NCBI RefSeq assembly: GCF_000801335.2
Contig: NZ_JSEH01000013.1
Span: forward strand, 62,001 to 126,000
Length of the DNA stretch: 64,000 bases
Direction of reading: 5' to 3'
DNA from: Desulfovibrio sp. TomC
GTDB taxonomy: Bacteria; Desulfobacterota; Desulfovibrionia; Desulfovibrionales; Desulfovibrionaceae
Every line of letters starts with the position of its first letter. Position 1 is the first letter of the stretch. Below the pieces are notes generated by a model, which searched no databases, was not told the DNA's origin, and was given only the letters and a program-made list of their open reading frames with translations. This document shows, in pieces, positions 1 to 64,000 of this stretch. The translations under genes and the position numbers were made by a program.

Positions 1-525
1 GCCTACGCCGTTGAAATAGTAATTGCCGACAGTGAACACGCCGTATTTCTGGGCTTCCTTGGCGGCTTGGGGCATAAGCGCCGTGGCCAGTTCGTTGGTC
101 GTCTTGCCGTTCCAGTAGGGAAAGAGTGCGCGCAGGGTGGCTTTCTTGGCCTCGGAGATCAAAAAGACGTCCCCGGTGCGTTTTTCCAGGCGATCGAGTT
201 CGTCCTCCAGCCATTTGCAGGAGAATTCGGGGAAGACCGGCGCGGCGCGGGGCTTGGTGCACTGGTTGCCGACGATGATTTCGTCGGGCTGGATGAAGAT
301 GGTCATCTGGCCGAGGATTTTCTCCAGGGCTTTGGCCCGGCGGATGTGGATGGGCTGGTCCTCGGTCTCCTTATACGATTCGGTGATGTATTGGGCCCGT
401 TCCACGCAGATTTCGGGAGTCAGGGAGATGAAGCGTTCCCGTATGGCCTCGACACGGGGCGTCGGACCGGGCAAATGCAGCACATCGATCCTGCTCAACA
501 ATTGTTTCTCAATACTGCTGGTCAT
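1..525 (-). CDS. Glycyl radical enzyme (PFL2-type), N-terminal part, runs off left edge
   Basis: The minus strand reads open from an ATG at 523-525 to the window edge (175 codons), preceded by a strong ribosome site (AGGAGG). The visible protein has the N-terminal signature of the PFL2 branch of glycyl radical enzymes: GPTPRVEAIRERF near residue 20, RRAKALEKIL near residue 62, QPDEIIVGNQ near residue 76 and a YWNGKTT segment near residue 143. Family members use a C-terminal glycyl radical and an active-site Cys for C-C, C-N, C-O or C-S cleavage (pyruvate formate-lyase-like, diol dehydratase, choline or isethionate lyase). The catalytic Cys and glycyl loop lie outside the window, so the substrate cannot be assigned. 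The enzyme is cytoplasmic and oxygen-sensitive. Confidence 0.85.
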   Translation of the reverse strand, partial: MTSSIEKQLLSRIDVLHLPGPTPRVEAIRERFISLTPEICVERAQYITESYKETEDQPIHIRRAKALEKILGQMTIFIQPDEIIVGNQCTKPRAAPVFPEFSCKWLEDELDRLEKRTGDVFLISEAKKATLRALFPYWNGKTTNELATALMPQAAKEAQKYGVFTVGNYYFNGVG

Positions 526-1003
526 GACGCAATCCTCCTGGCAGTTGAGGTTGGCGAAGCGGCCCAGGCTTCATAGCAATGCTACATGCGTATTTTCTCT
601 TTGCTTCCAGTCAAAAATGTTCGTATCGTTGCGCCGTCGCGTTGGTGCATCCCTGCCTTCCCCTGGACCGGATCCTTCTTCTCCATTTTCTTATAAAAGC
701 GTGACCTAAAAAGTCTCCCCTTGCCTATCCCCCGAAAGGGGGATTTGTTCCCCCCCTTTCGGGGGATAGGCCGGCGTCAGGCGCGTCGGCAGGCGTAAGG
801 TCCGTTCCGCCATACACCCGAGGATGGGCTCCCTCTCTCCCACTGGGGCAGAGGGGGCTGGCGCCAAAACTCCCTGCCGGGGAGCTCTGAAATAGATTCT
901 CCAGCCCAGGAAAACCGGGATTTGGGATAGACTCTGGCGAACCGGAAATGTCCTGACGGGGAGGGATGTTGCAGCGCCGGCAAACAAGATTGCCGAGCCG
1001 GTC
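526..1003. other. Intergenic region without a convincing gene
   Basis: About 480 bases between the glycyl radical enzyme start and the transposase remnant. It holds the perfect hairpin at 723-771 and GC-rich low-complexity stretches. The open frames here have no recognisable protein features or ribosome sites. Confidence 0.5.
723..771. repeat. Perfect 20-bp inverted repeat
   Basis: Arms at 723-742 and 752-771 are exact reverse complements with a 9-base spacer. Each arm contains its own short CCCCC/GGGGG self-pairing. No T-tract follows on either strand, so a simple intrinsic terminator is not obvious. It may be a degraded insertion-sequence end or a REP-like element next to the transposase remnant. 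Confidence 0.7.
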
Positions 1004-1300
1004 ATGGAGTCCGAGTCCGAAAAATTATGTGCTGAGGCTGGATACACGGGAGAAGCTCTCCGCAACGGAATTCTCGCGGCCGGATACGAGCCGCCTGTGC
1101 GCTCTCGCAGCGAAGAACAACGGAAGAAGGTGGAAAATGCTTCTTACAACCCATGCCGGTGGGTCGTTGAGGCCGGCCATTCTTGGTTTCACCGGTTCCG
1201 CAAGCTGACTCGTCGGTATGAAAAGCTTGGGGCAACCCAGTGAGCCTTGATCCCCTTGGCGGCGGCAATCATTGCATTCCGGAAGATAAAAACCAAAATT
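1004..1300 (+). pseudogene. IS5-family transposase C-terminal remnant
   Basis: The readable frame from 1004 has the C-terminal landmarks of IS5/IS1031-type DDE transposases: LCAEAGYTGEALRNGI, then RSRSEEQRKK, then RWVVEAGHSWFHRFRKL, which holds the catalytic-Glu region (family form RRWVVERTHSW.NRFR). An in-frame TGA at 1241-1243 interrupts it, and the family's LALLHLA.AIIAFR tail continues in the same frame as ALIPLAAAIIAFRKI. The N-terminal two thirds and both terminal inverted repeats are not recognisable, so this is a decayed relic. Confidence 0.8.
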
Positions 1301-1392
1301 ATGTATGGATACGTTCTTTATGCGGTGTTGTGGTACAAATGGGGGGGCAAAATCTGTCATGATCCCCGCATGGCGGGATCTGGTGCTCTCTT

Positions 1393-1842
1393 TTAGATGC
1401 TGTACTGCGGAATTTGTGCGCCCAGACGGGCTTCTTCCCGGTCGACCATTTCTTTGAGGTTCTTGGTGTCATAGACGCGCTCCAGAGCTTCGCGTGCTTC
1501 GTCCCAGAGGCCCATGAACGCGCAATTGCCTTTGAGTGTGCAGGTGAAATGGGGTTTGTCCAACTGGCAGTCCACAGGGGTCAGAGGACCGTCAATGAAG
1601 CGGATGATTTCGCCCACGGTGATGGTCTGGGCCGGGCGGCTGAGAAAAAAACCGCCTTCCTTGCCACGCTGGGAATCCACGAAACCGCCTTGTCGCAACT
1701 GGTGGAGGATGACTTCCAGGAAGCGTTTGGGAATGGCCTGGTTCGTGGCGATGTCGATGGACCGGACAGGCCCCTCGCCCTGGCGTTTGGCCAGTTCAAA
1801 CAACGCGCGCAAGGCATACTGGCATTTTTGCGTGACCCACAT
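1393..1842 (-). CDS. Rrf2-family transcriptional regulator with predicted Fe-S cysteines
   Basis: A 149-residue protein, typical Rrf2 size. The N-terminal winged helix (residues 1-75) has the family segments CQYALRALFELAK, IPKRFLEVILHQLR and SQRGKEGGFFLSRP. Three cysteines at residues 92, 101 and 107 (C-x8-C-x5-C) sit where IscR/NsrR-type members bind an Fe-S cluster, so cluster sensing is likely but not shown. It lies at the edge of a cysteine and Fe-S gene island, and five copies of an operator-like sequence occur at that island's promoters (2689-8965). It is therefore the best candidate regulator. It is not obviously preceded by the same motif, so self-regulation is unclear. Confidence 0.88.
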   Translation of the reverse strand: MWVTQKCQYALRALFELAKRQGEGPVRSIDIATNQAIPKRFLEVILHQLRQGGFVDSQRGKEGGFFLSRPAQTITVGEIIRFIDGPLTPVDCQLDKPHFTCTLKGNCAFMGLWDEAREALERVYDTKNLKEMVDREEARLGAQIPQYSI

Positions 1843-1937
1843 CCAGGTTTCTGCTCCCTTTACACTTGGCCTAGTGTTGTCTTTGGTAATTGCCGGTATA
1901 GTTTGCCAAGCACCAACACGTTGAACTTATTCTATTT

Positions 1938-1970
1938 GTTCACAAAAAACATAGATGTTTTTTTGTGAAC
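1938..1970. promoter_or_regulatory. Long AT-rich palindrome upstream of the Rrf2 gene
   Basis: GTTCACAAAAAAC at 1938-1950 faces GTTTTTTTGTGAAC at 1957-1970 across ATAGAT, one base short of perfect symmetry. It sits about 100 bases before the Rrf2 start. It could be a hairpin terminator or a repressor site; nothing in the sequence decides between them. Confidence 0.45.
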
Positions 1971-2057
1971 GCCACACGAGCCGGAGAGGACCCGCCAGGG
2001 CCTGTTTTGAGTCCTTGAGAAAACCATGCCACTCTACCGGCTGCCGCAGGCTTGCGT

Positions 2058-2148
2058 CAACACGCTGCGGGTGTTTGCCTTGCGAAGGGCGTCGGCCCTG
2101 GACCGTCATCGCAACACGCTGCGGGTGTTCGGCCTGCGAAGGGCGTCG
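2058..2148. repeat. Two-copy direct repeat, 54-bp spacing
   Basis: A 37-base block beginning CAACACGCTGCGGGTGTT at 2058 recurs at 2112 with only a few changes. It lies in the non-coding stretch between the Rrf2 promoter and the 3' end of the MOSC gene. A short frame through it would encode a duplicated RRPSQ..HPQRV peptide, but that frame has no ribosome site or homology I recognise. Confidence 0.6.
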
Positions 2149-2179
2149 TCCCGGGGCCGGCATCCTGGGCGGCAAGCCT

Positions 2180-2611
2180 TCAGGCCACGGCAACAGCGTC
2201 GCCCGGCCGGACGATTCCGCCGGTCAGCACCCGGGCGAAGATGCCTTCTTTGGGCATAACGCAAGTGCCGACAGCCCGCATAATGGCACAGCCATGGCCG
2301 TGGCATTCCTTGCCGATCTGGGTGACCTCAAGCAGCACGGCCTCCCCCACCCGGACCCGGCTGCCCGGGAGAAGGCCCAGTTCGTTTAAGCCGGCCACGG
2401 TCAGGTTCTCGGCAAAATCACCGGGAACGATGGTGGCGAGCTTTTCGCGCATCCGCTCCACCCCTTCCAGGGCCAGCAGACTTACTTGGCGGCCTGACCC
2501 GGCATGGGCATCGTTTTCGATGCCGAAATCCACGCACAGGGTCACGGCGTCGACCGGATGTTTCTTTTCACCCTTGCGCGCACTGATACACACGGAATGA
2601 ACAGTTGCCAT
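2180..2611 (-). CDS. MOSC-domain protein
   Basis: The ATG at 2609-2611 follows AGGAGAAAGCC and gives 143 residues; the longer upstream frame lacks a ribosome site. The protein is a single MOSC domain: VCISARKGEKK near residue 7, a central LLALEGVERM segment, ENLTVAGLNELGLLPGSRV and the conserved GKECHGHGC...MPKEGIFARVL block that contains the Cys and His residues. MOSC domains occur in Moco sulfurase C-termini and stand-alone proteins thought to handle sulfur or molybdenum cofactor. It is transcribed from its own promoter region carrying an operator-like site at 2689-2719, in a cluster for cysteine and cofactor sulfur. The exact reaction is unknown. Confidence 0.88.
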   Translation of the reverse strand: MATVHSVCISARKGEKKHPVDAVTLCVDFGIENDAHAGSGRQVSLLALEGVERMREKLATIVPGDFAENLTVAGLNELGLLPGSRVRVGEAVLLEVTQIGKECHGHGCAIMRAVGTCVMPKEGIFARVLTGGIVRPGDAVAVA

Positions 2612-2688
2612 GGCTTTCTCCTGCGGGACCGCCTGAAGCTCCGGGAAACAAGCAACGACGGGAGACGTCGGCGGCAGCCTCTGTGACA

Positions 2689-2719
2689 TTAATAAAAACG
2701 ATCAACATGGTGATGATTA
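2689..2719. promoter_or_regulatory. Operator-like site A, upstream of the MOSC gene
   Basis: On the minus strand it reads ATCATCACCATG, then TTGATCG, then an A/T tail ending ATTAA. It aligns with site C over 29 positions with conserved ends. It is the weakest of the five sites because the centre has diverged. Confidence 0.5.
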
Positions 2720-2759
2720 GTGCTCCGGTCCGCTTGTGTCAAGCCGTCCGGGACCGGCC

Positions 2760-3920
2760 TCAGTCCCCGGGCGCTGCCTTGACCAGGGCCTGGTCAAGAT
2801 CCTCCATGAGGTCGTTGGCCGATTCCAGCCCCACGGACAGGCGGACCAGGGCGTCGGATATGCCGCGCTCGGCCCGGGCGGCCGGCGGCATGGCGGCGTG
2901 GGACATGGTGGCCGGGTAGGACAGGATGGACTCGACGCCGCCAAGGCTGACCGCCAGTTTGGGCAGTCGCAGCGCCCGCATAAAGAGTTTGGCTGCCGTC
3001 GCGTCGTGGAGTTCGAAACTGATCACCGCTCCGGGTCCGTCGGCTTGCCCCTGGTGGATGACCTGGCCGGGATGGCTGGGAAGGCCCGGGTAGTGGACGC
3101 GCGCCACTTCCGGCCGGGCGGCCAGCCACGGAGCCAGGGTTTGGGCTGTTGCCTGTTCGGCGGCCAAACGCACGGCCAGGGTGCGCATGCCGCGAAGCAG
3201 CAGCCAACTGTCCTTTGGGCCGAGCACGGCCCCAAAGGTGTTTTGGACGGCTTGGAGCCGTTGGCCCGTGGCTGGGTCGGCAGTGACGGCCAGACCGGCC
3301 ACCACGTCGCTGTGGCCGCCGAGGAACTTGGTGGCGCTGTGGAGCACAATGTCAAAGCCCAGGGCAATGGGGCGTTGCAGAAAAGGCGTCATGAACGTGT
3401 TGTCGATGATGGCAACGAGGCCGTATTCCTTGGCCAGGGCGGCCACGGCGGCCAGATCCGTCACGGTGAGCAGCGGATTGGACGGGCTTTCCACATAGAC
3501 GGCCCGGGTGCGGGGGGTCACGGCCCGGGACAGCGCAACAACGTCGGTTGCGTCAACGAAGGTGGTCTCCAGCCCCCAGCGGGCGAACAGGGTGGTCAGC
3601 GCCCGGTAGGCCCCGCCATAAAGGTCGCGGCTGGCGACAATGTGATCGCCCGGGGAAAAGAGCAGCAACACGCTGGAAATGGCGGCCATGCCCGAGGCAA
3701 AGGCCAAGCCCCGCGTCCCGCCTTCCAGGCTGGCGATGGCCGACTCCACGGCTCCGCGCGTCGGGTTGCCGCTTCGGGAATAATCGTAGGGGCCAAGGCA
3801 GAGCGGGTCGGCCTGGGCAAAGGTCGAGGTCTGGTGGATGGGCGGGGCCAGATCGCCGAAGCCGTCTTGGTGATCCGTTCCGGACGGATCGGGATGGATG
3901 AGCAGGGTGGTCAGGTCCAT
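2760..3920 (-). CDS. Trans-sulfuration PLP enzyme (cystathionine synthase/lyase family), paralogue 2
   Basis: A 386-residue Cys/Met-metabolism PLP enzyme. Visible motifs are YDYSRSGNPTR (phosphate cup and substrate tyrosine), FASGMAAISS, DNTFMTPFLQRP with the PLP-binding Asp, and HSATKFLGGHSD, whose Lys forms the internal aldimine. The C-terminal SLGGVESILSYPATMSH and RLSVGLE match the family. Start chosen at ATG 3918-3920, which aligns with family N-termini and leaves 37 bases after the upstream gene; a GTG at 3966-3968 is possible. Family members interconvert cystathionine, homocysteine and cysteine, and synthase cannot be told from lyase here. It forms an operon with its paralogue at 3958-5088 and the ABC-like gene before it. 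Confidence 0.9.
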   Translation of the reverse strand: MDLTTLLIHPDPSGTDHQDGFGDLAPPIHQTSTFAQADPLCLGPYDYSRSGNPTRGAVESAIASLEGGTRGLAFASGMAAISSVLLLFSPGDHIVASRDLYGGAYRALTTLFARWGLETTFVDATDVVALSRAVTPRTRAVYVESPSNPLLTVTDLAAVAALAKEYGLVAIIDNTFMTPFLQRPIALGFDIVLHSATKFLGGHSDVVAGLAVTADPATGQRLQAVQNTFGAVLGPKDSWLLLRGMRTLAVRLAAEQATAQTLAPWLAARPEVARVHYPGLPSHPGQVIHQGQADGPGAVISFELHDATAAKLFMRALRLPKLAVSLGGVESILSYPATMSHAAMPPAARAERGISDALVRLSVGLESANDLMEDLDQALVKAAPGD

Positions 3921-3957
3921 GGCAACCGCCTTTGGGGTTTGTTGGGCCAGGGGAGCG

Positions 3958-5088
3958 TTACAGGACACGGGCCAAGTCGGCCACGAGGTCAGCCGGGTCT
4001 TCCAGGCCGATGGACAGGCGCAGCAGGCCGTCGGTCACGCCGAGCCGGGCGCGGGTGCCCGGTTCGATATCGGCATGGGTCTGCACCGCCGGCAGGGTGA
4101 TGAGCGATTCCACGCCGCCAAGGCTCTCGGCAAAAAGAAACAACTCCACCCCGGCCAGGATGTCGGGCGCTTTGGCCGGATCGTTTAGCATAAAGGAAAC
4201 CATGGCCCCGAAGCCGGCGGCCTGCCCGCGCTGCCGGTCATGGCCGGGATGGTCCGGCAGGCCCGGATAATGAACGCGGGCCACGGCCGGATGAGCGGCC
4301 AGAAAGGCGGCCACGGCCTGGGCGTTGGCCTGCTGGCGGGCCAGACGCACGGCAAGGGTCTTAAGGCCCCGCAGGACCAGCCAGGAGTCCTGCGGCCCGA
4401 GCACCGCCCCGGCGGCGTTCTGGAAAAAAGCCAGCCGCTCGGCCACCTCCGGCTCCCGGGCCACGAGCAGGCCGGCCACCACGTCGTCGTGTCCGTTTAC
4501 GTACTTCGTGGCGCTGTAGACAACCACGTCGGCGCCAAGATGAAGCGGCCGCTGGAGCAGGGGCGTCATGAAGGTGTTGTCCACGGCAAACAGCGCCCCA
4601 TGCTCCCGGGCCAAGCACCCAAGCGTTCGCAAGTCGGCGATTTTGAGCAGGGGATTGGTCGGGCTCTCAACCAGCAGGGCTTTGGCTCCCTGGGCCAGGG
4701 CTGCGGCCACCGCCCTGGTATCGGCAGTGTCTACGTAGACGGCCTCGATGCCCAGCGGTCGGTAGAGACGCTCGAAAAGCCGGTAGGTGCCGCCGTAGAG
4801 ATCCTCGGTGACGACGATCCTGTCTCCCGGGACGAACAGCCGGGCCAGACAGTCCAGGGCGGCCATGCCCGAGGCAAAGGCCAGACCCCGGCAGCCGCCG
4901 TCGAGCCAGGCCATGGTTTCCTCCAGCACGGCCCGGGTGGGGTTGCCGCTGCGGGAATAGTCATACCCGGTGGACTGGCCCAGGCCCGGGTGTTTGAAGG
5001 TGGCGGTCTGATAGACAGGCATGGACACGGCCCCGGTCCGGCTGTCCCACCGGGAACCGCATTGGGCCAGGTAGCTTTCGGGGTGCAT
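3958..5088 (-). CDS. Trans-sulfuration PLP enzyme (cystathionine synthase/lyase family), paralogue 1
   Basis: A 376-residue enzyme of the same fold as the next gene. Motifs: YDYSRSGNPTR, FASGMAALDC, VESPTNPLLKI, DNTFMTPLLQRP, and YSATKYVNGHDD with the PLP lysine. The C-terminus has ESLGGVESLITLPAVQTHAD and RLSIGLED. Two adjacent diverged copies usually split the pathway, one acting as cystathionine gamma-synthase or beta-lyase and the other as gamma-lyase, but this cannot be settled by eye. It is transcribed leftward from a promoter near 6.1 kb, after the ABC-like gene with a 136-base gap, and before its paralogue. The enzyme is cytoplasmic and homotetrameric in the family. Confidence 0.9.
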   Translation of the reverse strand: MHPESYLAQCGSRWDSRTGAVSMPVYQTATFKHPGLGQSTGYDYSRSGNPTRAVLEETMAWLDGGCRGLAFASGMAALDCLARLFVPGDRIVVTEDLYGGTYRLFERLYRPLGIEAVYVDTADTRAVAAALAQGAKALLVESPTNPLLKIADLRTLGCLAREHGALFAVDNTFMTPLLQRPLHLGADVVVYSATKYVNGHDDVVAGLLVAREPEVAERLAFFQNAAGAVLGPQDSWLVLRGLKTLAVRLARQQANAQAVAAFLAAHPAVARVHYPGLPDHPGHDRQRGQAAGFGAMVSFMLNDPAKAPDILAGVELFLFAESLGGVESLITLPAVQTHADIEPGTRARLGVTDGLLRLSIGLEDPADLVADLARVL

Positions 5089-5224
5089 GGCCTCTTCCTC
5101 CTTCCTGGTTGCGTCGCCCCTCTCGCGTCAGGCTGGGGCTTTTCGGTTTCCCGGCCGATTCTCGCTGCGGCGAAAGCCCGTCGCGCGACACGCCCTTGGG
5201 CGGCGGCACTGGCCGGGCGCAGCC

Positions 5225-6067
5225 CTAAATCCCTTCGCCAAACCCGAAAAATTCCCGGGCGGCCAGGCGCTGTCGCCGCTCCTGGCGGTAGCTGTCGTTG
5301 ATGCGGCGGCGAAGCGCCTGAAACTGCGGCGCGTCATACAGGGTGTTTCGTTCCCTGGGCCGGGGGACGGGAACGTCCACATCGACGATGGCCGGCCCGG
5401 CAGTCGGACCAAGCCCGATGATGCGGTCAGCCAGGGCCAGGGCCTCGTCAATATCCTGGGTGGCCAGGATGATGGTCCTTCGGGGCAGGGCAGCGTCAAA
5501 AAGCGTTGCCAGCAGCTCCTGAAGTTCGCTCCGCTCGGACGCTTCGAAAACGCACAACGGGTCGTCCAGCAGCAGAACCGGCGAATCCAGGGCCAGGGCC
5601 CGGGCCAGGGTTCCCCGCAGGCGCAGGGCCTGGGAGAGTTCCAGGGGATGCTTGTCCCCGACCTCGTGGAGTCCGGCCAGGGCCAGATAGTCCTTTGCGC
5701 GCTTCCTGGAATGGGCCGCCGGCAGGTCGGGATGGGCCGCGTCGATGGCCATGACCAGATTGTCCGTGAGGCTTAGCCACGGGAAAAGCCCGCTGTCGTG
5801 CACAATGAGGCCTCGCTCGATGTCCTGGCCGGCTACCGGTCGGCCGGCAAAGGAGACGCTGCCAAACGACGGAATCTCCAATCCGGCCAGGAGGCGCAGC
5901 AGGACGGACTTGCCGCAGCCGGCCGGCCCGTACAGGCAGACGAATTCCCCGGACGCGACCCGAAGGCGCAGGTCTGCAAGCAGGGTGCGTCCTTGTTGGA
6001 CAAAGCGAAGGTTGTCCACGGCAAATCCTGCGTTCCCGACGGCGGGCGGTCTGGCGGCGGTGGTCAT
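5225..6067 (-). CDS. Orphan SsuB/TauB-type ABC ATPase with degenerate catalytic motifs
   Basis: A 280-residue protein aligning along the nitrate/sulfonate/taurine ATPase family. Walker A is intact (GPAGCGKS, residues 47-54). The other catalytic motifs are altered: the Q-loop FQ is VH (His90), the LSGGQ signature is LSQAL (144-148), the catalytic Glu after Walker B is Asp (LLLDDP, Asp169), the D-loop is VFE, and the switch His is Gln (ATQDIDEA, Gln204). No permease or binding protein is nearby. It may therefore bind nucleotide without normal transport cycling, for example as a regulator or adaptor. It heads an operon with the two trans-sulfuration genes and has operator site B in front. Confidence 0.85.
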   Translation of the reverse strand: MTTAARPPAVGNAGFAVDNLRFVQQGRTLLADLRLRVASGEFVCLYGPAGCGKSVLLRLLAGLEIPSFGSVSFAGRPVAGQDIERGLIVHDSGLFPWLSLTDNLVMAIDAAHPDLPAAHSRKRAKDYLALAGLHEVGDKHPLELSQALRLRGTLARALALDSPVLLLDDPLCVFEASERSELQELLATLFDAALPRRTIILATQDIDEALALADRIIGLGPTAGPAIVDVDVPVPRPRERNTLYDAPQFQALRRRINDSYRQERRQRLAAREFFGFGEGI

Positions 6068-6120
6068 GGCAGGCTCCTCGGATCTGTCGGTTGCGACGGT
6101 GGCATGGATGCGTTTTAAAT

Positions 6121-6150
6121 ATCATTAACTTGGTCGATTTAGTGGTAGAA
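6121..6150. promoter_or_regulatory. Operator-like site B, upstream of the ABC-like/trans-sulfuration operon
   Basis: ATCATTAAC, then TTGGTCGA, then TTTAGTGGT matches the family pattern ATCAAC-n8-GTTGAT in both half-sites with a few changes. It starts 53 bases before the ABC-like ATG, in the divergent region shared with the HydE-like gene. Confidence 0.6.
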
Positions 6151-6225
6151 TTTGCGTCTTCCCTGGTCAAGAGGAAAAACCCAGGCTTTGTTGATAACTT
6201 TATAAATTACAGTAAGTTAATTTAA

Positions 6226-6254
6226 ATTATTTTTTTTATCGAATTGATGATGAA
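6226..6254. promoter_or_regulatory. Operator-like site B2, upstream of the HydE-like gene
   Basis: The right two thirds (TTTATCGAATTGATGATGAA) is nearly identical to site D at nadA; the left half is a T-tract. It lies about 120 bases before the HydE-like ATG, within a very AT-rich divergent promoter region (6105-6260) that is ideal for overlapping promoters. Confidence 0.6.
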
Positions 6255-6373
6255 ATGGTGGTAGGCCTGTTTTGCCGAAGGCTTCCAGCGTCCGTTGTGG
6301 GGGGGGGGAGCCACAACAGCGGTCAATTTCATACTGAATTTGTATACAAATCAAGAGCGGGGAGGGGAGCGTC

Positions 6374-7474
6374 ATGCGGGCACAAAAACGATGGGACAGG
6401 AAAGCCGTTCTGGAACTGCTGGGAGTCAGGGCGACCCGGGATAAGCAGGCCTTGTTTGACCAGGCCGACACGGTGCGCCGGGAGCGGATGGGCGATGCGG
6501 TTTATTTGCGAGGGATCGTGGAATTCTCCAATAGCTGCGCCAATGATTGCCTCTACTGCGGCATTCGGGCCGCAAACCACCGGGTGGCCCGCTACCGCCT
6601 GGACGACGCCGAAATTCTGGATCTTGCCCGGCGGATGGAGGGTGTGGGCCAGACGACCATCGTGCTGCAATCGGGCGAGGCTCCGAGTCGGGAAGGCGAC
6701 GCGGCCCTGGGGCGGTTGATCGGTCGCATCAAGGCCGAGACGGGCTTGGCCGTCACCTTGTCCGTGGGCAACCGTCCCCGCGACGTCTACGCCCTGTGGC
6801 GGGACTGCGGCCTGGATCGCTATCTCCTGCGCTTTGAGACGAGCGATCCAACGCTTTTTGCCCACCTGCACCCGGATTGCGACCTGTCTGAGCGCCTGCG
6901 CTGCCTGGGCGACCTGCGGAGCCTGGGCCTTCAAACCGGCGGCGGCTTCATGGTCGGCCTGCCCGGGGAGACCCTGGAGATTCTGGCCGACAACATCCTG
7001 CTGTGCCGTGAGCTCGACCTGGACATGATCGGCCTGGGGCCGTTTCTGCCCCATCCCGACACGCCCCTTGGCCGGTCGCAAAACGCCTACGCCCTGGACC
7101 CGGACCGGCATTTCGTGGCCCTGGCCGTGACCCGGCTGGTCAACCCCGACACCCATATTCCGGCCACCACGGCCTTTGACGCCCTGTTTCCGGGCACAGG
7201 CCGCAATCTGGCCCTTATACGCGGGGCCAATGTCTTTATGCCCAGCGCCACCCCGGTGGCCCGACGCGGGGACTACCTGCTCTATCCAGGCAAACCCTGT
7301 CTGGACGAAACCGGCGAGGCCTGCGCCCGGTGCGTGTTGTCCCGGCTTTCGACTCTGGGGCGGACCGTGGGGCAGGGGCCTGGGCATGCGCGCCGCCTGG
7401 ATCGGCCATGGCCGGGGCAACCGGCAACGCCGTGTCCCGAAGGCTGTGACCACCCCCCTTTGCCGACAGCGTAA
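6374..7474 (+). CDS. hydE: HydE-like radical SAM enzyme
   Basis: A 366-residue radical SAM protein with AGGGGAG before the ATG. The cluster motif is EFSNSCANDCLYCGIR, cysteines 55, 59 and 62 (C-x3-C-x2-C). C-terminal cysteines 309, 317 and 320 (C-x7-C-x2-C) match the accessory cluster spacing of HydE, the [FeFe]-hydrogenase maturase. GGGFMVGLPGET and GLGPFLPHPDTPL are typical of HydE/BioB-like barrels. HydE acts on a cysteine-containing iron complex during H-cluster assembly. HydF and HydG are not in this window, and the gene sits instead in a cysteine regulon with its own operator (6226-6254). It is thus HydE or a close paralogue of unknown substrate. Confidence 0.82.
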   Translation: MRAQKRWDRKAVLELLGVRATRDKQALFDQADTVRRERMGDAVYLRGIVEFSNSCANDCLYCGIRAANHRVARYRLDDAEILDLARRMEGVGQTTIVLQSGEAPSREGDAALGRLIGRIKAETGLAVTLSVGNRPRDVYALWRDCGLDRYLLRFETSDPTLFAHLHPDCDLSERLRCLGDLRSLGLQTGGGFMVGLPGETLEILADNILLCRELDLDMIGLGPFLPHPDTPLGRSQNAYALDPDRHFVALAVTRLVNPDTHIPATTAFDALFPGTGRNLALIRGANVFMPSATPVARRGDYLLYPGKPCLDETGEACARCVLSRLSTLGRTVGQGPGHARRLDRPWPGQPATPCPEGCDHPPLPTA

Positions 7475-7541
7475 AAGCCGGTTTTGCCTTTCCAAGGCGC
7501 AACGCGATCCATCTTTCGCGGCGCGGGCCGGCGAAAAAGAC

Positions 7542-7600
7542 TCGACAAACGGAAAATGGCATTTTATTACATCATCAACATGATCAAGATAGTGATTAAA
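7542..7600 (+). promoter_or_regulatory. cysK promoter with operator-like site C
   Basis: A -35 TCGACA (7542-7547), 17-base spacer and -10 TATTAC (7565-7570) are followed directly by the site ATCATCAACATG...GTGATTAAA (7571-7600). The site would cover the transcription start, the usual position for a repressor. It matches site D at 22 of 30 positions. Confidence 0.65.
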
Positions 7601-7691
7601 GCGAATGGCTCACGACCAGTCGCCGGGGAGTCCCGCCCGGGAGTCGGGTTGCGGCGGCCGCCGGCAACGGTGAAACATGGAGGGTAAGGCT

Positions 7692-8654
7692 ATGTCGCAG
7701 GTATTTACGGATGCTTCGGTGTCGGTTGGCGGTACGCCGCTAGTGCGCCTCAATCGTCTGGCCGCCGGAACCGGGGCCACGGTGCTGGCTAAGATCGAGG
7801 GCCGCAATCCGGCCTTTTCCATCAAGGACCGCATTGGCGCGGCCATGATCGAGGATGCCGAGCGGCGCGGGGTATTGCGTCCGGGCATGGAGATCATTGA
7901 GCCAACCAGCGGCAACACCGGCATTGCCCTGGCGTTCGTGGCAGCGGCCAAGGGCTACGCCATCTCGCTGACCATGCCCGAAACCATGAGCCTGGAACGT
8001 CGCCGGGTGCTGGCCTTTCTGGGAGCGAAGCTGGTGCTGACCCCGGGCGGGGAAGGCATGGCCGGGGCCGTGCGCCGGGCCGAGGCCATCGCCGCTTCGG
8101 ACACGGGGCGTTATTTTCTGCCCCAGCAGTTTAAAAATCCGGCCAATCCGGCCATTCACGAACAGACCACCGGTCCCGAGATCTGGAGCGCCACGGACGG
8201 GGCCGTGGATGTGATTGTCAGCGGCGTGGGCACGGGCGGCACCATCACCGGCATCTCCCGTTTCATTAAAAAGAACCGGGGAAAAAACATCGAGAGCGTA
8301 GCCGTGGAGCCGGCGGGGAGTCCCATCATCACCCAGGCCCTGGAGGGCGCGCCGCTTGTCCCAGGACCGCACAAGATCCAGGGCATCGGGGCCGGCTTTA
8401 TCCCGGACACTTTGGACCTGTCCGTCATCGACCGGGTGGAGCTGGTGGAAAACGACGAAGCCGTGGCCGCCTCGCGCCGCTTGGCCCGGGAAGAAGGCAT
8501 CCTGGCCGGCATTTCCTCGGGCGCGGCCGTGGCGGCGGCGGTGCGGCTGGCCGGTCGGGCGACGTATGCCGGCAAGACCATTGTGGTGGTCTTGCCCGAC
8601 GCGGCCGAGCGGTATCTGTCCACCATTCTTTTCGATGGCGTGGGCGAGGCCTAG
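7692..8654 (+). CDS. cysK: Cysteine synthase (O-acetylserine sulfhydrylase)
   Basis: A 320-residue PLP enzyme making cysteine from O-acetylserine and sulfide. Motifs: [22 protein letters not shown] with the PLP Lys, [13 protein letters not shown] (substrate loop), [12 protein letters not shown] (PLP phosphate loop) and [14 protein letters not shown] at 7692 is preferred over 7677 because GGAGGG lies just upstream of it. The partner serine acetyltransferase is 4 kb downstream at 12430-13368. A promoter and operator-like site lie at 7542-7600, so expression probably follows cysteine or Fe-S status. A truncated hesA/moeB-like frame follows. A second CysK-type domain occurs in the fusion at 49793-52093. 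Confidence 0.95.
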
Positions 8655-8655
8655 G

Positions 8656-8688
8656 GCCGGGACGTCCGTCGTCACGACGCGTCCCGGC
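8656..8688 (+). terminator. Hairpin after cysK
   Basis: GCCGGGACG (8656-8664) pairs with CGTCCCGGC (8680-8688) immediately after the cysK stop. There is no T-tract, so partial termination or mRNA protection is as likely as full termination. Confidence 0.45.
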
Positions 8689-8736
8689 TGTCCGTTGCCA
8701 TGGCGGGCGGCCGGGACGCATTCGGCCGGAGGGTGT

Positions 8737-8877
8737 ATGGAAGTGGAACGCGAGGATGCCTATTGGGAACGCTACAGCCGCAATATCCTGCTGCCGGAAA
8801 TCGGCGTGGACGGCCATGTTGTCCTTGGTACGCACCATGTGTCCGGCAACACGTATTGCCTGCGCATCCGAAAATAG
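8737..8877 (+). pseudogene. Truncated HesA/MoeB/ThiF-type gene (46 codons)
   Basis: An ATG with a good ribosome site (CGGAGGGTGT) opens a 46-residue frame ending in TAG. Residues 8-25 read YWERYSRNILLPEIGVDG, the unmistakable N-terminus of E1-like adenylyltransferases (HesA/MoeB/ThiF). The next expected element, the VVGAGGLG nucleotide loop, is missing and the rest is unrelated, so only the first exon-sized piece survives. An intact gene here would activate a ThiS/MoaD-like sulfur carrier, which fits the sulfur island. It may still be translated because its start signals are intact. Confidence 0.72.
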
Positions 8878-8914
8878 GCGGCAGCTTATTCCATATGTCT
8901 GAACTATGAAATTG

Positions 8915-8965
8915 TTGACGTCTCGGGCGCGTGAAGTTATCAACCTGATCGAGTTGATGATGAAA
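8915..8965 (+). promoter_or_regulatory. nadA promoter with operator-like site D
   Basis: A -35 TTGACG (8915-8920), 16-base spacer and -10 TTATCA (8937-8942). The -10 is embedded in ATCAACCTGATCGAGTTGAT (8939-8958), a near-perfect palindrome with ATCAAC/GTTGAT arms. It is the clearest member of the five-site family, and its position over the -10 suggests repression of nadA-nifS-xdhC-cysE. Confidence 0.7.
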
Positions 8966-9008
8966 AAGACGGGCGGCGCGGTTGCCCGACCCAGAGCAGG
9001 GAATATCC

Positions 9009-10094
9009 ATGGAATCCAAAGCGCAGGCAGCGTCCGATCCCCGGGACTGGACCGAAGACGAGGCAGCGGCGCGTATCCGCGAACTGAAAGGTCGCCTCGG
9101 CCGTGATGTCCTGATCCTGGCCCATCATTATCAGCGTGATGCGGTGGTCGCCGTGGCCGACGCCGTGGGCGATTCCCTGATGCTGGCCCAGGCGGCGGCT
9201 GCGACCTCGGCCCGGCACATCATTTTTTGCGGCGTGCACTTCATGGCCGAGACGGCCGACATCCTGACCGGCCCGGACCAGGCAGTCTATCTGCCCGAAC
9301 AGCGGGCCGGCTGCTCCATGGCCGACATGGCCACCCCCGAGGCCCTGGACTGGGCCTGGGAAAGCCTGACCCGCGCCCAGGCCGGCAGGGTCATACCCAT
9401 TACCTACGTCAACTCTGCCGCCACCTTAAAGGCTTTCGTCGGTCGCCATGGCGGCACGGTGTGCACCTCGTCCAACGCCCGCAACGTCCTTGCCTGGGCC
9501 TTGTCCCAGGACGCCAAGGTCTTTTTCTTTCCCGATGAGCATCTCGGCCGGATCACCGCCCAGGATCTCGGCGTGCCCCTTGCCGACATGCTGGTCTGGG
9601 ATCGGGGCCTGCCCCTTGGCGGCCTGAACCCCGAGGCCGTGCGGGCGGCCCGGGTCTATCTCTGGAACGGCTTTTGCGTGGTGCACCAGATGTTTTTCCC
9701 CGAAGACGCAGCCGCCTGGCGACAACAGGAGCAGGGCATCCGGGTCATCGTCCATCCCGAGTGTCCCATTGAGGTCATCCGGACGGCCGACGCCTATGGC
9801 TCCACGGAAATGATCGCCCGGGCCGTCGATGCCGCGCCGGCCGGGAGCAAGTGGGCCGTTGGCACGGAGATAAACCTCGTGGCCCGGCTGGCTGGGCGCA
9901 ATCCCGACAAGCTGGTGGTCTCCCTGTCGCCGCATCAGGCCATTTGCGCCAACATGTACCGGACGCGCCCGCTGTCCGTCTTGCGCGTGCTGGAGGGGTT
10001 GGCGGCAGGGGAGCCGCCGCCGGCGGTCCGGGTGCCTGTGAACGTGGCCGGGCCGGCCCGACTGGCCCTGGACCGCATGCTCGATCTGTCCTGA
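9009..10094 (+). CDS. nadA: Quinolinate synthase
   Basis: NadA condenses iminoaspartate with dihydroxyacetone phosphate to quinolinate in NAD synthesis and needs a [4Fe-4S] cluster. The 361-residue protein has LAHHYQRDAV near the start, the three cluster cysteines in RAGCSMADM, HPECPIEV and AICANMYRT, and GTEINLVARLA. Start at 9009 is chosen for spacing to AGCAGGGAAT and family length; an ATG at 8982 is in frame. No nadB or nadC is in the window, so the iminoaspartate source lies elsewhere. It is followed 14 bases later by a NifS-type desulfurase, the enzyme type that supplies such clusters. Confidence 0.95.
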   Translation: MESKAQAASDPRDWTEDEAAARIRELKGRLGRDVLILAHHYQRDAVVAVADAVGDSLMLAQAAAATSARHIIFCGVHFMAETADILTGPDQAVYLPEQRAGCSMADMATPEALDWAWESLTRAQAGRVIPITYVNSAATLKAFVGRHGGTVCTSSNARNVLAWALSQDAKVFFFPDEHLGRITAQDLGVPLADMLVWDRGLPLGGLNPEAVRAARVYLWNGFCVVHQMFFPEDAAAWRQQEQGIRVIVHPECPIEVIRTADAYGSTEMIARAVDAAPAGSKWAVGTEINLVARLAGRNPDKLVVSLSPHQAICANMYRTRPLSVLRVLEGLAAGEPPPAVRVPVNVAGPARLALDRMLDLS

Positions 10095-10108
10095 CCAGGA
10101 GGTGTCCC

Positions 10109-11272
10109 ATGGCAGCCGTCTATTTCGACAACAACGCCACCACCCCCCTTGATCCCCAGGTTTTCGAAGCCATGTTGCCCTATCTGCGCGAATGCTACGG
10201 CAACCCGTCAAGCCCCCACCAGTTCGGCCACCGGGCCAAAGTGGCCGTTGAGACGGCCAGGGAGCAGGTTGCGGCCTTGCTCGACTGTTCGGCCGACCGG
10301 CTCGTGTTCACCAGTTGCGGCACCGAGGGCAACAACACGGCCATCCTTTCGGCCGTGCTGGCCGATCCGGCCAAAAAACGGGTGGTCACCTCGGCTGTGG
10401 AACACCATTGCGTCCTGCGTCGGTTGGAATATTTGCGCGACCAGAGGGGGGTGGAAGTGGTCTTTCTCCCGGTGAACGGCCAGGGGCAGCTCGATCTGGC
10501 GGCCCTGGCCGAGGCGGTCACCCCGCATACGGCCCTGGTCAGCCTCATGGGGGCCAACAACGAGACCGGGGTGGTGTGGCCGATTGCGGACATCGCGCAG
10601 CTTGTGCGCTCCAGAGGGGCGCTTTTCCACTGCGACGCGGTGCAGGTGATCGGCAAGGAGCCCTTGTCGCTTAAAAATCTGCCCGTGGACTATCTGACCC
10701 TCTCGGCCCACAAGTTCCATGGCCCCAAGGGAGTCGGGGCGCTTTTTGTCGGCCGGGGAGCGCCGCTGACGCCGCTACTGTTTGGCGGCGGGCAGGAAGC
10801 CGGACGCCGGGCCGGCACCCACAACGTGGCCGGCATCGTGGGGTGTGGCCAGGCGGCCGAGCTGGCCCGGGCCTTTCTCGCAGTCGGCGGCCAGGGCCAT
10901 CTGGCCCAACTGCGCGACCATCTGGAAGAGGGCCTTCTGGCCGCCGTTGACGACCTGGCCATCCATGGCCGGGCCTCGCCGCGCCTGGCCAACACCCTAA
11001 GCCTCGGCGTTGGCGACGCACCCCAGGAAATCCTGCTGGCCGAACTTGACGACCGGGATTTTGCTGTCTCGACCACCTCGGCCTGCCAGTCGCAAAACGC
11101 CGCGCCCTCCCATGTCCTTGCGGCCATGGGTCTGCCCCAACGTTACCAGCGAAGCACCCTTCGCCTGTCGCTGTCCAGGATGAACACCCTGGAAGAGGTC
11201 GAGGCTTTCTTGACTGTCTTCCCCACAGTGGCGGCCGAGGCCCGGAGGCTGGGCCGGGTCGCCTCGGCATAA
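10109..11272 (+). CDS. nifS: Cysteine desulfurase, NifS/IscS type
   Basis: A 387-residue PLP enzyme that takes sulfur from cysteine as a protein persulfide. The N-terminal VYFDNNATTPLDP is diagnostic. HCDAVQVIGK, SAHKFHGPKGVG (PLP Lys), GGGQEAGRRAGTHN and the active-site cysteine in TTSACQSQNAAPSH are all present, followed by STLRLSLSRMN. AGGAGG precedes ATG 10109; the open frame further upstream overlaps nadA and is not used. It lies between nadA (Fe-S acceptor) and xdhC (Moco sulfuration partner). The likely role is sulfur supply to these two processes; a dedicated Nif-like function cannot be excluded. Confidence 0.94.
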   Translation: MAAVYFDNNATTPLDPQVFEAMLPYLRECYGNPSSPHQFGHRAKVAVETAREQVAALLDCSADRLVFTSCGTEGNNTAILSAVLADPAKKRVVTSAVEHHCVLRRLEYLRDQRGVEVVFLPVNGQGQLDLAALAEAVTPHTALVSLMGANNETGVVWPIADIAQLVRSRGALFHCDAVQVIGKEPLSLKNLPVDYLTLSAHKFHGPKGVGALFVGRGAPLTPLLFGGGQEAGRRAGTHNVAGIVGCGQAAELARAFLAVGGQGHLAQLRDHLEEGLLAAVDDLAIHGRASPRLANTLSLGVGDAPQEILLAELDDRDFAVSTTSACQSQNAAPSHVLAAMGLPQRYQRSTLRLSLSRMNTLEEVEAFLTVFPTVAAEARRLGRVASA

Positions 11273-11292
11273 ACACCAAATAGGAGCCGGCC

Positions 11293-12345
11293 ATGCGAGG
11301 TCTTATCGACATTTTAAACGCGTCTCTCGGCCGTGGGGAAAGTGTGGTGGCTGCCGCCGTCGTCGCCAAGGACGGCTCGGCCCCGGGGCCGGCCGGAGCC
11401 AGGATGCTGCTCTTTGAAAACGCAGACATCGCCGGCACAGTGGGCGGTGGTCCGCTGGAAGGCCAGGCCATAAACGCTGCGGTTGAAACCATGGCTTCCG
11501 GGCAGCCGCAAGTGCTCGAAATCGATCTTTCGGGTGCGATCGGCGACGGGGCAGACGCCATTTGCGGCGGCATCGTCCAGGTGTTTCTGGAACGCATCGA
11601 TCCGACTCCGGGCAACGTGGCGCTCTTTCAAACAGTGGCCGCGATGCAGGCGGCCAACCAAACCTGCCTGCTCGTCTCGTCGCTGGATGTCCAGGCCACG
11701 GGCGGCGGCGCACGGGCGCTGCTTTCCGGCGACGGCCGCCTGTTGGCCGGGGGCTTGCCCGATGCCGTTGTCCGCGAGGCCGGTCGGCTGGGCCACAATC
11801 TGTTCTCGCCGTCCAGGGCGGTGTGGGGGGCGGAGGCGTACTTCCTGGAGCCGTTCCCGGCAGCCGATCCCGTCTATATCTGCGGCGCGGGGCACATCGC
11901 CCGGCCGACCTGCCAGATTGCGGCCATGGCCGATTTCCGGGTCATTGTTCTGGACGACCGGGCGGAGTTCGCCAGCCCCGAACGCTTCCCGTTGGCCAAT
12001 GAGGTGGCCGTGCTGCCCGCGTTTGACGATTGCTTTGCCGGCCGCAGCCTCGACGCCGCCAGTTCGGTGGTCATCGTCTCGCGTTGCCACAAGCAGGATC
12101 GCAAAATCCTGATCAATGCCCTGCACACGGACGCAGGCTACATCGGCATGATCGGATCGAGCCGCAAGGTGGTGGCGGTTTTGGAAGAACTGATCGAGGA
12201 GGGGTTTTCCCGGCAAAACGTGGCCAGAACCCACGCCCCCATTGGTCTGCCCATTGGCGGCGACACGCCTGTGGAAATCGCCGTTTCCATCGTGGCCGAA
12301 CTCATCAAGGTCCGCACCGCCCGACGTGAGCGTCGCCCCGTGTGA
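11293..12345 (+). CDS. xdhC: XdhC/CoxF-family molybdenum cofactor sulfuration protein
   Basis: A 350-residue two-domain protein. The N-terminal XdhC/CoxI domain has SAPGPAGARML and GTVGGGPLEGQA. The C-terminal Rossmann domain begins YICGAGHIARP and has VIVLDDRAEF, YIGMIGSSRK and THAPIGLPIGGDTPVEIAVSI. In the known family XdhC binds molybdenum cofactor and accepts sulfur from a NifS-type desulfurase for insertion into xanthine dehydrogenase-like enzymes. The desulfurase gene lies 20 bases upstream, which supports the same handover here. No xanthine dehydrogenase is in the window, so the client enzyme is unknown. Confidence 0.92.
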   Translation: MRGLIDILNASLGRGESVVAAAVVAKDGSAPGPAGARMLLFENADIAGTVGGGPLEGQAINAAVETMASGQPQVLEIDLSGAIGDGADAICGGIVQVFLERIDPTPGNVALFQTVAAMQAANQTCLLVSSLDVQATGGGARALLSGDGRLLAGGLPDAVVREAGRLGHNLFSPSRAVWGAEAYFLEPFPAADPVYICGAGHIARPTCQIAAMADFRVIVLDDRAEFASPERFPLANEVAVLPAFDDCFAGRSLDAASSVVIVSRCHKQDRKILINALHTDAGYIGMIGSSRKVVAVLEELIEEGFSRQNVARTHAPIGLPIGGDTPVEIAVSIVAELIKVRTARRERRPV

Positions 12346-12429
12346 TCGTGCGGCCCCGCACTTTTTTTCGATGCAGTCGCGTTGGCCGGGGCATTTCACC
12401 CGTGTGCCTGTTCATCCCGGAGGTCCGCC

Positions 12430-13368
12430 ATGTCTGAATTTCGACAACAGGCCAAGATCAACAGCGTCCTGGAGCTGACAACCGAGCAATTGTGCGATCC
12501 GGCTTCTTACGAAAAGGTCTATCACCGGCCCCTGCACGACGAGCCCATGCCGTCGGTTGCGGCCCTGTCCGAACTGATGGACAGGCTTCGGGCCGTCCTT
12601 TTCCCGGGCTATTTCGGCAACTCGAGCGTCAGCCCGGAGAGCATGCGCTACCATATCGGGGCGAACCTGTTCGAGGTGGACCGCCTGCTGACCGATCAGG
12701 TCCGCCGGGGGTACTGCTTTTTTTGCGAACTGGAACGGGGCGGGGAATGCCAGGACTGCGACGCCCGGGCCAGACGGCTGACGGGAGAGTTTCTTGGCGC
12801 CCTGCCGCAGCTGCGGGAACTGTTGGCTGAGGATGCCCAGGCCGCCTACGAAGGCGACCCCTCGTCGCGCAGTCCGGGCGAGACCATTTTCTGCTACCCA
12901 AGTCTCGTCGCCCTGACCCATTACCGTGTGGCCCATGTGCTCCATACCCTTGGCGTGGACCTCATTCCGCGCATTCTGACCGAAATGGCCCACGCCGCGA
13001 CAGGCATCGACATCCATCCCGGCGCGGTGATCGGCCGCCGGTTTTTTATTGACCACGGCACCGGCACGGTCATCGGCGAAACCTGCATCATCGGCGACAA
13101 TGTGCGGCTCTATCAAGGCGTGACCCTTGGAGCCAAAAGCTTTCCCAAGGACGGGCAAGGCAGGCTCGTCAAGGGAGGCGCACGCCATCCGGTGGTCGAA
13201 AACGACGTGGTGATCTATTCCGGGGCAACCGTGCTCGGGCGCATCACCATCGGCCAGGGGGCAGTCATTGGCGGCAATGTCTGGGTGACAACCGATCTGC
13301 CGCCGGGGGCGCGCATCTCACAGCAGCGCCCCCTGGGCGTGCCGCTTGTGGATGGCGGCGGGATCTGA
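12430..13368 (+). CDS. cysE: Serine O-acetyltransferase (EpsC type) with extra cysteine knuckles
   Basis: This enzyme acetylates serine to O-acetylserine for cysteine synthase. The 312-residue protein has the left-handed beta-helix hexapeptide repeats: TGIDIHPGAVIGRRFFIDHGTG, GETCIIGDNVRLYQGVTLGA, and ATVLGRITIGQGAVIGGNVW. GGAGG precedes ATG 12430. Around residues 95-115 it carries YCFFCELERGGECQDCDAR, a C-x2-C-x7-C-x2-C pattern that looks like a zinc or Fe-S knuckle and is not part of classical CysE. It ends the nadA-nifS-xdhC operon. Lacking the classical C-terminal tail, it may bind CysK differently from E. coli CysE. Confidence 0.92.
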   Translation: MSEFRQQAKINSVLELTTEQLCDPASYEKVYHRPLHDEPMPSVAALSELMDRLRAVLFPGYFGNSSVSPESMRYHIGANLFEVDRLLTDQVRRGYCFFCELERGGECQDCDARARRLTGEFLGALPQLRELLAEDAQAAYEGDPSSRSPGETIFCYPSLVALTHYRVAHVLHTLGVDLIPRILTEMAHAATGIDIHPGAVIGRRFFIDHGTGTVIGETCIIGDNVRLYQGVTLGAKSFPKDGQGRLVKGGARHPVVENDVVIYSGATVLGRITIGQGAVIGGNVWVTTDLPPGARISQQRPLGVPLVDGGGI

Positions 13369-13861
13369 CTGTGAGCCCTGTTTCTTTAAAGATCTGGATC
13401 GAGTGGTTTGATTTGGAGTGGACATTGGCAGGCTAAAAATTTCTTTTTGCAATAATTATATTGTACTAACAGTATTTTCCGAGACACGGGGGCGGTCTTT
13501 GTGATTGATTTCTCAAATAACGCTTGTGCGTGCTCCGGGCCGGGCGTATCCCGGAGTTGCTGGGCCGCCGTGCGCTGCGGATCGTCCTGAGTAGGGGATT
13601 CGGATCTTGCGGCAAGGCCCGGGCGTGTGGGGAGATCGGCCGGTCCTGGCAGAAACGAACGTAACAACCAACGCCCCCTCGTGTCACGTACAGTGACCGG
13701 ACACCCGTCCCTTGGTGGGGCGAAGGCCTGATCATCGAGACCCGGACTCGCGGAGACCGCCCGCCCGGGGCCCGGACGCCGCACGAGATCGCCGGACGCA
13801 AACCCGGCGGACGACGGCAGCCGCCCGTCGGCGACTTGGGGACACCCCCGAGGAGTCGGTC
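13369..13861 (+). other. Structured GC-rich leader upstream of a small membrane protein
   Basis: The first 130 bases are AT-rich and contain promoter-like sequence. From about 13560 the region is GC-rich with several potential stems: GTCAC/GTGAC near 13683, GCCGG...CCGGC near 13790, GACGG...CCGTC near 13812, and a final 7-bp stem at 13835-13852 that includes part of the GAGGAG ribosome site. No long reading frame is convincing. It may be a cis-regulatory RNA. I could not match it to a known riboswitch class. Confidence 0.4.
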
Positions 13862-13954
13862 ATGAGTCTGATGGATATCGGCGCCATAGCTGGCGCACTG
13901 GTGTTTCTGGCCCTGCTTGGCACGCTCGTTTACAAGATGAGTCTGCGGCACTGA
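13862..13954 (+). CDS. Small single-pass membrane protein (30 residues)
   Basis: ATG with GAGGAG nine bases upstream. The 30-residue product is one hydrophobic helix (AIAGALVFLALLGTLVY) with a short acidic N-terminus (MSLMDIG) and basic C-terminus (KMSLRH), predicted N-out/C-in. It is followed by a strong terminator at 13985-14014, which supports a real gene. It resembles small accessory subunits of membrane complexes in shape only; no family is recognised. The long structured leader in front suggests translational control. Confidence 0.6.
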   Translation: MSLMDIGAIAGALVFLALLGTLVYKMSLRH

Positions 13955-13984
13955 GGCCGTTTCCGCTGGGCATGCTGCATTGAC

Positions 13985-14014
13985 GGGCGTCCATCCCCAT
14001 GGGGATGGACGCCC
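13985..14014. terminator. Bidirectional terminator
   Basis: A perfect 30-base palindrome (15-bp arms around CCATGG) between the convergent 30-residue gene and the aldehyde oxidoreductase operon, so it can serve both. T-tracts are weak. Confidence 0.7.
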
Positions 14015-14037
14015 GCATTGTTTGGGCCAGCCTCGCG

Positions 14038-14604
14038 TCACGGGTTCATGGCCAACGATGCATCCTGTTCGGCGAGAAAGACCGCATAGCCACGTTTCAG
14101 GTACAGGGTGGAGAACAGGTACACGGCCCCTGCAGCGGTCGTGAGAGAAGTGATATCCCGAAATTCCTGGCCGCAGGACAGGGCCTTGAGGGCTGCCTTG
14201 ATGGTTTCCGGGGCCAGCTCGAAGGGTGATTTCTCGAAGAGATCCACCGGCACGGGCCGTGGGTAATCCCGGGAATTCGACCGAATTTCCTCAGCCAACA
14301 GCACTTCGACGGCATCTTTGTGGTCCAGGATGCGGGCGTACGTGCGACTGAGCAGCGCCAGATCGTGGTATAAAGTACGGCCGGACAGACTTTCAAATGA
14401 TGCGATGCCAGACAGACCGGACACAACCGCAGCCACCCGCAGGCACGGATCAGCCTCCGGCGGCGCTTCAAGGCGCTCGGCGAAACCGCGCGCCAGAAGT
14501 TGATCCAAGATTTCATCGGCAGCGATCAGGCGCGTGGCGGCGCTGGCCTCCCGGACCGTTTCGAGGGCCGCTCGGGCCAGGTCGTCCTCGTCGGCTTCGC
14601 TCAT
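14038..14604 (-). CDS. Conserved hypothetical protein of aldehyde oxidoreductase operon
   Basis: A 188-residue, mostly alpha-helical soluble protein with no signal peptide. Its ATG overlaps the stop of the aldehyde oxidoreductase gene (ATGA), so the two are translationally coupled. The N-terminal half is acidic and alanine-rich, and the C-terminal segment reads VYLFSTLYLKRGYAVFLAE. I do not recognise a named domain. Tight coupling to a tungsten/molybdenum enzyme suggests a chaperone or assembly role, which is inference only. Confidence 0.75.
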   Translation of the reverse strand: MSEADEDDLARAALETVREASAATRLIAADEILDQLLARGFAERLEAPPEADPCLRVAAVVSGLSGIASFESLSGRTLYHDLALLSRTYARILDHKDAVEVLLAEEIRSNSRDYPRPVPVDLFEKSPFELAPETIKAALKALSCGQEFRDITSLTTAAGAVYLFSTLYLKRGYAVFLAEQDASLAMNP

Positions 14605-16718
14605 TTCTCTGCCTTCGGCGTCAACCCGGCCGCGTCAAGGGCCTCGCCCACGTCCGCGAGCCCAAGTTCAGCATACCGGGCCTTGCCGGGCGCTCCCGTT
14701 TTTTGGTCCCAGCCCATGACCTCATAAAAGAAATCCATGGCCCGGGCGATGTCGTCCGGGTCCATGCGGATGCTCCCTTTGGTAAACGGCGCGGCGCCGT
14801 TTTGGTCCTTAAAGACCCAGGGCGGCACGAGGTCGTGGGCGGCACGCATGTCCACCTGCCCCATGTCCCGAATGGTCAGCGCCCGGTGGAGGGTGAAGAT
14901 CCGTTCTCCGGCCCGGTCCAGTTCCTCCCGATCCATGGCCTGCCCGGTGGCCAGACTCAGGAACTTCGACTCCAGACTGTCGTCCCCGGCATAGCCGCGC
15001 TCTTGCAAGGGGGAGGCTGCCCAGGGACCCATCCAATTGCACACCCCCAGCGCGTCATGTAATTCCTTGCGCACAAGCGACCATTTGGCCCGTTTGGCTT
15101 TGTGCACGTTGGCGGGCGTGTAGTCTCCGGGGGCGTCCAAGGCGTCGGGCGAACCCCAGATGGCGGCGGCCAGTTTTTTCTGCACATCCAGGGGCAGGCC
15201 GTTTCGCACGAAGTTCGTGTGGGAGTGGCACTGGGCATCCCGGTTGTACTGGGTGTTGATGATCACGCCGCACTGGCCGTCGTCCTCGTTGGCATGGTGC
15301 TTGGGATGGCCCATCTTCCAATAGGTCGTGGTATGGTCCTCGGCCCACTGTGCCTCGGGGATGGACCAGTGGTCGAAAATCGCGCCCGTGCCCCGGCTTA
15401 AGACCTCCCCGAGTTCGCCCTGGCGGTTGGCGATGCGGGGGATCAAATCGAGCAGGAAGGCCGGATCGGCGTTGTCGTACTTGTCCCAGGGGATGGAGGC
15501 GTATTCCTTGGACCCGAGCCGGGCCTTGAGATAGCCGCCCTCGTAGAGCTTGCGCAGATCGCGTTGCAGCTGGCCGTAGTTGGACCACAAGCCCAGGTCG
15601 TCGGCCAGATGCATGCCCACCATACAGGCCTCTATGGCGACCTCGCTGTTTTTCTTGCCGGCGAGCTGCGTAAAGAACGACCGGCCGAACATGAGCGCGA
15701 CGCAGGTGTTTTGGCCTGTGTCCGGGATGCCGTACTTGGTGGTCACCGACGGCATCTTGAGCATGGTGTGGCAGCGGATGGGGCAGGCCGTGCAGCCATT
15801 GCCGCGCACGGTGTATTTCCAGGCCTCGTCGCCCAGGAAATAGGCCGCGCTGTTGGTGCGGTAGGCGATACGGTTCGGGTCGTGGATGTTGCCGTTGATT
15901 TCGACGGGCGGTTTCGCCGCGCCCCAGCGCTTGCCGGGCTGGCCGATCCAGCGGGAGGCCGGATTGTAGTATTCGGCCTGGGGCGTGGGAAAACTCGGCA
16001 CGACGTGCTGGTTGTTGCCGCCCAGAATGGAGAGATGGAACTTGATCAGCTTCTCCCAAGCGGCTTTGTCCCCGGCGATGCGCACAGCACCACTGCCCTG
16101 GACGGCCACGGCCTTGAGGTTTTTGCCGCCCATCACCCCGCCCACCCCGCCGGCCGAGTGGGAGACGGAATTGACCACCATGCCCATGGGGGCCTGGTTT
16201 TCCCCGGTCTGGCCGATGGCCGCCACCACGCAGTCCGGCCCCATCTCCTGGCTGAGTTCCTGGGTGGTCCGGCGGATGCCCGTGCCCCACAAATGCCTGG
16301 CGTCGCGTATTTCCACCTGGGCGTCGCGGATCATGAGCCACACGGGTTTTTCGGCCTTGCCCTCCACAATCAGAGCGTCGTAGCCGGCGTATTTGAGCTT
16401 GGCCGCGAAATGGCCGCCCATGTGTCCCGACCCGACCAGCGGCTTGGGCCAGCAGGTGGGAAAGATGGTGGTCACGGTGGCGCGTCCGTTGCACGGCACG
16501 CTCGTGCCGACCAGCGCCCCGGCGGCGAAGGTCAGCTTGTTGGCCGGATCGAAGGGGCCGGTCCCGGCCGGGACCTCGTCCCAGAGCACCCTGTAGCCTA
16601 TCCCGGCTCCGCCGAGCAGCGTCGCATAGCGCTCGAGCGTCTCCTCGGCGCTGATTTTCCCCGTAGAAAGATCCACGCGCAAGACCTTGCCGACAAACCC
16701 GCCGCTGCGTACGGCCAT
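14601..16718 (-). CDS. Aldehyde:ferredoxin oxidoreductase family protein (tungsten/molybdenum)
   Basis: A 705-residue protein of the AOR family, which oxidises aldehydes or related substrates with a bis-pyranopterin W/Mo cofactor and one [4Fe-4S] cluster. Start chosen at ATG 16716-16718 after AAGGAG. The N-terminal domain has GKVLRVDLSTG, LLGGAGIGYRVLWDE, GHMGGHFAAKLKYAGYDALIVEG. Cluster cysteines appear in GCTACPIRCHT (C-x2-C-x3-C) and the fourth in GVCNWMG. There is no signal peptide, so it should be cytoplasmic, although its operon partner is Tat-exported. The substrate is not inferable; it resembles the YdhV-like branch with a dedicated ferredoxin subunit. Confidence 0.9.
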   Translation of the reverse strand: MAVRSGGFVGKVLRVDLSTGKISAEETLERYATLLGGAGIGYRVLWDEVPAGTGPFDPANKLTFAAGALVGTSVPCNGRATVTTIFPTCWPKPLVGSGHMGGHFAAKLKYAGYDALIVEGKAEKPVWLMIRDAQVEIRDARHLWGTGIRRTTQELSQEMGPDCVVAAIGQTGENQAPMGMVVNSVSHSAGGVGGVMGGKNLKAVAVQGSGAVRIAGDKAAWEKLIKFHLSILGGNNQHVVPSFPTPQAEYYNPASRWIGQPGKRWGAAKPPVEINGNIHDPNRIAYRTNSAAYFLGDEAWKYTVRGNGCTACPIRCHTMLKMPSVTTKYGIPDTGQNTCVALMFGRSFFTQLAGKKNSEVAIEACMVGMHLADDLGLWSNYGQLQRDLRKLYEGGYLKARLGSKEYASIPWDKYDNADPAFLLDLIPRIANRQGELGEVLSRGTGAIFDHWSIPEAQWAEDHTTTYWKMGHPKHHANEDDGQCGVIINTQYNRDAQCHSHTNFVRNGLPLDVQKKLAAAIWGSPDALDAPGDYTPANVHKAKRAKWSLVRKELHDALGVCNWMGPWAASPLQERGYAGDDSLESKFLSLATGQAMDREELDRAGERIFTLHRALTIRDMGQVDMRAAHDLVPPWVFKDQNGAAPFTKGSIRMDPDDIARAMDFFYEVMGWDQKTGAPGKARYAELGLADVGEALDAAGLTPKAEK

Positions 16719-16744
16719 GAGAGACTCCTTGCCCCGGTGAAGGG

Positions 16745-17506
16745 TTATTTCGCGGACCTCGTGCCGGCGGGGACATGGCAATCCAGGCAGGCCTTGGCCT
16801 TTTCCGGGGCAGTCACGGACAGGGTGGCCCGGCTCGGGCTTCCGTCACGGGTGAGGTCCCGCCAGGGCACATAGCGAAGGGCCGCGGCCGGACAGGCCTC
16901 CACGCATTTGGGGCTGCCGTGGCACAGGAAGCATTTCGTGGCCACCCCGGCTTCTTCGTCGAAGGAGAGCATGCCCCAGGGGCAAGCCTGCTGGCACAGG
17001 CGACAGCCCACGCACAGGGCGGCATCGACCACGCGGGCCCCGGTTTTCGGATCGGATATGATGGCGTCTTGGGGACAGGCCGTGGCGCAGGGAACGGGAT
17101 GCGGACATTGGCGGCACACGCCCTGGATCACCAGCCCGTCGCCCCAGTCCCCGTGCATGCCGACGCCGCCCGTGGGGCCGGCGAGGCCGAAATTGAGGAC
17201 CCGGGCGATCTTGATGCGGGCCAGGGACGGCTGCGCCCGGCCGTCGTTGAATTCCGTGCAGGCCAGCTCGCAACGCTGGCAGCCCACGCAGCGGGTGGGA
17301 TCGGCCAGGATGATTCCTTGGGCGTTGTCCAGGATCACCAGCGGGGCGTTCTCGCCAAAGGCCTCGCCAAGGTTCAGGAAGGCCAGGGCAGAGAGGGCGC
17401 AGGCGGACAGCTTGAGAAATCCCCGGCGGGTCAGCTCGGCCTCCAATCCGGAGGCCTTGGCTGCTTGCTCGATCCATTCCGACGAGATGCTGCGGATCCT
17501 GTGCAT
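16745..17506 (-). CDS. Tat-exported 4Fe-4S ferredoxin subunit with C-terminal haem-c motif
   Basis: 253 residues, start at ATG 17504-17506 after GGGAGGCG. Residues about 26-47 form a twin-arginine signal (LTRRGFLKLS plus a hydrophobic stretch). Four cysteine groups follow: CVGCQRCELAC, CRQCPHPVPCATAC, CVGCRLCQQAC and CFLCHGSPKCVEAC, as in HybA/DmsB-type electron-transfer subunits. The last 15 residues contain CLDCH, a single c-type haem motif, which is unusual on a Tat substrate. It lies 26 bases before the aldehyde oxidoreductase gene and is probably its electron acceptor. How a periplasmic Fe-S protein meets a signal-less enzyme is unclear. Confidence 0.85.
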   Translation of the reverse strand: MHRIRSISSEWIEQAAKASGLEAELTRRGFLKLSACALSALAFLNLGEAFGENAPLVILDNAQGIILADPTRCVGCQRCELACTEFNDGRAQPSLARIKIARVLNFGLAGPTGGVGMHGDWGDGLVIQGVCRQCPHPVPCATACPQDAIISDPKTGARVVDAALCVGCRLCQQACPWGMLSFDEEAGVATKCFLCHGSPKCVEACPAAALRYVPWRDLTRDGSPSRATLSVTAPEKAKACLDCHVPAGTRSAK

Positions 17507-17698
17507 ATCGCGCCTCCCGTAGCAAGCGCCTCGGTCCTGGGGACTGAAAAAAGGGCTACGCCATGATGGGCCTTGCAATGTTCATAAAGCGCTTTTCCCT
17601 GGGCGTCCATGGCCCGTTGCGGCGGCGGGCGTTTTCGCGGTCACGGCCTCTGCCAACGGCCATCGTGTCTACCCACTGCCCCGTGAGCGCCAAGCCGG

Positions 17699-19134
17699 CT
17701 AGAACGTGTAGATGAGTCCCAAGGCCCCCTGCCAGGCGTTGCCGGCCTGATTGACCATGCGTCGGCCCCAGATGCTGCCGCGAAATCCTTCACCCCGGGC
17801 CCAGCCCGTCTCGGCGATCAGATTGACGGCGTCGGTCAGCGCGTAGACATGCTCGGCGGCGACCGAAACGAGCCGCTCGCCCTGGGCCAGATCCTGGCCC
17901 ATTGTGACGTAGGCCCCGGGGCTTCCTGTCGCGGCGACGGCCTTGCACAGGCCGGCCGGCGAACTGGTCCCGGCGGCGTAGGACACGGCGAGGACCGAGG
18001 TCAGGCGCGGCAGCAGGCTTATGCGATCGAAATTGAGGACCAGCCCCATGCTCCCCTGGGGCGTGGTGGTCATCGAAGACTGGGTCAGGTACTGATCGGC
18101 GCTGAAAAGAAACGAGCCCCGCGGCCCCCACTGCGTGACGATGGAGGGCAGCCGTTCGGAACCGTTCGTCAGGCTGGCGTCCTCGCCGCTGCCGGCCCAG
18201 CCGAGGAGCTGGGGCGCAAACGCGGTGAATCCGGCATATTCCAGGCCCAAATCCCCAAACCAGCCACGACGGCCGCAACGCGACCGGTCAGAAAAGCCGA
18301 CGGTGCCGTAGACCGCGTCGCCATACACTTTGAACTGCGCCGGCAACTCGGCGGTCAGGGCGACGCCGGTCCACATGGCCGCATTCTGGTTGTTGGCGAA
18401 ACCTGTCGGCGTCAGCGACGCTCCTGCCGCGAGCAGGCTGTTTGCCAGGGGACTTGGCAGGGCGGCGGCGCGGCCAAGAACGCCGACAGCGCCCCAGGGC
18501 GTCAGTTGCAGGCCGGAGACGCGTAGCGGCAGGGTGAGAAAGGTCAGATCGAATTCGTCGGCGACCTGGGTGGTGGTCGTGTCATACGTCCGATTCGTGT
18601 CGACCAGCCGGGCGTAGCCGGCCGTTATGGACAGCGTGTCCTCGACCAGGGGGGCGTTGACGACCAAGGCGGCGGCGTTGCTGTTGCCCGAATCGGTCCC
18701 CAGGACCACGGAGTCGTAAAAGACGGCCGAGTGGGGCAGGCTCAGGGGCTGGTAGCCGGCCGTCACCGTGACGTGCGTCTGCGGCAGGGTGAACCGGAGA
18801 TAGGCTTGGTTTGGCTGGACGGCCACGGTCGGGTTGGTCGCCGTCAGCTCGCCATGGCCCCAGGTCTGGTTGTTGATCCAAAGACCGAGCCGGAAGGATA
18901 GGTTCTCGGTGGCGATGAAATCGGCATGAAGCCGCAGCCGCTGCCAGATGTTGAGCCGGTCTTCGGTCTGGGTTCCGCTGGCGTTCCAGCCGGTATAATT
19001 TTGATTGCAAAAAACGTGCTCTGGACGCGAAAATCGCCGTACATGGCGACTGTTGCGGCAAAGACCGGCCCGACGGACCCGACGGCCAGGCAGGCGATGA
19101 CAAGGCAGGCGGCGGCAAGCCGGAAACGAGGCAT
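17699..19134 (-). pseudogene. Desulfovibrio-type outer-membrane trimeric porin, frameshifted
   Basis: The gene starts at ATG 19132-19134 (GGGAGAAG upstream) with a signal peptide (MPRFRLAAACLVIACLAV...FAA) and VAMYGDFRVQSTFFA. The frame then breaks near 19004-19017 and the rest of the porin continues in the next frame (NQNYTGWNASGTQTEDRL to the terminal GLIYTF). Restoring one base, either in the T6 run or just after it, gives a continuous protein of about 478 residues. The alternating beta-strand pattern and terminal Phe fit an outer-membrane barrel. The break may be a real mutation, homopolymer phase variation or a sequencing error. Confidence 0.85.
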
Positions 19135-19292
19135 GACTTCTCCCTTTTTTCTTATGGGCAGCCAAAAGGCACCAGTCCTTGTGGCCGTTGGAGCAACGGC
19201 GTTCCCCGTCAACCGAAAACGCCGTTTGTCCGGTCCATAGCCGACCAGCTTGCCAGCCAGCCCCAAAACCCCCTTGAAAAACTCCTCCAATT

Positions 19293-19336
19293 GCAGGGGT
19301 CCGGGGGGATCATCCCCCCGGCCGCCGGAGGCATTC
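19293..19336 (-). repeat. Gene-end repeat, copy 1 (GGATGAT type)
   Basis: Read on the minus strand, directly after gadB: tag GCCTCCGGCGGCC, then palindrome GGGGGGATGATCCCCCC, then GGACCCCTGC. It can act as a rho-independent-like hairpin for gadB. Confidence 0.75.
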
Positions 19337-19359
19337 TTACTCTTCAGCTCCTTTCACAA

Positions 19360-20754
19360 CTAGGCGTGGTTGTAGCCGCCGGCTTCCGTGCGATCCAGGG
19401 GATGGGTCACGGGATTTTTGTCGAAGTAGGCCAGGCAGCGCTCCAGGTCGGCCAGCAGCAGGTCGGCCAGATCGCGGCTGAAGCCGTGGCGCACCAGGGC
19501 GCGCATGACGACCAGATCCTGGCGGTTGGCGGGCATGGAATAGGCCGGCACCTGCCAGCCCCGGGAGCGCAGCCGGTCGGACAGGTCGTAGAGGGTGAAG
19601 TTGTGCTTGGCCCCTTCGGTCAGGCTCCAGGACACGGCCGGGATGCCGCCCCGACCGTCGTAGATGACGGTAAACGGCCCCATCTTGCCGAGGGCCTGGC
19701 CCAGATAGGCGGCGGTGTCGTAGCAGGCCTGCTGGACCTTGCGGTAGCCTTCGCGGCCGAGGCGCAGGAAGTTGTAATACTGGGCGATGATCTGGCCGCC
19801 GGGACGCGAGAAATTGAGCGCAAAGGTGGGCATGTTGCCGCCCAGATAATTGACCTGGAAAACCAGATCATCGGGTAATTCGGCCGCTTCGCGCCAGACC
19901 ACCCAGCCAACGCCGAGCGGGGCCAGACCGAACTTGTGGCCTGAGGAATTGATGGATTTGACCCGTTTTAAGCGGAAGTCCCAGGCCAGATCCGGTTCGA
20001 CAAAGGGTGCCAGGAAGCCGCCGCTGGCGGCGTCGACGTGGACGGGAATGTCCAGGCCGGTTTTGGCTTGCAGGGCATCCAGGGCGGCACAAACTTCGGC
20101 CACGGGTTCGTACTGGCAGGTGAAGGTCACGCCCAGGGTGGGGACCACGCCGATGGTGTTTTCGTCGCACCGGGCCACGGCCTCTTCGGCCGACATGATC
20201 AGGCGGTCCTTTTCCATGGGAATTTCGCGCAGTTCCACATCCCAGTAGCGGGCGAACTTGTGCCAGCAGACCTGCACCGGGCCGCAGACCAGGTTGGGCT
20301 TGTCCACGGGCTTGCCCGCCGCTTGCATGCGCTGCCGCCAGCGCCATTTCATGGCCAGCCCGCCCAGCATGGCCGCTTCGCTGGAGCCGGTGGTGGAGCA
20401 GCCGAGGGTATTGGCCGCCTCGGGCGAATTCCAGAGGTCGGCCAGCATGTGGACGCAACGGGCCTCGATCTCGGCGGTCTGCGGATACTCGTCCTTATCG
20501 ATCATGTTCTTGTCCAGGCACTCGTCCATGAGCTTGGCAATCTCTGGCTCAAGCCAGGTCTGGCAGAAGGTGGCCAGATTCTGGCGGGAATTGCCGTCCA
20601 GCATCAGTTCGTCGTGCACGATCTGATAGATGTCGCGTGGGCGTTGTTCCCGCTTGGGGAAATGGTATTTGGGGACTTTTATGCCAAGGTCGGCCGAGGC
20701 ATATACGTCATCTTTCAGATCGTCGCGGACACTGTCCTTTTGGTGCAGGGCCAT
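19360..20754 (-). CDS. gadB: Glutamate decarboxylase
   Basis: A 464-residue PLP decarboxylase converting glutamate to GABA with consumption of a proton. Diagnostic stretches: [53 protein letters not shown] (PLP Asp) and [18 protein letters not shown] with the PLP lysine. The C-terminus ends TEAGGYNHA and lacks the long E. coli-type acid-sensing tail beyond the conserved His region. Its ATG overlaps the stop of the antiporter gene by one base, so the pair is coupled as an acid-resistance module. A gene-end repeat follows the stop. Confidence 0.95.
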
Positions 20755-22259
20755 TATTTCGCTCCTTTGGTCTTGGGTGTAGTGGCATCGGGCTGTATCG
20801 GCCGACCTTTGTGAGTCGTTGTATTCCAGGCTGGTTTTTTGTTGGCATTAATGAGCAGCGGCAGCCCCACGAAGACGATCAGCCCGGCCGCAACCAGCCC
20901 CACGTAGAGGATCGGATTTCCGACCGGCAGATTGGTCGGCGGGAAAAAGCTCACCAATAAGGCGAATGTCACGCCGAGCAGTCCCACGCCGGCCACAATT
21001 CCCATGCCGATGGTCCCGCCGGGCACTTTGTAGGAGCGTGGCAGGTCCGGGCGCGTGTAGCGTAGCTTGATGGCCGCGAGGTACATGAGGATGTACATGA
21101 CCAGATAGAGGGACACGGTCATGGCCGAGAGGACGAAAAAGGCCGTGCTCACGTTATCCATGATAAAGTAGAGCGAGGCCAGGAGACTGACGATGACCGC
21201 CTGGATGAGCAGAATGTTGACCTGCATCCCCTTGGCATTGGTCTTGGCCATAAACGGTGGCAGTTCACCGCTCTTGGCCGTTTCCAAAAGGCCCCGGCTC
21301 GGACCGCCCACCCAGCTCATGACCCCGCCGATGGCTCCGAAGGCGGCTAAAAAGCCCACGGCCGGAGTGAGAAACCCCATGCCGAATTTTTCTAGCAACA
21401 GCTTAAAGGCCTGCATGAGACCGGCGGTCAGGCTGATCTCGTTGGCCGGGATCACGGCCGCCACGGCCAGCGAACCCAGGGTGAACAGGGTCAGGATGAT
21501 GCCTGCCGCCAGGAAAAGGCTTTCCGGGAACTGCTTGGGCGGATTTTCCATCTCATTGGCATGGACGGCGTGGACCTCCACCCCGGCGAAAAGGAGGATA
21601 ATACCGGCGAGGAAGGCCACGCTGCCAAGGCCGTTTAATTGGGGGAAAAACCGGGCATGGGGCAGCGCCTGGGCCACCCCCTGGCCAACGGCCGCCGGGG
21701 CTGTGTGCAGGAACTGCAAGGCATTGCCCTGGTCCACCCACAAAAGACCAAGGACGATCATAAAGACGCCCGGCAGCACCGTACCGAGCAACACGCCGTA
21801 TTTGGTGACGGAGTTGGCGAAGGTGGAGCCGGCCAGGGTGATGGCGGTTGCGGCCCAATAGCAGATAAGGATCACTGCCCCGGTGTAAACGCCGTTTGAA
21901 GCCAGTGACGGGTCCATAAAGGTATAGGCCAGGGCACCGGCCGCAAAGCCGAGCACGGTTGGGTACCAGACGACGTTTTGAATCCATTGCAGCCAGATGG
22001 CCGTGAAGCCCCAGCGTGAGCCGTAGGCTTCTTTGACCCACGTGTAGACGCCGCCGCCCTGGTTGCTGAAGGCTCCGCCAAGTTCGGCGGCCACCATGGA
22101 GGCCGGAACCAGGAAGAAGATGGCGGAGAAAAGGATGTAGAAGATCATGGACAGACCTTCCTTGGCCATCATGGGCAGACCTCGCAGACTGACGACGGCG
22201 GCCACGGTCATAAGCGTCAGGGTCCAGACGCCGATGGTTTTACGCGAAGGGGCAGGCAT
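20754..22259 (-). CDS. gadC: Glutamate:GABA antiporter
   Basis: A 501-residue APC-superfamily transporter with about 12 membrane helices. ATG 22257-22259 follows AAAGGAG. Features include [20 protein letters not shown] in helix 1, the [13 protein letters not shown] segment, [20 protein letters not shown] and [18 protein letters not shown], all typical of GadC-like exchangers. It sits in the inner membrane, importing glutamate and exporting GABA. It overlaps gadB and is preceded by a truncated amidotransferase 47 bases upstream. The basic, polar C-terminal tail may gate the channel by pH, as in E. coli GadC. Confidence 0.92.
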
Positions 22260-22306
22260 GGGACTCCTTTGGGTTGGCAACGGATGCCGTTTCCTTTGGG
22301 GCAGCG

Positions 22307-22564
22307 TTATTTCGTCCGGGCCAGGGCGTCTTCAAGGAAACGCTGCAGTACGACTTCGGCTTGGTTGTAGGGTACTTTTATTTCCGGATGGAACTGCGTC
22401 CCATGGATGCGCCCGTCCTGGCTGCGCAGGGCCTGGATGTAGCCGGACTCGGCCACGACCTCGAAGCCTTTGGGCGGATCATACACCGCCCAGCCATGGA
22501 CTTCCGGCGCGGTAAAGGGCCGGGGCAAATCCTTAAACAGCGGGTCGTCGACCAGGAGATTCAA
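22307..22564 (-). pseudogene. Class I glutamine amidotransferase, C-terminal fragment
   Basis: Only the last 85 residues are readable: VHGWAVYDPPKGFEVVAE and GRIHGTQFHPEIKVPYNQAEVVLQRFLEDAL. The His and Glu of the Cys-His-Glu triad are present (FHPEI), but the nucleophile domain with GxCxG is absent upstream. Full-length relatives are about 230-260 residues. It is aligned with gadC and probably was the first gene of that operon, perhaps acting on gamma-glutamyl compounds. The upstream 350 bases do not restore the missing part. Confidence 0.75.
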
Positions 22565-22914
22565 GGAACGGCGTCTCGCTGGTTTTCCTCAGGCCAGAGG
22601 TGGTTGGGATAAGGAACTCCAGGAAGCATCAGCCTCAAAAGAAAGGTCTTCAGAGCGAATCAGTTGTCTTTCGTAAGGCGGAAGATACATCCGACTTGTC
22701 CAACGGTAGAGTAAAAGTGCGGCAGTATCCAGAGGAAAAGATGACTTAATGATGGCGCAAGGCGACTATGATACTTGCCCCGTCGACTGTCGCTTGGGAG
22801 ATTCTGTTGCCCAAGATCACGGCAGGGCGCTGGTTTTATGGGCGAGCAGCCTGAAGCAGGGGGTGTGGACAGAGGCCAGGGGACGGATGGGGGCGCGTTC
22901 TTGGGGCGGCGGGA
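22565..22914. other. Intergenic region between the amidotransferase fragment and the glcD gene
   Basis: About 350 bases. A 50-codon minus-strand frame ending near 22597 (LLLYRWTSRMYLPPYERQ) has a coding look but no start signals or known family, and it may be debris from the event that truncated the amidotransferase. Nothing else is supported. Confidence 0.4.
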
Positions 22915-24282
22915 TCAGGGAAAGACTTTGCCTGGGTTTAGGATGCCGGCCGGGTCGAACAGGGTCTTTATGCCTCGTTGCAGGCGGATGGAACGCGGCG
23001 AAAGCTCCATGGCCAGGAACGGGCGTTTGGCCAGGCCGATGCCGTGTTCGCCGGACATGGTGCCGCCCAGGTCGAGGACCACGCGGATGAGGTCCTGGGC
23101 CAGGGCGTGGGTGCGCTCCCGGCAGCCTTCCTCGCCGGTGATGTTGACGTGGATGTTGCCGTCGCCGGCGTGGCCGAAGGCGTAAACGCGAAGGGCGTGG
23201 CGCTCTCCAAGCGCCGGCAGGGCGGCGATGAGGTCCGGGATGCGTTTGATGGGCACGGCCACATCCTCGGACAGGTAGACCGGGGCGCTTTCGTGGATGC
23301 GGCTGGAAATCTGGCGGCGGATGTCCCAGAGGGCATCGCGGCGGGCGGCGTCGGCTGCCGGCAGGATGGCCAAAGCCCCCCGGTCGCGGCAAATTGCTTC
23401 CATGCGCCCGATGTCCCGGGCGGCCTGATCCGGGTCGCCGTCGGCTTCAAGGAGGAGCAGCGCCGCCTCGCCGCCGGGCAGGGCAAAGGGCAGCAGTTCT
23501 TCCACAATCCCCAGACAGGCCCGGTCCATGAGCTCCAGGGCGCAGGGCGACACCCCGCCGGCCATGATTGCCGCCACCGTGGCCACGGCCGTTCGGGCGT
23601 CGGTGAAAAGGGCGGCCACGGCCCGCACCTCGCGGGGGTGGGGGATGAGCTTGAGCGTCAGCTCGGTGATGATGCCAAGGGTGCCTTCCGAACCGACCAG
23701 GAGGCTGGTCAGGTCGTAGCCGACCACGCCCTTGCGGGTGGCAGTGCCGGCGGACACGATTTCGCCGTCAGGCAACACGGCGGTCAGTCCCAGGACATAA
23801 TCGCGGGTGACGCCATATTTGACGCAGGCCGGGCCGCCGGCATTGGTAGCGGCGTTGCCGCCGATGGTGCAGGTGGCAAAGCTGGCCGGATCGGGCGGAT
23901 AAAACAAGCCGACGCCGGCCGCGGCGTCGCGCAGGGTTTTGGTGATGACGCCCGGCTCCACCACGGCGCACAGGTTGGCCGTGTCGATGGCCGTGATGCG
24001 GCTCATGCGGCTCATATCCACCACCACGCCGCCGGTTTCGGCCAGACAGCCGCCAACCAACCCGGTGCCGGCCCCGCGCGGGGTGACGGCGAAGCCGTGG
24101 CGGCCGGCCGCTTGCAGGAGCCGGCTGATTGCGGTTGCGTCCTTGGGAAAAAAGACGGCGTCGGGCGGCAGGAAAAGGCCGGAATCGTCGGTGGCGGCAG
24201 CGGCCAGGGCCTCGGGGGCGGCGGTCAGGTCCGGGCCGAACTCGCGGGAAAGCAGGGTCAGGAGGGCAGCGTCCATGGTCAT
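22915..24282 (-). CDS. glcD: FAD-linked oxidase, GlcD/D-lactate dehydrogenase type
   Basis: A 455-residue flavoprotein with the PCMH-type FAD domain (TPRGAGTGLVGGCLAETGGVVVDMSRM, PPDPASFATCTIGGNAATNAGGP, VGSEGTLGIITELTL) and the C-terminal FAD-oxidase domain with YAFGHAGDGNIHVNI and SGEHGIGLAKR. Such enzymes oxidise 2-hydroxy acids (glycolate, D-lactate) to keto acids. No GlcE or GlcF partner is adjacent. The gene is the last of an amino-acid-type ABC transporter operon, starting five bases after the permease stop. The transporter may therefore import its substrate. Confidence 0.9.
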   Translation of the reverse strand: MTMDAALLTLLSREFGPDLTAAPEALAAAATDDSGLFLPPDAVFFPKDATAISRLLQAAGRHGFAVTPRGAGTGLVGGCLAETGGVVVDMSRMSRITAIDTANLCAVVEPGVITKTLRDAAAGVGLFYPPDPASFATCTIGGNAATNAGGPACVKYGVTRDYVLGLTAVLPDGEIVSAGTATRKGVVGYDLTSLLVGSEGTLGIITELTLKLIPHPREVRAVAALFTDARTAVATVAAIMAGGVSPCALELMDRACLGIVEELLPFALPGGEAALLLLEADGDPDQAARDIGRMEAICRDRGALAILPAADAARRDALWDIRRQISSRIHESAPVYLSEDVAVPIKRIPDLIAALPALGERHALRVYAFGHAGDGNIHVNITGEEGCRERTHALAQDLIRVVLDLGGTMSGEHGIGLAKRPFLAMELSPRSIRLQRGIKTLFDPAGILNPGKVFP

Positions 24283-24287
24283 GGCGG

Positions 24288-24980
24288 TCAGTCCTTCTTG
24301 CTTTCAAATCCCGGGATTTCGAGTTTTTTTTCCACGAGGCGCAAGACAAAGGCAGCCAGGGTCACCAGCGCCAGATAATACAGGCCAACCACGACAAAGA
24401 CCTCGGTATTGCGAAAGGTCGATTTGGCCAGACTGCGTCCCATGCCGGTCAGGTCGCTCACCGTGATGATGGAGGCCAGCGAGGAATACTTGATCAGGTA
24501 GACGATCTCGTTGCCGCAGCCCGGGAGCGCCCGGCGAAAGGCTTGCGGCATGACAATGGAGCGTATGGTCTGAAAGGGCGTCATGCCCAGGGCCTGGGCG
24601 GCGCGCAGCTGGCCGCGCTTGATCGAGAGCAGCCCGCCCCGGATGTACTCGGACTGATAGGCCCCGCTGCACAGGCCAAAGCCGACAATGGCGGCCCAGA
24701 TGGGGGGAAGCACCAGGGCAATGCCGCCGATGGTGACGTAGGGCAGGGCGAAATACCAGAAATAGAGCTGTACGACCAGCGGCGTGCCGCGAAACAGCGA
24801 AACGTAGCCGTCGCAGATCCGGGCCAGGGGGCGTGGTCCGTAGACCCGGACGGCCCCGACCGAGACGCCGATGACAACGCCCAAAAGCGAGGCCGGGACG
24901 ATCATCAGGATGCTCGTCCACAGGCCGGCGTCCAGGGTCGGGAGGATACGCTCGGCGGCGAAGGTGAAAAAACCGTCCAT
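24288..24980 (-). CDS. Polar amino-acid-type ABC transporter permease (second)
   Basis: A 230-residue HisM/GlnP-type inner-membrane permease with about five helices. SLFRGTPLVVQLYFWYF and the EAA loop GAYQSEYIRGGLLSIKRGQLRAAQALGM, followed by QAFRRALPGCGNE, are typical. It forms a heterodimer with the permease at 25787-26500. It is encoded between the ATPase and the GlcD-type oxidase. Confidence 0.9.
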   Translation of the reverse strand: MDGFFTFAAERILPTLDAGLWTSILMIVPASLLGVVIGVSVGAVRVYGPRPLARICDGYVSLFRGTPLVVQLYFWYFALPYVTIGGIALVLPPIWAAIVGFGLCSGAYQSEYIRGGLLSIKRGQLRAAQALGMTPFQTIRSIVMPQAFRRALPGCGNEIVYLIKYSSLASIITVSDLTGMGRSLAKSTFRNTEVFVVVGLYYLALVTLAAFVLRLVEKKLEIPGFESKKD

Positions 24981-24996
24981 GCTGCTGCGTCGTTCC

Positions 24997-25785
24997 TTAC
25001 GCCCGGAGAGGAGGGGCGATCTCGCAGTGGCCGTCGCCGGCCAGTTCGCTGAGCTTGGCGCAAAACGACTGGGTACGGCTGCCGGAGTCCCGGGCGAGCA
25101 GTGTCGTTGGCGTGCCGCGTTCCACGATGCGGCCTTTTTCCATGAACAGGAATTCGTCGGCCAGCGAGGCCGAAAAGCTGATCTGGTGGGTGGCCATGAC
25201 CATGGTCATGCCCTCGTCGGCCAGATCGCGGATGACGCTTAAGACCTCGCCGATCAGTTCCGGGTCCAGGGCCGAAGTGGGTTCGTCCAAAAGCAGCACC
25301 TTGGGGTCCATGGCCAGGGCGCGGGCCACCGAGACGCGCTGTTTCTGGCCGCCGGAGAGCTGGGCCGGGTAGAGCGAGGGCTTGTCGGCCAGGCCCACCC
25401 GGGCGAGTTCTTCCATGGCCCGGTTGGTGGCGGTGCGCTTGTCCAGACCCTTGACCTTGATCAGGGCCACGCGCACGTTGTCCAGGGCGCTTAGGTGATC
25501 GAACAGGTTGAAATCCTGAAAGATCATACCGACCTGCTGGCGCAGGGCCAGCAGCTCTTTCTTGCTCTTGCCGTTGACCGGCACACCGTCCAGGGACACC
25601 GTGCCGGAGTCCGGGGGCGACAGGAAATTGATGCAGGACAGCAGCGTGGATTTGCCGGCCCCTGACGGGCCTATCAGGACCTTGAGCCGGCCTTTTTTGA
25701 CCGAAAGCGAGACATCGTCGAGGATGCGTTGGCCGCCGATGGTCTTGACGATGTTCTCCAGGCGTAAAATGACCCGATCATCCAT
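24997..25785 (-). CDS. Amino-acid-type ABC transporter ATPase
   Basis: 262 residues from ATG 25783-25785. Walker A GPSGAGKS, Q-loop MIFQDFNLF, signature AQLSGGQKQRVSVARAL, Walker [14 protein letters not shown] and switch His in MATHQISF are intact, unlike the orphan ATPase at 5225-6067. It matches GlnQ/HisP-type ATPases and drives the two flanking permeases. One base separates its start codon from the preceding permease gene. Confidence 0.92.
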   Translation of the reverse strand: MDDRVILRLENIVKTIGGQRILDDVSLSVKKGRLKVLIGPSGAGKSTLLSCINFLSPPDSGTVSLDGVPVNGKSKKELLALRQQVGMIFQDFNLFDHLSALDNVRVALIKVKGLDKRTATNRAMEELARVGLADKPSLYPAQLSGGQKQRVSVARALAMDPKVLLLDEPTSALDPELIGEVLSVIRDLADEGMTMVMATHQISFSASLADEFLFMEKGRIVERGTPTTLLARDSGSRTQSFCAKLSELAGDGHCEIAPPLRA

Positions 25786-25786
25786 G

Positions 25787-26500
25787 CTACAGGCTTCCCT
25801 GGTGCGCGTATCCGGGGATGCGCACCTTGGCTTCGAGGCGTTTGAGGGCCTTGATGCCGGCCCAGGTGAGAAAGAAAAAGAGCGCCCCGGCCAACAGGGA
25901 AAGCGGCAGCGGCTGGTGGGTGGTGGCGGCCACGGACCGGGTGCGGGCCATGACTTCCAGGACACCGATGGTAAAGGCCAGGGCCGAGTCCTTGAGCAAA
26001 ATGGAATACTCGTTGGACCAGGCCGGGATGGCCAGCCGCAGGGCCTGCGGCAAAATGATGGTGCGGATGGCCACGGCGTCGCTCATGCCCAGGGCCTTGG
26101 CCGCCCGTAACTGTCCGGCCGGCAGGCTGTTCATGGCCCCGCGAAAAATTTGCGATTGGTAGGCGGCGCTGGTCAGGCCAAGGACAATGATGGCCGAGAG
26201 AAAGCCCGAGGAAAGCGGCAGAAAGGACAGGGCCGGGAGTTCACTCAGATAGGCCATGATGCCGAAATAAAAGAGATAGAGCTGGACCAGGATGGGCACG
26301 CCGCGAAAGAGCCAGACATAGCCGGCAACGAGTTTGCGCGAAAGCGGCCGGCCGTAGGCATGGGCCACGGCCAGGGGCACGCCGAGGAGAAACCCGACGA
26401 GCATGGCCCCGATGATAAGCCCGGCTGTCCACCACAGGCCGCCGAGGATATACGGCAGGGCGTCCCAGCTGGCCTGGGCGGCTTTGAGAAGTCCTTCCAT
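25787..26500 (-). CDS. Polar amino-acid-type ABC transporter permease (first)
   Basis: A 237-residue GlnP/HisQ-type permease with WLFRGVPILVQLYLFYFGI, the EAA loop TSAAYQSQIFRGAMNSLPAGQLRAAKALGM and QALRLAIPAWSNE. It is the partner of the permease at 24288-24980. It follows the binding-protein gene after a 76-base gap containing a strong hairpin. Confidence 0.9.
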   Translation of the reverse strand: MEGLLKAAQASWDALPYILGGLWWTAGLIIGAMLVGFLLGVPLAVAHAYGRPLSRKLVAGYVWLFRGVPILVQLYLFYFGIMAYLSELPALSFLPLSSGFLSAIIVLGLTSAAYQSQIFRGAMNSLPAGQLRAAKALGMSDAVAIRTIILPQALRLAIPAWSNEYSILLKDSALAFTIGVLEVMARTRSVAATTHQPLPLSLLAGALFFFLTWAGIKALKRLEAKVRIPGYAHQGSL

Positions 26501-26523
26501 GAAAAACGTCCGGGGGGAGTCGT

Positions 26524-26558
26524 CCGGGTCCGGACCGCGCGGGGCGGACCGGACCCGG
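26524..26558 (-). repeat. Intercistronic hairpin after the binding-protein gene
   Basis: CCGGGTCCGG (26524-26533) pairs exactly with CCGGACCCGG (26549-26558), spacer 15. It sits between the binding protein and the first permease, where such hairpins usually stabilise the upstream mRNA so that the binding protein is made in excess. The second transporter has the same layout at 35212-35254. Confidence 0.7.
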
Positions 26559-26575
26559 CAACGTCGGGCAGTGGT

Positions 26576-27328
26576 TTACAGGCCGTACTTGGCCTTGAGC
26601 TCTCCCCAGTAGGGATCGGCCATGAGGAGTTTGAGGCCCTTGTTGACCTTGTCCTGGAACTCCTTGTCTTCCTTGCGCATGGCATAGCCGTACTTCTCGG
26701 GGGCGGCGTCGAAGGTGCCGGCGACCTTGAAGCCCGGGGCCTTCATGATTTCCTTGGCAATGGTGCTGTCCATACCGGAACCGGCGATGCGGCCGATTTT
26801 CACGTCTTCCATGGACAGGTCGGTGGAGTCGTAGGGCACCAGCTCGAACTTGTAGCCGGGCTGGGTGACCAGACCCTCAAGCAGCTTGGCGGTCACGGTG
26901 CCGCGCTGGATGCCGATCTTTTTGCCGGACTTGAGCAGATCGGCCAGGGGGGCGGCTTCCTTGTCGCCGACCACGAGCACCTGGGTGACTTCGTAGTAGG
27001 GAATGGAGAAATCGACCTTCTCGGCGCGTTCGGCCGTGGCGCTCATGCCCGAGGCGATGATGTCGATCTTTTTGGCGAGCAGGGCCGGGATGATGCCGTC
27101 CCAGTCCATGGGCTGATGTTTGACGGTAAAGCCCATTTTCTTGGCGATCCAGTCCAGGGACTCGACGTCAAATCCGGTGGGTTTGCCGGCTTTGTCCACA
27201 AAGCCAAAGGGCGGGAAACCGAAGTCGATGCCGTTGACGTAGACTTTTTCCTCAGCCTGGGCCAAGCCGCCGAAGCACAGGACAAAGGCGGCCAGAGCAG
27301 CCAGAAGAAGGCCAAAACGTTTGCGCAT
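26576..27328 (-). CDS. Amino-acid-type ABC transporter substrate-binding protein
   Basis: 250 residues from ATG 27326-27328 with a Sec signal peptide (MRKRFGLLLAALAAFVLCFGG...AQA). The mature protein has the SBP family 3 pattern: FGFPPFGFVDKAGKPTGFDVE, MDWDGIIPALLAKKIDIIASGMSATAERAEKVDFSIPYY and MADPYWGELKAKYGL. It is periplasmic. The ligand may be an amino acid, or a hydroxy acid given the GlcD-type oxidase at the operon end. Confidence 0.9.
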   Translation of the reverse strand: MRKRFGLLLAALAAFVLCFGGLAQAEEKVYVNGIDFGFPPFGFVDKAGKPTGFDVESLDWIAKKMGFTVKHQPMDWDGIIPALLAKKIDIIASGMSATAERAEKVDFSIPYYEVTQVLVVGDKEAAPLADLLKSGKKIGIQRGTVTAKLLEGLVTQPGYKFELVPYDSTDLSMEDVKIGRIAGSGMDSTIAKEIMKAPGFKVAGTFDAAPEKYGYAMRKEDKEFQDKVNKGLKLLMADPYWGELKAKYGL

Positions 27329-27503
27329 GGGTCGCTCCCGGGGTTGAAGGTGGCAGTTTGGGACCAAAGCCGTATCCGACGACGCCGGAAGGTCCGGCGC
27401 GCACTGGCGCGTCAACGATTCGCAACCGAAAAGGACTAACAGACAAGCCCCCGGCGATCAAGGCCGATGGCGGCCGGGGACGTGCGAGGAAAGAAGATGG
27501 AAG

Positions 27504-27532
27504 ATGCCTCCGGCGGCCGGCGGGATCAGGGG
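27504..27532 (+). repeat. Gene-end repeat, partial copy with reversed tag
   Basis: Tag GCCTCCGGCGGCC followed by a broken palindrome (GGCGGGATCAGGGG) overlapping the stop region of the GGDEF gene. Orientation is opposite to that gene, the one exception among the copies seen. Confidence 0.5.
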
Positions 27533-28443
27533 AGATGGATGCCGAGCACCCGGTTGCGGCCGGCCAGCTTGGCCTCGTAGAGCTTGCGATCGGCCAGGCA
27601 CAGGAGCGATTCCGGGGTGGCGGCCGTCGTGGGGATGGTGCAGGCCGCGCCAAGGGTGATGGTCAGCACCTTGGCAACGCTGGAGCCGGCGTGCGCAAGG
27701 CCCAGCGCCTCCACAGCGGCCCGCATGGCCTCGGCCAGATGCAGCGCGCCGCCGATGTCGGTTTCCTCAAGCACCATGACGAATTCCTCGCCGCCAAACC
27801 GTGCCGCCAGATCGCCCGGACGCTTGAGCGCCCCGGACAGGGTGCGGGCCACGGCCTTTAAACACTCGTCGCCAGCCAGATGGCCATAGGTGTCGTTGTA
27901 GGCCTTGAAACAGTCGATGTCGGCCATGATCAGGGCCAATGGCGTGGCGCTACGCACGGACTGTCGCCAGGCCCGGCCAAGGCAGTCGTCGAGGCGGCGG
28001 CGGTTGGCGATGCCGGTCAGGCCGTCGCGCATGGACAGGGTTTCGAGCAGATCCCCCCGCCGCTTGAGTTCCACATGGGTGCGCACCCTGGCCTGGACAA
28101 TGGGGACGCTGACGGGCTTGACGATGTAGTCCACGGCCCCCAGGGCCAGTCCCATGGTCTCGTCGGCCACGTCGCCCTTGGCTGTGAGAAAAATGACCGG
28201 GATATTGCGGGTGGCGGCCCTGGCCTTGAGGCGGCGGCAGACCTCGTAGCCGTCCATGTCCGGCATGACGATATCAAGCAGAATCAGGTCGGGCGGATTT
28301 TCATCCACCAGACGCAGGGCTTCGTTGCCGCTGCTGGCGATGCGCACGTCGTATTCCGCGCGCAGCGTCTCGGTGAGGATGGCCAGATTGGACGGGGCAT
28401 CGTCAACGATAAGGACCGTTGCCGGAATTGTCTGCATTTCCAT
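27526..28443 (-). CDS. Response regulator with GGDEF domain (diguanylate cyclase)
   Basis: 305 residues from ATG 28441-28443. The receiver domain (1-125) has [10 protein letters not shown], the phosphorylated Asp in [21 protein letters not shown] and DYIVKPVS. The GGDEF domain (about 150-305) has the active GGEEF signature, [18 protein letters not shown], and the inhibitory RxxD site (RPGD) five residues before it. It should make cyclic di-GMP when phosphorylated and be product-inhibited. No partner kinase is adjacent. A PilZ receptor gene occurs at 55340-55774. Confidence 0.93.
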
Positions 28444-28511
28444 GACCGGGGACTCCACAGAGGGGGAGGATGGGCCTGCATTAGCCTCTCGCCGGCTTGA
28501 AGGCAAGACTG

Positions 28512-29402
28512 TTAACCTCGCTGCGCCAGTGGTCTGCGGTTGGTCAGCCACACGCCAAAAAGCACCAGGAGGCCGCCCAAGGCCAGGGCATGAGACAAGG
28601 GTTCGTCCAGTATAAGCCAGCCCAGAAACACGGCCACTACCGGGACGAGGTTGATAAATACCCCGGCCTTGGTCGGTCCGATGGCCTTGACGCCTTCATA
28701 ATACCAGGAAAATCCAAAACCCGTGGCCAGGATGCCGAAAAAGGCGATCAGTCCCCAGGCAATAGGGCCGGCGGCGGCGACGTCGCGCGAGAGCCCCATC
28801 ACCAGGGCTGGCGGCAACAGCAGCAAAGCGCCCAGGATGCACGACCAAGTGACGGCGCTGTAGGGCGCAATGCGCTCCATGGCCTTCTTGCCGGCCAGGG
28901 TATAGGCGGCCCAGGCGGCCACGCAGCCAAAGATGCACAGATCGCCCGGGGAAAGTCCTGTGGCCAGAAGGGCCAGCGGGTCGCCGCCGGAGACGATCAG
29001 CCCTACCCCGGCAAACGAGACGACGATGCCGGCGATCTTGAGCGGCGGGAAGGCTTCCCGAAAGAGCAGGCCGGAAAAAAGCGCCACCACCGACGGAATG
29101 CACGCCACAATCAAGGCTGCCCGGCCGGCCGGAACCGTGCGCAGGCCGGCGAAGAAAAGGGCGTTGTAGGCAAAGATGCCGGTGGCGGCCAGGGTCAGCA
29201 GCCAGGGCAGGTCCTGCTTGGAAAGCCTGGGAAACCGGCCCTCGATGCGGGCGGTGAGAAAATACAGGAAGACCGAGGCCAGGGCAAAACGCAAAAAGGC
29301 CGCAGAAAACGGTCCCATATACGTGCCAAGCATCCGCCCGGCCACCCAGGTGCCGCCCCAGAGCACGGCCGAGCCAACCAGCTTGCAATAGATCCGTGTC
29401 AT
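28512..29402 (-). CDS. EamA/DMT-family transporter
   Basis: 296 residues with ten predicted helices in two EamA repeats ([11 protein letters not shown]..., [54 protein letters not shown] in parts). ATG 29400-29402 follows AGGAAAAGG; the much longer upstream open frame crosses the divergent oxidoreductase and ferredoxin genes and is spurious. Family members export amino acids or other metabolites. The substrate is unknown. Confidence 0.9.
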
Positions 29403-29525
29403 GGCTGTGTCCTTTTCCTCCCCTGGCGGGGCGGGATTGTTCGCATATTCACGTGTGAAAGTCACCCGTTGCCGCGTTGAACCGGCCCGATCTTTGGCGT
29501 AGGCTGGCCCAAACCCGGAGCAGCC

Positions 29526-30629
29526 ATGGAACCCATGAATTTCAATTTTCTGTGCGGCGATCCCCCGCCCCCAAGCGGTATTTCGGTCGGCATCATCGGG
29601 GCCGGGCCGTCTGGCCTGGCTGCGGCCGGCTACCTGTCGTGCCTGGGCCATGCCGTGGAAGTCTATGACAAAATGCCGCGCCCTGGCGGCCTTATGCTCT
29701 TTGGCATCCCCGGCCATCGCATCCCGCGCGAGCGCATCGAGGCCGGCACCCTGCGTATGGCCCGGCGCTACGGCGTCATTTTTCACACCCACACCAAGAT
29801 CTGTTGCAGCGCGCCGCTTTTTGAGGAAGAGGGCGATCATTTCTGCAACGAGGTCAAGGGCCTGGGCGAGATGATCACCAAGCACGAGGCCATCATGATC
29901 GCCACCGGCTCCTGGCGTTCGCGTCGGCTCGGCATCCCGGGCGAGGATCTGCCCGGGGTGTTGTCGGGCCTGCAATTTCTCTTTCCCATCCGGGCCGCCC
30001 ACTACTGCGCCCCCGGGGTCAAGGCCCCGGATGTGGCCGGCAAGCGGGTGATCGTCCTCGGGGCCGGACACTCGGCCGTGGACGTGGCCCACGGCGCCGT
30101 GGCTCTGGGCGCGGCCTCGGTCGCGATGCTCTATCGCCGCAGCCGCTCCGAAGCCCCTTGCGGGGCCATCGAGATTGACCGGCTGGAGGCGGCCGGCGTC
30201 GCCTGGCACGAAGGCTGCCTGCCCGAGGCCGTGTTGGGCGAGACGGCTCTCGTCGGCCTGTCCTACCGTCAGGGCGGCGAGCTGAAAACACTGCCGGCCG
30301 ATCTGCTGGTGGCGGCCATCGGCGAAGTGGCCACGCCGCCCTTTGCCAAGGAACTGGGGCTCGAATCCGTGCGCAAGGGCGATGTGCGCTGGCTCAATAT
30401 GACCGCTATCGACAACGTGTTCGTGGCCGGCGATGCGCTCACCGGCCCAAGCAAGATCGGCAAGGCCATTTATTCCGGGCTGCGTGCCGCCCGGTCCCTG
30501 GCCCAGTGGCTCGACCTCAAGGCCCAGAATCGTCAGACCGAATTTGCCGGCGACGAACTGATCAGCCGCGAAGCCGACCGCTTCCCCGGCGGCGAGTTCC
30601 GCGACGCGCCGCGCGTACGCGGGCGATAG
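29526..30629 (+). CDS. FAD-dependent NAD(P)-disulfide-type oxidoreductase (GltD-like)
   Basis: A 367-residue protein with two Rossmann folds: VGIIGAGPSGLAAAGYL (FAD) and VIVLGAGHSAVDVAHGAV (NAD(P)). RPGGLMLFGIPGHRIP is the GltD-type motif and MIATGSWRSRRLGIPGEDL the linker, with NVFVAGDALTGPSKIGKAI near the C-terminus. Cysteines cluster at FLCGDPP and ICCSAP. It lacks the N-terminal 4Fe-4S domain of GltD, but a separate ferredoxin gene follows at 30864-31385, which could provide it. The pair probably shuttles electrons between NAD(P)H and ferredoxin-type carriers. Confidence 0.88.
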   Translation: MEPMNFNFLCGDPPPPSGISVGIIGAGPSGLAAAGYLSCLGHAVEVYDKMPRPGGLMLFGIPGHRIPRERIEAGTLRMARRYGVIFHTHTKICCSAPLFEEEGDHFCNEVKGLGEMITKHEAIMIATGSWRSRRLGIPGEDLPGVLSGLQFLFPIRAAHYCAPGVKAPDVAGKRVIVLGAGHSAVDVAHGAVALGAASVAMLYRRSRSEAPCGAIEIDRLEAAGVAWHEGCLPEAVLGETALVGLSYRQGGELKTLPADLLVAAIGEVATPPFAKELGLESVRKGDVRWLNMTAIDNVFVAGDALTGPSKIGKAIYSGLRAARSLAQWLDLKAQNRQTEFAGDELISREADRFPGGEFRDAPRVRGR

Positions 30630-30659
30630 GTGAATAAAAGAGAAGAAAAGACAGGAAGA

Positions 30660-30702
30660 TGCCTCCGGCGGCCGGGGAGATGATCCCCCCGGACCCCTGC
30701 AA
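30660..30702 (+). repeat. Gene-end repeat, copy 2 (GGATGAT type)
   Basis: GCCTCCGGCGGCC tag, GGGGAGATGATCCCCCC hairpin, GGACCCCTGC end, in the direction of the FAD oxidoreductase that stops 30 bases earlier. Confidence 0.75.
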
Positions 30703-30863
30703 CGGGAGAAGTTTGGAAAGGGGTCCTGGCCCTGGCTGACAATACGGTCACAGGAGCAGCCGCTTGCTGCGGCGGCCAGAGGGAAGACGCCCCGTTGCAG
30801 TGTTGCCTGGGGCAGGGTGGGAAGAGTGTGTGCTGCGCCGGCAGGCGCAGGGGAGTGTACGGG

Positions 30864-31385
30864 ATGGACGACGGGAAGACACTGTATATTGATTATTCCA
30901 AATGCATCGGCTGCGAGACCTGCGAGTATGTCTGCCGGTTCGTGGGCGACATGCCGCGCATCCATATGATCCGGGCCGCTTCCGGGTTCATGGCGCCACT
31001 CTATTGCCGCCACTGCGCCGAACCCAACTGCGCCAAGGTGTGCAAGCGCGGGGCCATCGTGCGCGACGTGGACGGGGCCATGGTGCTCGATCCCATGCTC
31101 TGCCGGGGCTGCGAGTCGCGCCAGTGCATGCTGGCCTGTCCCTACATGGCCATTTTCGAGACCGACAAGGGCGTCACCGTGGTCAAGTGCGACCTGTGCG
31201 CCTCGCGTCGTCAGCGCGGCAAGAAGCCGGCCTGTGCCGAAATGTGCCCCTGCGGGGCCATCCACTACGTCACCCGGGACGAGGCGGAAGCGTTGGGCGA
31301 TGCTGCGGCCGGGGAAGCGGAAAAGCGGGTGCTCGACTTCCTGCGGCCGCCCAAGGCCAAGCCGGAACCGGACGGGAAGGCGTAA
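30864..31385 (+). CDS. 4Fe-4S ferredoxin (CooF/HydN-like)
   Basis: 173 residues from ATG 30864 after AGGGGAG. Four cysteine clusters: KCIGCETCEYVC, CRHCAEPNCAKVC, CRGCESRQCMLAC and CDLC...CAEMCPCGA, the pattern of CooF/HydN/DmsB-like electron carriers. No signal peptide, so cytoplasmic. Its position after the FAD oxidoreductase suggests the two work together. A TPR gene follows at 31500. Confidence 0.9.
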   Translation: MDDGKTLYIDYSKCIGCETCEYVCRFVGDMPRIHMIRAASGFMAPLYCRHCAEPNCAKVCKRGAIVRDVDGAMVLDPMLCRGCESRQCMLACPYMAIFETDKGVTVVKCDLCASRRQRGKKPACAEMCPCGAIHYVTRDEAEALGDAAAGEAEKRVLDFLRPPKAKPEPDGKA

Positions 31386-31499
31386 AAAGGCTTGACCGGA
31401 TGCGCCGCTCCACGGCACCAAGGTCGGTCAGCCAAGACATAAACGAAACCACCGCCATCCGGTGCGCCTGATCCGCGCCAGAGCGGCGAGGAGGACGCC

Positions 31500-32114
31500 T
31501 TGAACACACCAGACGACGCCATTTCCCCGGAAGCGGCCAAGGCCGAGGCCCTGCATCAAAGCGCCCTGGAAGCCCTGGAGCGCAAGGAGCTTGTGGCCGC
31601 CAAAGACGGCTTCACCCAGGCCCTGGCCGCCTTCGACGCCCTTGGCGACGACATCGGCGTGGCCATGACCAGCCACAACCTGGGCCTGACCAGCCAGGAG
31701 GCCGGCGATCTGGAAGAGGCCCGGCAGTGGCTGGAAAAATCCCTGGCCATCAGCGAACGCGAAGACCTCGAAGGCGGCATGACCGTCACCTGCCACCAGC
31801 TCGGCGTGGTGGCCCAGCTGGGCGAGGACTACGAGGCCGCCCGGGACTGGTATGTGCGGGCCTTGGCCTTGGAGGAGAAAAGCGGCAACGTCGTTGGCGA
31901 GGCCAAGACCAGCCACCAGCTCGGCATCGTCTGCCATCTGCTTGGCGACTTGCCGGCGGCCAAGGCCTGGTACAATCGGGCCATCGCCGGCTTCGAGGGC
32001 GTTGGCGACGCCCAGACCGCGGCCACGACCAAGAAGCTTCTGGATTATCTCAGCGACTACGAGCGCCAGGGCAGCCACGAAGGCCACGAAGGGCCGTGCA
32101 GCCGGCACCAGTAG
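31500..32114 (+). CDS. Tetratricopeptide-repeat protein
   Basis: A 204-residue soluble protein, TTG start after AGGAGG. At least four TPR units of about 40 residues are visible (ALEALERKELVAAKDGFTQAL, TSHNLGLTSQEAGDLEEARQWL, CHQLGVVAQLGEDYEAARDWY, TSHQLGIVCHLLGDLPAAKAWY). It is a protein-binding scaffold with no enzymatic motif. It follows the ferredoxin gene by 114 bases and may be cotranscribed. The His- and Gly-rich tail (GSHEGHEGPCSRHQ) could bind metal. Confidence 0.82.
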   Translation: MNTPDDAISPEAAKAEALHQSALEALERKELVAAKDGFTQALAAFDALGDDIGVAMTSHNLGLTSQEAGDLEEARQWLEKSLAISEREDLEGGMTVTCHQLGVVAQLGEDYEAARDWYVRALALEEKSGNVVGEAKTSHQLGIVCHLLGDLPAAKAWYNRAIAGFEGVGDAQTAATTKKLLDYLSDYERQGSHEGHEGPCSRHQ

Positions 32115-32147
32115 GCAAGAAGGCGAGAAGGGGAGAAGGCAGAAGAT

Positions 32148-32192
32148 GCCTCCGGGGTCCGGGGGGATGATCCCGGACCCCGGCAGCGGGGG
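32148..32192 (+). repeat. Gene-end repeat, copy 3 (variant)
   Basis: Starts GCCTCCGGGGTCC, then GGGGGGATGATCCCGGACCCCGG, in the direction of the TPR gene that ends 33 bases earlier. The tag's last half has been replaced by sequence complementary to the far arm, which lengthens the hairpin. Confidence 0.65.
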
Positions 32193-32368
32193 CAACTTCA
32201 TGTCCCTACCAGTTCTTCAAAGTATTTCGGCACCTATTCTTCGTTTTTTGTTGGTAGCTAAATGAAATTGTTGAATATTTATCCTGTAACGTCGGTATTG
32301 TTATATCGTGTCTCGGAATTTTATTAAATACTTTCGTCCCCAATTTATCAGAATTCGATATGGACGAC

Positions 32369-32397
32369 TTGACAGGTTTGCGACTATGTGCTTTTAT
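32369..32397 (+). promoter_or_regulatory. Sigma-70-like promoter for the AT-rich gene
   Basis: TTGACA (32369-32374), 17-base spacer, TTTTAT (32392-32397). The predicted start of transcription coincides with the ATG at 32404, implying a leaderless message. Confidence 0.55.
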
Positions 32398-32403
32398 TTA
32401 TAA

Positions 32404-33474
32404 ATGCAATATGATATTTTGGCCATTTACTCTACAATAATGACTCCCGCGTTGTTGCTTGTTGGAATGATGATGGCATATATATTTTTGATCCGCTATC
32501 AACGAGAGAGCATTAAGCGTCGAGATCAAGAGTTCGAACTTCAGCGAGAAATGGCGCGAATTCAACGGGAAAAAACGCAGGACTCAAAAATTAATATCGT
32601 CAATACTCCATTCCGCAATGAAAACTCCAGCGAAGAAGATTCTCAGGCAAATGGGAGTATTGCTTATTTTGAAGTGAGAGACGAGTTGAAAAGTCTCTTT
32701 GTTGATTTGTTTAGTGGCTTTCCTGATTATGCACGGATCAAGGGCTATAATATAGATTTTTCAGTCGATACAAGTAGGTTTGGAAAAGTCGGTATACGAT
32801 TTACCATTCTTGATGTTGGAGTAACTGTAAGCACCGATAAAGTTCGAGCGGATGTTGATGAGTATATCCAGAGGGTGAGTGCAAGCGACGATCTGTCTGA
32901 TATGCCAATTACAGTTGATCCCATCGAACATGGTCGACTTCAAGCAGTTCTGCAAACACGTTTTGCCTATCTTCGTGCGCAAGTTGAGATAAAAACGGCC
33001 CAAGAACAGTTTTATCAACAACTGATTGTTGAGTTGAAAGATTTCGGTGTTCGTGGAATAGCCTACCCATCGTTGTCTATTAACAATTACCATAAGGGGA
33101 TAGAAAACATGGGTGACAGCTATAATGCCTCGCATTCTCAAGGGATTGCTCAAGGACGTGGTGCAAAAGTTGCGATATCTGAAAGTGCGATTAATATTGG
33201 GTCAACGCATAGTGAGCGAAGTTATAGAATTAACTCTTTGAAAGAACTTGAACAAACAATACACGATTCAGAAATTGCGCCGGAGGTAAAACAGGATTCA
33301 ATCCGTCATCTCCAGAATGTGCGTGAGGAGCTAGAGGAGAGTACTGAACCGAATCCTGACGTGATAACCAAATGGTTAGGTAAGGCAAATTTAGCTTTAA
33401 CCACTGCTGGTGCCGCCGCAAGTTTAATGGATAAAGTGAAAGAGGTTATGGGTCAGTTTGGGATTGGGATATAG
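32404..33474 (+). CDS. AT-rich membrane-anchored protein of unknown function
   Basis: A 356-residue protein whose base composition is far lower in GC than every neighbour, a sign of recent transfer. Residues 9-30 are a membrane helix (IMTPALLLVGMMMAYIFLI), followed by a charged coiled-coil segment (RRDQEFELQREMARIQREK). The middle is globular. Around residues 235-265 a glycine/serine/asparagine stretch (NMGDSYNASHSQGIAQGRG) precedes a helical end (NSLKELEQTIHDSEI). No ribosome site precedes the ATG, and a TTGACA promoter lies so close that the message may be leaderless. I recognise no family. The layout recalls effector-associated membrane proteins, but that is a guess. Confidence 0.75.
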   Translation: MQYDILAIYSTIMTPALLLVGMMMAYIFLIRYQRESIKRRDQEFELQREMARIQREKTQDSKINIVNTPFRNENSSEEDSQANGSIAYFEVRDELKSLFVDLFSGFPDYARIKGYNIDFSVDTSRFGKVGIRFTILDVGVTVSTDKVRADVDEYIQRVSASDDLSDMPITVDPIEHGRLQAVLQTRFAYLRAQVEIKTAQEQFYQQLIVELKDFGVRGIAYPSLSINNYHKGIENMGDSYNASHSQGIAQGRGAKVAISESAINIGSTHSERSYRINSLKELEQTIHDSEIAPEVKQDSIRHLQNVREELEESTEPNPDVITKWLGKANLALTTAGAAASLMDKVKEVMGQFGIGI

Positions 33475-33598
33475 ATTTTTGGCCGGATTCCTGTTTTACG
33501 AAATACAGCGTTCTTTTCAGTATGATGCCTGACCGTTGCGCCGCACGCCGCGACCGGCGCTGGTTCTCCCACGCGGCGCAGCCTCGCCTTTAAACAAT

Positions 33599-33634
33599 AA
33601 AAAAGCCGCCCGTTTCACCTTGGGCGGCTTTTTT
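33599..33634. terminator. Bidirectional intrinsic terminator
   Basis: AAAAAAGCCGCCC (33599-33611) pairs with GGGCGGCTTTTTT (33622-33634). It terminates the ABC transporter operon on the minus strand and can also stop transcription from the AT-rich gene. Confidence 0.9.
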
Positions 33635-33654
33635 ACGTGCGGCACTGGTCAGGT

Positions 33655-34381
<727 letters not shown>

Positions 34382-34395
<14 letters not shown>

Positions 34396-35191
34396 GGTGC
34401 GACAGACGCTCCTCCATGATGCTCACAAGCTTGGAGAGAACCAGGGTGATGATCAGGTAGACCACGGCCACCATGGTAAAGGTCTCGAAATACATAAACG
34501 ACTCCGAGGCGAATTCCCGGCCCCGACGCAACAGGTCGGCCACGCCGAGAATGGAAACCAGGGAGGTGTCTTTGAGCAGGGCAATGAACTCGTTGCCGAC
34601 CGGCGGCAGAATCGTGCGCCAGGCCTGGGGCAGGATGACGTGGTACATGGTCTGGGCGCGGTTGAACCCAAGCGATCGGGCCGCCTCGGTCTGGCCGGTC
34701 GGGATGGCCATGATGCCGGCCCGGAACACTTCACCCATGTAGGCCCCGTAGCACACGCTCATGGACAGGACGGCGGCCAGCAGGTCGGGCACCTGCACAA
34801 TGCGGCCAAGGGCGTAGTAGATGTAGAAGAGTTGGACTAAAAGCGGCACGCCGCGCACGATCTCGACATAGGTCGAGGCCACGAGATTGATGTATTTGTT
34901 GCGCGAAATGCGGCCAAGACCGGTGACGAGTCCGAACACCAGGGCCAAAGCGATGGAACTGACGGTGACCTGGAAGGTGATCAGAATCCCGTCGGGGATG
35001 AACTTGAAGATGCGAAGATACGGATCGGGATGAAAGACGAGCAGATAGCCAAGCACCAGCAGCGCGCCGATAAACGACAGCCACCAGGCCGATACCAGCC
35101 CCTTGTCGGAAGGTTTGGGAATGGCGGCCCCGTCGCCGACGTCGATGACGACCTGGGGTTCTTCCACAGGACACTTGCCTTGGTGTTTCAT
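34382..35191 (-). CDS. Amino-acid ABC transporter permease
   Basis: 269 residues with a 40-residue cytoplasmic N-terminus, then about six helices. [20 protein letters not shown] and the EAA loop [28 protein letters not shown], then [23 protein letters not shown], are diagnostic. It is the only permease in this operon, so it probably works as a homodimer. It lies between the binding protein and the ATPase. Confidence 0.94.
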
Positions 35192-35211
35192 GAGCCTTGT
35201 CCACTCGAGGA

Positions 35212-35254
35212 CGTTCGCCGGCCCGGCCCGGTGGGCGTTTCGGGCCGGCGAACG
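35212..35254 (-). repeat. Intercistronic hairpin after the binding-protein gene
   Basis: Perfect 14-bp arms CGTTCGCCGGCCCG (35212-35225) and CGGGCCGGCGAACG (35241-35254), spacer 15, located between the binding protein and the permease. It mirrors 26524-26558 in the other transporter. Confidence 0.75.
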
Positions 35255-35274
35255 GTGTCGGCATAGCCGGTTTG

Positions 35275-36015
35275 CTACTCAGCCGTGCCGAGCCACTTCT
35301 TGAGAATTTCCTTCTCAATGCCTTTCTGCTTCACGGCTTCGAGGCCCTTGTTGATCAGGGCCAGGGTTTCCGTGTTGCCCTTTTTGACGGCCACGCCGTA
35401 CATCTCGTCGTCGGCCGGGATGATGCAGGCGATTTTAAGGGCGTCCTTGTAGTTGTCTTTCTTGAGCGCATAGAGCTTGGCGACCGGGTCGTCGCAGACA
35501 ACGCCGTCGATGCGGCCGTTGTAGAGGTCTTCAAAGGCCAGACCGACTTCGTCATAGGACTTGTCCTTGACGCCTTCGGACTTCTTGACGGCAAAGTGGC
35601 CGGTGGTGCTGATCTGGGCGCCAAGGGTCTTGCCCTTCATGTCTTCAATGCACTTGGCCTCGGACTTCTTGGGGATGACCAGGGCCTGCTTGACCTTCAT
35701 GTAGGGCGTGGAAAAGTCCATGGAATTCTTGCGGTCGTCGGTGATGGTGACCGAAGAGCAGATGGCGTCGTACTTGCCGGCGGCCAGACCGGCGAAGATG
35801 CCGTCCCAGGCCACAGCCTTGAATTCGGGGGTAAAGCCCGCTTCCTTGCCGGCGGCTTCCATAAGATCCACGGCCAGACCGGTGATCTTATGGTTGGCGT
35901 CCACGAATTCCATGGGCGGCCAGGTGGCGTCGGTGGCAAAGACAATGGTTTTGGCCAGGGACGGCGAGGCGGTCATGGCGACAAGCACGAGGGCCAGGAC
36001 AAGTTTTTTGACCAT
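35275..36015 (-). CDS. Amino-acid ABC transporter substrate-binding protein
   Basis: 246 residues with a Sec signal peptide (MVKKLVLALVLVAMTASPSLA). SBP family 3 landmarks: FATDATWPPMEFVDANHKITG, VAWDGIFAGLAAGKYDAICSSVTIT and FSTPYMKVKQALVI. It is periplasmic and polar-amino-acid-type. A PLP aminotransferase gene lies 125 bases upstream on the same strand. Confidence 0.94.
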   Translation of the reverse strand: MVKKLVLALVLVAMTASPSLAKTIVFATDATWPPMEFVDANHKITGLAVDLMEAAGKEAGFTPEFKAVAWDGIFAGLAAGKYDAICSSVTITDDRKNSMDFSTPYMKVKQALVIPKKSEAKCIEDMKGKTLGAQISTTGHFAVKKSEGVKDKSYDEVGLAFEDLYNGRIDGVVCDDPVAKLYALKKDNYKDALKIACIIPADDEMYGVAVKKGNTETLALINKGLEAVKQKGIEKEILKKWLGTAE

Positions 36016-36140
36016 GGAAGACTCCTGGGGTTGGAGGTGACAAGAACAAGGGAGCGTACCCTTAACGCCGTGAATGTGTCACGCCCTTGTGTCTGAATCT
36101 TCTGCAAAATTCAAGACGGGCCGGGCATAAAACCCTGCGG

Positions 36141-37280
36141 TCAGATCAGTCGGCCGGCCGCGGTCGGGTTCCAATTTTGGCAAAATGCCGCCATTCGTTC
36201 GAGGTTTGCGGCAAAATCGGCCCGGCCAAAGCCGATACGGAAATATTCCGGCCATTCGTCGCCGTACAGGCTGCCCGGCAGCAGCAGCACCCCGGCGGCG
36301 GCCAGCAGCTCTTGGCAAAAGCCATCGGCCGTGCCCTGGCGCAGCCCGGGAAAGGCGGTGAGGCCCCCGCGCGGGGGCACGAAATGGAAGAGTTCCGAGT
36401 GGTCCAGGAAAAATTGTCCGAGCAACCGTCGGTTGGCTGCCAGGAGCGTCTCCATGCGGCCAAGCAGCGCCTCCCGGGCGGTCAGGGCGCAGGCGGCCAG
36501 ATATTCCGACGGGGCCGAGCCGCAGATGGACAGGTAGTCCTTGACCGCGCCCATACGCGCCAACAGTTCCCGGTCCCGGCAGCACACCCAGCCCACCCGC
36601 AGGCCGGCCAGGCCAAAGGATTTGGACATGACTCCCAGGGAGACCGCTCGGGGATCGAGGTCGCAGGCCGCCGGCAGGGTGGGGACGCCGTCAGCCTCGG
36701 AAAAACGGTAGACCTCGTCGGAAAAGACCCGTACGCCGCGTTCGGCGGCCAGGGCGAGGATGGCCGCGAAGGCCTCCGGGGTCGGCAGGTAGCCCGTGGG
36801 ATTGTGCGGGAAATTGACGGCCAGCACTTTGGTGGCGTCGCCCAGCAGATGGCCCAGTTCGGCCATGTCCGGGGCAAAGCCCCAGGCCGGGTCGCAGCGC
36901 CAGGGCGAGATACGGCAACCCAGGGAACTGGCGATGTCGGACAGGGACTGGTAGCATGGCGTGGTCACGGCCAGGGTGTCGCCCGCTGTGAGCGCCGCCG
37001 TCATGAAGGTAAAAATGGCCTCTTCGGCTCCCACATGGACCAGCACGTCGTCGGGTTCGATGCTCGTATAGAGCGAGGCAATGGCCTGTCGCAGGACCGG
37101 CGACCCCTTGGAATCGGTGTAGCCCAGATGCACCGCGCCAAGCCCTTCGGCCGCGCCGGGCACCAGATCGAGCAACTCGGCCACACTGACGGATTCACCA
37201 TCGGAGACGCACAGCAGATGGGGGGCGGTGAATTCGTGGCGGGCGAAAAACCGCTCAAGACGAAACGGGGGCAGGTTCAC
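36141..37280 (-). CDS. PLP-dependent aminotransferase, class I/II
   Basis: A 379-residue fold-type I aminotransferase. GAEEAIFTFMTAAL, TTPCYQSLSDIA, VNFPHNPTGYLPT (PLP Asn), FSDEVYRF (PLP Asp), SKSFGLAGLRVGW with the Schiff-base lysine, and the C-terminal arginine region YFRIGFGRADF are visible. The substrate is unknown. It precedes an amino-acid transporter on the same strand, which suggests use of the imported amino acid. Confidence 0.9.
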   Translation of the reverse strand: MNLPPFRLERFFARHEFTAPHLLCVSDGESVSVAELLDLVPGAAEGLGAVHLGYTDSKGSPVLRQAIASLYTSIEPDDVLVHVGAEEAIFTFMTAALTAGDTLAVTTPCYQSLSDIASSLGCRISPWRCDPAWGFAPDMAELGHLLGDATKVLAVNFPHNPTGYLPTPEAFAAILALAAERGVRVFSDEVYRFSEADGVPTLPAACDLDPRAVSLGVMSKSFGLAGLRVGWVCCRDRELLARMGAVKDYLSICGSAPSEYLAACALTAREALLGRMETLLAANRRLLGQFFLDHSELFHFVPPRGGLTAFPGLRQGTADGFCQELLAAAGVLLLPGSLYGDEWPEYFRIGFGRADFAANLERMAAFCQNWNPTAAGRLI

Positions 37281-37344
37281 GGCGTTTCAGTCCTTTTTGA
37301 GGTACAAGAGCGTCCCGGGAAAAATGGGACAAGGGGACATACGC

Positions 37345-37587
37345 ATGTTCGGGACAACCGGCAAGATGCTTCTGATCGTCGGGTCGCTGGTCGCAGCCCT
37401 GGGGCTTGTGTTCATGCTGGCCGATCGGCCGGGCGTGGTGCGCAGTCTGCTCGAACGCCTGCCCTTGGGACGGCTGCCCGGCGACGTGCGCCTCAAGGGC
37501 GAAGGTTTTTCCGTTTATTTCCCGTGGGTCAGCTGTCTGCTGGTCAGCGTCCTGGTCAGTTTCATCCTGTGGTTGCTGCGCAAATAG
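37345..37587 (+). CDS. DUF2905-type small membrane protein
   Basis: 80 residues from ATG 37345 after AAGGGGA. Two membrane helices (MLLIVGSLVAALGLVFML and WVSCLLVSVLVSFILWLL) flank LGRLPGDVRLKGEGFSVYFP, the signature of the DUF2905 family. Function unknown. It lies 84 bases upstream of the AI-2E-family gene. Confidence 0.85.
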   Translation: MFGTTGKMLLIVGSLVAALGLVFMLADRPGVVRSLLERLPLGRLPGDVRLKGEGFSVYFPWVSCLLVSVLVSFILWLLRK

Positions 37588-37671
37588 CCCGAGGGCGACA
37601 CACCATTGTCGTCTGGCCGGGGGCTCCCGGCGATTGTCGCCGGGAGGGAAACGTGCTACCCGAGCAGATCT

Positions 37672-38784
37672 ATGCCATTCGACATCGCCCAGCTTTTTCG
37701 CACCAACAAGACCCTGGCCATATGGGCAGCCTTTTTCGGTCTGGTGTGGCTGACCAGTTATTACGGCCTCTTTGGGCTGGTCTTTATCACCTATATCCTG
37801 TGCTTTCTGTTTAACGGCCCCATCGAGCGGCTGGCCGCCAAGACCCGGTTGCCCCGGGTGCTTTGGGCCGTCGTTGTTTACGTCGTTTTTCTGGCCGTGG
37901 TCCTGACCATCATTTCCTCGGTGGTGCCGAAGCTTGGGGCCGAATCCACGTCGTTTTTCAAAAAATTGCCCGACACCCTGGAGACCCTGCGCACGCATCT
38001 CGACAACTGGGCCTGGCTTGCGCCGGACATGGCCGCGCCCATTGCCAAGGTCAAGGATTACCTGACGTTGGAAGCCCTGGTCGGGGTCAAGGCCGAGACG
38101 CTTTTTTCGCTGGCCGTCAATTCCCTGAACCAGATCTCCATCTATGTTTCGACGTTTCTGCTGGGGACCCTGTTCAGTTTTCTCATCATGCTCGATTTCC
38201 CCAATTTGAAGGCCAAGACCATTGCCCTTCGCCAGTCGCGCCTGCGCGACATCTACGACGTCACGGCCAGAAGCGTGGTGCGCTTTGCCATCGTGGTCGG
38301 CATGGGTTTTCGGGCCCAGATGCTGATTGCCGGCCTCAATACCATGCTGACCGCCCTTGGCATGTATATCCTTGGCATCCAGCCGGTGGGGCTGTTGTCC
38401 ACCGTGGTCTTTTTCTGCGGTCTTATTCCGGTGCTGGGCACCTTTATTTCCTCGGCCCCCATCGTCCTGGTGGCGGTCAACACCACCGGACCCAGCCACG
38501 CCCTGTGGGCCATCGTCATGATCATCATTGTCCACACCATTGAAACCTATGTCTTAAATCCCCGTATCGTAGCGGCCATGTTCAAGATCAGCCCGCTTAT
38601 TACGCTCATGATCCTCTATGTCGGGCACAAACTTTTCGGCTTGTGGGGCATGGTCCTTGGCGTGCCGGTCTCGGTTTTTCTCCTGCGCTATGTTATCCTT
38701 GGCGTGGATCTGGAAAGTCCGGCCTGTCGACCGGAGCCGCAGTGTCGGCCGGCCAAGGAGGAAGCGGGGGACGGCAATGACTGA
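37672..38784 (+). CDS. AI-2E/PerM-family transporter
   Basis: 370 residues with about eight helices. The C-terminal part has FFCGLIPVLGTFISSAPIVLVA, the HTIETYVLNPRIVA motif, and ISPLITLMILYVGHKLFGLWGMVLGVPV, typical of the AI-2E family. ATG 37672 is used because it fits the membrane topology; the ribosome site is weak. Members export signals, sodium or other solutes; the substrate here is unknown. The next gene overlaps its end by eight bases. Confidence 0.9.
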   Translation: MPFDIAQLFRTNKTLAIWAAFFGLVWLTSYYGLFGLVFITYILCFLFNGPIERLAAKTRLPRVLWAVVVYVVFLAVVLTIISSVVPKLGAESTSFFKKLPDTLETLRTHLDNWAWLAPDMAAPIAKVKDYLTLEALVGVKAETLFSLAVNSLNQISIYVSTFLLGTLFSFLIMLDFPNLKAKTIALRQSRLRDIYDVTARSVVRFAIVVGMGFRAQMLIAGLNTMLTALGMYILGIQPVGLLSTVVFFCGLIPVLGTFISSAPIVLVAVNTTGPSHALWAIVMIIIVHTIETYVLNPRIVAAMFKISPLITLMILYVGHKLFGLWGMVLGVPVSVFLLRYVILGVDLESPACRPEPQCRPAKEEAGDGND

Positions 38785-39442
38785 GCGGCGCGCGCATGTG
38801 ATCCGGGTTGTGGCGGCCGCGTTTGCGGTGGTGGTTTGTCTGGCCCAGGCCGGACCGGCCCGGGCCGGTTTGGAGGAAGGTCGAGCGGCCTGGAAGGACG
38901 GGGAGTATTCCCGGGCTTTCGAGGAGTTCCTGCCCCTGGCCACGGCCGGGGACGTGACCCTGCAAAACCAGATCGCGGCCATGTACTACACCGGCCAGGG
39001 CGTGCCCCAGGATTATGCCAAGGCGGCGGAGTGGTTTAGAAAGGCGGCCGCAGCCGGCAGCCCCGAGGCCCAGTACTGTTTGGGCAAGCTGTACTATTAT
39101 GGCCAGGGCGTGCCGCAGAATTTCGAAGAAGCGGTCAAGCAGCTCACCGATGCGGCCCTTGGCGGCAAGGGCGGGGCGCAGTATCTGCTGGCCACCCTGC
39201 AACTTTATGGCAAGGGCATCGAAGCCAACCCGGTCAAGGCCTATTTCTGGACTTTGCTGGCCGTGGCCGCCGCCGACCTCCCCGATGATGAAAAGGCTTC
39301 GGCGACGGCGCTTCGCGACCAGATCCAGGCCACTTTGTCCAAACGCCAGATCGAGTCCATGCAGGCCATGGCCCGCACCTGGGCGCCCCGCAAGGGCGTC
39401 CCGGCCCAGGCTTCGCCCGCGCCCCCCCGCCGGGGGGGCTGA
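38777..39442 (+). CDS. Sel1-repeat protein, secreted
   Basis: A 221-residue protein with a signal peptide (VIRVVAAAFAVVVCLAQAGPARA). Three to four Sel1-like repeats are visible: AAMYYTGQGVPQDYAKAAEWF, LGKLYYYGQGVPQNFEEAVKQL, LATLQLYGKGIEANPVKAYFW. It likely mediates periplasmic protein contacts. It overlaps the AI-2E gene (ATG inside its last codons). Confidence 0.88.
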   Translation: MTERRAHVIRVVAAAFAVVVCLAQAGPARAGLEEGRAAWKDGEYSRAFEEFLPLATAGDVTLQNQIAAMYYTGQGVPQDYAKAAEWFRKAAAAGSPEAQYCLGKLYYYGQGVPQNFEEAVKQLTDAALGGKGGAQYLLATLQLYGKGIEANPVKAYFWTLLAVAAADLPDDEKASATALRDQIQATLSKRQIESMQAMARTWAPRKGVPAQASPAPPRRGG

Positions 39443-39587
39443 CCCGCCTCTCAACGGGATGATTTCCGGCCGCGTTTACGCCGCAAAGACGGCGTCGTGG
39501 CGTTTGGGGAGAACGCATCCCCTGTCCCAATCCCCCGTCTGGCACAGTGCAGGCGGGAACACGTCCCTCGAAGACACTTCTCCCGGT

Positions 39588-39630
39588 GCAGGGGTCCGGG
39601 GGGATCATCCCCCCGGCCGCCGGAGGCATT
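39588..39630 (-). repeat. Gene-end repeat, copy 4 (GGATGAT type)
   Basis: On the minus strand after the Smr gene: GCCTCCGGCGGCC, GGGGGGATGATCCCCCC, GGACCCCTGC. Nearly identical to copies 1 and 5. Confidence 0.75.
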
Positions 39631-39654
39631 CCTTCTTTTCCCCCCACGCCCTGC

Positions 39655-40389
39655 CTAGCCGAAGTCCGGCCAGTCCTTTTCGAAGCGTACTTTCCCCTTG
39701 GTCTTTTTGAATTTGCGCAGCAGCACGTAGAGCGCGCCGGTGCCGCCGTGGCGGGGCAGGGCGGTGCTGAAGGCCAGGACCGCCCGTTTGAGGGGGTCGT
39801 GGGTGAGCCAGGATTTGAGTTCTTCCTTGAGCACCGGCAGGCCGCCGGGCGAATTGGAACCCCGGCCGGGAATGACCAGCAGGCAGCGTTTGCCGGCCAT
39901 ATAGTGCTCGCGCACGAAGTGGAGCAGGGTGAGTTTGGCCTGATCGACAGTAAACCCGTGCAGATCGAGGTGGGCTTCGGGGGAGAACTGGCCGGCCCGC
40001 AACTGCCGGTAGATCTTGGGGTCGAGGTCGGTGACAAAGCCCTGGACGTACTCCTCGCTGTATTCCAGGGTGAATTCCACCCGCCCGGCCACCAGATCGC
40101 GCAGGGCATCCAGGGCTTTTTGCTCTTCATCGGCCGGGGAGGGCGGCGGCGGCAGCGGAGTCACCGGCCGGATGTCGCGCCCGCCGCTTTTTTCCCGATC
40201 CAGTTTGGCCACACCGTTCATGGCCCGCAAAAAATCCGATTCGTCAACCTCCTGCGGCTCCGTCGGCTTGGATGCGGCAGACAGGGCCTTGGCCACGGCC
40301 GGCGGCAGGTCCTTTTTTCGGGCCACTTTGACGCCCTTGAGGACGCCGGAGAAGGGACGAAACGCGGTTGGATCTTCTTTTTTCGACAT
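39655..40389 (-). CDS. Smr-domain protein
   Basis: 244 residues from ATG 40387-40389. The C-terminal Smr (MutS2-type) domain has HLDLHGFTVDQAKLTLLHFVREH, CLLVIPGRGSNSPGG and FSTALPRHGGTGALYVLLRK. The N-terminal third is charged and proline-rich. Smr domains cut branched DNA or act on RNA in ribosome rescue. Target unknown. Confidence 0.9.
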   Translation of the reverse strand: MSKKEDPTAFRPFSGVLKGVKVARKKDLPPAVAKALSAASKPTEPQEVDESDFLRAMNGVAKLDREKSGGRDIRPVTPLPPPPSPADEEQKALDALRDLVAGRVEFTLEYSEEYVQGFVTDLDPKIYRQLRAGQFSPEAHLDLHGFTVDQAKLTLLHFVREHYMAGKRCLLVIPGRGSNSPGGLPVLKEELKSWLTHDPLKRAVLAFSTALPRHGGTGALYVLLRKFKKTKGKVRFEKDWPDFG

Positions 40390-40575
40390 GGCCGGGGAGG
40401 CTATAGGCAACTACCGTCCTTGGCAAGCCGGGACCTTCCGGGCGGCAACAGCGGTGTTGCCGCCCGGAAGGCCGTCGCGCCCTGTCGGGCTCTGCCGGGC
40501 CAGTGAACGCTGTGGCGACACGGCTGGCCTGCCCCTTTCGTTTGCCGGCAACACAGCAGCCATAAACAAGGCAGC

Positions 40576-41541
40576 CTAGGTCCCGGTCTTGAAGAATTGC
40601 TTGCCCCAGTTGCTTTTGGAAACCTGGAAGATCGTGTGGCTGGCAGTGAGTAACACCCAGAATGAGCCGGTGACGGTGGGCATGTCCGGGAAGACAGGAC
40701 GCTGTCCAGCGGCGTTGACCAGGGCGGCGGCGTCAATGGAATCGGCATACTGAAAGAGCATACTGGCGTAGCAACAACCCAGGATGAGTGTCATAAAAAT
40801 GCATTGCATCCGGGAGAGCTGGAGCTGGCCGGTCGTGTCCGAGCCGTCGGTTGTAAACAGTTCGGCCACACGATCAATCAGGCCGGTGGACTCTGACGCC
40901 GGACATTGCGTGATGTTCGTGGTGCCGGACAGATAGGTGGCTGCAATAGGGCTGCCGGCCACGATGCCAAGCAGAAGCAGCAGATCGCCGTCGATGCCGG
41001 GAAACAGCTGATAGGGCGTCTTGGCCGCAATGGCGTCAGTTGTGCCATAGGCGATATTGAAAGAGGACAAGGCGGCATAGCCGCCGAGGATGAGGGCAGT
41101 CCACAAAATGGCCTGGGTTCTGGAAAGGCTCGTGCATTTGGTGTTGGGGTCGAGCAGCACCCAGAACGGGTCGCCGCTTACGGCCATGCCGCTGCCGGCG
41201 ATGAGGACAAGGAAGGCAAGGATGGACAAGGTAAGCGGAAGACGCAGGCTGAACGTGTAGGATTGGGTGGTCAGTTTCTCGGCGGCTTTGGTTTCGCTGT
41301 CGAGGCTGCCCCCTTTCCTTTGTCGCGCCGTTTTGATGCTTTGGATGATGGCGCTCCCGATCACCGCCTTGTAGTGCGGTTCACAGGCAAGCGCTTCGTT
41401 GGTCACTTTGGCGGTTCGGTAATACTCAAGGGCCATGCTGCCGGCCGTATTGGCCAGGGAGAAGCCGTACCAGAAGAGTCCGAGCGAAACAAAGACCAGG
41501 AGCGTTCCGAGGGTTTTCCTGCGAATGGAAACATCGTTCAT
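40576..41541 (-). CDS. Multi-pass membrane protein of unknown function
   Basis: 321 residues from ATG 41539-41541 after GGAGGTTG. Five to six hydrophobic helices (TLGTLLVFVSLGLFWYGFSL, LTLSILAFLVLIAGSGMAV, ILWTALILGGYAALSSF, LLLLLGIVAG, IFMTLILGCCYASMLF). Two internal segments resemble each other: SLSRTQAILWTALILGGYAA and QLSRMQCIFMTLILGCCYAS, suggesting an internal repeat with an SR-Q-W/F motif before a helix. I recognise no family. It is divergent from the heat-shock operon. Confidence 0.75.
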   Translation of the reverse strand: MNDVSIRRKTLGTLLVFVSLGLFWYGFSLANTAGSMALEYYRTAKVTNEALACEPHYKAVIGSAIIQSIKTARQRKGGSLDSETKAAEKLTTQSYTFSLRLPLTLSILAFLVLIAGSGMAVSGDPFWVLLDPNTKCTSLSRTQAILWTALILGGYAALSSFNIAYGTTDAIAAKTPYQLFPGIDGDLLLLLGIVAGSPIAATYLSGTTNITQCPASESTGLIDRVAELFTTDGSDTTGQLQLSRMQCIFMTLILGCCYASMLFQYADSIDAAALVNAAGQRPVFPDMPTVTGSFWVLLTASHTIFQVSKSNWGKQFFKTGT

Positions 41542-41953
41542 GGCAACCTCCAAAATAAGTGATTGCAGGCTGTTTTTGCTCACGACCCCTGACAGTGACA
41601 GACTCGCCGCCATATCGTATGCCTTATCTTTGATAGGTATCAAGCTGTATAACGGTGCATTTTTAATTGTTTTACGAATAAATAGTGCACTACATGCTAT
41701 CCTTGTTGCCCAGGCCACTGTCTGGCGTCGCGGGGAAGATCCGGCAACACCTGAAGCGGCCTGTCCCGGCCGCGTCCGTTCCTGGCAGGCCCGGTCGGAC
41801 GGGAGGCTATGGCCTTTGCTGGGACCCTGGTGTAATACTGCCAGGGCAGCGGTCTGGCTGGAGAATCGACCGGGATGGTTGACGCAGTCCGATGTCGGCT
41901 TATTATGTAAACTTGCCGGGAAACCAGCTGGGAAAACGGGAGAGAAAGCCCCT
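41542..41953 (+). promoter_or_regulatory. Divergent promoter region of the heat-shock operon
   Basis: 412 bases without a supported gene. A sigma-70-like promoter is readable at 41879-41906: TTGACG, 16-base spacer, TATTAT. No CIRCE inverted repeat is visible. The ribosome site GGGAGAG precedes cbpA. Confidence 0.5.
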
Positions 41954-42967
41954 ATGAGCGTTGAATACAAAGACTATTATAAAATCCTGGGGGTGACCAA
42001 ATCTGCCAGCCAGGAGGAAATATCCAAGGCGTTTAAGAAGTTGGCCCGCAAGCACCATCCGGATCTTAACCAGAACGATCCGGATGCGGAAAAGAAGTTC
42101 AAGGAGTGCAGCGAGGCCTACGAGGTCCTAAAAGACCCGGAGAAGCGCAAGCTTTTTGATTCGCTGGGAGCCAACTGGCAGCATGGCCAGAATTTCCAGC
42201 GGCCCTCGGGTTTTGAAAACGCCCATTTTAACTTCGGCGGCCAGGGCGGCCAGCAGTTTGACGCCGGAGCGTTTTCCGACTTTTTCGAGACGATTTTCGG
42301 CGGCGTGGGCGGGGCGGCCGGCGGCCGTGGACGCCCGGGCGGCGATTTCGGCGGCTTTGGCGGCGCTGGCGGCTTTGGCGGGGCCGGGGGTTATTCCCGC
42401 GGGCCTTCGCGCGGCTCCGACGCCAACGCCACCCTGGAGCTCACCCTGGAGGAAGCCTACCGGGGCGGGGCCAAGGAAGTGGCCTTTCAGGAACAGACCA
42501 TTGGTCCTGACGGTGCGCCGCGCCTGGGCGCCAAGCGCCTGAATGTGTCCATCCCGGCCGGGGTGCGCGACGGAGCGAAAATCCGTCTCTCCGGCCAGGG
42601 CAATGCCGGCCGGGCCGGGGGCAAGGCCGGGGATCTCTATCTCAAGGTCAGGATCATGCCCCATGCCCTGTTCAAGCTGGAAGAGGGCAACGTCATCCTG
42701 GATCTGCCCCTGGCCCCCTGGGAGGCCGCGCTTGGGGCCAAGGTCCGGGTGCCGACCCTGGACGGGGCCGTGGAGATGTCCATCCCGGCCGGCTCGTCGT
42801 CCGGCCGCAAGCTCCGTCTGGCCGGCAAGGGTCTGGGCGGACAGGGCAAGCGCGGCGATCAGTTGGTGCGGCTCATGGTGCAGGTCCCGGGCAGTCTTAC
42901 GGATGAGGAGCGGGAACTCTGGGAAAAGCTGGCCGCAGCCTCGGATTTCAACCCCCGGCCGTATTAA
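41954..42967 (+). CDS. cbpA: Co-chaperone DnaJ-like protein
   Basis: A 337-residue CbpA-type J-protein. J domain (residues 4-70) with DYYKILGVTKSASQEEI and the HPD motif in RKHHPDLNQND. A Gly/Phe-rich linker follows (FGGFGGAGGFGGAGG), then two C-terminal substrate domains. No zinc-binding cysteines, which distinguishes it from DnaJ. It works with DnaK. The next genes are its modulator and ClpB. Confidence 0.94.
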   Translation: MSVEYKDYYKILGVTKSASQEEISKAFKKLARKHHPDLNQNDPDAEKKFKECSEAYEVLKDPEKRKLFDSLGANWQHGQNFQRPSGFENAHFNFGGQGGQQFDAGAFSDFFETIFGGVGGAAGGRGRPGGDFGGFGGAGGFGGAGGYSRGPSRGSDANATLELTLEEAYRGGAKEVAFQEQTIGPDGAPRLGAKRLNVSIPAGVRDGAKIRLSGQGNAGRAGGKAGDLYLKVRIMPHALFKLEEGNVILDLPLAPWEAALGAKVRVPTLDGAVEMSIPAGSSSGRKLRLAGKGLGGQGKRGDQLVRLMVQVPGSLTDEERELWEKLAAASDFNPRPY

Positions 42968-42985
42968 GGGCCAAAAGAGGTCGCC

Positions 42986-43303
42986 ATGGAGATCAAGCAC
43001 GTCGTTATTGCCGGCAGCCTCCCCGCCCGGTCCGAGCGTCTGAGCCTGGCCCAGGTCCAGGAGCTGACGGGCATCGACGCTACTGTTGTTGGGGAGCTGA
43101 TCGAGTTGGGTTGGATCACGCCGGAACGCACCACGTCCGAGGCTTTTTTGTTTCGCAGCCGGGACGTCTACAGATTGCGCAAGCTCGACCGCATCAAGCG
43201 CGACTTCGAGTTGCCGCTTCTGGGGGCGAGCATTGTCGTCGATCTTTTGGAGCGCATTGAGTACCTTGAAGGCAAGGTCAATGAGCTGCATCGACTCTTG
43301 TAG
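42986..43303 (+). CDS. cbpM: Chaperone modulator CbpM-like, MerR-type HTH
   Basis: 105 residues. A MerR-like winged helix with RLSLAQVQELTGIDATVVGELIELGWITP, then FLFRSRDVYRLRKLDRIKRDFELPLLGASIVVDLLERIEYLEGKV, the usual CbpM pattern. In E. coli CbpM binds the J domain of CbpA. The gene order cbpA-cbpM supports this. Confidence 0.9.
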   Translation: MEIKHVVIAGSLPARSERLSLAQVQELTGIDATVVGELIELGWITPERTTSEAFLFRSRDVYRLRKLDRIKRDFELPLLGASIVVDLLERIEYLEGKVNELHRLL

Positions 43304-43430
43304 CTGAGACATGCCAAGAAGCTGATATATGTTTTTGAAGTTTTCGTCCGTTGACAGAAAAAAGATTTTGGGTTGTTGCAATTTCCGCCAGCGTTCTTAT
43401 CTCTGATGCAGCCACGGAGGAGGACATTGT

Positions 43431-46031
43431 ATGGATCTCAATAAGTTCACCCAGAAATCCCAGCAGGCCATCGGCGAAGCCCAGAATGTTGCTGTGCGCA
43501 TGAGCCAGCAGCAGGTGGACGCCGAGCATCTGCTCTACGCCCTGTTGACCCAGGACCAGGGGCTGGTGCCCCGCATCCTGGAGAAAGCCGGGTACAATAC
43601 CCAGGCCTATCTGGCCGAGCTGGAGCGCGGCCTTGGCCGTCTGCCCAAGGTCAGCGGCCCGGGCGCGGCCCCGGGGCAGATCTATGTCGCCCCGCGCCTC
43701 AATGAAATTCTGGTCAAGGCGCAAGATCTGGCCAAGCACCTCAAAGACGAATACGTCAGCGTCGAACACCTGTTCCTGGCCTTTTGCGACGAACCGCCCT
43801 CGACCCTGGCCGGACAGGTGAACAAGGCCCTCGGCATCGACAAAAACCGCGTCCTGGCCGCCCTGACCGAAATCCGGGGCGGCCAGCGGGTCACCTCGGC
43901 CGATCCCGAAGGCACCTACGAGGCCCTGTCCAAGTACGGCCGCGATCTGGTCGAGGACGCCAAAAAGGGCCGGCTCGATCCGGTCATCGGCCGCGACGAG
44001 GAGATCCGGCGGGTCATCCGCATCCTTTCCCGGCGCACGAAAAATAATCCCGTGGTCATCGGCGAGGCCGGCGTCGGCAAGACCGCCATCGTCGAAGGCC
44101 TGGCCATGCGCATCGTCAACAAGGACGTGCCCGAGGCCCTCAAAGACAAGACCATCTTCGCCCTGGACATGGGCGCGCTCATTGCCGGGGCCAAGTACCG
44201 GGGTGAATTCGAAGAACGCCTCAAGGCCGTGCTCAAGGACGTGGAAACATCGCAAGGACGCATCCTGCTTTTTATCGACGAAATCCACACCATCGTCGGC
44301 GCAGGCAAGGGCGAAGGTTCCATGGACGCCGGCAACCTGCTCAAACCCATGCTGGCCCGTGGCGAGCTGCACTGCATCGGGGCCACGACGCTTGACGAGT
44401 ACCGCAAGAATATTGAGAAGGACCCGGCCCTGGAACGCCGGTTCCAGCCCGTGTTCGTGGACGAACCCACGGTGGAGGACACCATCTCCATCCTGCGCGG
44501 ACTGCGGGAACGCTTCGAAGTGCACCATGGCGTGCGCATCAGCGATTCCGCGTTGGTCGAAGCGGCGGTGCTGTCCCAGCGCTACCTTTCCGACCGCCAG
44601 CTGCCGGACAAGGCCATCGATCTCATGGACGAGGCCGCGGCCATGATCCGCACCGAGATCGATTCCCTGCCGGCCGAGCTGGACCTCATCAACCGCAAGG
44701 TCATGCAGCTTGAGATCGAGCGGGAAGCCCTGCGTCGGGAAACCGACAAGGCCTCCCGGGAACGGCTGGAAAAGCTCGAAGAGGAGCTGGCCAATCTCAA
44801 GGAGGACCAGGGCGGGTTTGTTGCCCAGTGGGAACGGGAAAAGTCCGTGGTGGACGGCCTGCGCCGGCTCAAGGAAGACATTGAAAAGACCCGGCAGGCC
44901 ATTGAAGTGGCCGAGCGGGAGTATGACCTCAACCGGGCGGCCGAGCTGCGCTATGGCCAGCTTGCCGCCCTGGAACGCGATCTGGCCGGCCAGGAAGAGG
45001 CCATCACCAAGTCTTCCGGCGGCACGCGCATGATCCGCGAGGAGGTGACCCCGGACGATATCGCCATGGTCATCTCCCGCTGGACCGGCATCCCGGTGAC
45101 GCGCCTTCTGGAAAGTGAGCGCGAAAAGCTGTTGCGCCTGGGCGATGTGCTTCACGACCGGGTGGTCGGCCAGGACGAAGCCGTAACAGCCGTGGCCGAC
45201 GCCGTGCTGCGCGCCCGGGCCGGGCTCAAGGACCCGGGGCGGCCCATCGGGTCGTTCATTTTCCTTGGCCCAACGGGCGTGGGCAAAACCGAGCTGTGCA
45301 AGACGCTGGCGGCCGCGCTTTTTGACACCGAGGACAACATGGTGCGCCTGGACATGTCGGAATACATGGAACGGCACACCGTGGCCCGGCTGATCGGCGC
45401 GCCTCCGGGCTACATCGGCTACGACGAAGGCGGCCAGCTGACCGAGGCCGTGCGGCGAAAGCCCTACAGCGTGGTGCTCTTCGACGAAATCGAGAAGGCC
45501 CACAGCGACGTGTTCAACACGCTGCTCCAAATCCTCGACGACGGTCGGCTGACCGACAGCCACGGCCGGACCGTGGATTTCAAGAACACGATCATCATCA
45601 TGACCTCGAATATCGGGGCGCAGTACATGCTCGAGGGCATTCTGCCATCGGGCGAGTTCAAGGAGGGCGTGTCCGAAGCGGTCATGAACACCTTGCGCGG
45701 GCACTTCCGGCCGGAGTTCCTGAACCGGGTGGACGAGACCGTGCTCTTTAAGCCGCTGTTGCGGGAGCAGATCGCGGCCATCGTGGAACTCATGCTCGGC
45801 GGGCTGCGGGCCAGATTGGCCGACCGCAAGATCGGGCTGGTCTTAAGCGACGCGGCCAAGTCCTTTATTGCCGAGACGGCCTACGATCCGGTCTACGGGG
45901 CCAGGCCGCTTCGGCGCTATCTCCAGGCCCATGTGGAGACGCCCTTGGCCAAGGCCCTTATTGGCGGGCAGGTGGCCGACGGAGAGACCGTCACCGTGGA
46001 CGCCAAGGACGATGCCCTGGTGTTCATCTGA
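43431..46031 (+). CDS. clpB: ATP-dependent disaggregase ClpB
   Basis: 866 residues, full length. N-terminal double-Clp repeat ([23 protein letters not shown]), NBD1 with Walker [16 protein letters not shown] and Walker [10 protein letters not shown], coiled-coil middle domain (about 400-530), NBD2 with [26 protein letters not shown] and the [10 protein letters not shown] sensor-2 arginine. It resolves protein aggregates with DnaK. It closes the cbpA-cbpM-clpB heat-shock group and is followed by a terminator. Confidence 0.97.
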
Positions 46032-46054
46032 TCCTTGATTCCGTGCTGCTGTCT

Positions 46055-46086
46055 AACGGGCCGCTTCCGCAAGGGAGCGGCCCGTT
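46055..46086 (+). terminator. clpB terminator
   Basis: AACGGGCCGCT (46055-46065) pairs with AGCGGCCCGTT (46076-46086), 10-base loop, 23 bases after the clpB stop, with TTTGCTTT after it. Confidence 0.8.
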
Positions 46087-46186
46087 TGCTTTGGCCGGGC
46101 GCTGCCGGCCGGTTGCCAAGGAAGGGGCTGGAGGCTAGTTTCCGATCTTTCGTTTCTTAGCAACCCCAACCCACCGGATTGTCGCC

Positions 46187-46987
46187 ATGGATTTTGCCGC
46201 AGCCGTTTTTGCCGATGTCAACCGCATCCGCGAGCAGGCCCCGCTCGTCGTCAACATCACCAACAATGTGGTCACCAATGTGACGGCCAATGCCCTGCTG
46301 GCCCTTGGCGCGTCGCCGGCCATGACCCATCACCCCGTCGATGCGGCCGAACTCGCTTCCCTGGCCCGGGCCGTGGTCTGCAATATGGGCACGCCCGGCG
46401 AGGAGAACGGGGCGGCCATGGCCGCCGCAGTCCGGGCCGCCGGGTCGGCCGGCGTGCCGGTGGTCTTTGATCCGGTGGCTGCCGGGGTCACCTCCCGGCG
46501 TCGGGAAGTGGCCCAAAGCGTCCTTGCCGCCGGACCATTGGCCGCCATCCGGGGCAACGCCTCGGAGATCCTGTCCCTGTCCGGGAGCAATGCCACTTCC
46601 AAGGGCGCAGACAGCCGGCATTCCAGCCGCGAGGCCGTGGCGGCCGCCCGGTCCCTGGCCAAGGACCTTGGCTGCGTCGTGTGCGTGAGCGGCGAGATTG
46701 ATGTGATAACCGACGGCTGCGCGGTGGTGGAATTGGCCGGCGGCCACGTGATGATGACCCGGGTCACGGGCCTTGGCTGCACGGCCACGGCCTTTGTCGG
46801 CGCTTTCCTGGCGGTCAACCCCGATCGCCTTGCGGCCACGGTCCATGCCATGGCCGTCATGGCCGCTGTCGGGACCCTGGCCGTTGCCGGGGCCGCCGGA
46901 CCGGGCAGTCTGGCCGTGCGGTTTCTGGATGTGGTGTACAATCTGACCGAGGCCGAAATTGCGGCCGCAGTGCGGCTGGCGGCATGA
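46187..46987 (+). CDS. thiM: Hydroxyethylthiazole kinase
   Basis: 266 residues. Thiamine salvage kinase phosphorylating hydroxyethylthiazole. [27 protein letters not shown] at the start, [26 protein letters not shown] and the catalytic [15 protein letters not shown] are canonical. The thiE start overlaps its stop (ATGA). No TPP riboswitch could be recognised in the 100 bases upstream. Confidence 0.95.
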
Positions 46988-47625
46988 GCCGGGTTACGTG
47001 CGACCTGGGCCTGTATCTGGTCACGGACCGGGGGGCGCTCCTTGGCCGCGACCTGTTTGACGTGGTGGCCCGGGCCGTGGCCGGCGGGGCGCGTCTGGTG
47101 CAACTGCGGGAAAAAAACGCCGCCACCCGCGAATTCGTGGAGATGGCCCGGGGATTGGCTGCCCTCATCCGCCCGCTCGGGGCGCGCCTTATCATCAATG
47201 ACCGGGTGGACGTGGCCCTGGCAGCCGGGGCGGACGGCGTGCATGTGGGCCAGGACGACATGCACCCGGCCGATGTGCGCGCCCTGGTCGGGCCGGACCG
47301 GATCGTCGGACTGTCCGTTACCGGCGAAGACGAGACCCGGGCCGCCAGGGGGATGCCGGTCGATTACCTCGGGGCCGGGCCGGTCTTTGCCACGGCGACC
47401 AAAAAGGATGCCGGCGCGCCCCAGGGCTTGGTCGGCTTGGCCCGGATGCTGGCCCTGGCCGAGGTCCCGGTGGTGGCTATCGGCGCGGTGACGCCGGCCA
47501 ATGCCCGAATGATCATGGCCACCGGCGTGGCCGGGCTGGCCGTGGTGTCGGCCGTGTGCTCGGCAGCCGATCCCCAGGCTGCGGCCCGGGAATTGCGCGC
47601 CATCGTGGACGCGGCTGTAGGGTGA
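46984..47625 (+). CDS. thiE: Thiamine-phosphate synthase
   Basis: 213-residue TIM barrel joining hydroxymethylpyrimidine and thiazole phosphates. [56 protein letters not shown] and [12 protein letters not shown] are the family blocks. Coupled to thiM by a four-base overlap. Confidence 0.95.
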
Positions 47626-47660
47626 AGGGCGAAGGTGTAGGGTGAGGGAGGAGGGGGAGT

Positions 47661-47704
47661 GCCTCCGGCGGCGGGGGGATGATCCCCCCGGACCCCTGCA
47701 AAGG
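47661..47704 (+). repeat. Gene-end repeat, copy 5 (GGATGAT type)
   Basis: GCCTCCGGCGGCG tag, GGGGGATGATCCCCC hairpin and GGACCCCTGCAA end, 35 bases after thiE and in its direction. Confidence 0.75.
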
Positions 47705-47824
47705 GGAAAACGTTTCAATGGGTGGCTTGCTCTTTCAGTCGGCCGGAAATCAGAGCTGCGACCCAACGACGCAGCCTGTCGCGCCCGGCTAATCTCTTTA
47801 AAAACCTTTGCCTTTCCAGGTGGG

Positions 47825-47867
47825 ATTCCAAAGGGCTCAGCCCTTTGGCCGCCGGAGGCACTCTTCC
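47825..47867 (-). repeat. Gene-end repeat, copy 6 (AAAGGG type)
   Basis: On the minus strand after the Maf-like gene: GCCTCCGGCGGCC tag as before, but the palindrome is CCAAAGGGCTGAGCCCTTTGG. It shows that the tag is shared while the hairpin module varies. Confidence 0.75.
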
Positions 47868-47898
47868 CTCGTTCTTCTCCAGCTTCCTCCCTCTCCCC

Positions 47899-49668
47899 CT
47901 ACGCCGCCCAGGACCCGGACGGGGCCAGGCAGATGTCTATTTCCCGGGTTTTGGTCAAAATGCGCTGGCGGATGGCCTTGAACGCCGCCAATTCCTTGAC
48001 GCCGTAGCGGGCCTTGGTATGGACCAGCCCGGCCAGATCCATGATCTCGTTGTACAGGTAGGGCATGTAGAGCGGATCGTGGCGGGTGAAGAACTGAATC
48101 TGGGACAACAGCTCGCGGATTTCGCCCTGGTGCTTGTCGGCCTTGCGCACGAGTTTTTCCAGTCGCCGCGAGGCGTTTTTGAGCGACGTGGCCCAGGCGT
48201 CGGTCTTGGGCGAAAATACCGGCCGGGTACGCGGCTGGGAGGCCCGGTTAAGCGCATCCAGGAACACCTCTTTGGCAATGCCCTGGCTGACCAGCAGTTC
48301 GCCGGATTCGAGGTCGTCCCGGCCGATGTTGACGGCCCCGTCAATGACGACGCCGCCGCCGTAGAGGTTGAAGAAACCGGCCCGGGAGTTGGTAATATCC
48401 TTTTCGATATCCCGCTTGGCGGCCAGGAAGCCGAGGTGGGTATAGATGGCCTCGCCGTGCAGATTGGTGAGCTTCACGTCTTCGTGCGGGTTGTAGGTAT
48501 GGACCCACACGGCGTTGTGGTGACCGGCAACGTGGGTGGTGGAACCCTTCCAGGACAGGTCGCAGCCAGCCATGATGAAGCGTTCGGCTCCGGCCCAGGC
48601 GAGAAAGCGTTCCAGGGTGACGGAGACGTTGCCGCCGGCGTCGAGGACCAGTTCCTGGTCCTTGAGCACGTAGGTGCCGATGCCGCCCTGGGTCCACAGC
48701 GGTATTTTGGGGCCGGGATAGCGGGCCAGGACGCCCGGAGCCATCTTGGTGGAGTAAATAAAGGGGATATCGGCGACAAAATTCGGGTCGGCCAGATTGT
48801 CCAGGCTACTTAGCATGTTGTCGTTAAAGTCGATGGCCAGGCACAGATCGGGCTTGATGCCCAGGCGTTCCAGGGCCGGCAGGGTCTGCAGGGCGGCGGC
48901 GTAAAAGCCTTTGTCCCGGTGGCGGCGCAGCAGCGGGGCGAAGTCGGCCAGCGACGGTCCCGCGCCCAGGAGCACGGCCGTCAAACCTTTGGCCATGCCG
49001 GCCATTCGGGCCAGACTGCCTTCGTTCATGGCCCGGGCGTAGTTGCGAAGCTCGTTGCCGACCATGACTTCCTGCTTCTGGCGCAGCGTGGTCAGATCCA
49101 CCGACAGGTTTTCGAGCTTGGCTTTAACCAGGGCGGTCAGCCGGGAATATTCCGGGCCCATCTGTTTGCAGGCCATGTCGTTTCGCAGGTAAATGCGTGA
49201 AAAAAGGAAGCTCACATCGAGATTTTGCAGGGCCGACTCGATGGCGGGAATCTCGGGGGGCACAAAGCGCAGCTTGCCATGGGCCAAAAACGGCCGATAA
49301 TCGGTTTGTCCCAGGCAGGCCAGCAGCATTTCCGGCCGGGGTTCCATGACCAGAACCTTGTGGGAGTCGGGGGTGCCGGTCAGCACATGGTTGAGACCAT
49401 AGCCAAGGGCCGTGCCGATAATGATGGTGGCTGCGCCTTCGAGCTTTTCCGTGGGCCGCCAGTCCCTATAAAAGAACGGCGGCGGCAGCTTGCCAAAAAG
49501 GCTTTGCCCGTCGTCCATGCGCCAGTCGATGACGCCGCCCGGGTTGCGGAAAAGCCGTTCGTGGACGATGGCCGGATCAGGATTGCAGCCGGCCAGCCAG
49601 CGGCCCGTCGGGTCGCCGGACTCGGCCAGGAAGGCGAGATTGTCGGCAAGGTACTTGTTGATCTCCAT
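47899..49668 (-). CDS. Maf/DUF115-family protein (6-hydroxymethylpterin pyrophosphokinase MptE-like)
   Basis: 589 residues from ATG 49666-49668. The central DUF115 domain has TAVLLGAGPSLADFAPLLRR, LCLAIDFNDNMLSS, and AGCDLSWKGSTTHVAGH, the Rossmann-like glycosyl-carrier fold of motility-associated factors. Maf proteins transfer nonulosonic acids to flagellin. No flagellar or sialic-acid genes lie nearby, so the acceptor is unknown. Confidence 0.85.
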   Translation of the reverse strand: MEINKYLADNLAFLAESGDPTGRWLAGCNPDPAIVHERLFRNPGGVIDWRMDDGQSLFGKLPPPFFYRDWRPTEKLEGAATIIIGTALGYGLNHVLTGTPDSHKVLVMEPRPEMLLACLGQTDYRPFLAHGKLRFVPPEIPAIESALQNLDVSFLFSRIYLRNDMACKQMGPEYSRLTALVKAKLENLSVDLTTLRQKQEVMVGNELRNYARAMNEGSLARMAGMAKGLTAVLLGAGPSLADFAPLLRRHRDKGFYAAALQTLPALERLGIKPDLCLAIDFNDNMLSSLDNLADPNFVADIPFIYSTKMAPGVLARYPGPKIPLWTQGGIGTYVLKDQELVLDAGGNVSVTLERFLAWAGAERFIMAGCDLSWKGSTTHVAGHHNAVWVHTYNPHEDVKLTNLHGEAIYTHLGFLAAKRDIEKDITNSRAGFFNLYGGGVVIDGAVNIGRDDLESGELLVSQGIAKEVFLDALNRASQPRTRPVFSPKTDAWATSLKNASRRLEKLVRKADKHQGEIRELLSQIQFFTRHDPLYMPYLYNEIMDLAGLVHTKARYGVKELAAFKAIRQRILTKTREIDICLAPSGSWAA

Positions 49669-49792
49669 GGTCCCATCCTTGGTTTGCTGCCTGGCCTCAA
49701 GCAAATTTCCTGCCACTCTTGCCGGTTGACGATTTTTTGCCTACCACGTTTCCTGTCCGGCCATGACCGGATTTTATCCTGCGAGGCATGCC

Positions 49793-52093
49793 ATGATTCA
49801 TGATTCCGTGCTGTCCCTGGTCGGCAAGACCCCGCTTGTGCGCATGGGCCGGGTGTGTCCCAACCCGGCCGTGACCCTGTGCGCCAAAATCGAGATGCGA
49901 AACCCCGGCGGCTCCATCAAGGACCGCGTGGCCCTGGCCATGATCGAGGCGGCTGAACGCGCCGGCGAATTGACGCCCGGACGCACGGTCATCGAGGCCA
50001 CCTCCGGCAATACCGGCATCGGGCTAGCCATGGTCTGCGCCGTCAAGGGCTACAAGTTAAAGCTCCTCATGCCGGCCTCGGCCTCGGAGGAACGAAAGCG
50101 CATCATGCGGGCGTATGGCGCGGAAATCGTGCTCACCCCGGGCAACCTCGGCACCGACGGGGCCATTGAGGAGGCCTATAGGCTGGCCCGGGAGGAACCC
50201 GAGCGCTACGTGCTCATGGACCAGTTCAACAATCCGGCCAGCATCGAGGCCCACTACGCGGCCACGGCCGTGGAGATTTTCGAGGCGTCCGAGGGCCGGG
50301 TCACCCATGTGGTCGCGGCCCTTGGCACGTCGGGTACGGCCATGGGGCTGGTCAAGAAATTGAAAGAACTCAATGCGGCCATTGAAGTCATCGCCGTGGA
50401 GCCCCGGCCCGGCCACAAGATCCAGGGCCTTAAAAACATGCAGGAGTCCTATCCGCCGGGCATTTTTGACAAGCATGCCCTGGACGCCATTGTGCCGGTT
50501 GAGGACGACGAGGCCTTTGCCATGGCCAGGCGTCTGGCCCGGGAGGAAGGGCTTTTGATTGGCATGAGCGGCGGAGCGGCCATGGCTGCGGCCACGCGGC
50601 TGGCTTCGGGACTGGCTTCGGGGCTGGTGGTGGTCATTCTGGCCGACAGCGGCGAGCGTTATCTGTCCACGACGCTTTTTGCCGCGCCCGAGAAAAAAGG
50701 CGTGGCTCTCGGCAGCGTCGGTCCGGCCGCGCCGGTCTATCTCGACCCGGCTTCAGCGTCGCCCGGTCTTTTCACCTTTGGCCCGCCCCTGTCCGATCCC
50801 GGCGATCTGGATGCCTGGCGGCGGGTGGTCGTTCTCGACGTCCTGGCCCGGGCCTTGACCCGGGGCGGGGGCCGGCCGACCCTGGCCGTGGGGCTGGCCG
50901 ATCTCGACGACCGCTGCCTGGAAGCCTCCCGGGCGGCCGGGCTTAAGTGCCGGGAGTTTGCCGCCGCGGCCCGGGAGCGCGTGGCCGGTTATGCCGGGCT
51001 TTTGGGCGTGGCCGGGGCCGCCTTTCCCCTGGCCGGCGACGCCCTGGACGAGGCCCTGGCCATGACCCGCAAGCTCATGGACAAGGGGCTGGCCTATGAG
51101 AAACTGCGCAGCGTCTATTTCGACGTGGCCCGGGACAAGGCCTACGGCCGGCTCCTTGGCCTGGACATGACCAAGCTGGCCCTGGGCAAGACCGTGGACC
51201 TCGATTCGTACGCCAAGGACCATCCCCGGGATTTCACCCTGCTTAAGCGCGTCAGTCTCAAAGACCTCAAGGCCGGCGATATCCTGGTGACCCCCTGGGG
51301 CAACGTGCGCCCGAGTTGGTTTTTGCAGATGGCGGCGGCAGCGGCCAAGACCCTGCCGGCCGTGACCGTAGTCGTGGCCGACGAGGATAAGACCTTTCCC
51401 CACCTGGAAAACCTGCGGGCCATCTGGGCCGGCGGGGCCGGGCTTTCGCCGGCCGCCTGGCTGGCCGGGGGCCGGGTGTCGGGCCGGGACGGCATCGAGG
51501 GTGTGCCGCGTCTGGACGACCTGCTGGCTCTTGGCGTCCATCCCCTGGCCATCCGGGCCTGGCTGTTGTCCACGAGCTACCACAAACCGCTCTCCGCCAC
51601 CCCCGATGCCCTGGCCATGTGGGAGCGAAATCGCAGCCGCATCCAGGAGTTGGCCGCCAACCTGACCCTGGCGGCAACCGGAGACGGCGCGCCAGGGCAG
51701 ATTGCCGCCGGTGAAGCCGAGCGCCTGGAAGCGTCCCTGGAGGCGTCCTTGGCCGACGATCTGGCCGTCTACCATTGCTGGCCGGCGCTTTTTGCCTTCT
51801 GTCGGTTTGCCAATGCCGCCCTGGCCGCCGACACGCTGGCTCCGGGCGACGCCTCGCGGCTTTTGGCCGCCCTGGCCCAGGCCGACAGCGCCCTGGGATT
51901 GCTCGACGCCGCCCGTCTGCCTGTTGCGCGTCCGCTGTGGCCGATCGAGGCGACCCGACTGTGCGCGGAGCGGGCAGCGGCCCGGGAAGCCAGGGATTTC
52001 GCCCGGGCCGACGCCCTGCGGCTGGCCATCGAATCTCTTGGCTACCGGGTTGAAGACGCGGCCGACGGGGCGCGGCTTTTCCCGGTGGGGTGA
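49793..52093 (+). CDS. Cysteine synthase fused to a degenerate cysteinyl-tRNA synthetase
   Basis: A 766-residue fusion. Residues 1-300 are a full cysteine synthase: LVGKTPLVRMGR, GGSIKDRVAL (PLP Lys43), EATSGNTGIGLAMV, ALGTSGTAMGLV and GMSGGAAMAAA. Residues 325-766 align along the whole of CysRS, including LADLDDRCLEASRAAG, the PWGNVRPSWFLQMAA segment, TFPHLENLRAIW, LSTSYHKPLS and the terminal ARDFARADALRLAIESLGYRVED. The synthetase motifs are gone: no HIGH, no KMSKS (DGIEG in its place), and the zinc ligands are replaced (Cys to Phe/Met, the ENE Glu to Leu). The C-terminal half is probably non-catalytic. It may bind cysteine, tRNA or PLP enzyme products; this is inference. Confidence 0.9.
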   Translation: MIHDSVLSLVGKTPLVRMGRVCPNPAVTLCAKIEMRNPGGSIKDRVALAMIEAAERAGELTPGRTVIEATSGNTGIGLAMVCAVKGYKLKLLMPASASEERKRIMRAYGAEIVLTPGNLGTDGAIEEAYRLAREEPERYVLMDQFNNPASIEAHYAATAVEIFEASEGRVTHVVAALGTSGTAMGLVKKLKELNAAIEVIAVEPRPGHKIQGLKNMQESYPPGIFDKHALDAIVPVEDDEAFAMARRLAREEGLLIGMSGGAAMAAATRLASGLASGLVVVILADSGERYLSTTLFAAPEKKGVALGSVGPAAPVYLDPASASPGLFTFGPPLSDPGDLDAWRRVVVLDVLARALTRGGGRPTLAVGLADLDDRCLEASRAAGLKCREFAAAARERVAGYAGLLGVAGAAFPLAGDALDEALAMTRKLMDKGLAYEKLRSVYFDVARDKAYGRLLGLDMTKLALGKTVDLDSYAKDHPRDFTLLKRVSLKDLKAGDILVTPWGNVRPSWFLQMAAAAAKTLPAVTVVVADEDKTFPHLENLRAIWAGGAGLSPAAWLAGGRVSGRDGIEGVPRLDDLLALGVHPLAIRAWLLSTSYHKPLSATPDALAMWERNRSRIQELAANLTLAATGDGAPGQIAAGEAERLEASLEASLADDLAVYHCWPALFAFCRFANAALAADTLAPGDASRLLAALAQADSALGLLDAARLPVARPLWPIEATRLCAERAAAREARDFARADALRLAIESLGYRVEDAADGARLFPVG

Positions 52094-52116
52094 GCGGCTC
52101 ACAACGGGAAGGAAGC

Positions 52117-52989
52117 ATGGCGGAATATCTGGCCACGGGCTTTGCCGGGCTTGACCGGACAGTCGATCCCGACGTCTACGTGCGGTGTCTGCGCTACCTG
52201 GGCGACGCCCCGGGAATGCGGGCCATCAAAGACGCAAGCATAACCCGGCTGGGACTTTCCCCGGGTGTTGCGGCCCTGGAGGTCGGATGCGGCCTGGGCG
52301 TCGAGGCGGCGGCCATGGCGGCAGCCACCGGGAATGCCGGGTTGGCGGTCGGACTGGACGCCAGCCAGACCATGCTTCGCCGGGCTGCGGCAGATATGGG
52401 CGCAAGAGCCGGCAACCGGCCCGTGCTGACCGCCGGGGACGGCGCACGCCTGCCCTTTGCCGACGAGGTGTTTGCCGCCTGCCGCATCGAGCGCACCTTG
52501 CAGCATGTGGCCGATCCCGGCGCGGTGCTGGGCGAGATGGCCCGGGTGGCGCGTCCCGGCGGCGTGGTTTTGGCGGTCGAGCCGGACTGGGGAACTTTTG
52601 TGGTGGACAGCCGGCATGTCGCTGTGACCCGGCGGCTGGCCCGGTTTTGGTGCGACAGCTTCCGTTGCGGCTGGATCGGCCGACGCTTGGCCCGGCTCAT
52701 GGCCGCAGTCGGGCTGGTCGGAATTGAAATTGTCCCCCACTCGCTGGTGTTGCGCCGCCTTGACGCTGCCGAGGCCGTCTACAGTCTGTGCGAGACAGCC
52801 GACCGGGCCGCCGCCTCCGGCCTCGTGACCCGGGCCGCTGCCGCCTCGTTTCAGACGGAACAACGCCGTCTGGATGCCTCAGGCGTCTTTTTTTCGAGCC
52901 TGACCTTTTTTATGGCCGTGGGCAGAAAGCCGGCGGCCGGGGAGTGCGGGAGAGACGAGGAAGAAGGCCTCCGGCGGCCGGGGGCCTGA
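52117..52989 (+). CDS. Class I SAM-dependent methyltransferase (UbiE/arsenite-like)
   Basis: 290 residues. SAM motif I VAALEVGCGLGVEAAAMAA, motif II VGLDASQTML, and LPFADEVFAACRIERTLQHVADP are standard for the Methyltransf_11 fold. The substrate is unknown. It follows the fusion gene by 23 bases and may be cotranscribed. Its last residues (EGLRRPGA) are encoded by gene-end repeat copy 7. Confidence 0.88.
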   Translation: MAEYLATGFAGLDRTVDPDVYVRCLRYLGDAPGMRAIKDASITRLGLSPGVAALEVGCGLGVEAAAMAAATGNAGLAVGLDASQTMLRRAAADMGARAGNRPVLTAGDGARLPFADEVFAACRIERTLQHVADPGAVLGEMARVARPGGVVLAVEPDWGTFVVDSRHVAVTRRLARFWCDSFRCGWIGRRLARLMAAVGLVGIEIVPHSLVLRRLDAAEAVYSLCETADRAAASGLVTRAAAASFQTEQRRLDASGVFFSSLTFFMAVGRKPAAGECGRDEEEGLRRPGA

Positions 52990-53012
52990 GGCCCCCGGAC
53001 CCCCCAAAGGGG
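52967..53012 (+). repeat. Gene-end repeat, copy 7 (variant)
   Basis: GCCTCCGGCGGCC tag overlapping the end of the methyltransferase gene, then GGGGGCCTGAGGCCCCC, whose TGA is the gene's stop, then GGACCCCCCAAAGGGG. The repeat supplies the stop codon and a hairpin. Confidence 0.7.
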
Positions 53013-53055
53013 TTAAGGGGGACGGTGTTACTCCGGTGAATGTCCGGCAGAACCG

Positions 53056-53916
53056 TCAGCGGGGCAGGGGGGCGGCGACGAGGAGGATCCATTTTTCGCC
53101 GAAACGTTTTTCGGCAAACTCCTTTTCAAAGGCGGTCATGCCGGCCGGGGACGTCAGCTCCAGGCGATGGCTGCCCTTGCCCGGGGTGGCGTGGGCAAAA
53201 TAGGCCCGGCCCGAAGCATCGGCATACAGCAGGCCGACGTGATAATAATAGAGCCGGCCGGAGATTTCTTTGCTGAGCGTGGCAAAGGCGATTTCACCGG
53301 GCCGCAACTGGCCAAGAACCGAGGTCCAGGCCGCGGCGTCATGCAGGGGAAAACCGCGAAATTTGGCCGCGTCCAGGACTTCCGGGGCTGGCGGGGCCGT
53401 CTGGCCGGGCGGCAGCAGCACGCGCCGGGGCAGGCCGTCGGTGACGTTTAGGATCAGGTCGTAGCCAAAATCCCAGTCCTCGCCGGCCGGGGCTCCTTTG
53501 CCGGAATCGCCCTTGCGGTCGCGGCGCATGGCGTCAAGGGGCAGGGGCCGGCCGAGGATGGCCCGGGAGGCCGTCACGACAAAGCCGCTGCAATTGAAGC
53601 CGCGGTCTGGGAAGGTTAGGGATTGATTGGCAAAGAGGGTATGGCGGCCGGAGGGGTCGTCCACGCCGTCGTCGCGGTAGGCAACGCCCAGGAGCGGCGT
53701 GATGGCCGCCGCAGGGTCGCCGGCCAGGGCCGGGGCGGCTGCGGCCAGGGCGGCGCACAGGCCCAGTGCGCAGACGACAAATTGACCGCAAGAGAAAAGC
53801 GGCGTAACATCCAGATGATAGCCGGGCCGCAAGGACTGGGGCCGTTTCCCGGACAAGGCCGGAACACCACGGAATCTGCTCAGGAGGCGGAGGATGAAGT
53901 TTACCATTGAGATCAA
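53056..53916 (-). CDS. Secreted protein with NlpC/P60-like Cys-His pattern
   Basis: About 260-286 residues. An internal signal segment (FVVCALGLCAALAAAAPALA) precedes a globular domain with RGFNCSGFVVTASRAILG, a Cys placement like NlpC/P60 peptidases, and GRLYYYHVGLLYAD, the expected His strand. The ATG at 53914-53916 overlaps the divergent gene at 53894, so the true start may be a downstream TTG (53856 or 53832). Likely periplasmic, acting on cell wall or peptides; assignment by pattern only. Confidence 0.65.
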   Translation of the reverse strand: MISMVNFILRLLSRFRGVPALSGKRPQSLRPGYHLDVTPLFSCGQFVVCALGLCAALAAAAPALAGDPAAAITPLLGVAYRDDGVDDPSGRHTLFANQSLTFPDRGFNCSGFVVTASRAILGRPLPLDAMRRDRKGDSGKGAPAGEDWDFGYDLILNVTDGLPRRVLLPPGQTAPPAPEVLDAAKFRGFPLHDAAAWTSVLGQLRPGEIAFATLSKEISGRLYYYHVGLLYADASGRAYFAHATPGKGSHRLELTSPAGMTAFEKEFAEKRFGEKWILLVAAPLPR

Positions 53917-54448
53917 GGGTTTCGGTCAGCGAATTTTTTATTCCTACATTGAGAAGGAAGTGGTGCGGGAGGCCAGGGAAGCCAACCGGGAACGCTACAT
54001 CGAATACATTTATCATGGCGCGGACAACAACGTCCACTCCTCAGGCGAGGATCTGCTGGAAAGCAATCGGCCGGTTGTCTACATCATTGTCAATGAGAGA
54101 GAAAAACTTCGGGTCAGCCTAAGCAAGATCAATTGCGAGGTCAAGAGCCATCCGGCCAAGAAGATTTTTCAGCCCTACGTCAAAAACAACCTGCTCTATT
54201 GTTTTGGTTTCAATGAAGAGTATATTCATACCTACTCCTTCAGCGATGTCGAGGAAATAGACATCGATAAGATCACCGCCCGCATCACCGAGACGGAGAT
54301 CCCGAAAACCATCGAGAACAACGTCTGGATGCAAAAGATTATCCATATCGAGAGTATGCTGTATGACGGCAAAGAAATCAAACGCGAGGAATTTCTGTCC
54401 CACCCCGTGGGCAACATCCTCGGTCCGGTCATTATCGATCTCGAATAG
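53894..54448 (+). CDS. Hypothetical protein, lower GC than neighbours
   Basis: 184 residues, cytoplasmic, rich in Ile, Glu and Lys and of clearly lower GC than its surroundings. RIFYSYIEKEVVREAREANRERYIEYIYHGADNN, DLLESNRPVVYIIVNEREKL and ARITETEIPKTIENNVWM are visible landmarks without a known motif. GGAGGCGGAGG precedes the ATG. A strong terminator follows, so it is a monocistronic gene. Function unknown. Confidence 0.75.
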   Translation: MKFTIEIKGFGQRIFYSYIEKEVVREAREANRERYIEYIYHGADNNVHSSGEDLLESNRPVVYIIVNEREKLRVSLSKINCEVKSHPAKKIFQPYVKNNLLYCFGFNEEYIHTYSFSDVEEIDIDKITARITETEIPKTIENNVWMQKIIHIESMLYDGKEIKREEFLSHPVGNILGPVIIDLE

Positions 54449-54471
54449 TCTGTCCGTTGCCACGGATATTG

Positions 54472-54501
54472 AAAAGCCCGGTGTGCTGCCGGGCTTTTTT
54501 T
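54472..54501 (+). terminator. Intrinsic terminator
   Basis: AAAAGCCCGG (54472-54481) pairs with CCGGGCTTTT (54489-54498) and a T7 run follows. It lies 24 bases after the hypothetical gene. Confidence 0.92.
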
Positions 54502-54840
54502 GTGGCGTCGGGAGGCCGGACGCGAATTGGCCGTCAATAAGGCTATCCCGGAGCAGAGCGCACACAGTGGCAGTCGGGGCAGGGGCGCAAACGAGCGGGC
54601 AACAGGAAGCAGATGGTGAAACCGGGTGGAAGCGGGGGCGACAAAAGATGGGAAAAAACGGCTTGCTGTTCCCGCAGGCGGGGCAGCGGTGGACCGGACG
54701 CAGAGGACGTCGGGACACGGCGGCGGGAGCACTCAAAACGAGGGTTGTAAAAAGACAGCGGCTTTTCCAGCGCCATCCGGCCAACGCACCTGAAACCGGG
54801 AGCGCCCCACGCCTGGGCCAACGCCCCCCACCCGGACCGG

Positions 54841-54880
54841 TTTCCAAAGGGGCCTCCCCCTTTGGCCGCTGGAGCAACGG
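54841..54880 (-). repeat. Gene-end repeat, copy 8 (AAAGGG type)
   Basis: CCAAAGGGG/CCCCTTTGG palindrome plus tag variant GCTCCAGCGGCC on the minus strand. It is not directly behind a recognised gene, so a gene may have been lost. Confidence 0.6.
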
Positions 54881-55003
54881 TGAGTCCCGTCAAGGGCAAA
54901 CACCACATGGTACGGTCCCGGTTTTTTTTCCCTCTTTTCCTACGTCACGTCCACCCATCGACTTGGCAGCGTACCCGGTCAAATTAAACAAACTTCCGGT
55001 GGG

Positions 55004-55046
55004 TTTCCAAAGGGGTCTACCCCTTTGACCGCCGGAGCATTCTTCC
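55004..55046 (-). repeat. Gene-end repeat, copy 9 (AAAGGG type)
   Basis: GCTCCGGCGGTC tag and CAAAGGGG..CCCCTTTG palindrome on the minus strand, starting 18 bases after the stop of the 56-residue gene. Confidence 0.7.
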
Positions 55047-55063
55047 TGTCTTTCCTGTCTCTT

Positions 55064-55234
55064 CTACGACTTACAATCGTCGTCCTGGCCGCTTTCAGCC
55101 AAAGCCCGGGCCAGCAGCCGGTCGGCCAGTTCTTTGATGGTGTGCCGGGCCGGATCAAGGCCGATGGACAGAGCCAGCTCCAAAATCTTGTCCCCGGTTT
55201 TTGCCGCGTGCCGAATCTTTTCGTAGTCCATCAT
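55064..55234 (-). CDS. Small hypothetical protein (56 residues)
   Basis: ATGATG start at 55229-55234 and a soluble helical product with MDYEKIRHAAKTGDKILELA, SIGLDPARHTIKELADRLLA and an acidic Cys end (SGQDDDCKS). It looks like a small three-helix protein, perhaps related to short regulatory proteins. The ribosome site is weak. Support comes from coding character and the gene-end repeat directly behind it. Confidence 0.6.
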   Translation of the reverse strand: MMDYEKIRHAAKTGDKILELALSIGLDPARHTIKELADRLLARALAESGQDDDCKS

Positions 55235-55339
55235 ACGCCGCGCCGCGCCTTGGCTTGAGGGATGGCCCGGAGGATTCCGAACCCTTGGCGACTCTACCCG
55301 CTTGCCGGATTGGAGGCAACGCCCGGGCGGGCGGCCGCC

Positions 55340-55774
55340 TCAATTCTTGAGGATGTGCATGATGTCGTTTGACGACAAGGTCAGCGGTTGCTTAAACAGC
55401 AGTCCGAACTCCGCGCCGTCCATCCAGCGTATGAGGCTTGGAAGATACTGGGCCAATTCGCCAAAGGGCTGGAGTTTGGGATTAAACAGCACGGTCTGGT
55501 CGCAGTGGATCGTGATGGGCATCTCGTCGTCCAGACGCAGTTTTGCGCCGCTGCGGCTGATATCGACAATGAACACATCGGCGCAGGTGCGTTCGGTCTG
55601 CAGCCGGCCGCGATGGAGCAGGGCCGAATCGCCTACGCAGATGCGTTTGGCCGAGCGCCGGTCGCCGCAGTCACGACACAGCCAGTAGGATTGGGCTGAA
55701 CACACCTGGGGAACATATTCCTGCCACGTGGTTTTGCCGCAATGCGGGCATTGCCGATATTCGATAAGTGCCAT
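55340..55774 (-). CDS. PilZ-domain protein with N-terminal zinc ribbon
   Basis: 144 residues from ATG 55772-55774. N-terminal zinc ribbon CPHC...CRDC, then a PilZ domain with RSAKR (RxxxR) and DISRSGAKL (D-x-S-x-x-G), the residues that bind cyclic di-GMP. The C-terminal IRWMDGAEFGLLF is typical. It is a likely receptor for the second messenger made by the GGDEF protein at 27526. Confidence 0.85.
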   Translation of the reverse strand: MALIEYRQCPHCGKTTWQEYVPQVCSAQSYWLCRDCGDRRSAKRICVGDSALLHRGRLQTERTCADVFIVDISRSGAKLRLDDEMPITIHCDQTVLFNPKLQPFGELAQYLPSLIRWMDGAEFGLLFKQPLTLSSNDIMHILKN

Positions 55775-55934
55775 GGGGGCCTTGGATACGTCGGGCCAAG
55801 CGGAAGTTTCTATGGTTCCGAAGTGGGTAGCATGCTGCGGATTGCGGGACAAGGCTCTTGCCGGGCGGCTTGACGGCAGAGCCCAAGGGTTTATCCTAGG
55901 ATAAGGTCGGCGGCTGGCCGGCAAAGGAGCGCGT

Positions 55935-56336
55935 ATGGCTGGACTTTTGACCCGGTTGATCGACATGGCCGGCAGGCGCGACGACCTCGTGGTCACCGAG
56001 GTCGATGACATTGATAGCTGGGGTTTTTTACTGTTTCGAGACGGCCGCTACCATATTTTCATCAACCGTTCGATCCGTGACTTTCGAAAGACCATGGTGC
56101 TGGTCGACGAGCTTGGGCACTATGCCCTGCGTCGCCGCATTTCCAGGCGTGAACGATTGCCGGGCGGGGCCGAGACGCTTATTGAGCGCATCCGCACGGA
56201 CAAGGCCTGTGACGCCTGGGCGGCCCGGTTCAGCCGCAGGCTCTTATATCTGGTGCGCCGGGGCTTGCACGGGGGAACGTCGCGTCGGCCCAGGCAGGGA
56301 CGCTATGATCCGTCCTGGCGTCTGCCGGCCAAATAG
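55935..56336 (+). CDS. Hypothetical protein with degenerate metallopeptidase motif
   Basis: 133 residues. VLVDELGHYALRRR resembles the zinc helix of ImmA/IrrE-type peptidases (HELGH), but the first His is Asp, so metal binding is doubtful. The rest is basic (RRISRRERLPGG, RRPRQGRYDPSWR). AAGGAGCG precedes the ATG. Function unknown. Confidence 0.65.
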   Translation: MAGLLTRLIDMAGRRDDLVVTEVDDIDSWGFLLFRDGRYHIFINRSIRDFRKTMVLVDELGHYALRRRISRRERLPGGAETLIERIRTDKACDAWAARFSRRLLYLVRRGLHGGTSRRPRQGRYDPSWRLPAK

Positions 56337-56348
56337 CGAACGGGAATT

Positions 56349-57860
56349 TCAGTCTACGGACAGGCTTGCGAGCAGGGCGGCGAGGCGGTCTTCGTAGCGA
56401 TGCCCGGCGGTGATGTGTTCCTGCCAGGCAGCGGTTAAATCCTTTCGCCGGTTCGGGTTGGCCAGGAGATCGGCGGCCAATCGGCCGGCTGCGGGCGGCG
56501 AAGCATAGCGTATGGGGGCAGTGAGTTTGGCCGGAAACAGGGTGAGCCCCGGCGTGGCGTCGGTTATAAGGCACCCCCCGGCCGCCCAGACGTCGAAATG
56601 GCGTTGGGTGAGTCCCCGGGGCAGCAGCAGGCTCGTGACGTTGACCGACACCCCGGCTCCGGCATACAGGCCCGGGAGCGCCCCGTAATAATCGACCGGC
56701 GGCCGCACATCGGTTCCCGGCGGCAGCAGTTCCCGCCAGCCTGGGTCGCCGTAGACAGTAAGCGGAGCGTCTTCCCCAACAGCAGTCAGGACGGCCGCGC
56801 GCTGGGCAAGCCCCGCTGTTTCGGCCCCGCAGCCGGCCTGCCGGGCGGATTTTCCCGGCCACAGCGCCCCAAGGCCGAGGTGGTCGGCCCACCAGAAAAA
56901 GTCCGGCCGTTTCCCGGCTTCCGCCATATCCCGGGCCTGCCCGGCCAGAGCCTCGGGAATCCGGCAGTCGGCAAAAAAGGCGTCGCGGCCGGCAAAAGCG
57001 CTTCGCCCGACAAAGACCGCCCGGTCGGACAGTCCCGGAGTCGGGGAGGCCCCGGAAAAATGGTCCGAGGCGGCCAGGGGCAGGTGGATGGCGTTGCCGG
57101 CTCCCAGGGCCCAAAGCGGCGCAAGAAAACTGTCGTCGGTGACGCACAGGGTCGCCCACTGCCAGAAACGGCTGCGAAACCGCCCCAGCACGTGAAACGG
57201 GTTGTCCACAAACCAGAGGACAAGCGGCACCCCGGCCGCCCGAAGCAGTTCGGCCACCAGTCCGTCGTCGTCAAGGCCCGTCCCGTTGACGCAAAGGGCC
57301 AGGGCAGGTTTTTCCCGGCCAAGGACCGCAGCCACGGCCTGGGCGCTGTCAGTGGCCGGGATGGCGGCCACGGGGCGGCCCAGTCTGGCCAGAGACCGGG
57401 CCAGCTGCGGTTCGAGCATCCCGGCCGGGTCGCGAAAAAGCAGGACGGTCGGGCTTTGCGGCGCAGACTCCGGGCGCGGCAGCAGGGCCAGTTGGACCCG
57501 GGCCCAGAGCGGTCCCCAAAATGACGGGAAAAGCCGGGTGTTTTGCCGATAGAGATAAAAGCGGGCTGCGCCGGCCCGCAGCGGGGCCAGTTCGGCCGGG
57601 TCCAGGCGCGGCCAGGCGTCCGGGATGGCTTTTGTCCAGGTCGTTCCCATGGCGGCGGCAAAGGCCGGGCATTCGACATAGGCGGCGGGCCGCCCGTCGG
57701 CCAGGGCCACGGCCTCGGCCGGATCGGGGCCAAGGCCAAGAAAAATCAATCTGTCACCGTCCCCAAAAGCGGCATAGGCCCCGGGACCGCCGGCCAGCGT
57801 GCGCTTTTCACCTGTTTCATCAATGACGCTTAAGCGCGCTGGACGGTTTAAACTGGCCAT
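56349..57860 (-). CDS. CgeB-like glycosyltransferase family protein
   Basis: 503 residues from ATG 57858-57860 (AAGGAAAAG upstream). Two Rossmann-like halves: VLLFRDPAGMLEPQLARSLARLG and PLVLWFVDNPFHVLGRF in the first, and GAGVSVNVTSLLLPRGLTQRHFDVWAAGGCLITD, the CgeB/DUF3880 C-terminal pattern, in the second. Probably modifies a surface glycan. Divergent from rlmE. Confidence 0.8.
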   Translation of the reverse strand: MASLNRPARLSVIDETGEKRTLAGGPGAYAAFGDGDRLIFLGLGPDPAEAVALADGRPAAYVECPAFAAAMGTTWTKAIPDAWPRLDPAELAPLRAGAARFYLYRQNTRLFPSFWGPLWARVQLALLPRPESAPQSPTVLLFRDPAGMLEPQLARSLARLGRPVAAIPATDSAQAVAAVLGREKPALALCVNGTGLDDDGLVAELLRAAGVPLVLWFVDNPFHVLGRFRSRFWQWATLCVTDDSFLAPLWALGAGNAIHLPLAASDHFSGASPTPGLSDRAVFVGRSAFAGRDAFFADCRIPEALAGQARDMAEAGKRPDFFWWADHLGLGALWPGKSARQAGCGAETAGLAQRAAVLTAVGEDAPLTVYGDPGWRELLPPGTDVRPPVDYYGALPGLYAGAGVSVNVTSLLLPRGLTQRHFDVWAAGGCLITDATPGLTLFPAKLTAPIRYASPPAAGRLAADLLANPNRRKDLTAAWQEHITAGHRYEDRLAALLASLSVD

Positions 57861-57915
57861 GGCTGCGTCTTTTCCTTGAAAGCTTGTTCGGTAAACGGTA
57901 TCGGGGTTGCCCGTC

Positions 57916-58572
57916 ATGAAAACGTATCGCGATCATTATTTCAACAAGGCCAAGCAGGAGAACTATCCGGCGCGTTCGGTCTATAAGCTCAAGGAGATCG
58001 AAAAACAATCGCGCCTGCTCGTTTCCGGCGCGTCTGTGCTTGATCTCGGGGCCTGCCCCGGTTCCTGGAGCCTCTACGCCTCAGAGCGCGTTGGTCCGGC
58101 CGGCCGGGTCCTGGCCATCGACCTCAAGCCCGCCGGCACGGCTTTTTCCGGCAACGTCACCTATCTGACCGGCGACATGCTCGAACCCGGCCCGGACATC
58201 CTGGAGGCCTTTGCCAAATTCGGCCCCTTTGACGTGGTGTTAAGCGACATGGCCCCCAACACCATCGGGCATAAGTTCACGGACCAGGCCCGGTCGTATG
58301 AGCTGTGCGAGGCGGCCCTGTCCGTGGCCGTGGCCCGGCTCAAGCCCGGCGGTTCCTTTGTGGTCAAGATCTTTCAGGGGCCGGATTTTCAGGTCTATCA
58401 GAAAGGCCTGCGCCTCTATTTTTCCAAGGTGCGCGTGGCCAAACCCAAAAGCTCCCGGCCCGAGAGCAAGGAAATTTTTTTCGTGGCCACCGGTTTTCAT
58501 GCGCCGGTGGGCCAGCCAGACGATCCCGCCCCCTCGCCCTTGCCGCCGGGCGAGGCTGGTCAAGCGGATTGA
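57916..58572 (+). CDS. rlmE: 23S rRNA 2'-O-methyltransferase (RlmE/FtsJ)
   Basis: 218 residues. SAM motif VLDLGACPGSWSLYA, and the K-D-K-E catalytic set: RSVYKLKEI, SDMAPNT, GGSFVVKIFQG and SRPESKEIFFVATGF. It methylates U2552 in E. coli. ATG 57916 is used in preference to the in-frame TTG at 57907. It may be cotranscribed with the YebC gene. Confidence 0.94.
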   Translation: MKTYRDHYFNKAKQENYPARSVYKLKEIEKQSRLLVSGASVLDLGACPGSWSLYASERVGPAGRVLAIDLKPAGTAFSGNVTYLTGDMLEPGPDILEAFAKFGPFDVVLSDMAPNTIGHKFTDQARSYELCEAALSVAVARLKPGGSFVVKIFQGPDFQVYQKGLRLYFSKVRVAKPKSSRPESKEIFFVATGFHAPVGQPDDPAPSPLPPGEAGQAD

Positions 58573-58641
58573 CCCAGACCCCTCCAGGATAGAAAGACGC
58601 ATCCCTCCGGGCGCGACCCCGGTATATTTCAAGGAGAAACC

Positions 58642-59376
58642 ATGGCCGGACATAGTAAATGGCACAACATTCAGGCCCGCAAGTCGGTCCAGGACGCCAA
58701 GAAGAGCAAGTTTTTCACCAAGGTCACCAAGGAACTCATGCTGGCCGCCCGGTCCGGCGGGGCTGATACGGCGCTCAACGTGCGTCTTAAATCCGCCATT
58801 GCCGCTGCCAAGGCCGTCAACCTGCCCAAGGACAAGATCGAGCAGGCCATCAAGAAGGGCACCGGCGAGCTGGCCGGCGAAAACCTGGAAGAGGTGCTCT
58901 ACGAGGGATACGGGCCGGGTGGCGTCGCCATCCTGGTCGAGGCGGCCACAGATAACCGCAACCGCACCGTGGCCGAAGTGCGCCACATGCTCTCCAAGGG
59001 CGGCGGGGCCATGGGCGAATCCGGCTGCGTGTCCTGGATGTTTTCCCAAAAGGGCGTGTTTTCCTTCCCCAAATCCTTCACCGAGGACCAGCTCATGGAA
59101 ATCGGTCTGGAGCACGGCGTCGAAGAAATCATGGACGAGGGCGAGGTCTGGGAAGTGCACTGCGCCCCGGCCGATTTCGAGCCGCTGCGGGTCGCCTTCG
59201 AGGCCGCCGGCATGGTGTCTGACGATGCCGAGATCGCCATGGTGCCGGCCAATGTCGTGACCCTTGATATGGAAAACGGCCAGAAGCTTCTGCGCCTGAT
59301 CGATATGCTCGAAGACAACGAAGACGTGCAGAAAGTCCACAGCAACGGCGACCTGCCCGACGAGATGTTGGGCTAG
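58642..59376 (+). CDS. YebC/PmpR-family protein
   Basis: 244 residues. MAGHSKWHNIQARKSVQDAKKSKFFTK in outline, YEGYGPGGVAILVEAATDNRNRT and FSQKGVFSF are the family blocks. YebC proteins are transcription regulators or ribosome-associated factors for proline stretches. AAGGAG precedes the ATG. Confidence 0.95.
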   Translation: MAGHSKWHNIQARKSVQDAKKSKFFTKVTKELMLAARSGGADTALNVRLKSAIAAAKAVNLPKDKIEQAIKKGTGELAGENLEEVLYEGYGPGGVAILVEAATDNRNRTVAEVRHMLSKGGGAMGESGCVSWMFSQKGVFSFPKSFTEDQLMEIGLEHGVEEIMDEGEVWEVHCAPADFEPLRVAFEAAGMVSDDAEIAMVPANVVTLDMENGQKLLRLIDMLEDNEDVQKVHSNGDLPDEMLG

Positions 59377-59403
59377 GGCTGGAGTCGGAGAGAGAAGAAA
59401 GAG

Positions 59404-59440
59404 CGCCCGGCGGCCGGGGGGATACTCCCCCCGGCCGCCT
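59404..59440 (+). repeat. Gene-end repeat, copy 10 (variant)
   Basis: GCCCGGCGGCC, then GGGGGGATACTCCCCCC, then GGCCGCC, 27 bases after the YebC gene and in its direction. Confidence 0.65.
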
Positions 59441-59485
59441 TGATGGGAAACGTTTTTTGAGGGGCTCTCGGCGCTCCCATCCAAG

Positions 59486-59552
59486 GGTAAAGGGGGACGC
59501 CAAACGGCGGCATGGCTTACGGCCTTGCCGCCGTTTGGCGTCCCCCTTTACC
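59486..59552. repeat. Perfect 27-bp inverted repeat
   Basis: Arms 59486-59512 and 59526-59552 are exact complements (GGTAAAGGGGGACGCC... outward), spacer 13. It lies between convergent YebC and alcohol dehydrogenase genes and can form a very stable hairpin on either strand, either as a terminator or as a small mobile or REP-like element. Confidence 0.8.
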
Positions 59553-59593
59553 TTTGTCAGGGAGGGGGCCGCTGGGGCCTTCTTTCCTCCTCC

Positions 59594-60751
59594 TCACTCC
59601 AGGGCGGCGGCGACGATGCCGGCCAGTTCCTCGTGGGTGAGGACTATGGGATTGCCTTGCATACTGCTGGCCCGTGAGGCTTTTTCGACCAGGAGCGGGA
59701 TGTCGCTGGCCGTCACGCCCAGTCGGGAAAGCGGGGGAGCGCCCAGCCGGCGGCAGGTGGCATGCAGCCAGGCCAGACCATCCTCAGGGGATGCGTGAGG
59801 CGCGCCGGTTACGATGGCGGCAGCGGCGGCATAGGCGCAAAGGGCCGGGGAGGCGGGGGCGCGGCTGCGCAACGCCCGGATATTGGCCGCCGTGACGAAC
59901 GGCAGCAGACTGGCGCAGACCTGTCCGTGCGGAGCATTGAAAAGCCCCCCCAGCGGCGCGGCGAATCCGTGCACGGCGCCGAGCTTGGCATTGGCCAGGG
60001 CCATGCCGCCAAGGAGGCTGGCCAGGGCCATGTCCTCGCGGGCCTCAAGGTTGGTTCCGTCGTCGTAGGCGGCAAGGAGCGCCCGGGAGGCCCGGCCCAG
60101 GCCCTCCCGACACAGGGCGTCGGTCATGGGATTGGCCTTGTTGGACACGAATGCCTCCAGGAGCTGGGTCAGGGCGTCGAGTCCCGTGGCCGCAGTCACG
60201 GCGGGCGGCATGGAAACGGTGAGCAGAGGATCGATAAGGGCCACGTCGGGCAGCATCATGGGGGAGCGCAGGCTGACTTTCACCCGTTCCCCGGGGACGG
60301 TTAAAACGGCGTTGGCTGTGGCTTCGGCCCCGGTGCCGGCCGTGGTCGGCACGGCCAGGAGAGGCAGCGGGCGCTGGCTTAAGGGCCGACCCGCGCCGAC
60401 CACTTCGAGATAGGCGAAAATATCCTCGGTATTGGTCGCCAGGGCGGCCACGGCCTTGGCTGTATCCAGCGCACCGCCGCCGCCGAGGCCGAGAACAACG
60501 TCGCAGCCGTTCTCCCGGGCCAGACGGGCGCCGGCCATGGCTGTCTCGACGCGGGGTTCCCCGGCCACAGGGAAGACCGTCACCGTGCAGCCGGCCTGGC
60601 GCAAGGCGTCGAGCACCCCCCCGTGTCGGGTCGGATTGGCTCCGGTGACAACAAGCGGGGTACGGCCGTGGGCGGCCACGAGTTGGGGCAACTGCCGGGC
60701 TGTGTCCCGGCCGAAGATGACCTTGCCTGGGGTGGTGAAGGTAAAGTTCAT
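59594..60751 (-). CDS. Iron-containing alcohol dehydrogenase
   Basis: 385 residues from ATG 60749-60751. GLGGGGALDTAKAVA (NAD-binding), VPTTAGTGAEATANAVLT, the metal ligands Asp in LPDVALIDP and His residues in GAVHGFAAPLGGLFNAPHG, are standard for Fe-ADH family III. Desulfovibrio use such enzymes to oxidise or produce alcohols. Substrate not specified. Confidence 0.93.
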   Translation of the reverse strand: MNFTFTTPGKVIFGRDTARQLPQLVAAHGRTPLVVTGANPTRHGGVLDALRQAGCTVTVFPVAGEPRVETAMAGARLARENGCDVVLGLGGGGALDTAKAVAALATNTEDIFAYLEVVGAGRPLSQRPLPLLAVPTTAGTGAEATANAVLTVPGERVKVSLRSPMMLPDVALIDPLLTVSMPPAVTAATGLDALTQLLEAFVSNKANPMTDALCREGLGRASRALLAAYDDGTNLEAREDMALASLLGGMALANAKLGAVHGFAAPLGGLFNAPHGQVCASLLPFVTAANIRALRSRAPASPALCAYAAAAAIVTGAPHASPEDGLAWLHATCRRLGAPPLSRLGVTASDIPLLVEKASRASSMQGNPIVLTHEELAGIVAAALE

Positions 60752-60936
60752 GGCGGCAGTATGGCCTGCCGGCCGGCGGGACACAAGGGGTGCAGGTGAC
60801 GCAAACGGTCGACATATGGCCAGATATGAGTTGAAGGTGCAGCACACGGGCCTGGGAGCGCATCACTAGTCAGTAGACTGGCTGGCCATGCCCCAGGCCG
60901 GTTACAGTGAGCACTGCTGGCTGGACCCAAGGCCGG

Positions 60937-61299
60937 TTAGATCGCTTTGTCTGCTCGCAGCAAGAGTTCCAGCCAGCGAAAGAGCGCTTGCCCAAGTTTA
61001 TCGAGCAGCACGGCTAGTGAAAAAAACAGGGCCAAAAGAATAACGAGGGGCAGCCTGACGCAGGAGATGAAGATGGTATTGAGCACGATGCAGCGGGGCG
61101 GCAGGAGATATTTGTACACGCCCGGGTACAGACTGGCGAGGCTCATATCTGGGAGCCCTCCGTGCCAGAGAAGTGAATAGAGGGCGTAGCCAGCGCAGAG
61201 CGCTGTCCCGATTCCGAACGCACCCAGTATGCAGACCCTCACAGCCAAGAGTATCGTCCCCAGGACGGCGCCGATAATACGGACCATGCGCCGCAGCAT
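60937..61299 (-). CDS. Small membrane protein of unknown function
   Basis: 120 residues, GGAGG upstream of the ATG. Three hydrophobic helices (IIGAVLGTILLAVRVCILGAF, ALCAGYALYSLLW, LPLVILLALFFSLAVLL) with a basic N-terminus (MLRRMVR). No family recognised. It is isolated at the left edge of the non-coding region before the tRNA fragment. Confidence 0.6.
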   Translation of the reverse strand: MLRRMVRIIGAVLGTILLAVRVCILGAFGIGTALCAGYALYSLLWHGGLPDMSLASLYPGVYKYLLPPRCIVLNTIFISCVRLPLVILLALFFSLAVLLDKLGQALFRWLELLLRADKAI

Positions 61300-61951
61300 A
61301 CGCTGCTACGCCTCCGCTGACCAGGGGCGTGATGGAACGTGCGGGTATCGATATCGACGGCGGCCTTCCAGCGGGGGCCGGCCGTCGCGCAGCGGCTGCG
61401 ATCTCCCACCGTCTTTTGAGGGAAACTGCGGCTGGGCCGGCACGAGCCACCGCACCCAGGCAGATCCGGCCGGGGTGAGGTGGTTCGGGTTGATTGGACA
61501 GGTTAGCGGCGGAGTTAAGCTACAGTCTAGTTGATGCCAATGCCGCCTTTGAGGCCGAGTGGCCATCCCGGTATCCTTGACCCCCGGGTGAATTCAAGGC
61601 TGGTGAACTGCGATCCCTGCTTACCACCTTCTCCCCCAACCCGCAGTCGTCTGTGCATTGCGTAGCGCCTCGCCGAGACCTCATCGCACGGCTCATTTCG
61701 CTCGCTCGATTCAGCCCAGCCCACAGCTTTCAAAATTTCAAATTCACCTTAGATTCGACTCAACATGCTGAAATCGCACAAAATGTGTCACATATCGGCG
61801 TTCAAATCCGTTCAAAACATTTCAACACACTTAAATAACATAAGAATGTCCTGGCAGTGTCAAAACTCATAAAAAAATGGGGAAAGGGGGGATTGCGGAT
61901 AAATCGGGTCCGCCAACAGAGCCAACAGGCAGGGGCATCTGAATAACGAAA
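61300..61951. other. Gene-poor region before the tRNA fragment
   Basis: About 650 bases with no convincing gene. The part from 61740 is AT-rich, with an ACA/AAC-rich stretch and a short CCAACAG direct repeat near 61912-61927. It may be junction debris from integration events. Confidence 0.5.
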
Positions 61952-61983
61952 AAGGGGCCAGGACCATCGGTCCTAGCCCCTTG
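61952..61983 (-). terminator. tRNA terminator
   Basis: On the minus strand: AAGGGGCTAGGACC, loop, GGTCCTGGCCCCTT followed by TTTCGTT; one mismatch. It follows the tRNA 3' half by six bases. Confidence 0.8.
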
Positions 61984-61989
61984 AAATAC

Positions 61990-62035
61990 TGGAGCCAGCA
62001 TGGAGACTCGAACTCCAGACCTGCTGATTACGAAG
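61990..62035 (-). other. 3' half of a tRNA gene (anticodon CGT, probably tRNA-Thr); integration site
   Basis: On the minus strand the sequence runs CTTCGTAATCAG (anticodon loop with CGT), variable AGGTC, T-arm TGGAG-TTCGAGT-CTCCA, acceptor TGCTGGC, T, CCA. The 5' half is absent: the sequence beyond 62035 is unrelated and AT-richer. Elements that integrate into tRNA 3' ends leave such a duplicate at the far end, so this is best read as an att site. The island then lies to the right, and the intact tRNA is outside the window. Confidence 0.75.
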
Positions 62036-62196
62036 ACACAAAAGTTGGCTCATTACATTGATTTCATTGGCCTATTTGGGCTATTCACATGATCATTTGT
62101 TGGCGGCCAGCCAACAAGATAATGCCGCGCGCAATGAAGCCTTTGGCTATTATTTTGGTTAATATTTGGCTGTGACGTGCATTACAAGTCAACTCA

Positions 62197-62943
62197 CTAC
62201 GCTTTACTTGCTACAAAATGCATCCCTATCGTCACGGGAGAACTTGAAAAACCTGTTGTCCCAAGAGGCTTGACTGCACTGAACCCTGAGTCTCGTAGCA
62301 TGTCCAGAAACGCCGTTTCCGGTATTGCGCCGCCCTGTCAAGTGAACCAAGATGACACCATATCTCGTCTATCTGCTCCGAACGGCATATTCAGAACTTG
62401 ATCAGCAACTTGAAAACTTCCACCCTTCTTCAATACACGAAAGACCTCACGCAAAGCACGTTCTTTATCGACGACAAGGTTGAAAACGCCGCTTGAGATA
62501 ACCACATCGAAAGAGTCGCTTCTCAAAGGAAGCTTTTCAGCCGAGCCGTTAAGAAAGACCGCATTGTTTATTGCACTTTGCTTTTTGTTTACCTGCGCTC
62601 GGGCTGCCATGGCGGGGGAAAATTCCACTCCCACCGCCTTTCCCTGCTCGCCGACCAGAAGAGAGGCAAAAAGCGTGTCCACCCCAGCGCCGCACCCTAC
62701 ATCCAAGACTTTTTGCCCTGGTTGGATACGACGCAGCGACAAGGGGTTGCCGACGCCAACGAAGAACTCTCGCACCGTCAGGGGCAACAGCGCCACGAGT
62801 GCAGGGTCATAGCCTTGCGCTGTGAGGCCTTTCATTCCAGTGGGATAACGAAATTGACCAGTCGGCGACTTTGCCACCTTTTCATACTTATCGAGGATAG
62901 TCGTCCGAATTTGTTCGATTTCCGTAATCCCGAGAGTTTGCAT
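62197..62943 (-). CDS. SAM methyltransferase, probable selenoprotein (in-frame TGA at codon 202)
   Basis: A conventional reading stops at TGA 62338-62340 (201 residues). In the same frame the family continues for 46 more codons to TAG 62197-62199: SSWFT-TGA-QGGAIPETAFLDMLRDSGF and TGFSSSPVTIGMHF. Related methyltransferases, as I recall them, have Cys at this exact place before (x)GGA.P, so TGA most likely encodes selenocysteine. A CCG-GAAA-CGG stem-loop starts 16 bases after the TGA, a position used by bacterial SECIS elements. SAM motif KVLDVGCGAGVDT and VGVEFSP are intact. The fold is arsenite-methyltransferase-like; the substrate is unknown. It lies on the tRNA-bounded island. Confidence 0.8.
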
Positions 62944-63096
62944 ACCGACACCTGCGATAGATTATTCCGATAGATAGCCAATCTTTTGATAGGGCATGTC
63001 TATCGTTTGTGGAGGAATTAATCAACGAGATAAATCAACAAGGAGTTTTCATCTTCTCGACTGTTTGCTCTAAACAGCTTGAAGGAGCTATAACAA

Positions 63097-63134
63097 GATA
63101 GGGATCAGCCCAATTCATCGAGCCGATCCCTATC
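63097..63134 (-). terminator. Hairpin after the cytochrome gene
   Basis: GATAGGGATC (63097-63106) pairs with GATCCCTATC (63125-63134). It lies between the cytochrome stop and the methyltransferase start and may terminate or attenuate. Confidence 0.5.
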
Positions 63135-63175
63135 CCATAGTTTGCGCCCTATTTCCTAAAATGCATCAACACATA

Positions 63176-64000
63176 TCACTTCTTGGGTTGCAAAAGGTTC
63201 ATGGCTTTTTGAGGATTATGCGCACCAAGAGAACCATCCATAAGCACAAAGGTAAGACCGTCATTTACGGCAGAAGATGCGATAGCATTGTTTCTCGATG
63301 CTATATCCTGCGTCTTACGGACTTTATCCAAGACAAGCTGTCTTCCTTCTATCAACCTAGAACCCTTTGCCGCACGATCAGCGTCTTTATGACACTTGTC
63401 GCAGCTGGAGCGCATCTTGAAAACTTCGGCTTCTTCTGGCGTCACCACCCGCATAGTATGGGCTGTGACATCCCATGGTTCTTTCGGTGTCTTTTGAGTC
63501 GCTCCAGCACGATTCGCCATTTTTGACATATGACAGTCAACGCAAACGACACCTTTCTGAGCATGCACGCTTCCCTCAAACATGGCCTTTTGAGCTGTAT
63601 GACAACCAATGCATTGCTGCTCACGAGGCAGCTTTAAGCTTGATTTCTGGTGCATTGTCGCGTGATCCAAGTGGCAAGTGGAGCATGTTACTCCAGCCGC
63701 CATGTGTCCTGATCGCATCGTATCGTGATACTGCTGACGGTTCTTCTTAGCATCCTCGTTCGGCCAGAAATTACCGGGCTTGGTGGAGTAGGTCCAAAAC
63801 TCCACTCGGTCTTGCAGATCGGTTTGTCCTACCCGGAATCCCAGCGGGAAGGCAAAATCCTTGTCCTGCTTGCTGGTCACGCGGCTGTGGCACTGCCCAC
63901 AGAGCTGTTCCTGCTGCCACGTGCCGAGCTTGGCGGGGTTTAAGATGCCTCCCTGCCCTTGTGCTGCCACGTGCTTCGAACCCGGGCCGTGGCAAGCTTC
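63176..64000 (-). CDS. Multiheme cytochrome c, C-terminal part, runs off right edge
   Basis: 275 residues readable to the window edge with no start (the frame continues upstream). Haem sites visible: EACHGPGSKH (motif cut by the edge), CGQCH, CSTCH, CIGCH, CVDCH and CDKCH, six in all, with many distal His residues. The region CVDCHMSKMANRAG resembles the NrfA/octahaem c552 group. It should be exported to the periplasm and carry electrons or reduce an N or S oxyanion. It is upstream of the selenoprotein-like methyltransferase on the same strand. Confidence 0.85.
   Translation of the reverse strand, partial: EACHGPGSKHVAAQGQGGILNPAKLGTWQQEQLCGQCHSRVTSKQDKDFAFPLGFRVGQTDLQDRVEFWTYSTKPGNFWPNEDAKKNRQQYHDTMRSGHMAAGVTCSTCHLDHATMHQKSSLKLPREQQCIGCHTAQKAMFEGSVHAQKGVVCVDCHMSKMANRAGATQKTPKEPWDVTAHTMRVVTPEEAEVFKMRSSCDKCHKDADRAAKGSRLIEGRQLVLDKVRKTQDIASRNNAIASSAVNDGLTFVLMDGSLGAHNPQKAMNLLQPKK

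Follow-up and report, generated by a model that had tools for sequence, protein, structure and literature searches.

The locus described here raises the question of why a cysteine synthase should be joined, in one polypeptide, to a cysteinyl-tRNA synthetase (CysRS) from which the catalytic motifs have gone. The gene lies in a window of 64,000 nucleotides (the whole stretch of DNA that was analysed) from Desulfovibrio sp. TomC, and in the original prediction it was taken to encode a CysK-type domain running into a catalytically dead CysRS, the tail of which might hold cysteine or a persulfide beside the synthase or sense the charging of tRNA-Cys. The core of that prediction stands, as the gene was found to be one frame of 766 codons with matches to both the PALP and the tRNA-synt_1e families and with broken catalytic motifs. 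We propose, at a probability of about one half, that the product is a cysteine synthase, with O-phosphoserine as its probable substrate, which carries a pseudo-synthetase that would bind tRNA-Cys and tune the synthase to tRNA-Cys charging. The features of the locus are the following.

49793 to 52093, + strand: fusion gene, 766 codons plus stop, a single open frame; same architecture in 103 distinct proteins
49793 to 50683, + strand: CysM-like cysteine synthase domain, residues 1-297, with the PLP lysine K43 and the TSGNTG and GTSGT loops
50426 to 50440, + strand: GLKNM segment, residues 212-216, with invariant K214
50765 to 52090, + strand: pseudo-CysRS region, residues 325-766, with a full CysRS fold in the predicted structure
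50804 to 50815, + strand: remnant of the HIGH motif, residues 338-341, reading DLDA
51254 to 51271, + strand: conserved, fusion-specific SLxDLK segment, residues 488-493, with an invariant R486 before it
51485 to 51505, + strand: position of the lost KMSKS loop, reading RDGIEGV, placed by alignment with true CysRS
51983 to 52057, + strand: kept anticodon-domain residues R731, F736, D740, R743 and D755, equivalent to R427, W432, D436, R439 and D451 of E. coli CysRS

A frame scan found no internal stop between the ATG at 49793 and the stop at 52093, and an in-frame ATG upstream at 49763 is the less likely start because the relatives begin at MIHDSV. The Pfam PALP family matched residues 8-284 (E 1e-68) and tRNA-synt_1e residues 330-545 (E 3e-21); a CysS_C match at residues 718-758 was sub-threshold, and the NCBIfam cysS match at residues 338-762 (E 4e-27) fell far under the family cut-off. 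Two separate proteins or an internal start, which had been held out as an alternative, were ruled out by the single frame in 103 distinct proteins, and chance or misassembly by its recurrence in about 100 further genomes, where the fusion is likewise one frame of about 750-800 amino acids. The stop codon of the fusion overlaps by 4 bases with a SAM-dependent methyltransferase gene (52090-52986, +) that is not conserved as a neighbour, and a gene for an MptE-like (PF01973) protein lies divergently upstream (47902-49716, -). One neighbour family holds the divergent upstream position in 9 of 69 fusion loci. No conserved operon was found around the fusion, any given neighbour being common to at most 9 of these 69 loci, nor was an RNA regulatory element or tRNA gene found within the 64-kb window.

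The N-terminal half is an intact cysteine synthase, as had been predicted, but it is CysM-like rather than CysK-like, both in the tree and in its profile scores, which were higher for CysM than for CysK, with the PALP and cysKM matches over cut-off. The catalytic PLP lysine K43 was invariant in 78 sequences, and the best solved-structure matches of this half were CysM and CysK (Z 43-45). Stand-alone CysK enzymes, many of them products of genes next to cysE, have an insert and an IQGIGAGF segment that are both missing from this half, where an invariant GLKN(M) is found instead. K214 of this segment aligns with R220 of M. tuberculosis CysM (its sequence checked against 3dki/3dwg), a position which we take to have a role in O-phosphoserine use. 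Since E. coli CysM, an O-acetylserine enzyme, is also basic there, K214 is a hint and not a proof of O-phosphoserine use. In the tree the synthase half groups with M. tuberculosis CysM, which is dependent on O-phosphoserine (PMC12910592), and with a CysM-like enzyme from a genome that has no cysE. We infer that the synthase half makes cysteine from sulfide and an activated serine, which is probably O-phosphoserine. Among the sampled sequences its nearest unfused relatives were two CysM-like enzymes that stand alone and carry lysine at the R220 position (L159 of genome G074, which is without cysE, and L160 of genome G076).

The state of the C-terminal half was read from 103 distinct fusion tails, aligned with E. 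coli CysRS and with 19 true CysRS from the same order. All 19 of these true CysRS have intact HIGH and KMSKS motifs and zinc ligands; both HIGH histidines, an intact KMSKS and the second KMSKS lysine, K269, were each found in 0 of 103 fusions. In the window copy, for which the loss of HIGH, KMSKS and the zinc ligands had been predicted, HIGH reads DLDA, KMSKS is absent and the ligands C28, C209 and E238 read F, M and L, but the fourth ligand, H234, is kept. The Desulfovibrionales fusions, the window copy included, have lost three of the four ligands, while the full set persists in 21 of 103 fusions on deep branches, 11 of which also keep the KMS triplet. On the tree, at least five changes within the fusion clade are required to explain where the zinc set is missing, by which measure the site has been eroded several times independently. 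The tail is thus predicted to be a CysRS no longer able to activate cysteine or charge tRNA, and the classical, zinc-held form of cysteine binding that the original prediction allowed for is unlikely in the window copy, because only one of the four ligands is left there. Of 156 positions invariant in the 19 true CysRS, 96 were kept in under half of the fusions. The pocket residues D69, R202, W205, H234 and N237 were almost invariant, and the fusions have gained invariants that are absent in true CysRS (P at 30, R at 43, R at 186 and L at 189), together with a near-invariant K at 193. The residues at 186, 189 and 193 surround the SLxDLK segment, which was conserved across 78 fusions and is different in true CysRS.

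The anticodon domain was retained. All five of its key residues were present together in 100 of 103 fusions, when an aromatic residue is allowed at 432 and lysine at 427; singly, R427 (R/K) was kept in 101, W432 (aromatic) in 103, D436 in 103, R439 in 103 and D451 in 102. Within the anticodon mini-domain 6 of 10 true-CysRS invariants were kept in at least 95% of the fusions and none fell below half (p 0.009). R427, W432, D436 and D451 are the residues with which E. coli CysRS reads the tRNA-Cys anticodon (structure 1u0b). With the anticodon reader kept and amino-acid activation, often along with zinc-held cysteine binding, given up, tRNA-Cys would be the ligand that matters. From this conservation we infer that the tail binds tRNA-Cys, and the sensing of tRNA-Cys is, of the roles first suggested for the tail, the one that we favour. 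Part of the conservation may be structural, for example in a pairing of D436 with R439.

An AlphaFold2 model of the fusion, built from 78 family members, had a mean pLDDT of 92.6 and a pTM of 0.69, the latter leaving the placement of the synthase half and the tail relative to each other uncertain. Residues 303-765 of the model aligned with the tRNA-bound E. coli CysRS (1u0b) over 436 of 461 residues (Z 41.7), the anticodon domain included, and 392 residues of the tail aligned with 8qhp at 2.5 Å. As modelled, the tail is a real CysRS fold with its anticodon-binding domain, as was foreseen.

The predicted fusion was sought in other genomes of the window's phylum, the scope of the survey. Of 297 genomes sampled there, 108 have it, in each case as a single long frame, and so do 97 of the 245 high-quality genomes of that sample. 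A scan with patterns taken from the window protein, which reaches close relatives, found it across the Desulfovibrionales at 46-94% identity; from these relatives the host is placed as a Solidesulfovibrio-like sulfate reducer. The fusion tails form one clade, to which true CysRS from these organisms do not belong (support 100), the synthase halves form one group (support 92), and the distances in the two halves correlate at 0.71, a value reached in 0 of 1000 permutations. These trees and correlated distances point to a single ancient fusion, and so to an old family of single origin. Among close relatives the tail is under purifying selection (dN/dS 0.16-0.29) and evolves faster than the synthase half (0.09-0.14). 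No plasmid record covers 80% of the tail. A break of the frame within the tail was seen in two genomes and may reflect sequencing errors or recent losses. In one of them (G072, locus L172, break at about 2127-2133) the anticodon domain follows in a different frame and still has its key residues, and a like split of the tail is seen in the genome holding Desulfovibrio sp. DV (L046, L175), where the distal part is also conserved in a different frame.

Genome context was scored in 53 fusion genomes for CysK/CysM-type enzymes and for cysE. In 18 of them the fusion is the sole enzyme of this type, and cysE is missing in 17 of the 18, as scored with one profile and with the proviso that an unrelated acetyltransferase could stand in for CysE; the match in the remaining genome was weak and shorter. 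The other 35 genomes have a further stand-alone CysK/CysM-type enzyme and all 35 have cysE (Fisher p 6e-13 for cysE absence versus fusion alone). The fusion can therefore stand without O-acetylserine synthesis, and it must be the cysteine synthase of those 17 genomes unless an unrelated route exists. Phosphoglycerate dehydrogenase was over cut-off in 14 of the 17, with a partial match in one more. Of the 18 genomes where the fusion is the only enzyme of the CysK type, only 5 gave a match to classical serC, so that other aminotransferases would have to supply O-phosphoserine. Many genomes keep the fusion beside complete CysK/CysE pairs; that of the window is one of these and has two stand-alone CysK besides the fusion, as well as the separate complete cysS that was looked for, located elsewhere (L001) and having lost neither HIGH nor KMSKS nor any of the four zinc ligands. 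A second cysteine-synthesis pair lies in the window itself, in a cluster at 6374-13365 (+) with genes for a radical SAM protein, cysK, nadA, a class-V aminotransferase (NifS-like), XdhC and a cysE-like hexapeptide transferase, the cysK (7677-8651, +) being of the O-acetylserine type. One genome (G024, 98% complete) gave no match, at the thresholds applied, to either a CysK/CysM-type enzyme or cysE, and belongs either to a cysteine auxotroph or to an organism with another route.

The fusion, its spread and single origin, the motif loss, the retention of anticodon residues, the purifying selection and the co-absence of CysE are computed, and a mechanism can be proposed around them in which tRNA binding is taken from conservation, the substrate is likewise a proposal, and regulation, in its existence and its direction, is argued from genome context together with the parallels of GCN2 and HisZ. 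In it, the CysM-like domain would make cysteine from sulfide and, most likely, O-phosphoserine, while the C-terminal domain, no longer activating cysteine, would still use its anticodon domain to dock tRNA-Cys. Uncharged tRNA-Cys, on building up, would bind the tail and change the activity of the attached synthase, and cysteine output would thereby follow translational demand. CysE is the usual feedback point of cysteine synthesis, and in genomes relying on the fusion alone the tail could stand in for that feedback. It is possible, at somewhat less than even odds, that the enzyme's own polypeptide reads the charging of the tRNA for its product, a direct feedback from tRNA-Cys at the protein level that would replace CysE control across the phylum. 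A precedent for such a switch is GCN2, which uncharged tRNA activates through a HisRS-like domain (PMC4335047).

The main rival is that free cysteine, bound in the old pocket, feeds back on the synthase, with tRNA irrelevant. HisZ, a dead HisRS paralogue that regulates ATP phosphoribosyltransferase, is its precedent (PMC10795190). HisZ is a precedent for a regulatory pseudo-synthetase in the favoured reading as well, but also a counterpoint to tRNA sensing, since it shows that a synthetase without catalysis may respond to the amino acid and not to tRNA. The near-invariant pocket, the full zinc site in 21 of the 103 fusions and the need for feedback where CysE is missing are consistent with such a sensor. 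However, the zinc site, which gives CysRS its cysteine specificity, has been lost several times, in the window copy too, and the anticodon residues have not; as a cysteine sensor would leave the upkeep of a full anticodon domain unexplained, we regard it as unlikely, at roughly half the weight given to feedback by tRNA-Cys. The kept tRNA-binding residues could also serve in a scaffold, the tail tying the synthase to tRNA-Cys, to true CysRS or to the ribosome so that newly made cysteine passes on to aminoacylation with no kinetic control involved, and the fusion-specific R43, R186 and K193 with the SLxDLK segment could form a protein interface for this purpose. Yet there is no partner gene beside the fusion, no neighbourhood is common to more than 9 of the 69 loci and cysS lies elsewhere in the genome, making such channelling rather improbable.

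Decay of a functionless tail, carried along by the synthase, would account for the continuing erosion of catalytic motifs, the frameshifts in two genomes and the faster evolution of the tail. It is very improbable in view of one open frame in 103 distinct proteins across the phylum, purifying selection, the newly gained fusion-specific invariants, the invariant anticodon residues and the confident full fold. Slightly more doubtful still is a SepCysS-like conversion of an aminoacyl-tRNA-Cys to Cys-tRNA-Cys: tRNA-Cys-binding residues are indeed joined to a sulfhydrylase that probably accepts phosphoserine, but SepRS (O-phosphoseryl-tRNA synthetase) was detected in 0 of 25 fusion genomes, where positive controls were detected, and true CysRS was present and intact in 19 of 19 genomes examined. 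The least probable of all is a cysteine persulfide synthase in the manner of CysRS/CARS, an idea of the original prediction that is appealing for a PLP enzyme and a CysRS fold in one chain of sulfide-rich bacteria. Persulfide synthesis by CysRS depends on lysines K73, K76, K266 and K269 of the KIIK and KMSK motifs (PMC5660078), most of which the family no longer has (another residue stands at K76 in the majority of fusions, and K269 was seen in 0 of 103); the window copy has none of the four.

In our reading, a synthase tuned by tRNA-Cys charging, the fusion shares features with several known systems. Like the fusion tail, MshC and CysRS* are derived from CysRS. Both are active enzymes, unlike the dead tail, and CysRS* is without an anticodon domain (PMC9437257). 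MshC is not known to have this domain either, and neither is joined to a cysteine synthase. Reviews of synthetase paralogues, as far as searched, give MshC and CysRS* for CysRS and not the fusion (PMC9437257). No description of the fusion was found in the open-access literature, a scope outside which most subscription papers fall, nor any mention in the accessible parts of papers on cysteine-tRNA routes, and domain databases may already show the architecture unremarked. M. tuberculosis CysM clusters with the synthase half and has a common L-(K/R)-N-M segment, but it uses the sulfur carrier CysO and has no synthetase domain, whereas the fusion has a synthetase-derived tail. The SepRS-SepCysS pathway links tRNA-Cys to cysteine synthesis, as is proposed for the fusion, which by contrast has no SepRS, no active synthetase part and a PLP domain of the CysK/CysM type. 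The copies range from nearly intact to fully eroded active sites, so that losing catalysis and keeping tRNA recognition could be told apart by experiment.

The closest parallels are regulatory. In the short-form ATP phosphoribosyltransferase HisZ-HisG, as in the fusion, a synthetase paralogue that has lost catalysis works in the pathway that makes its own amino acid. HisZ, however, is a subunit of its own, of class II (HisRS), and binds histidine, while the fusion has a class I CysRS joined to the enzyme with its anticodon-reading residues kept. The HisRS-like domain of GCN2 is, like the tail, a synthetase-like domain fused to an enzyme, and reports uncharged tRNA, as is proposed here; GCN2, however, is a eukaryotic protein kinase that responds to starvation for any amino acid, whereas the enzyme of the fusion makes the amino acid itself and the tail keeps anticodon-specific residues. 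By these analogies we propose that the fusion belongs with the synthetase paralogues turned regulators of amino-acid supply. If so, it would suggest an answer as to how bacteria without serine acetyltransferase control cysteine synthesis, and a synthetase relic would have become a sensor of translational demand fused to a biosynthetic enzyme, bridging the logic of HisZ and that of GCN2.
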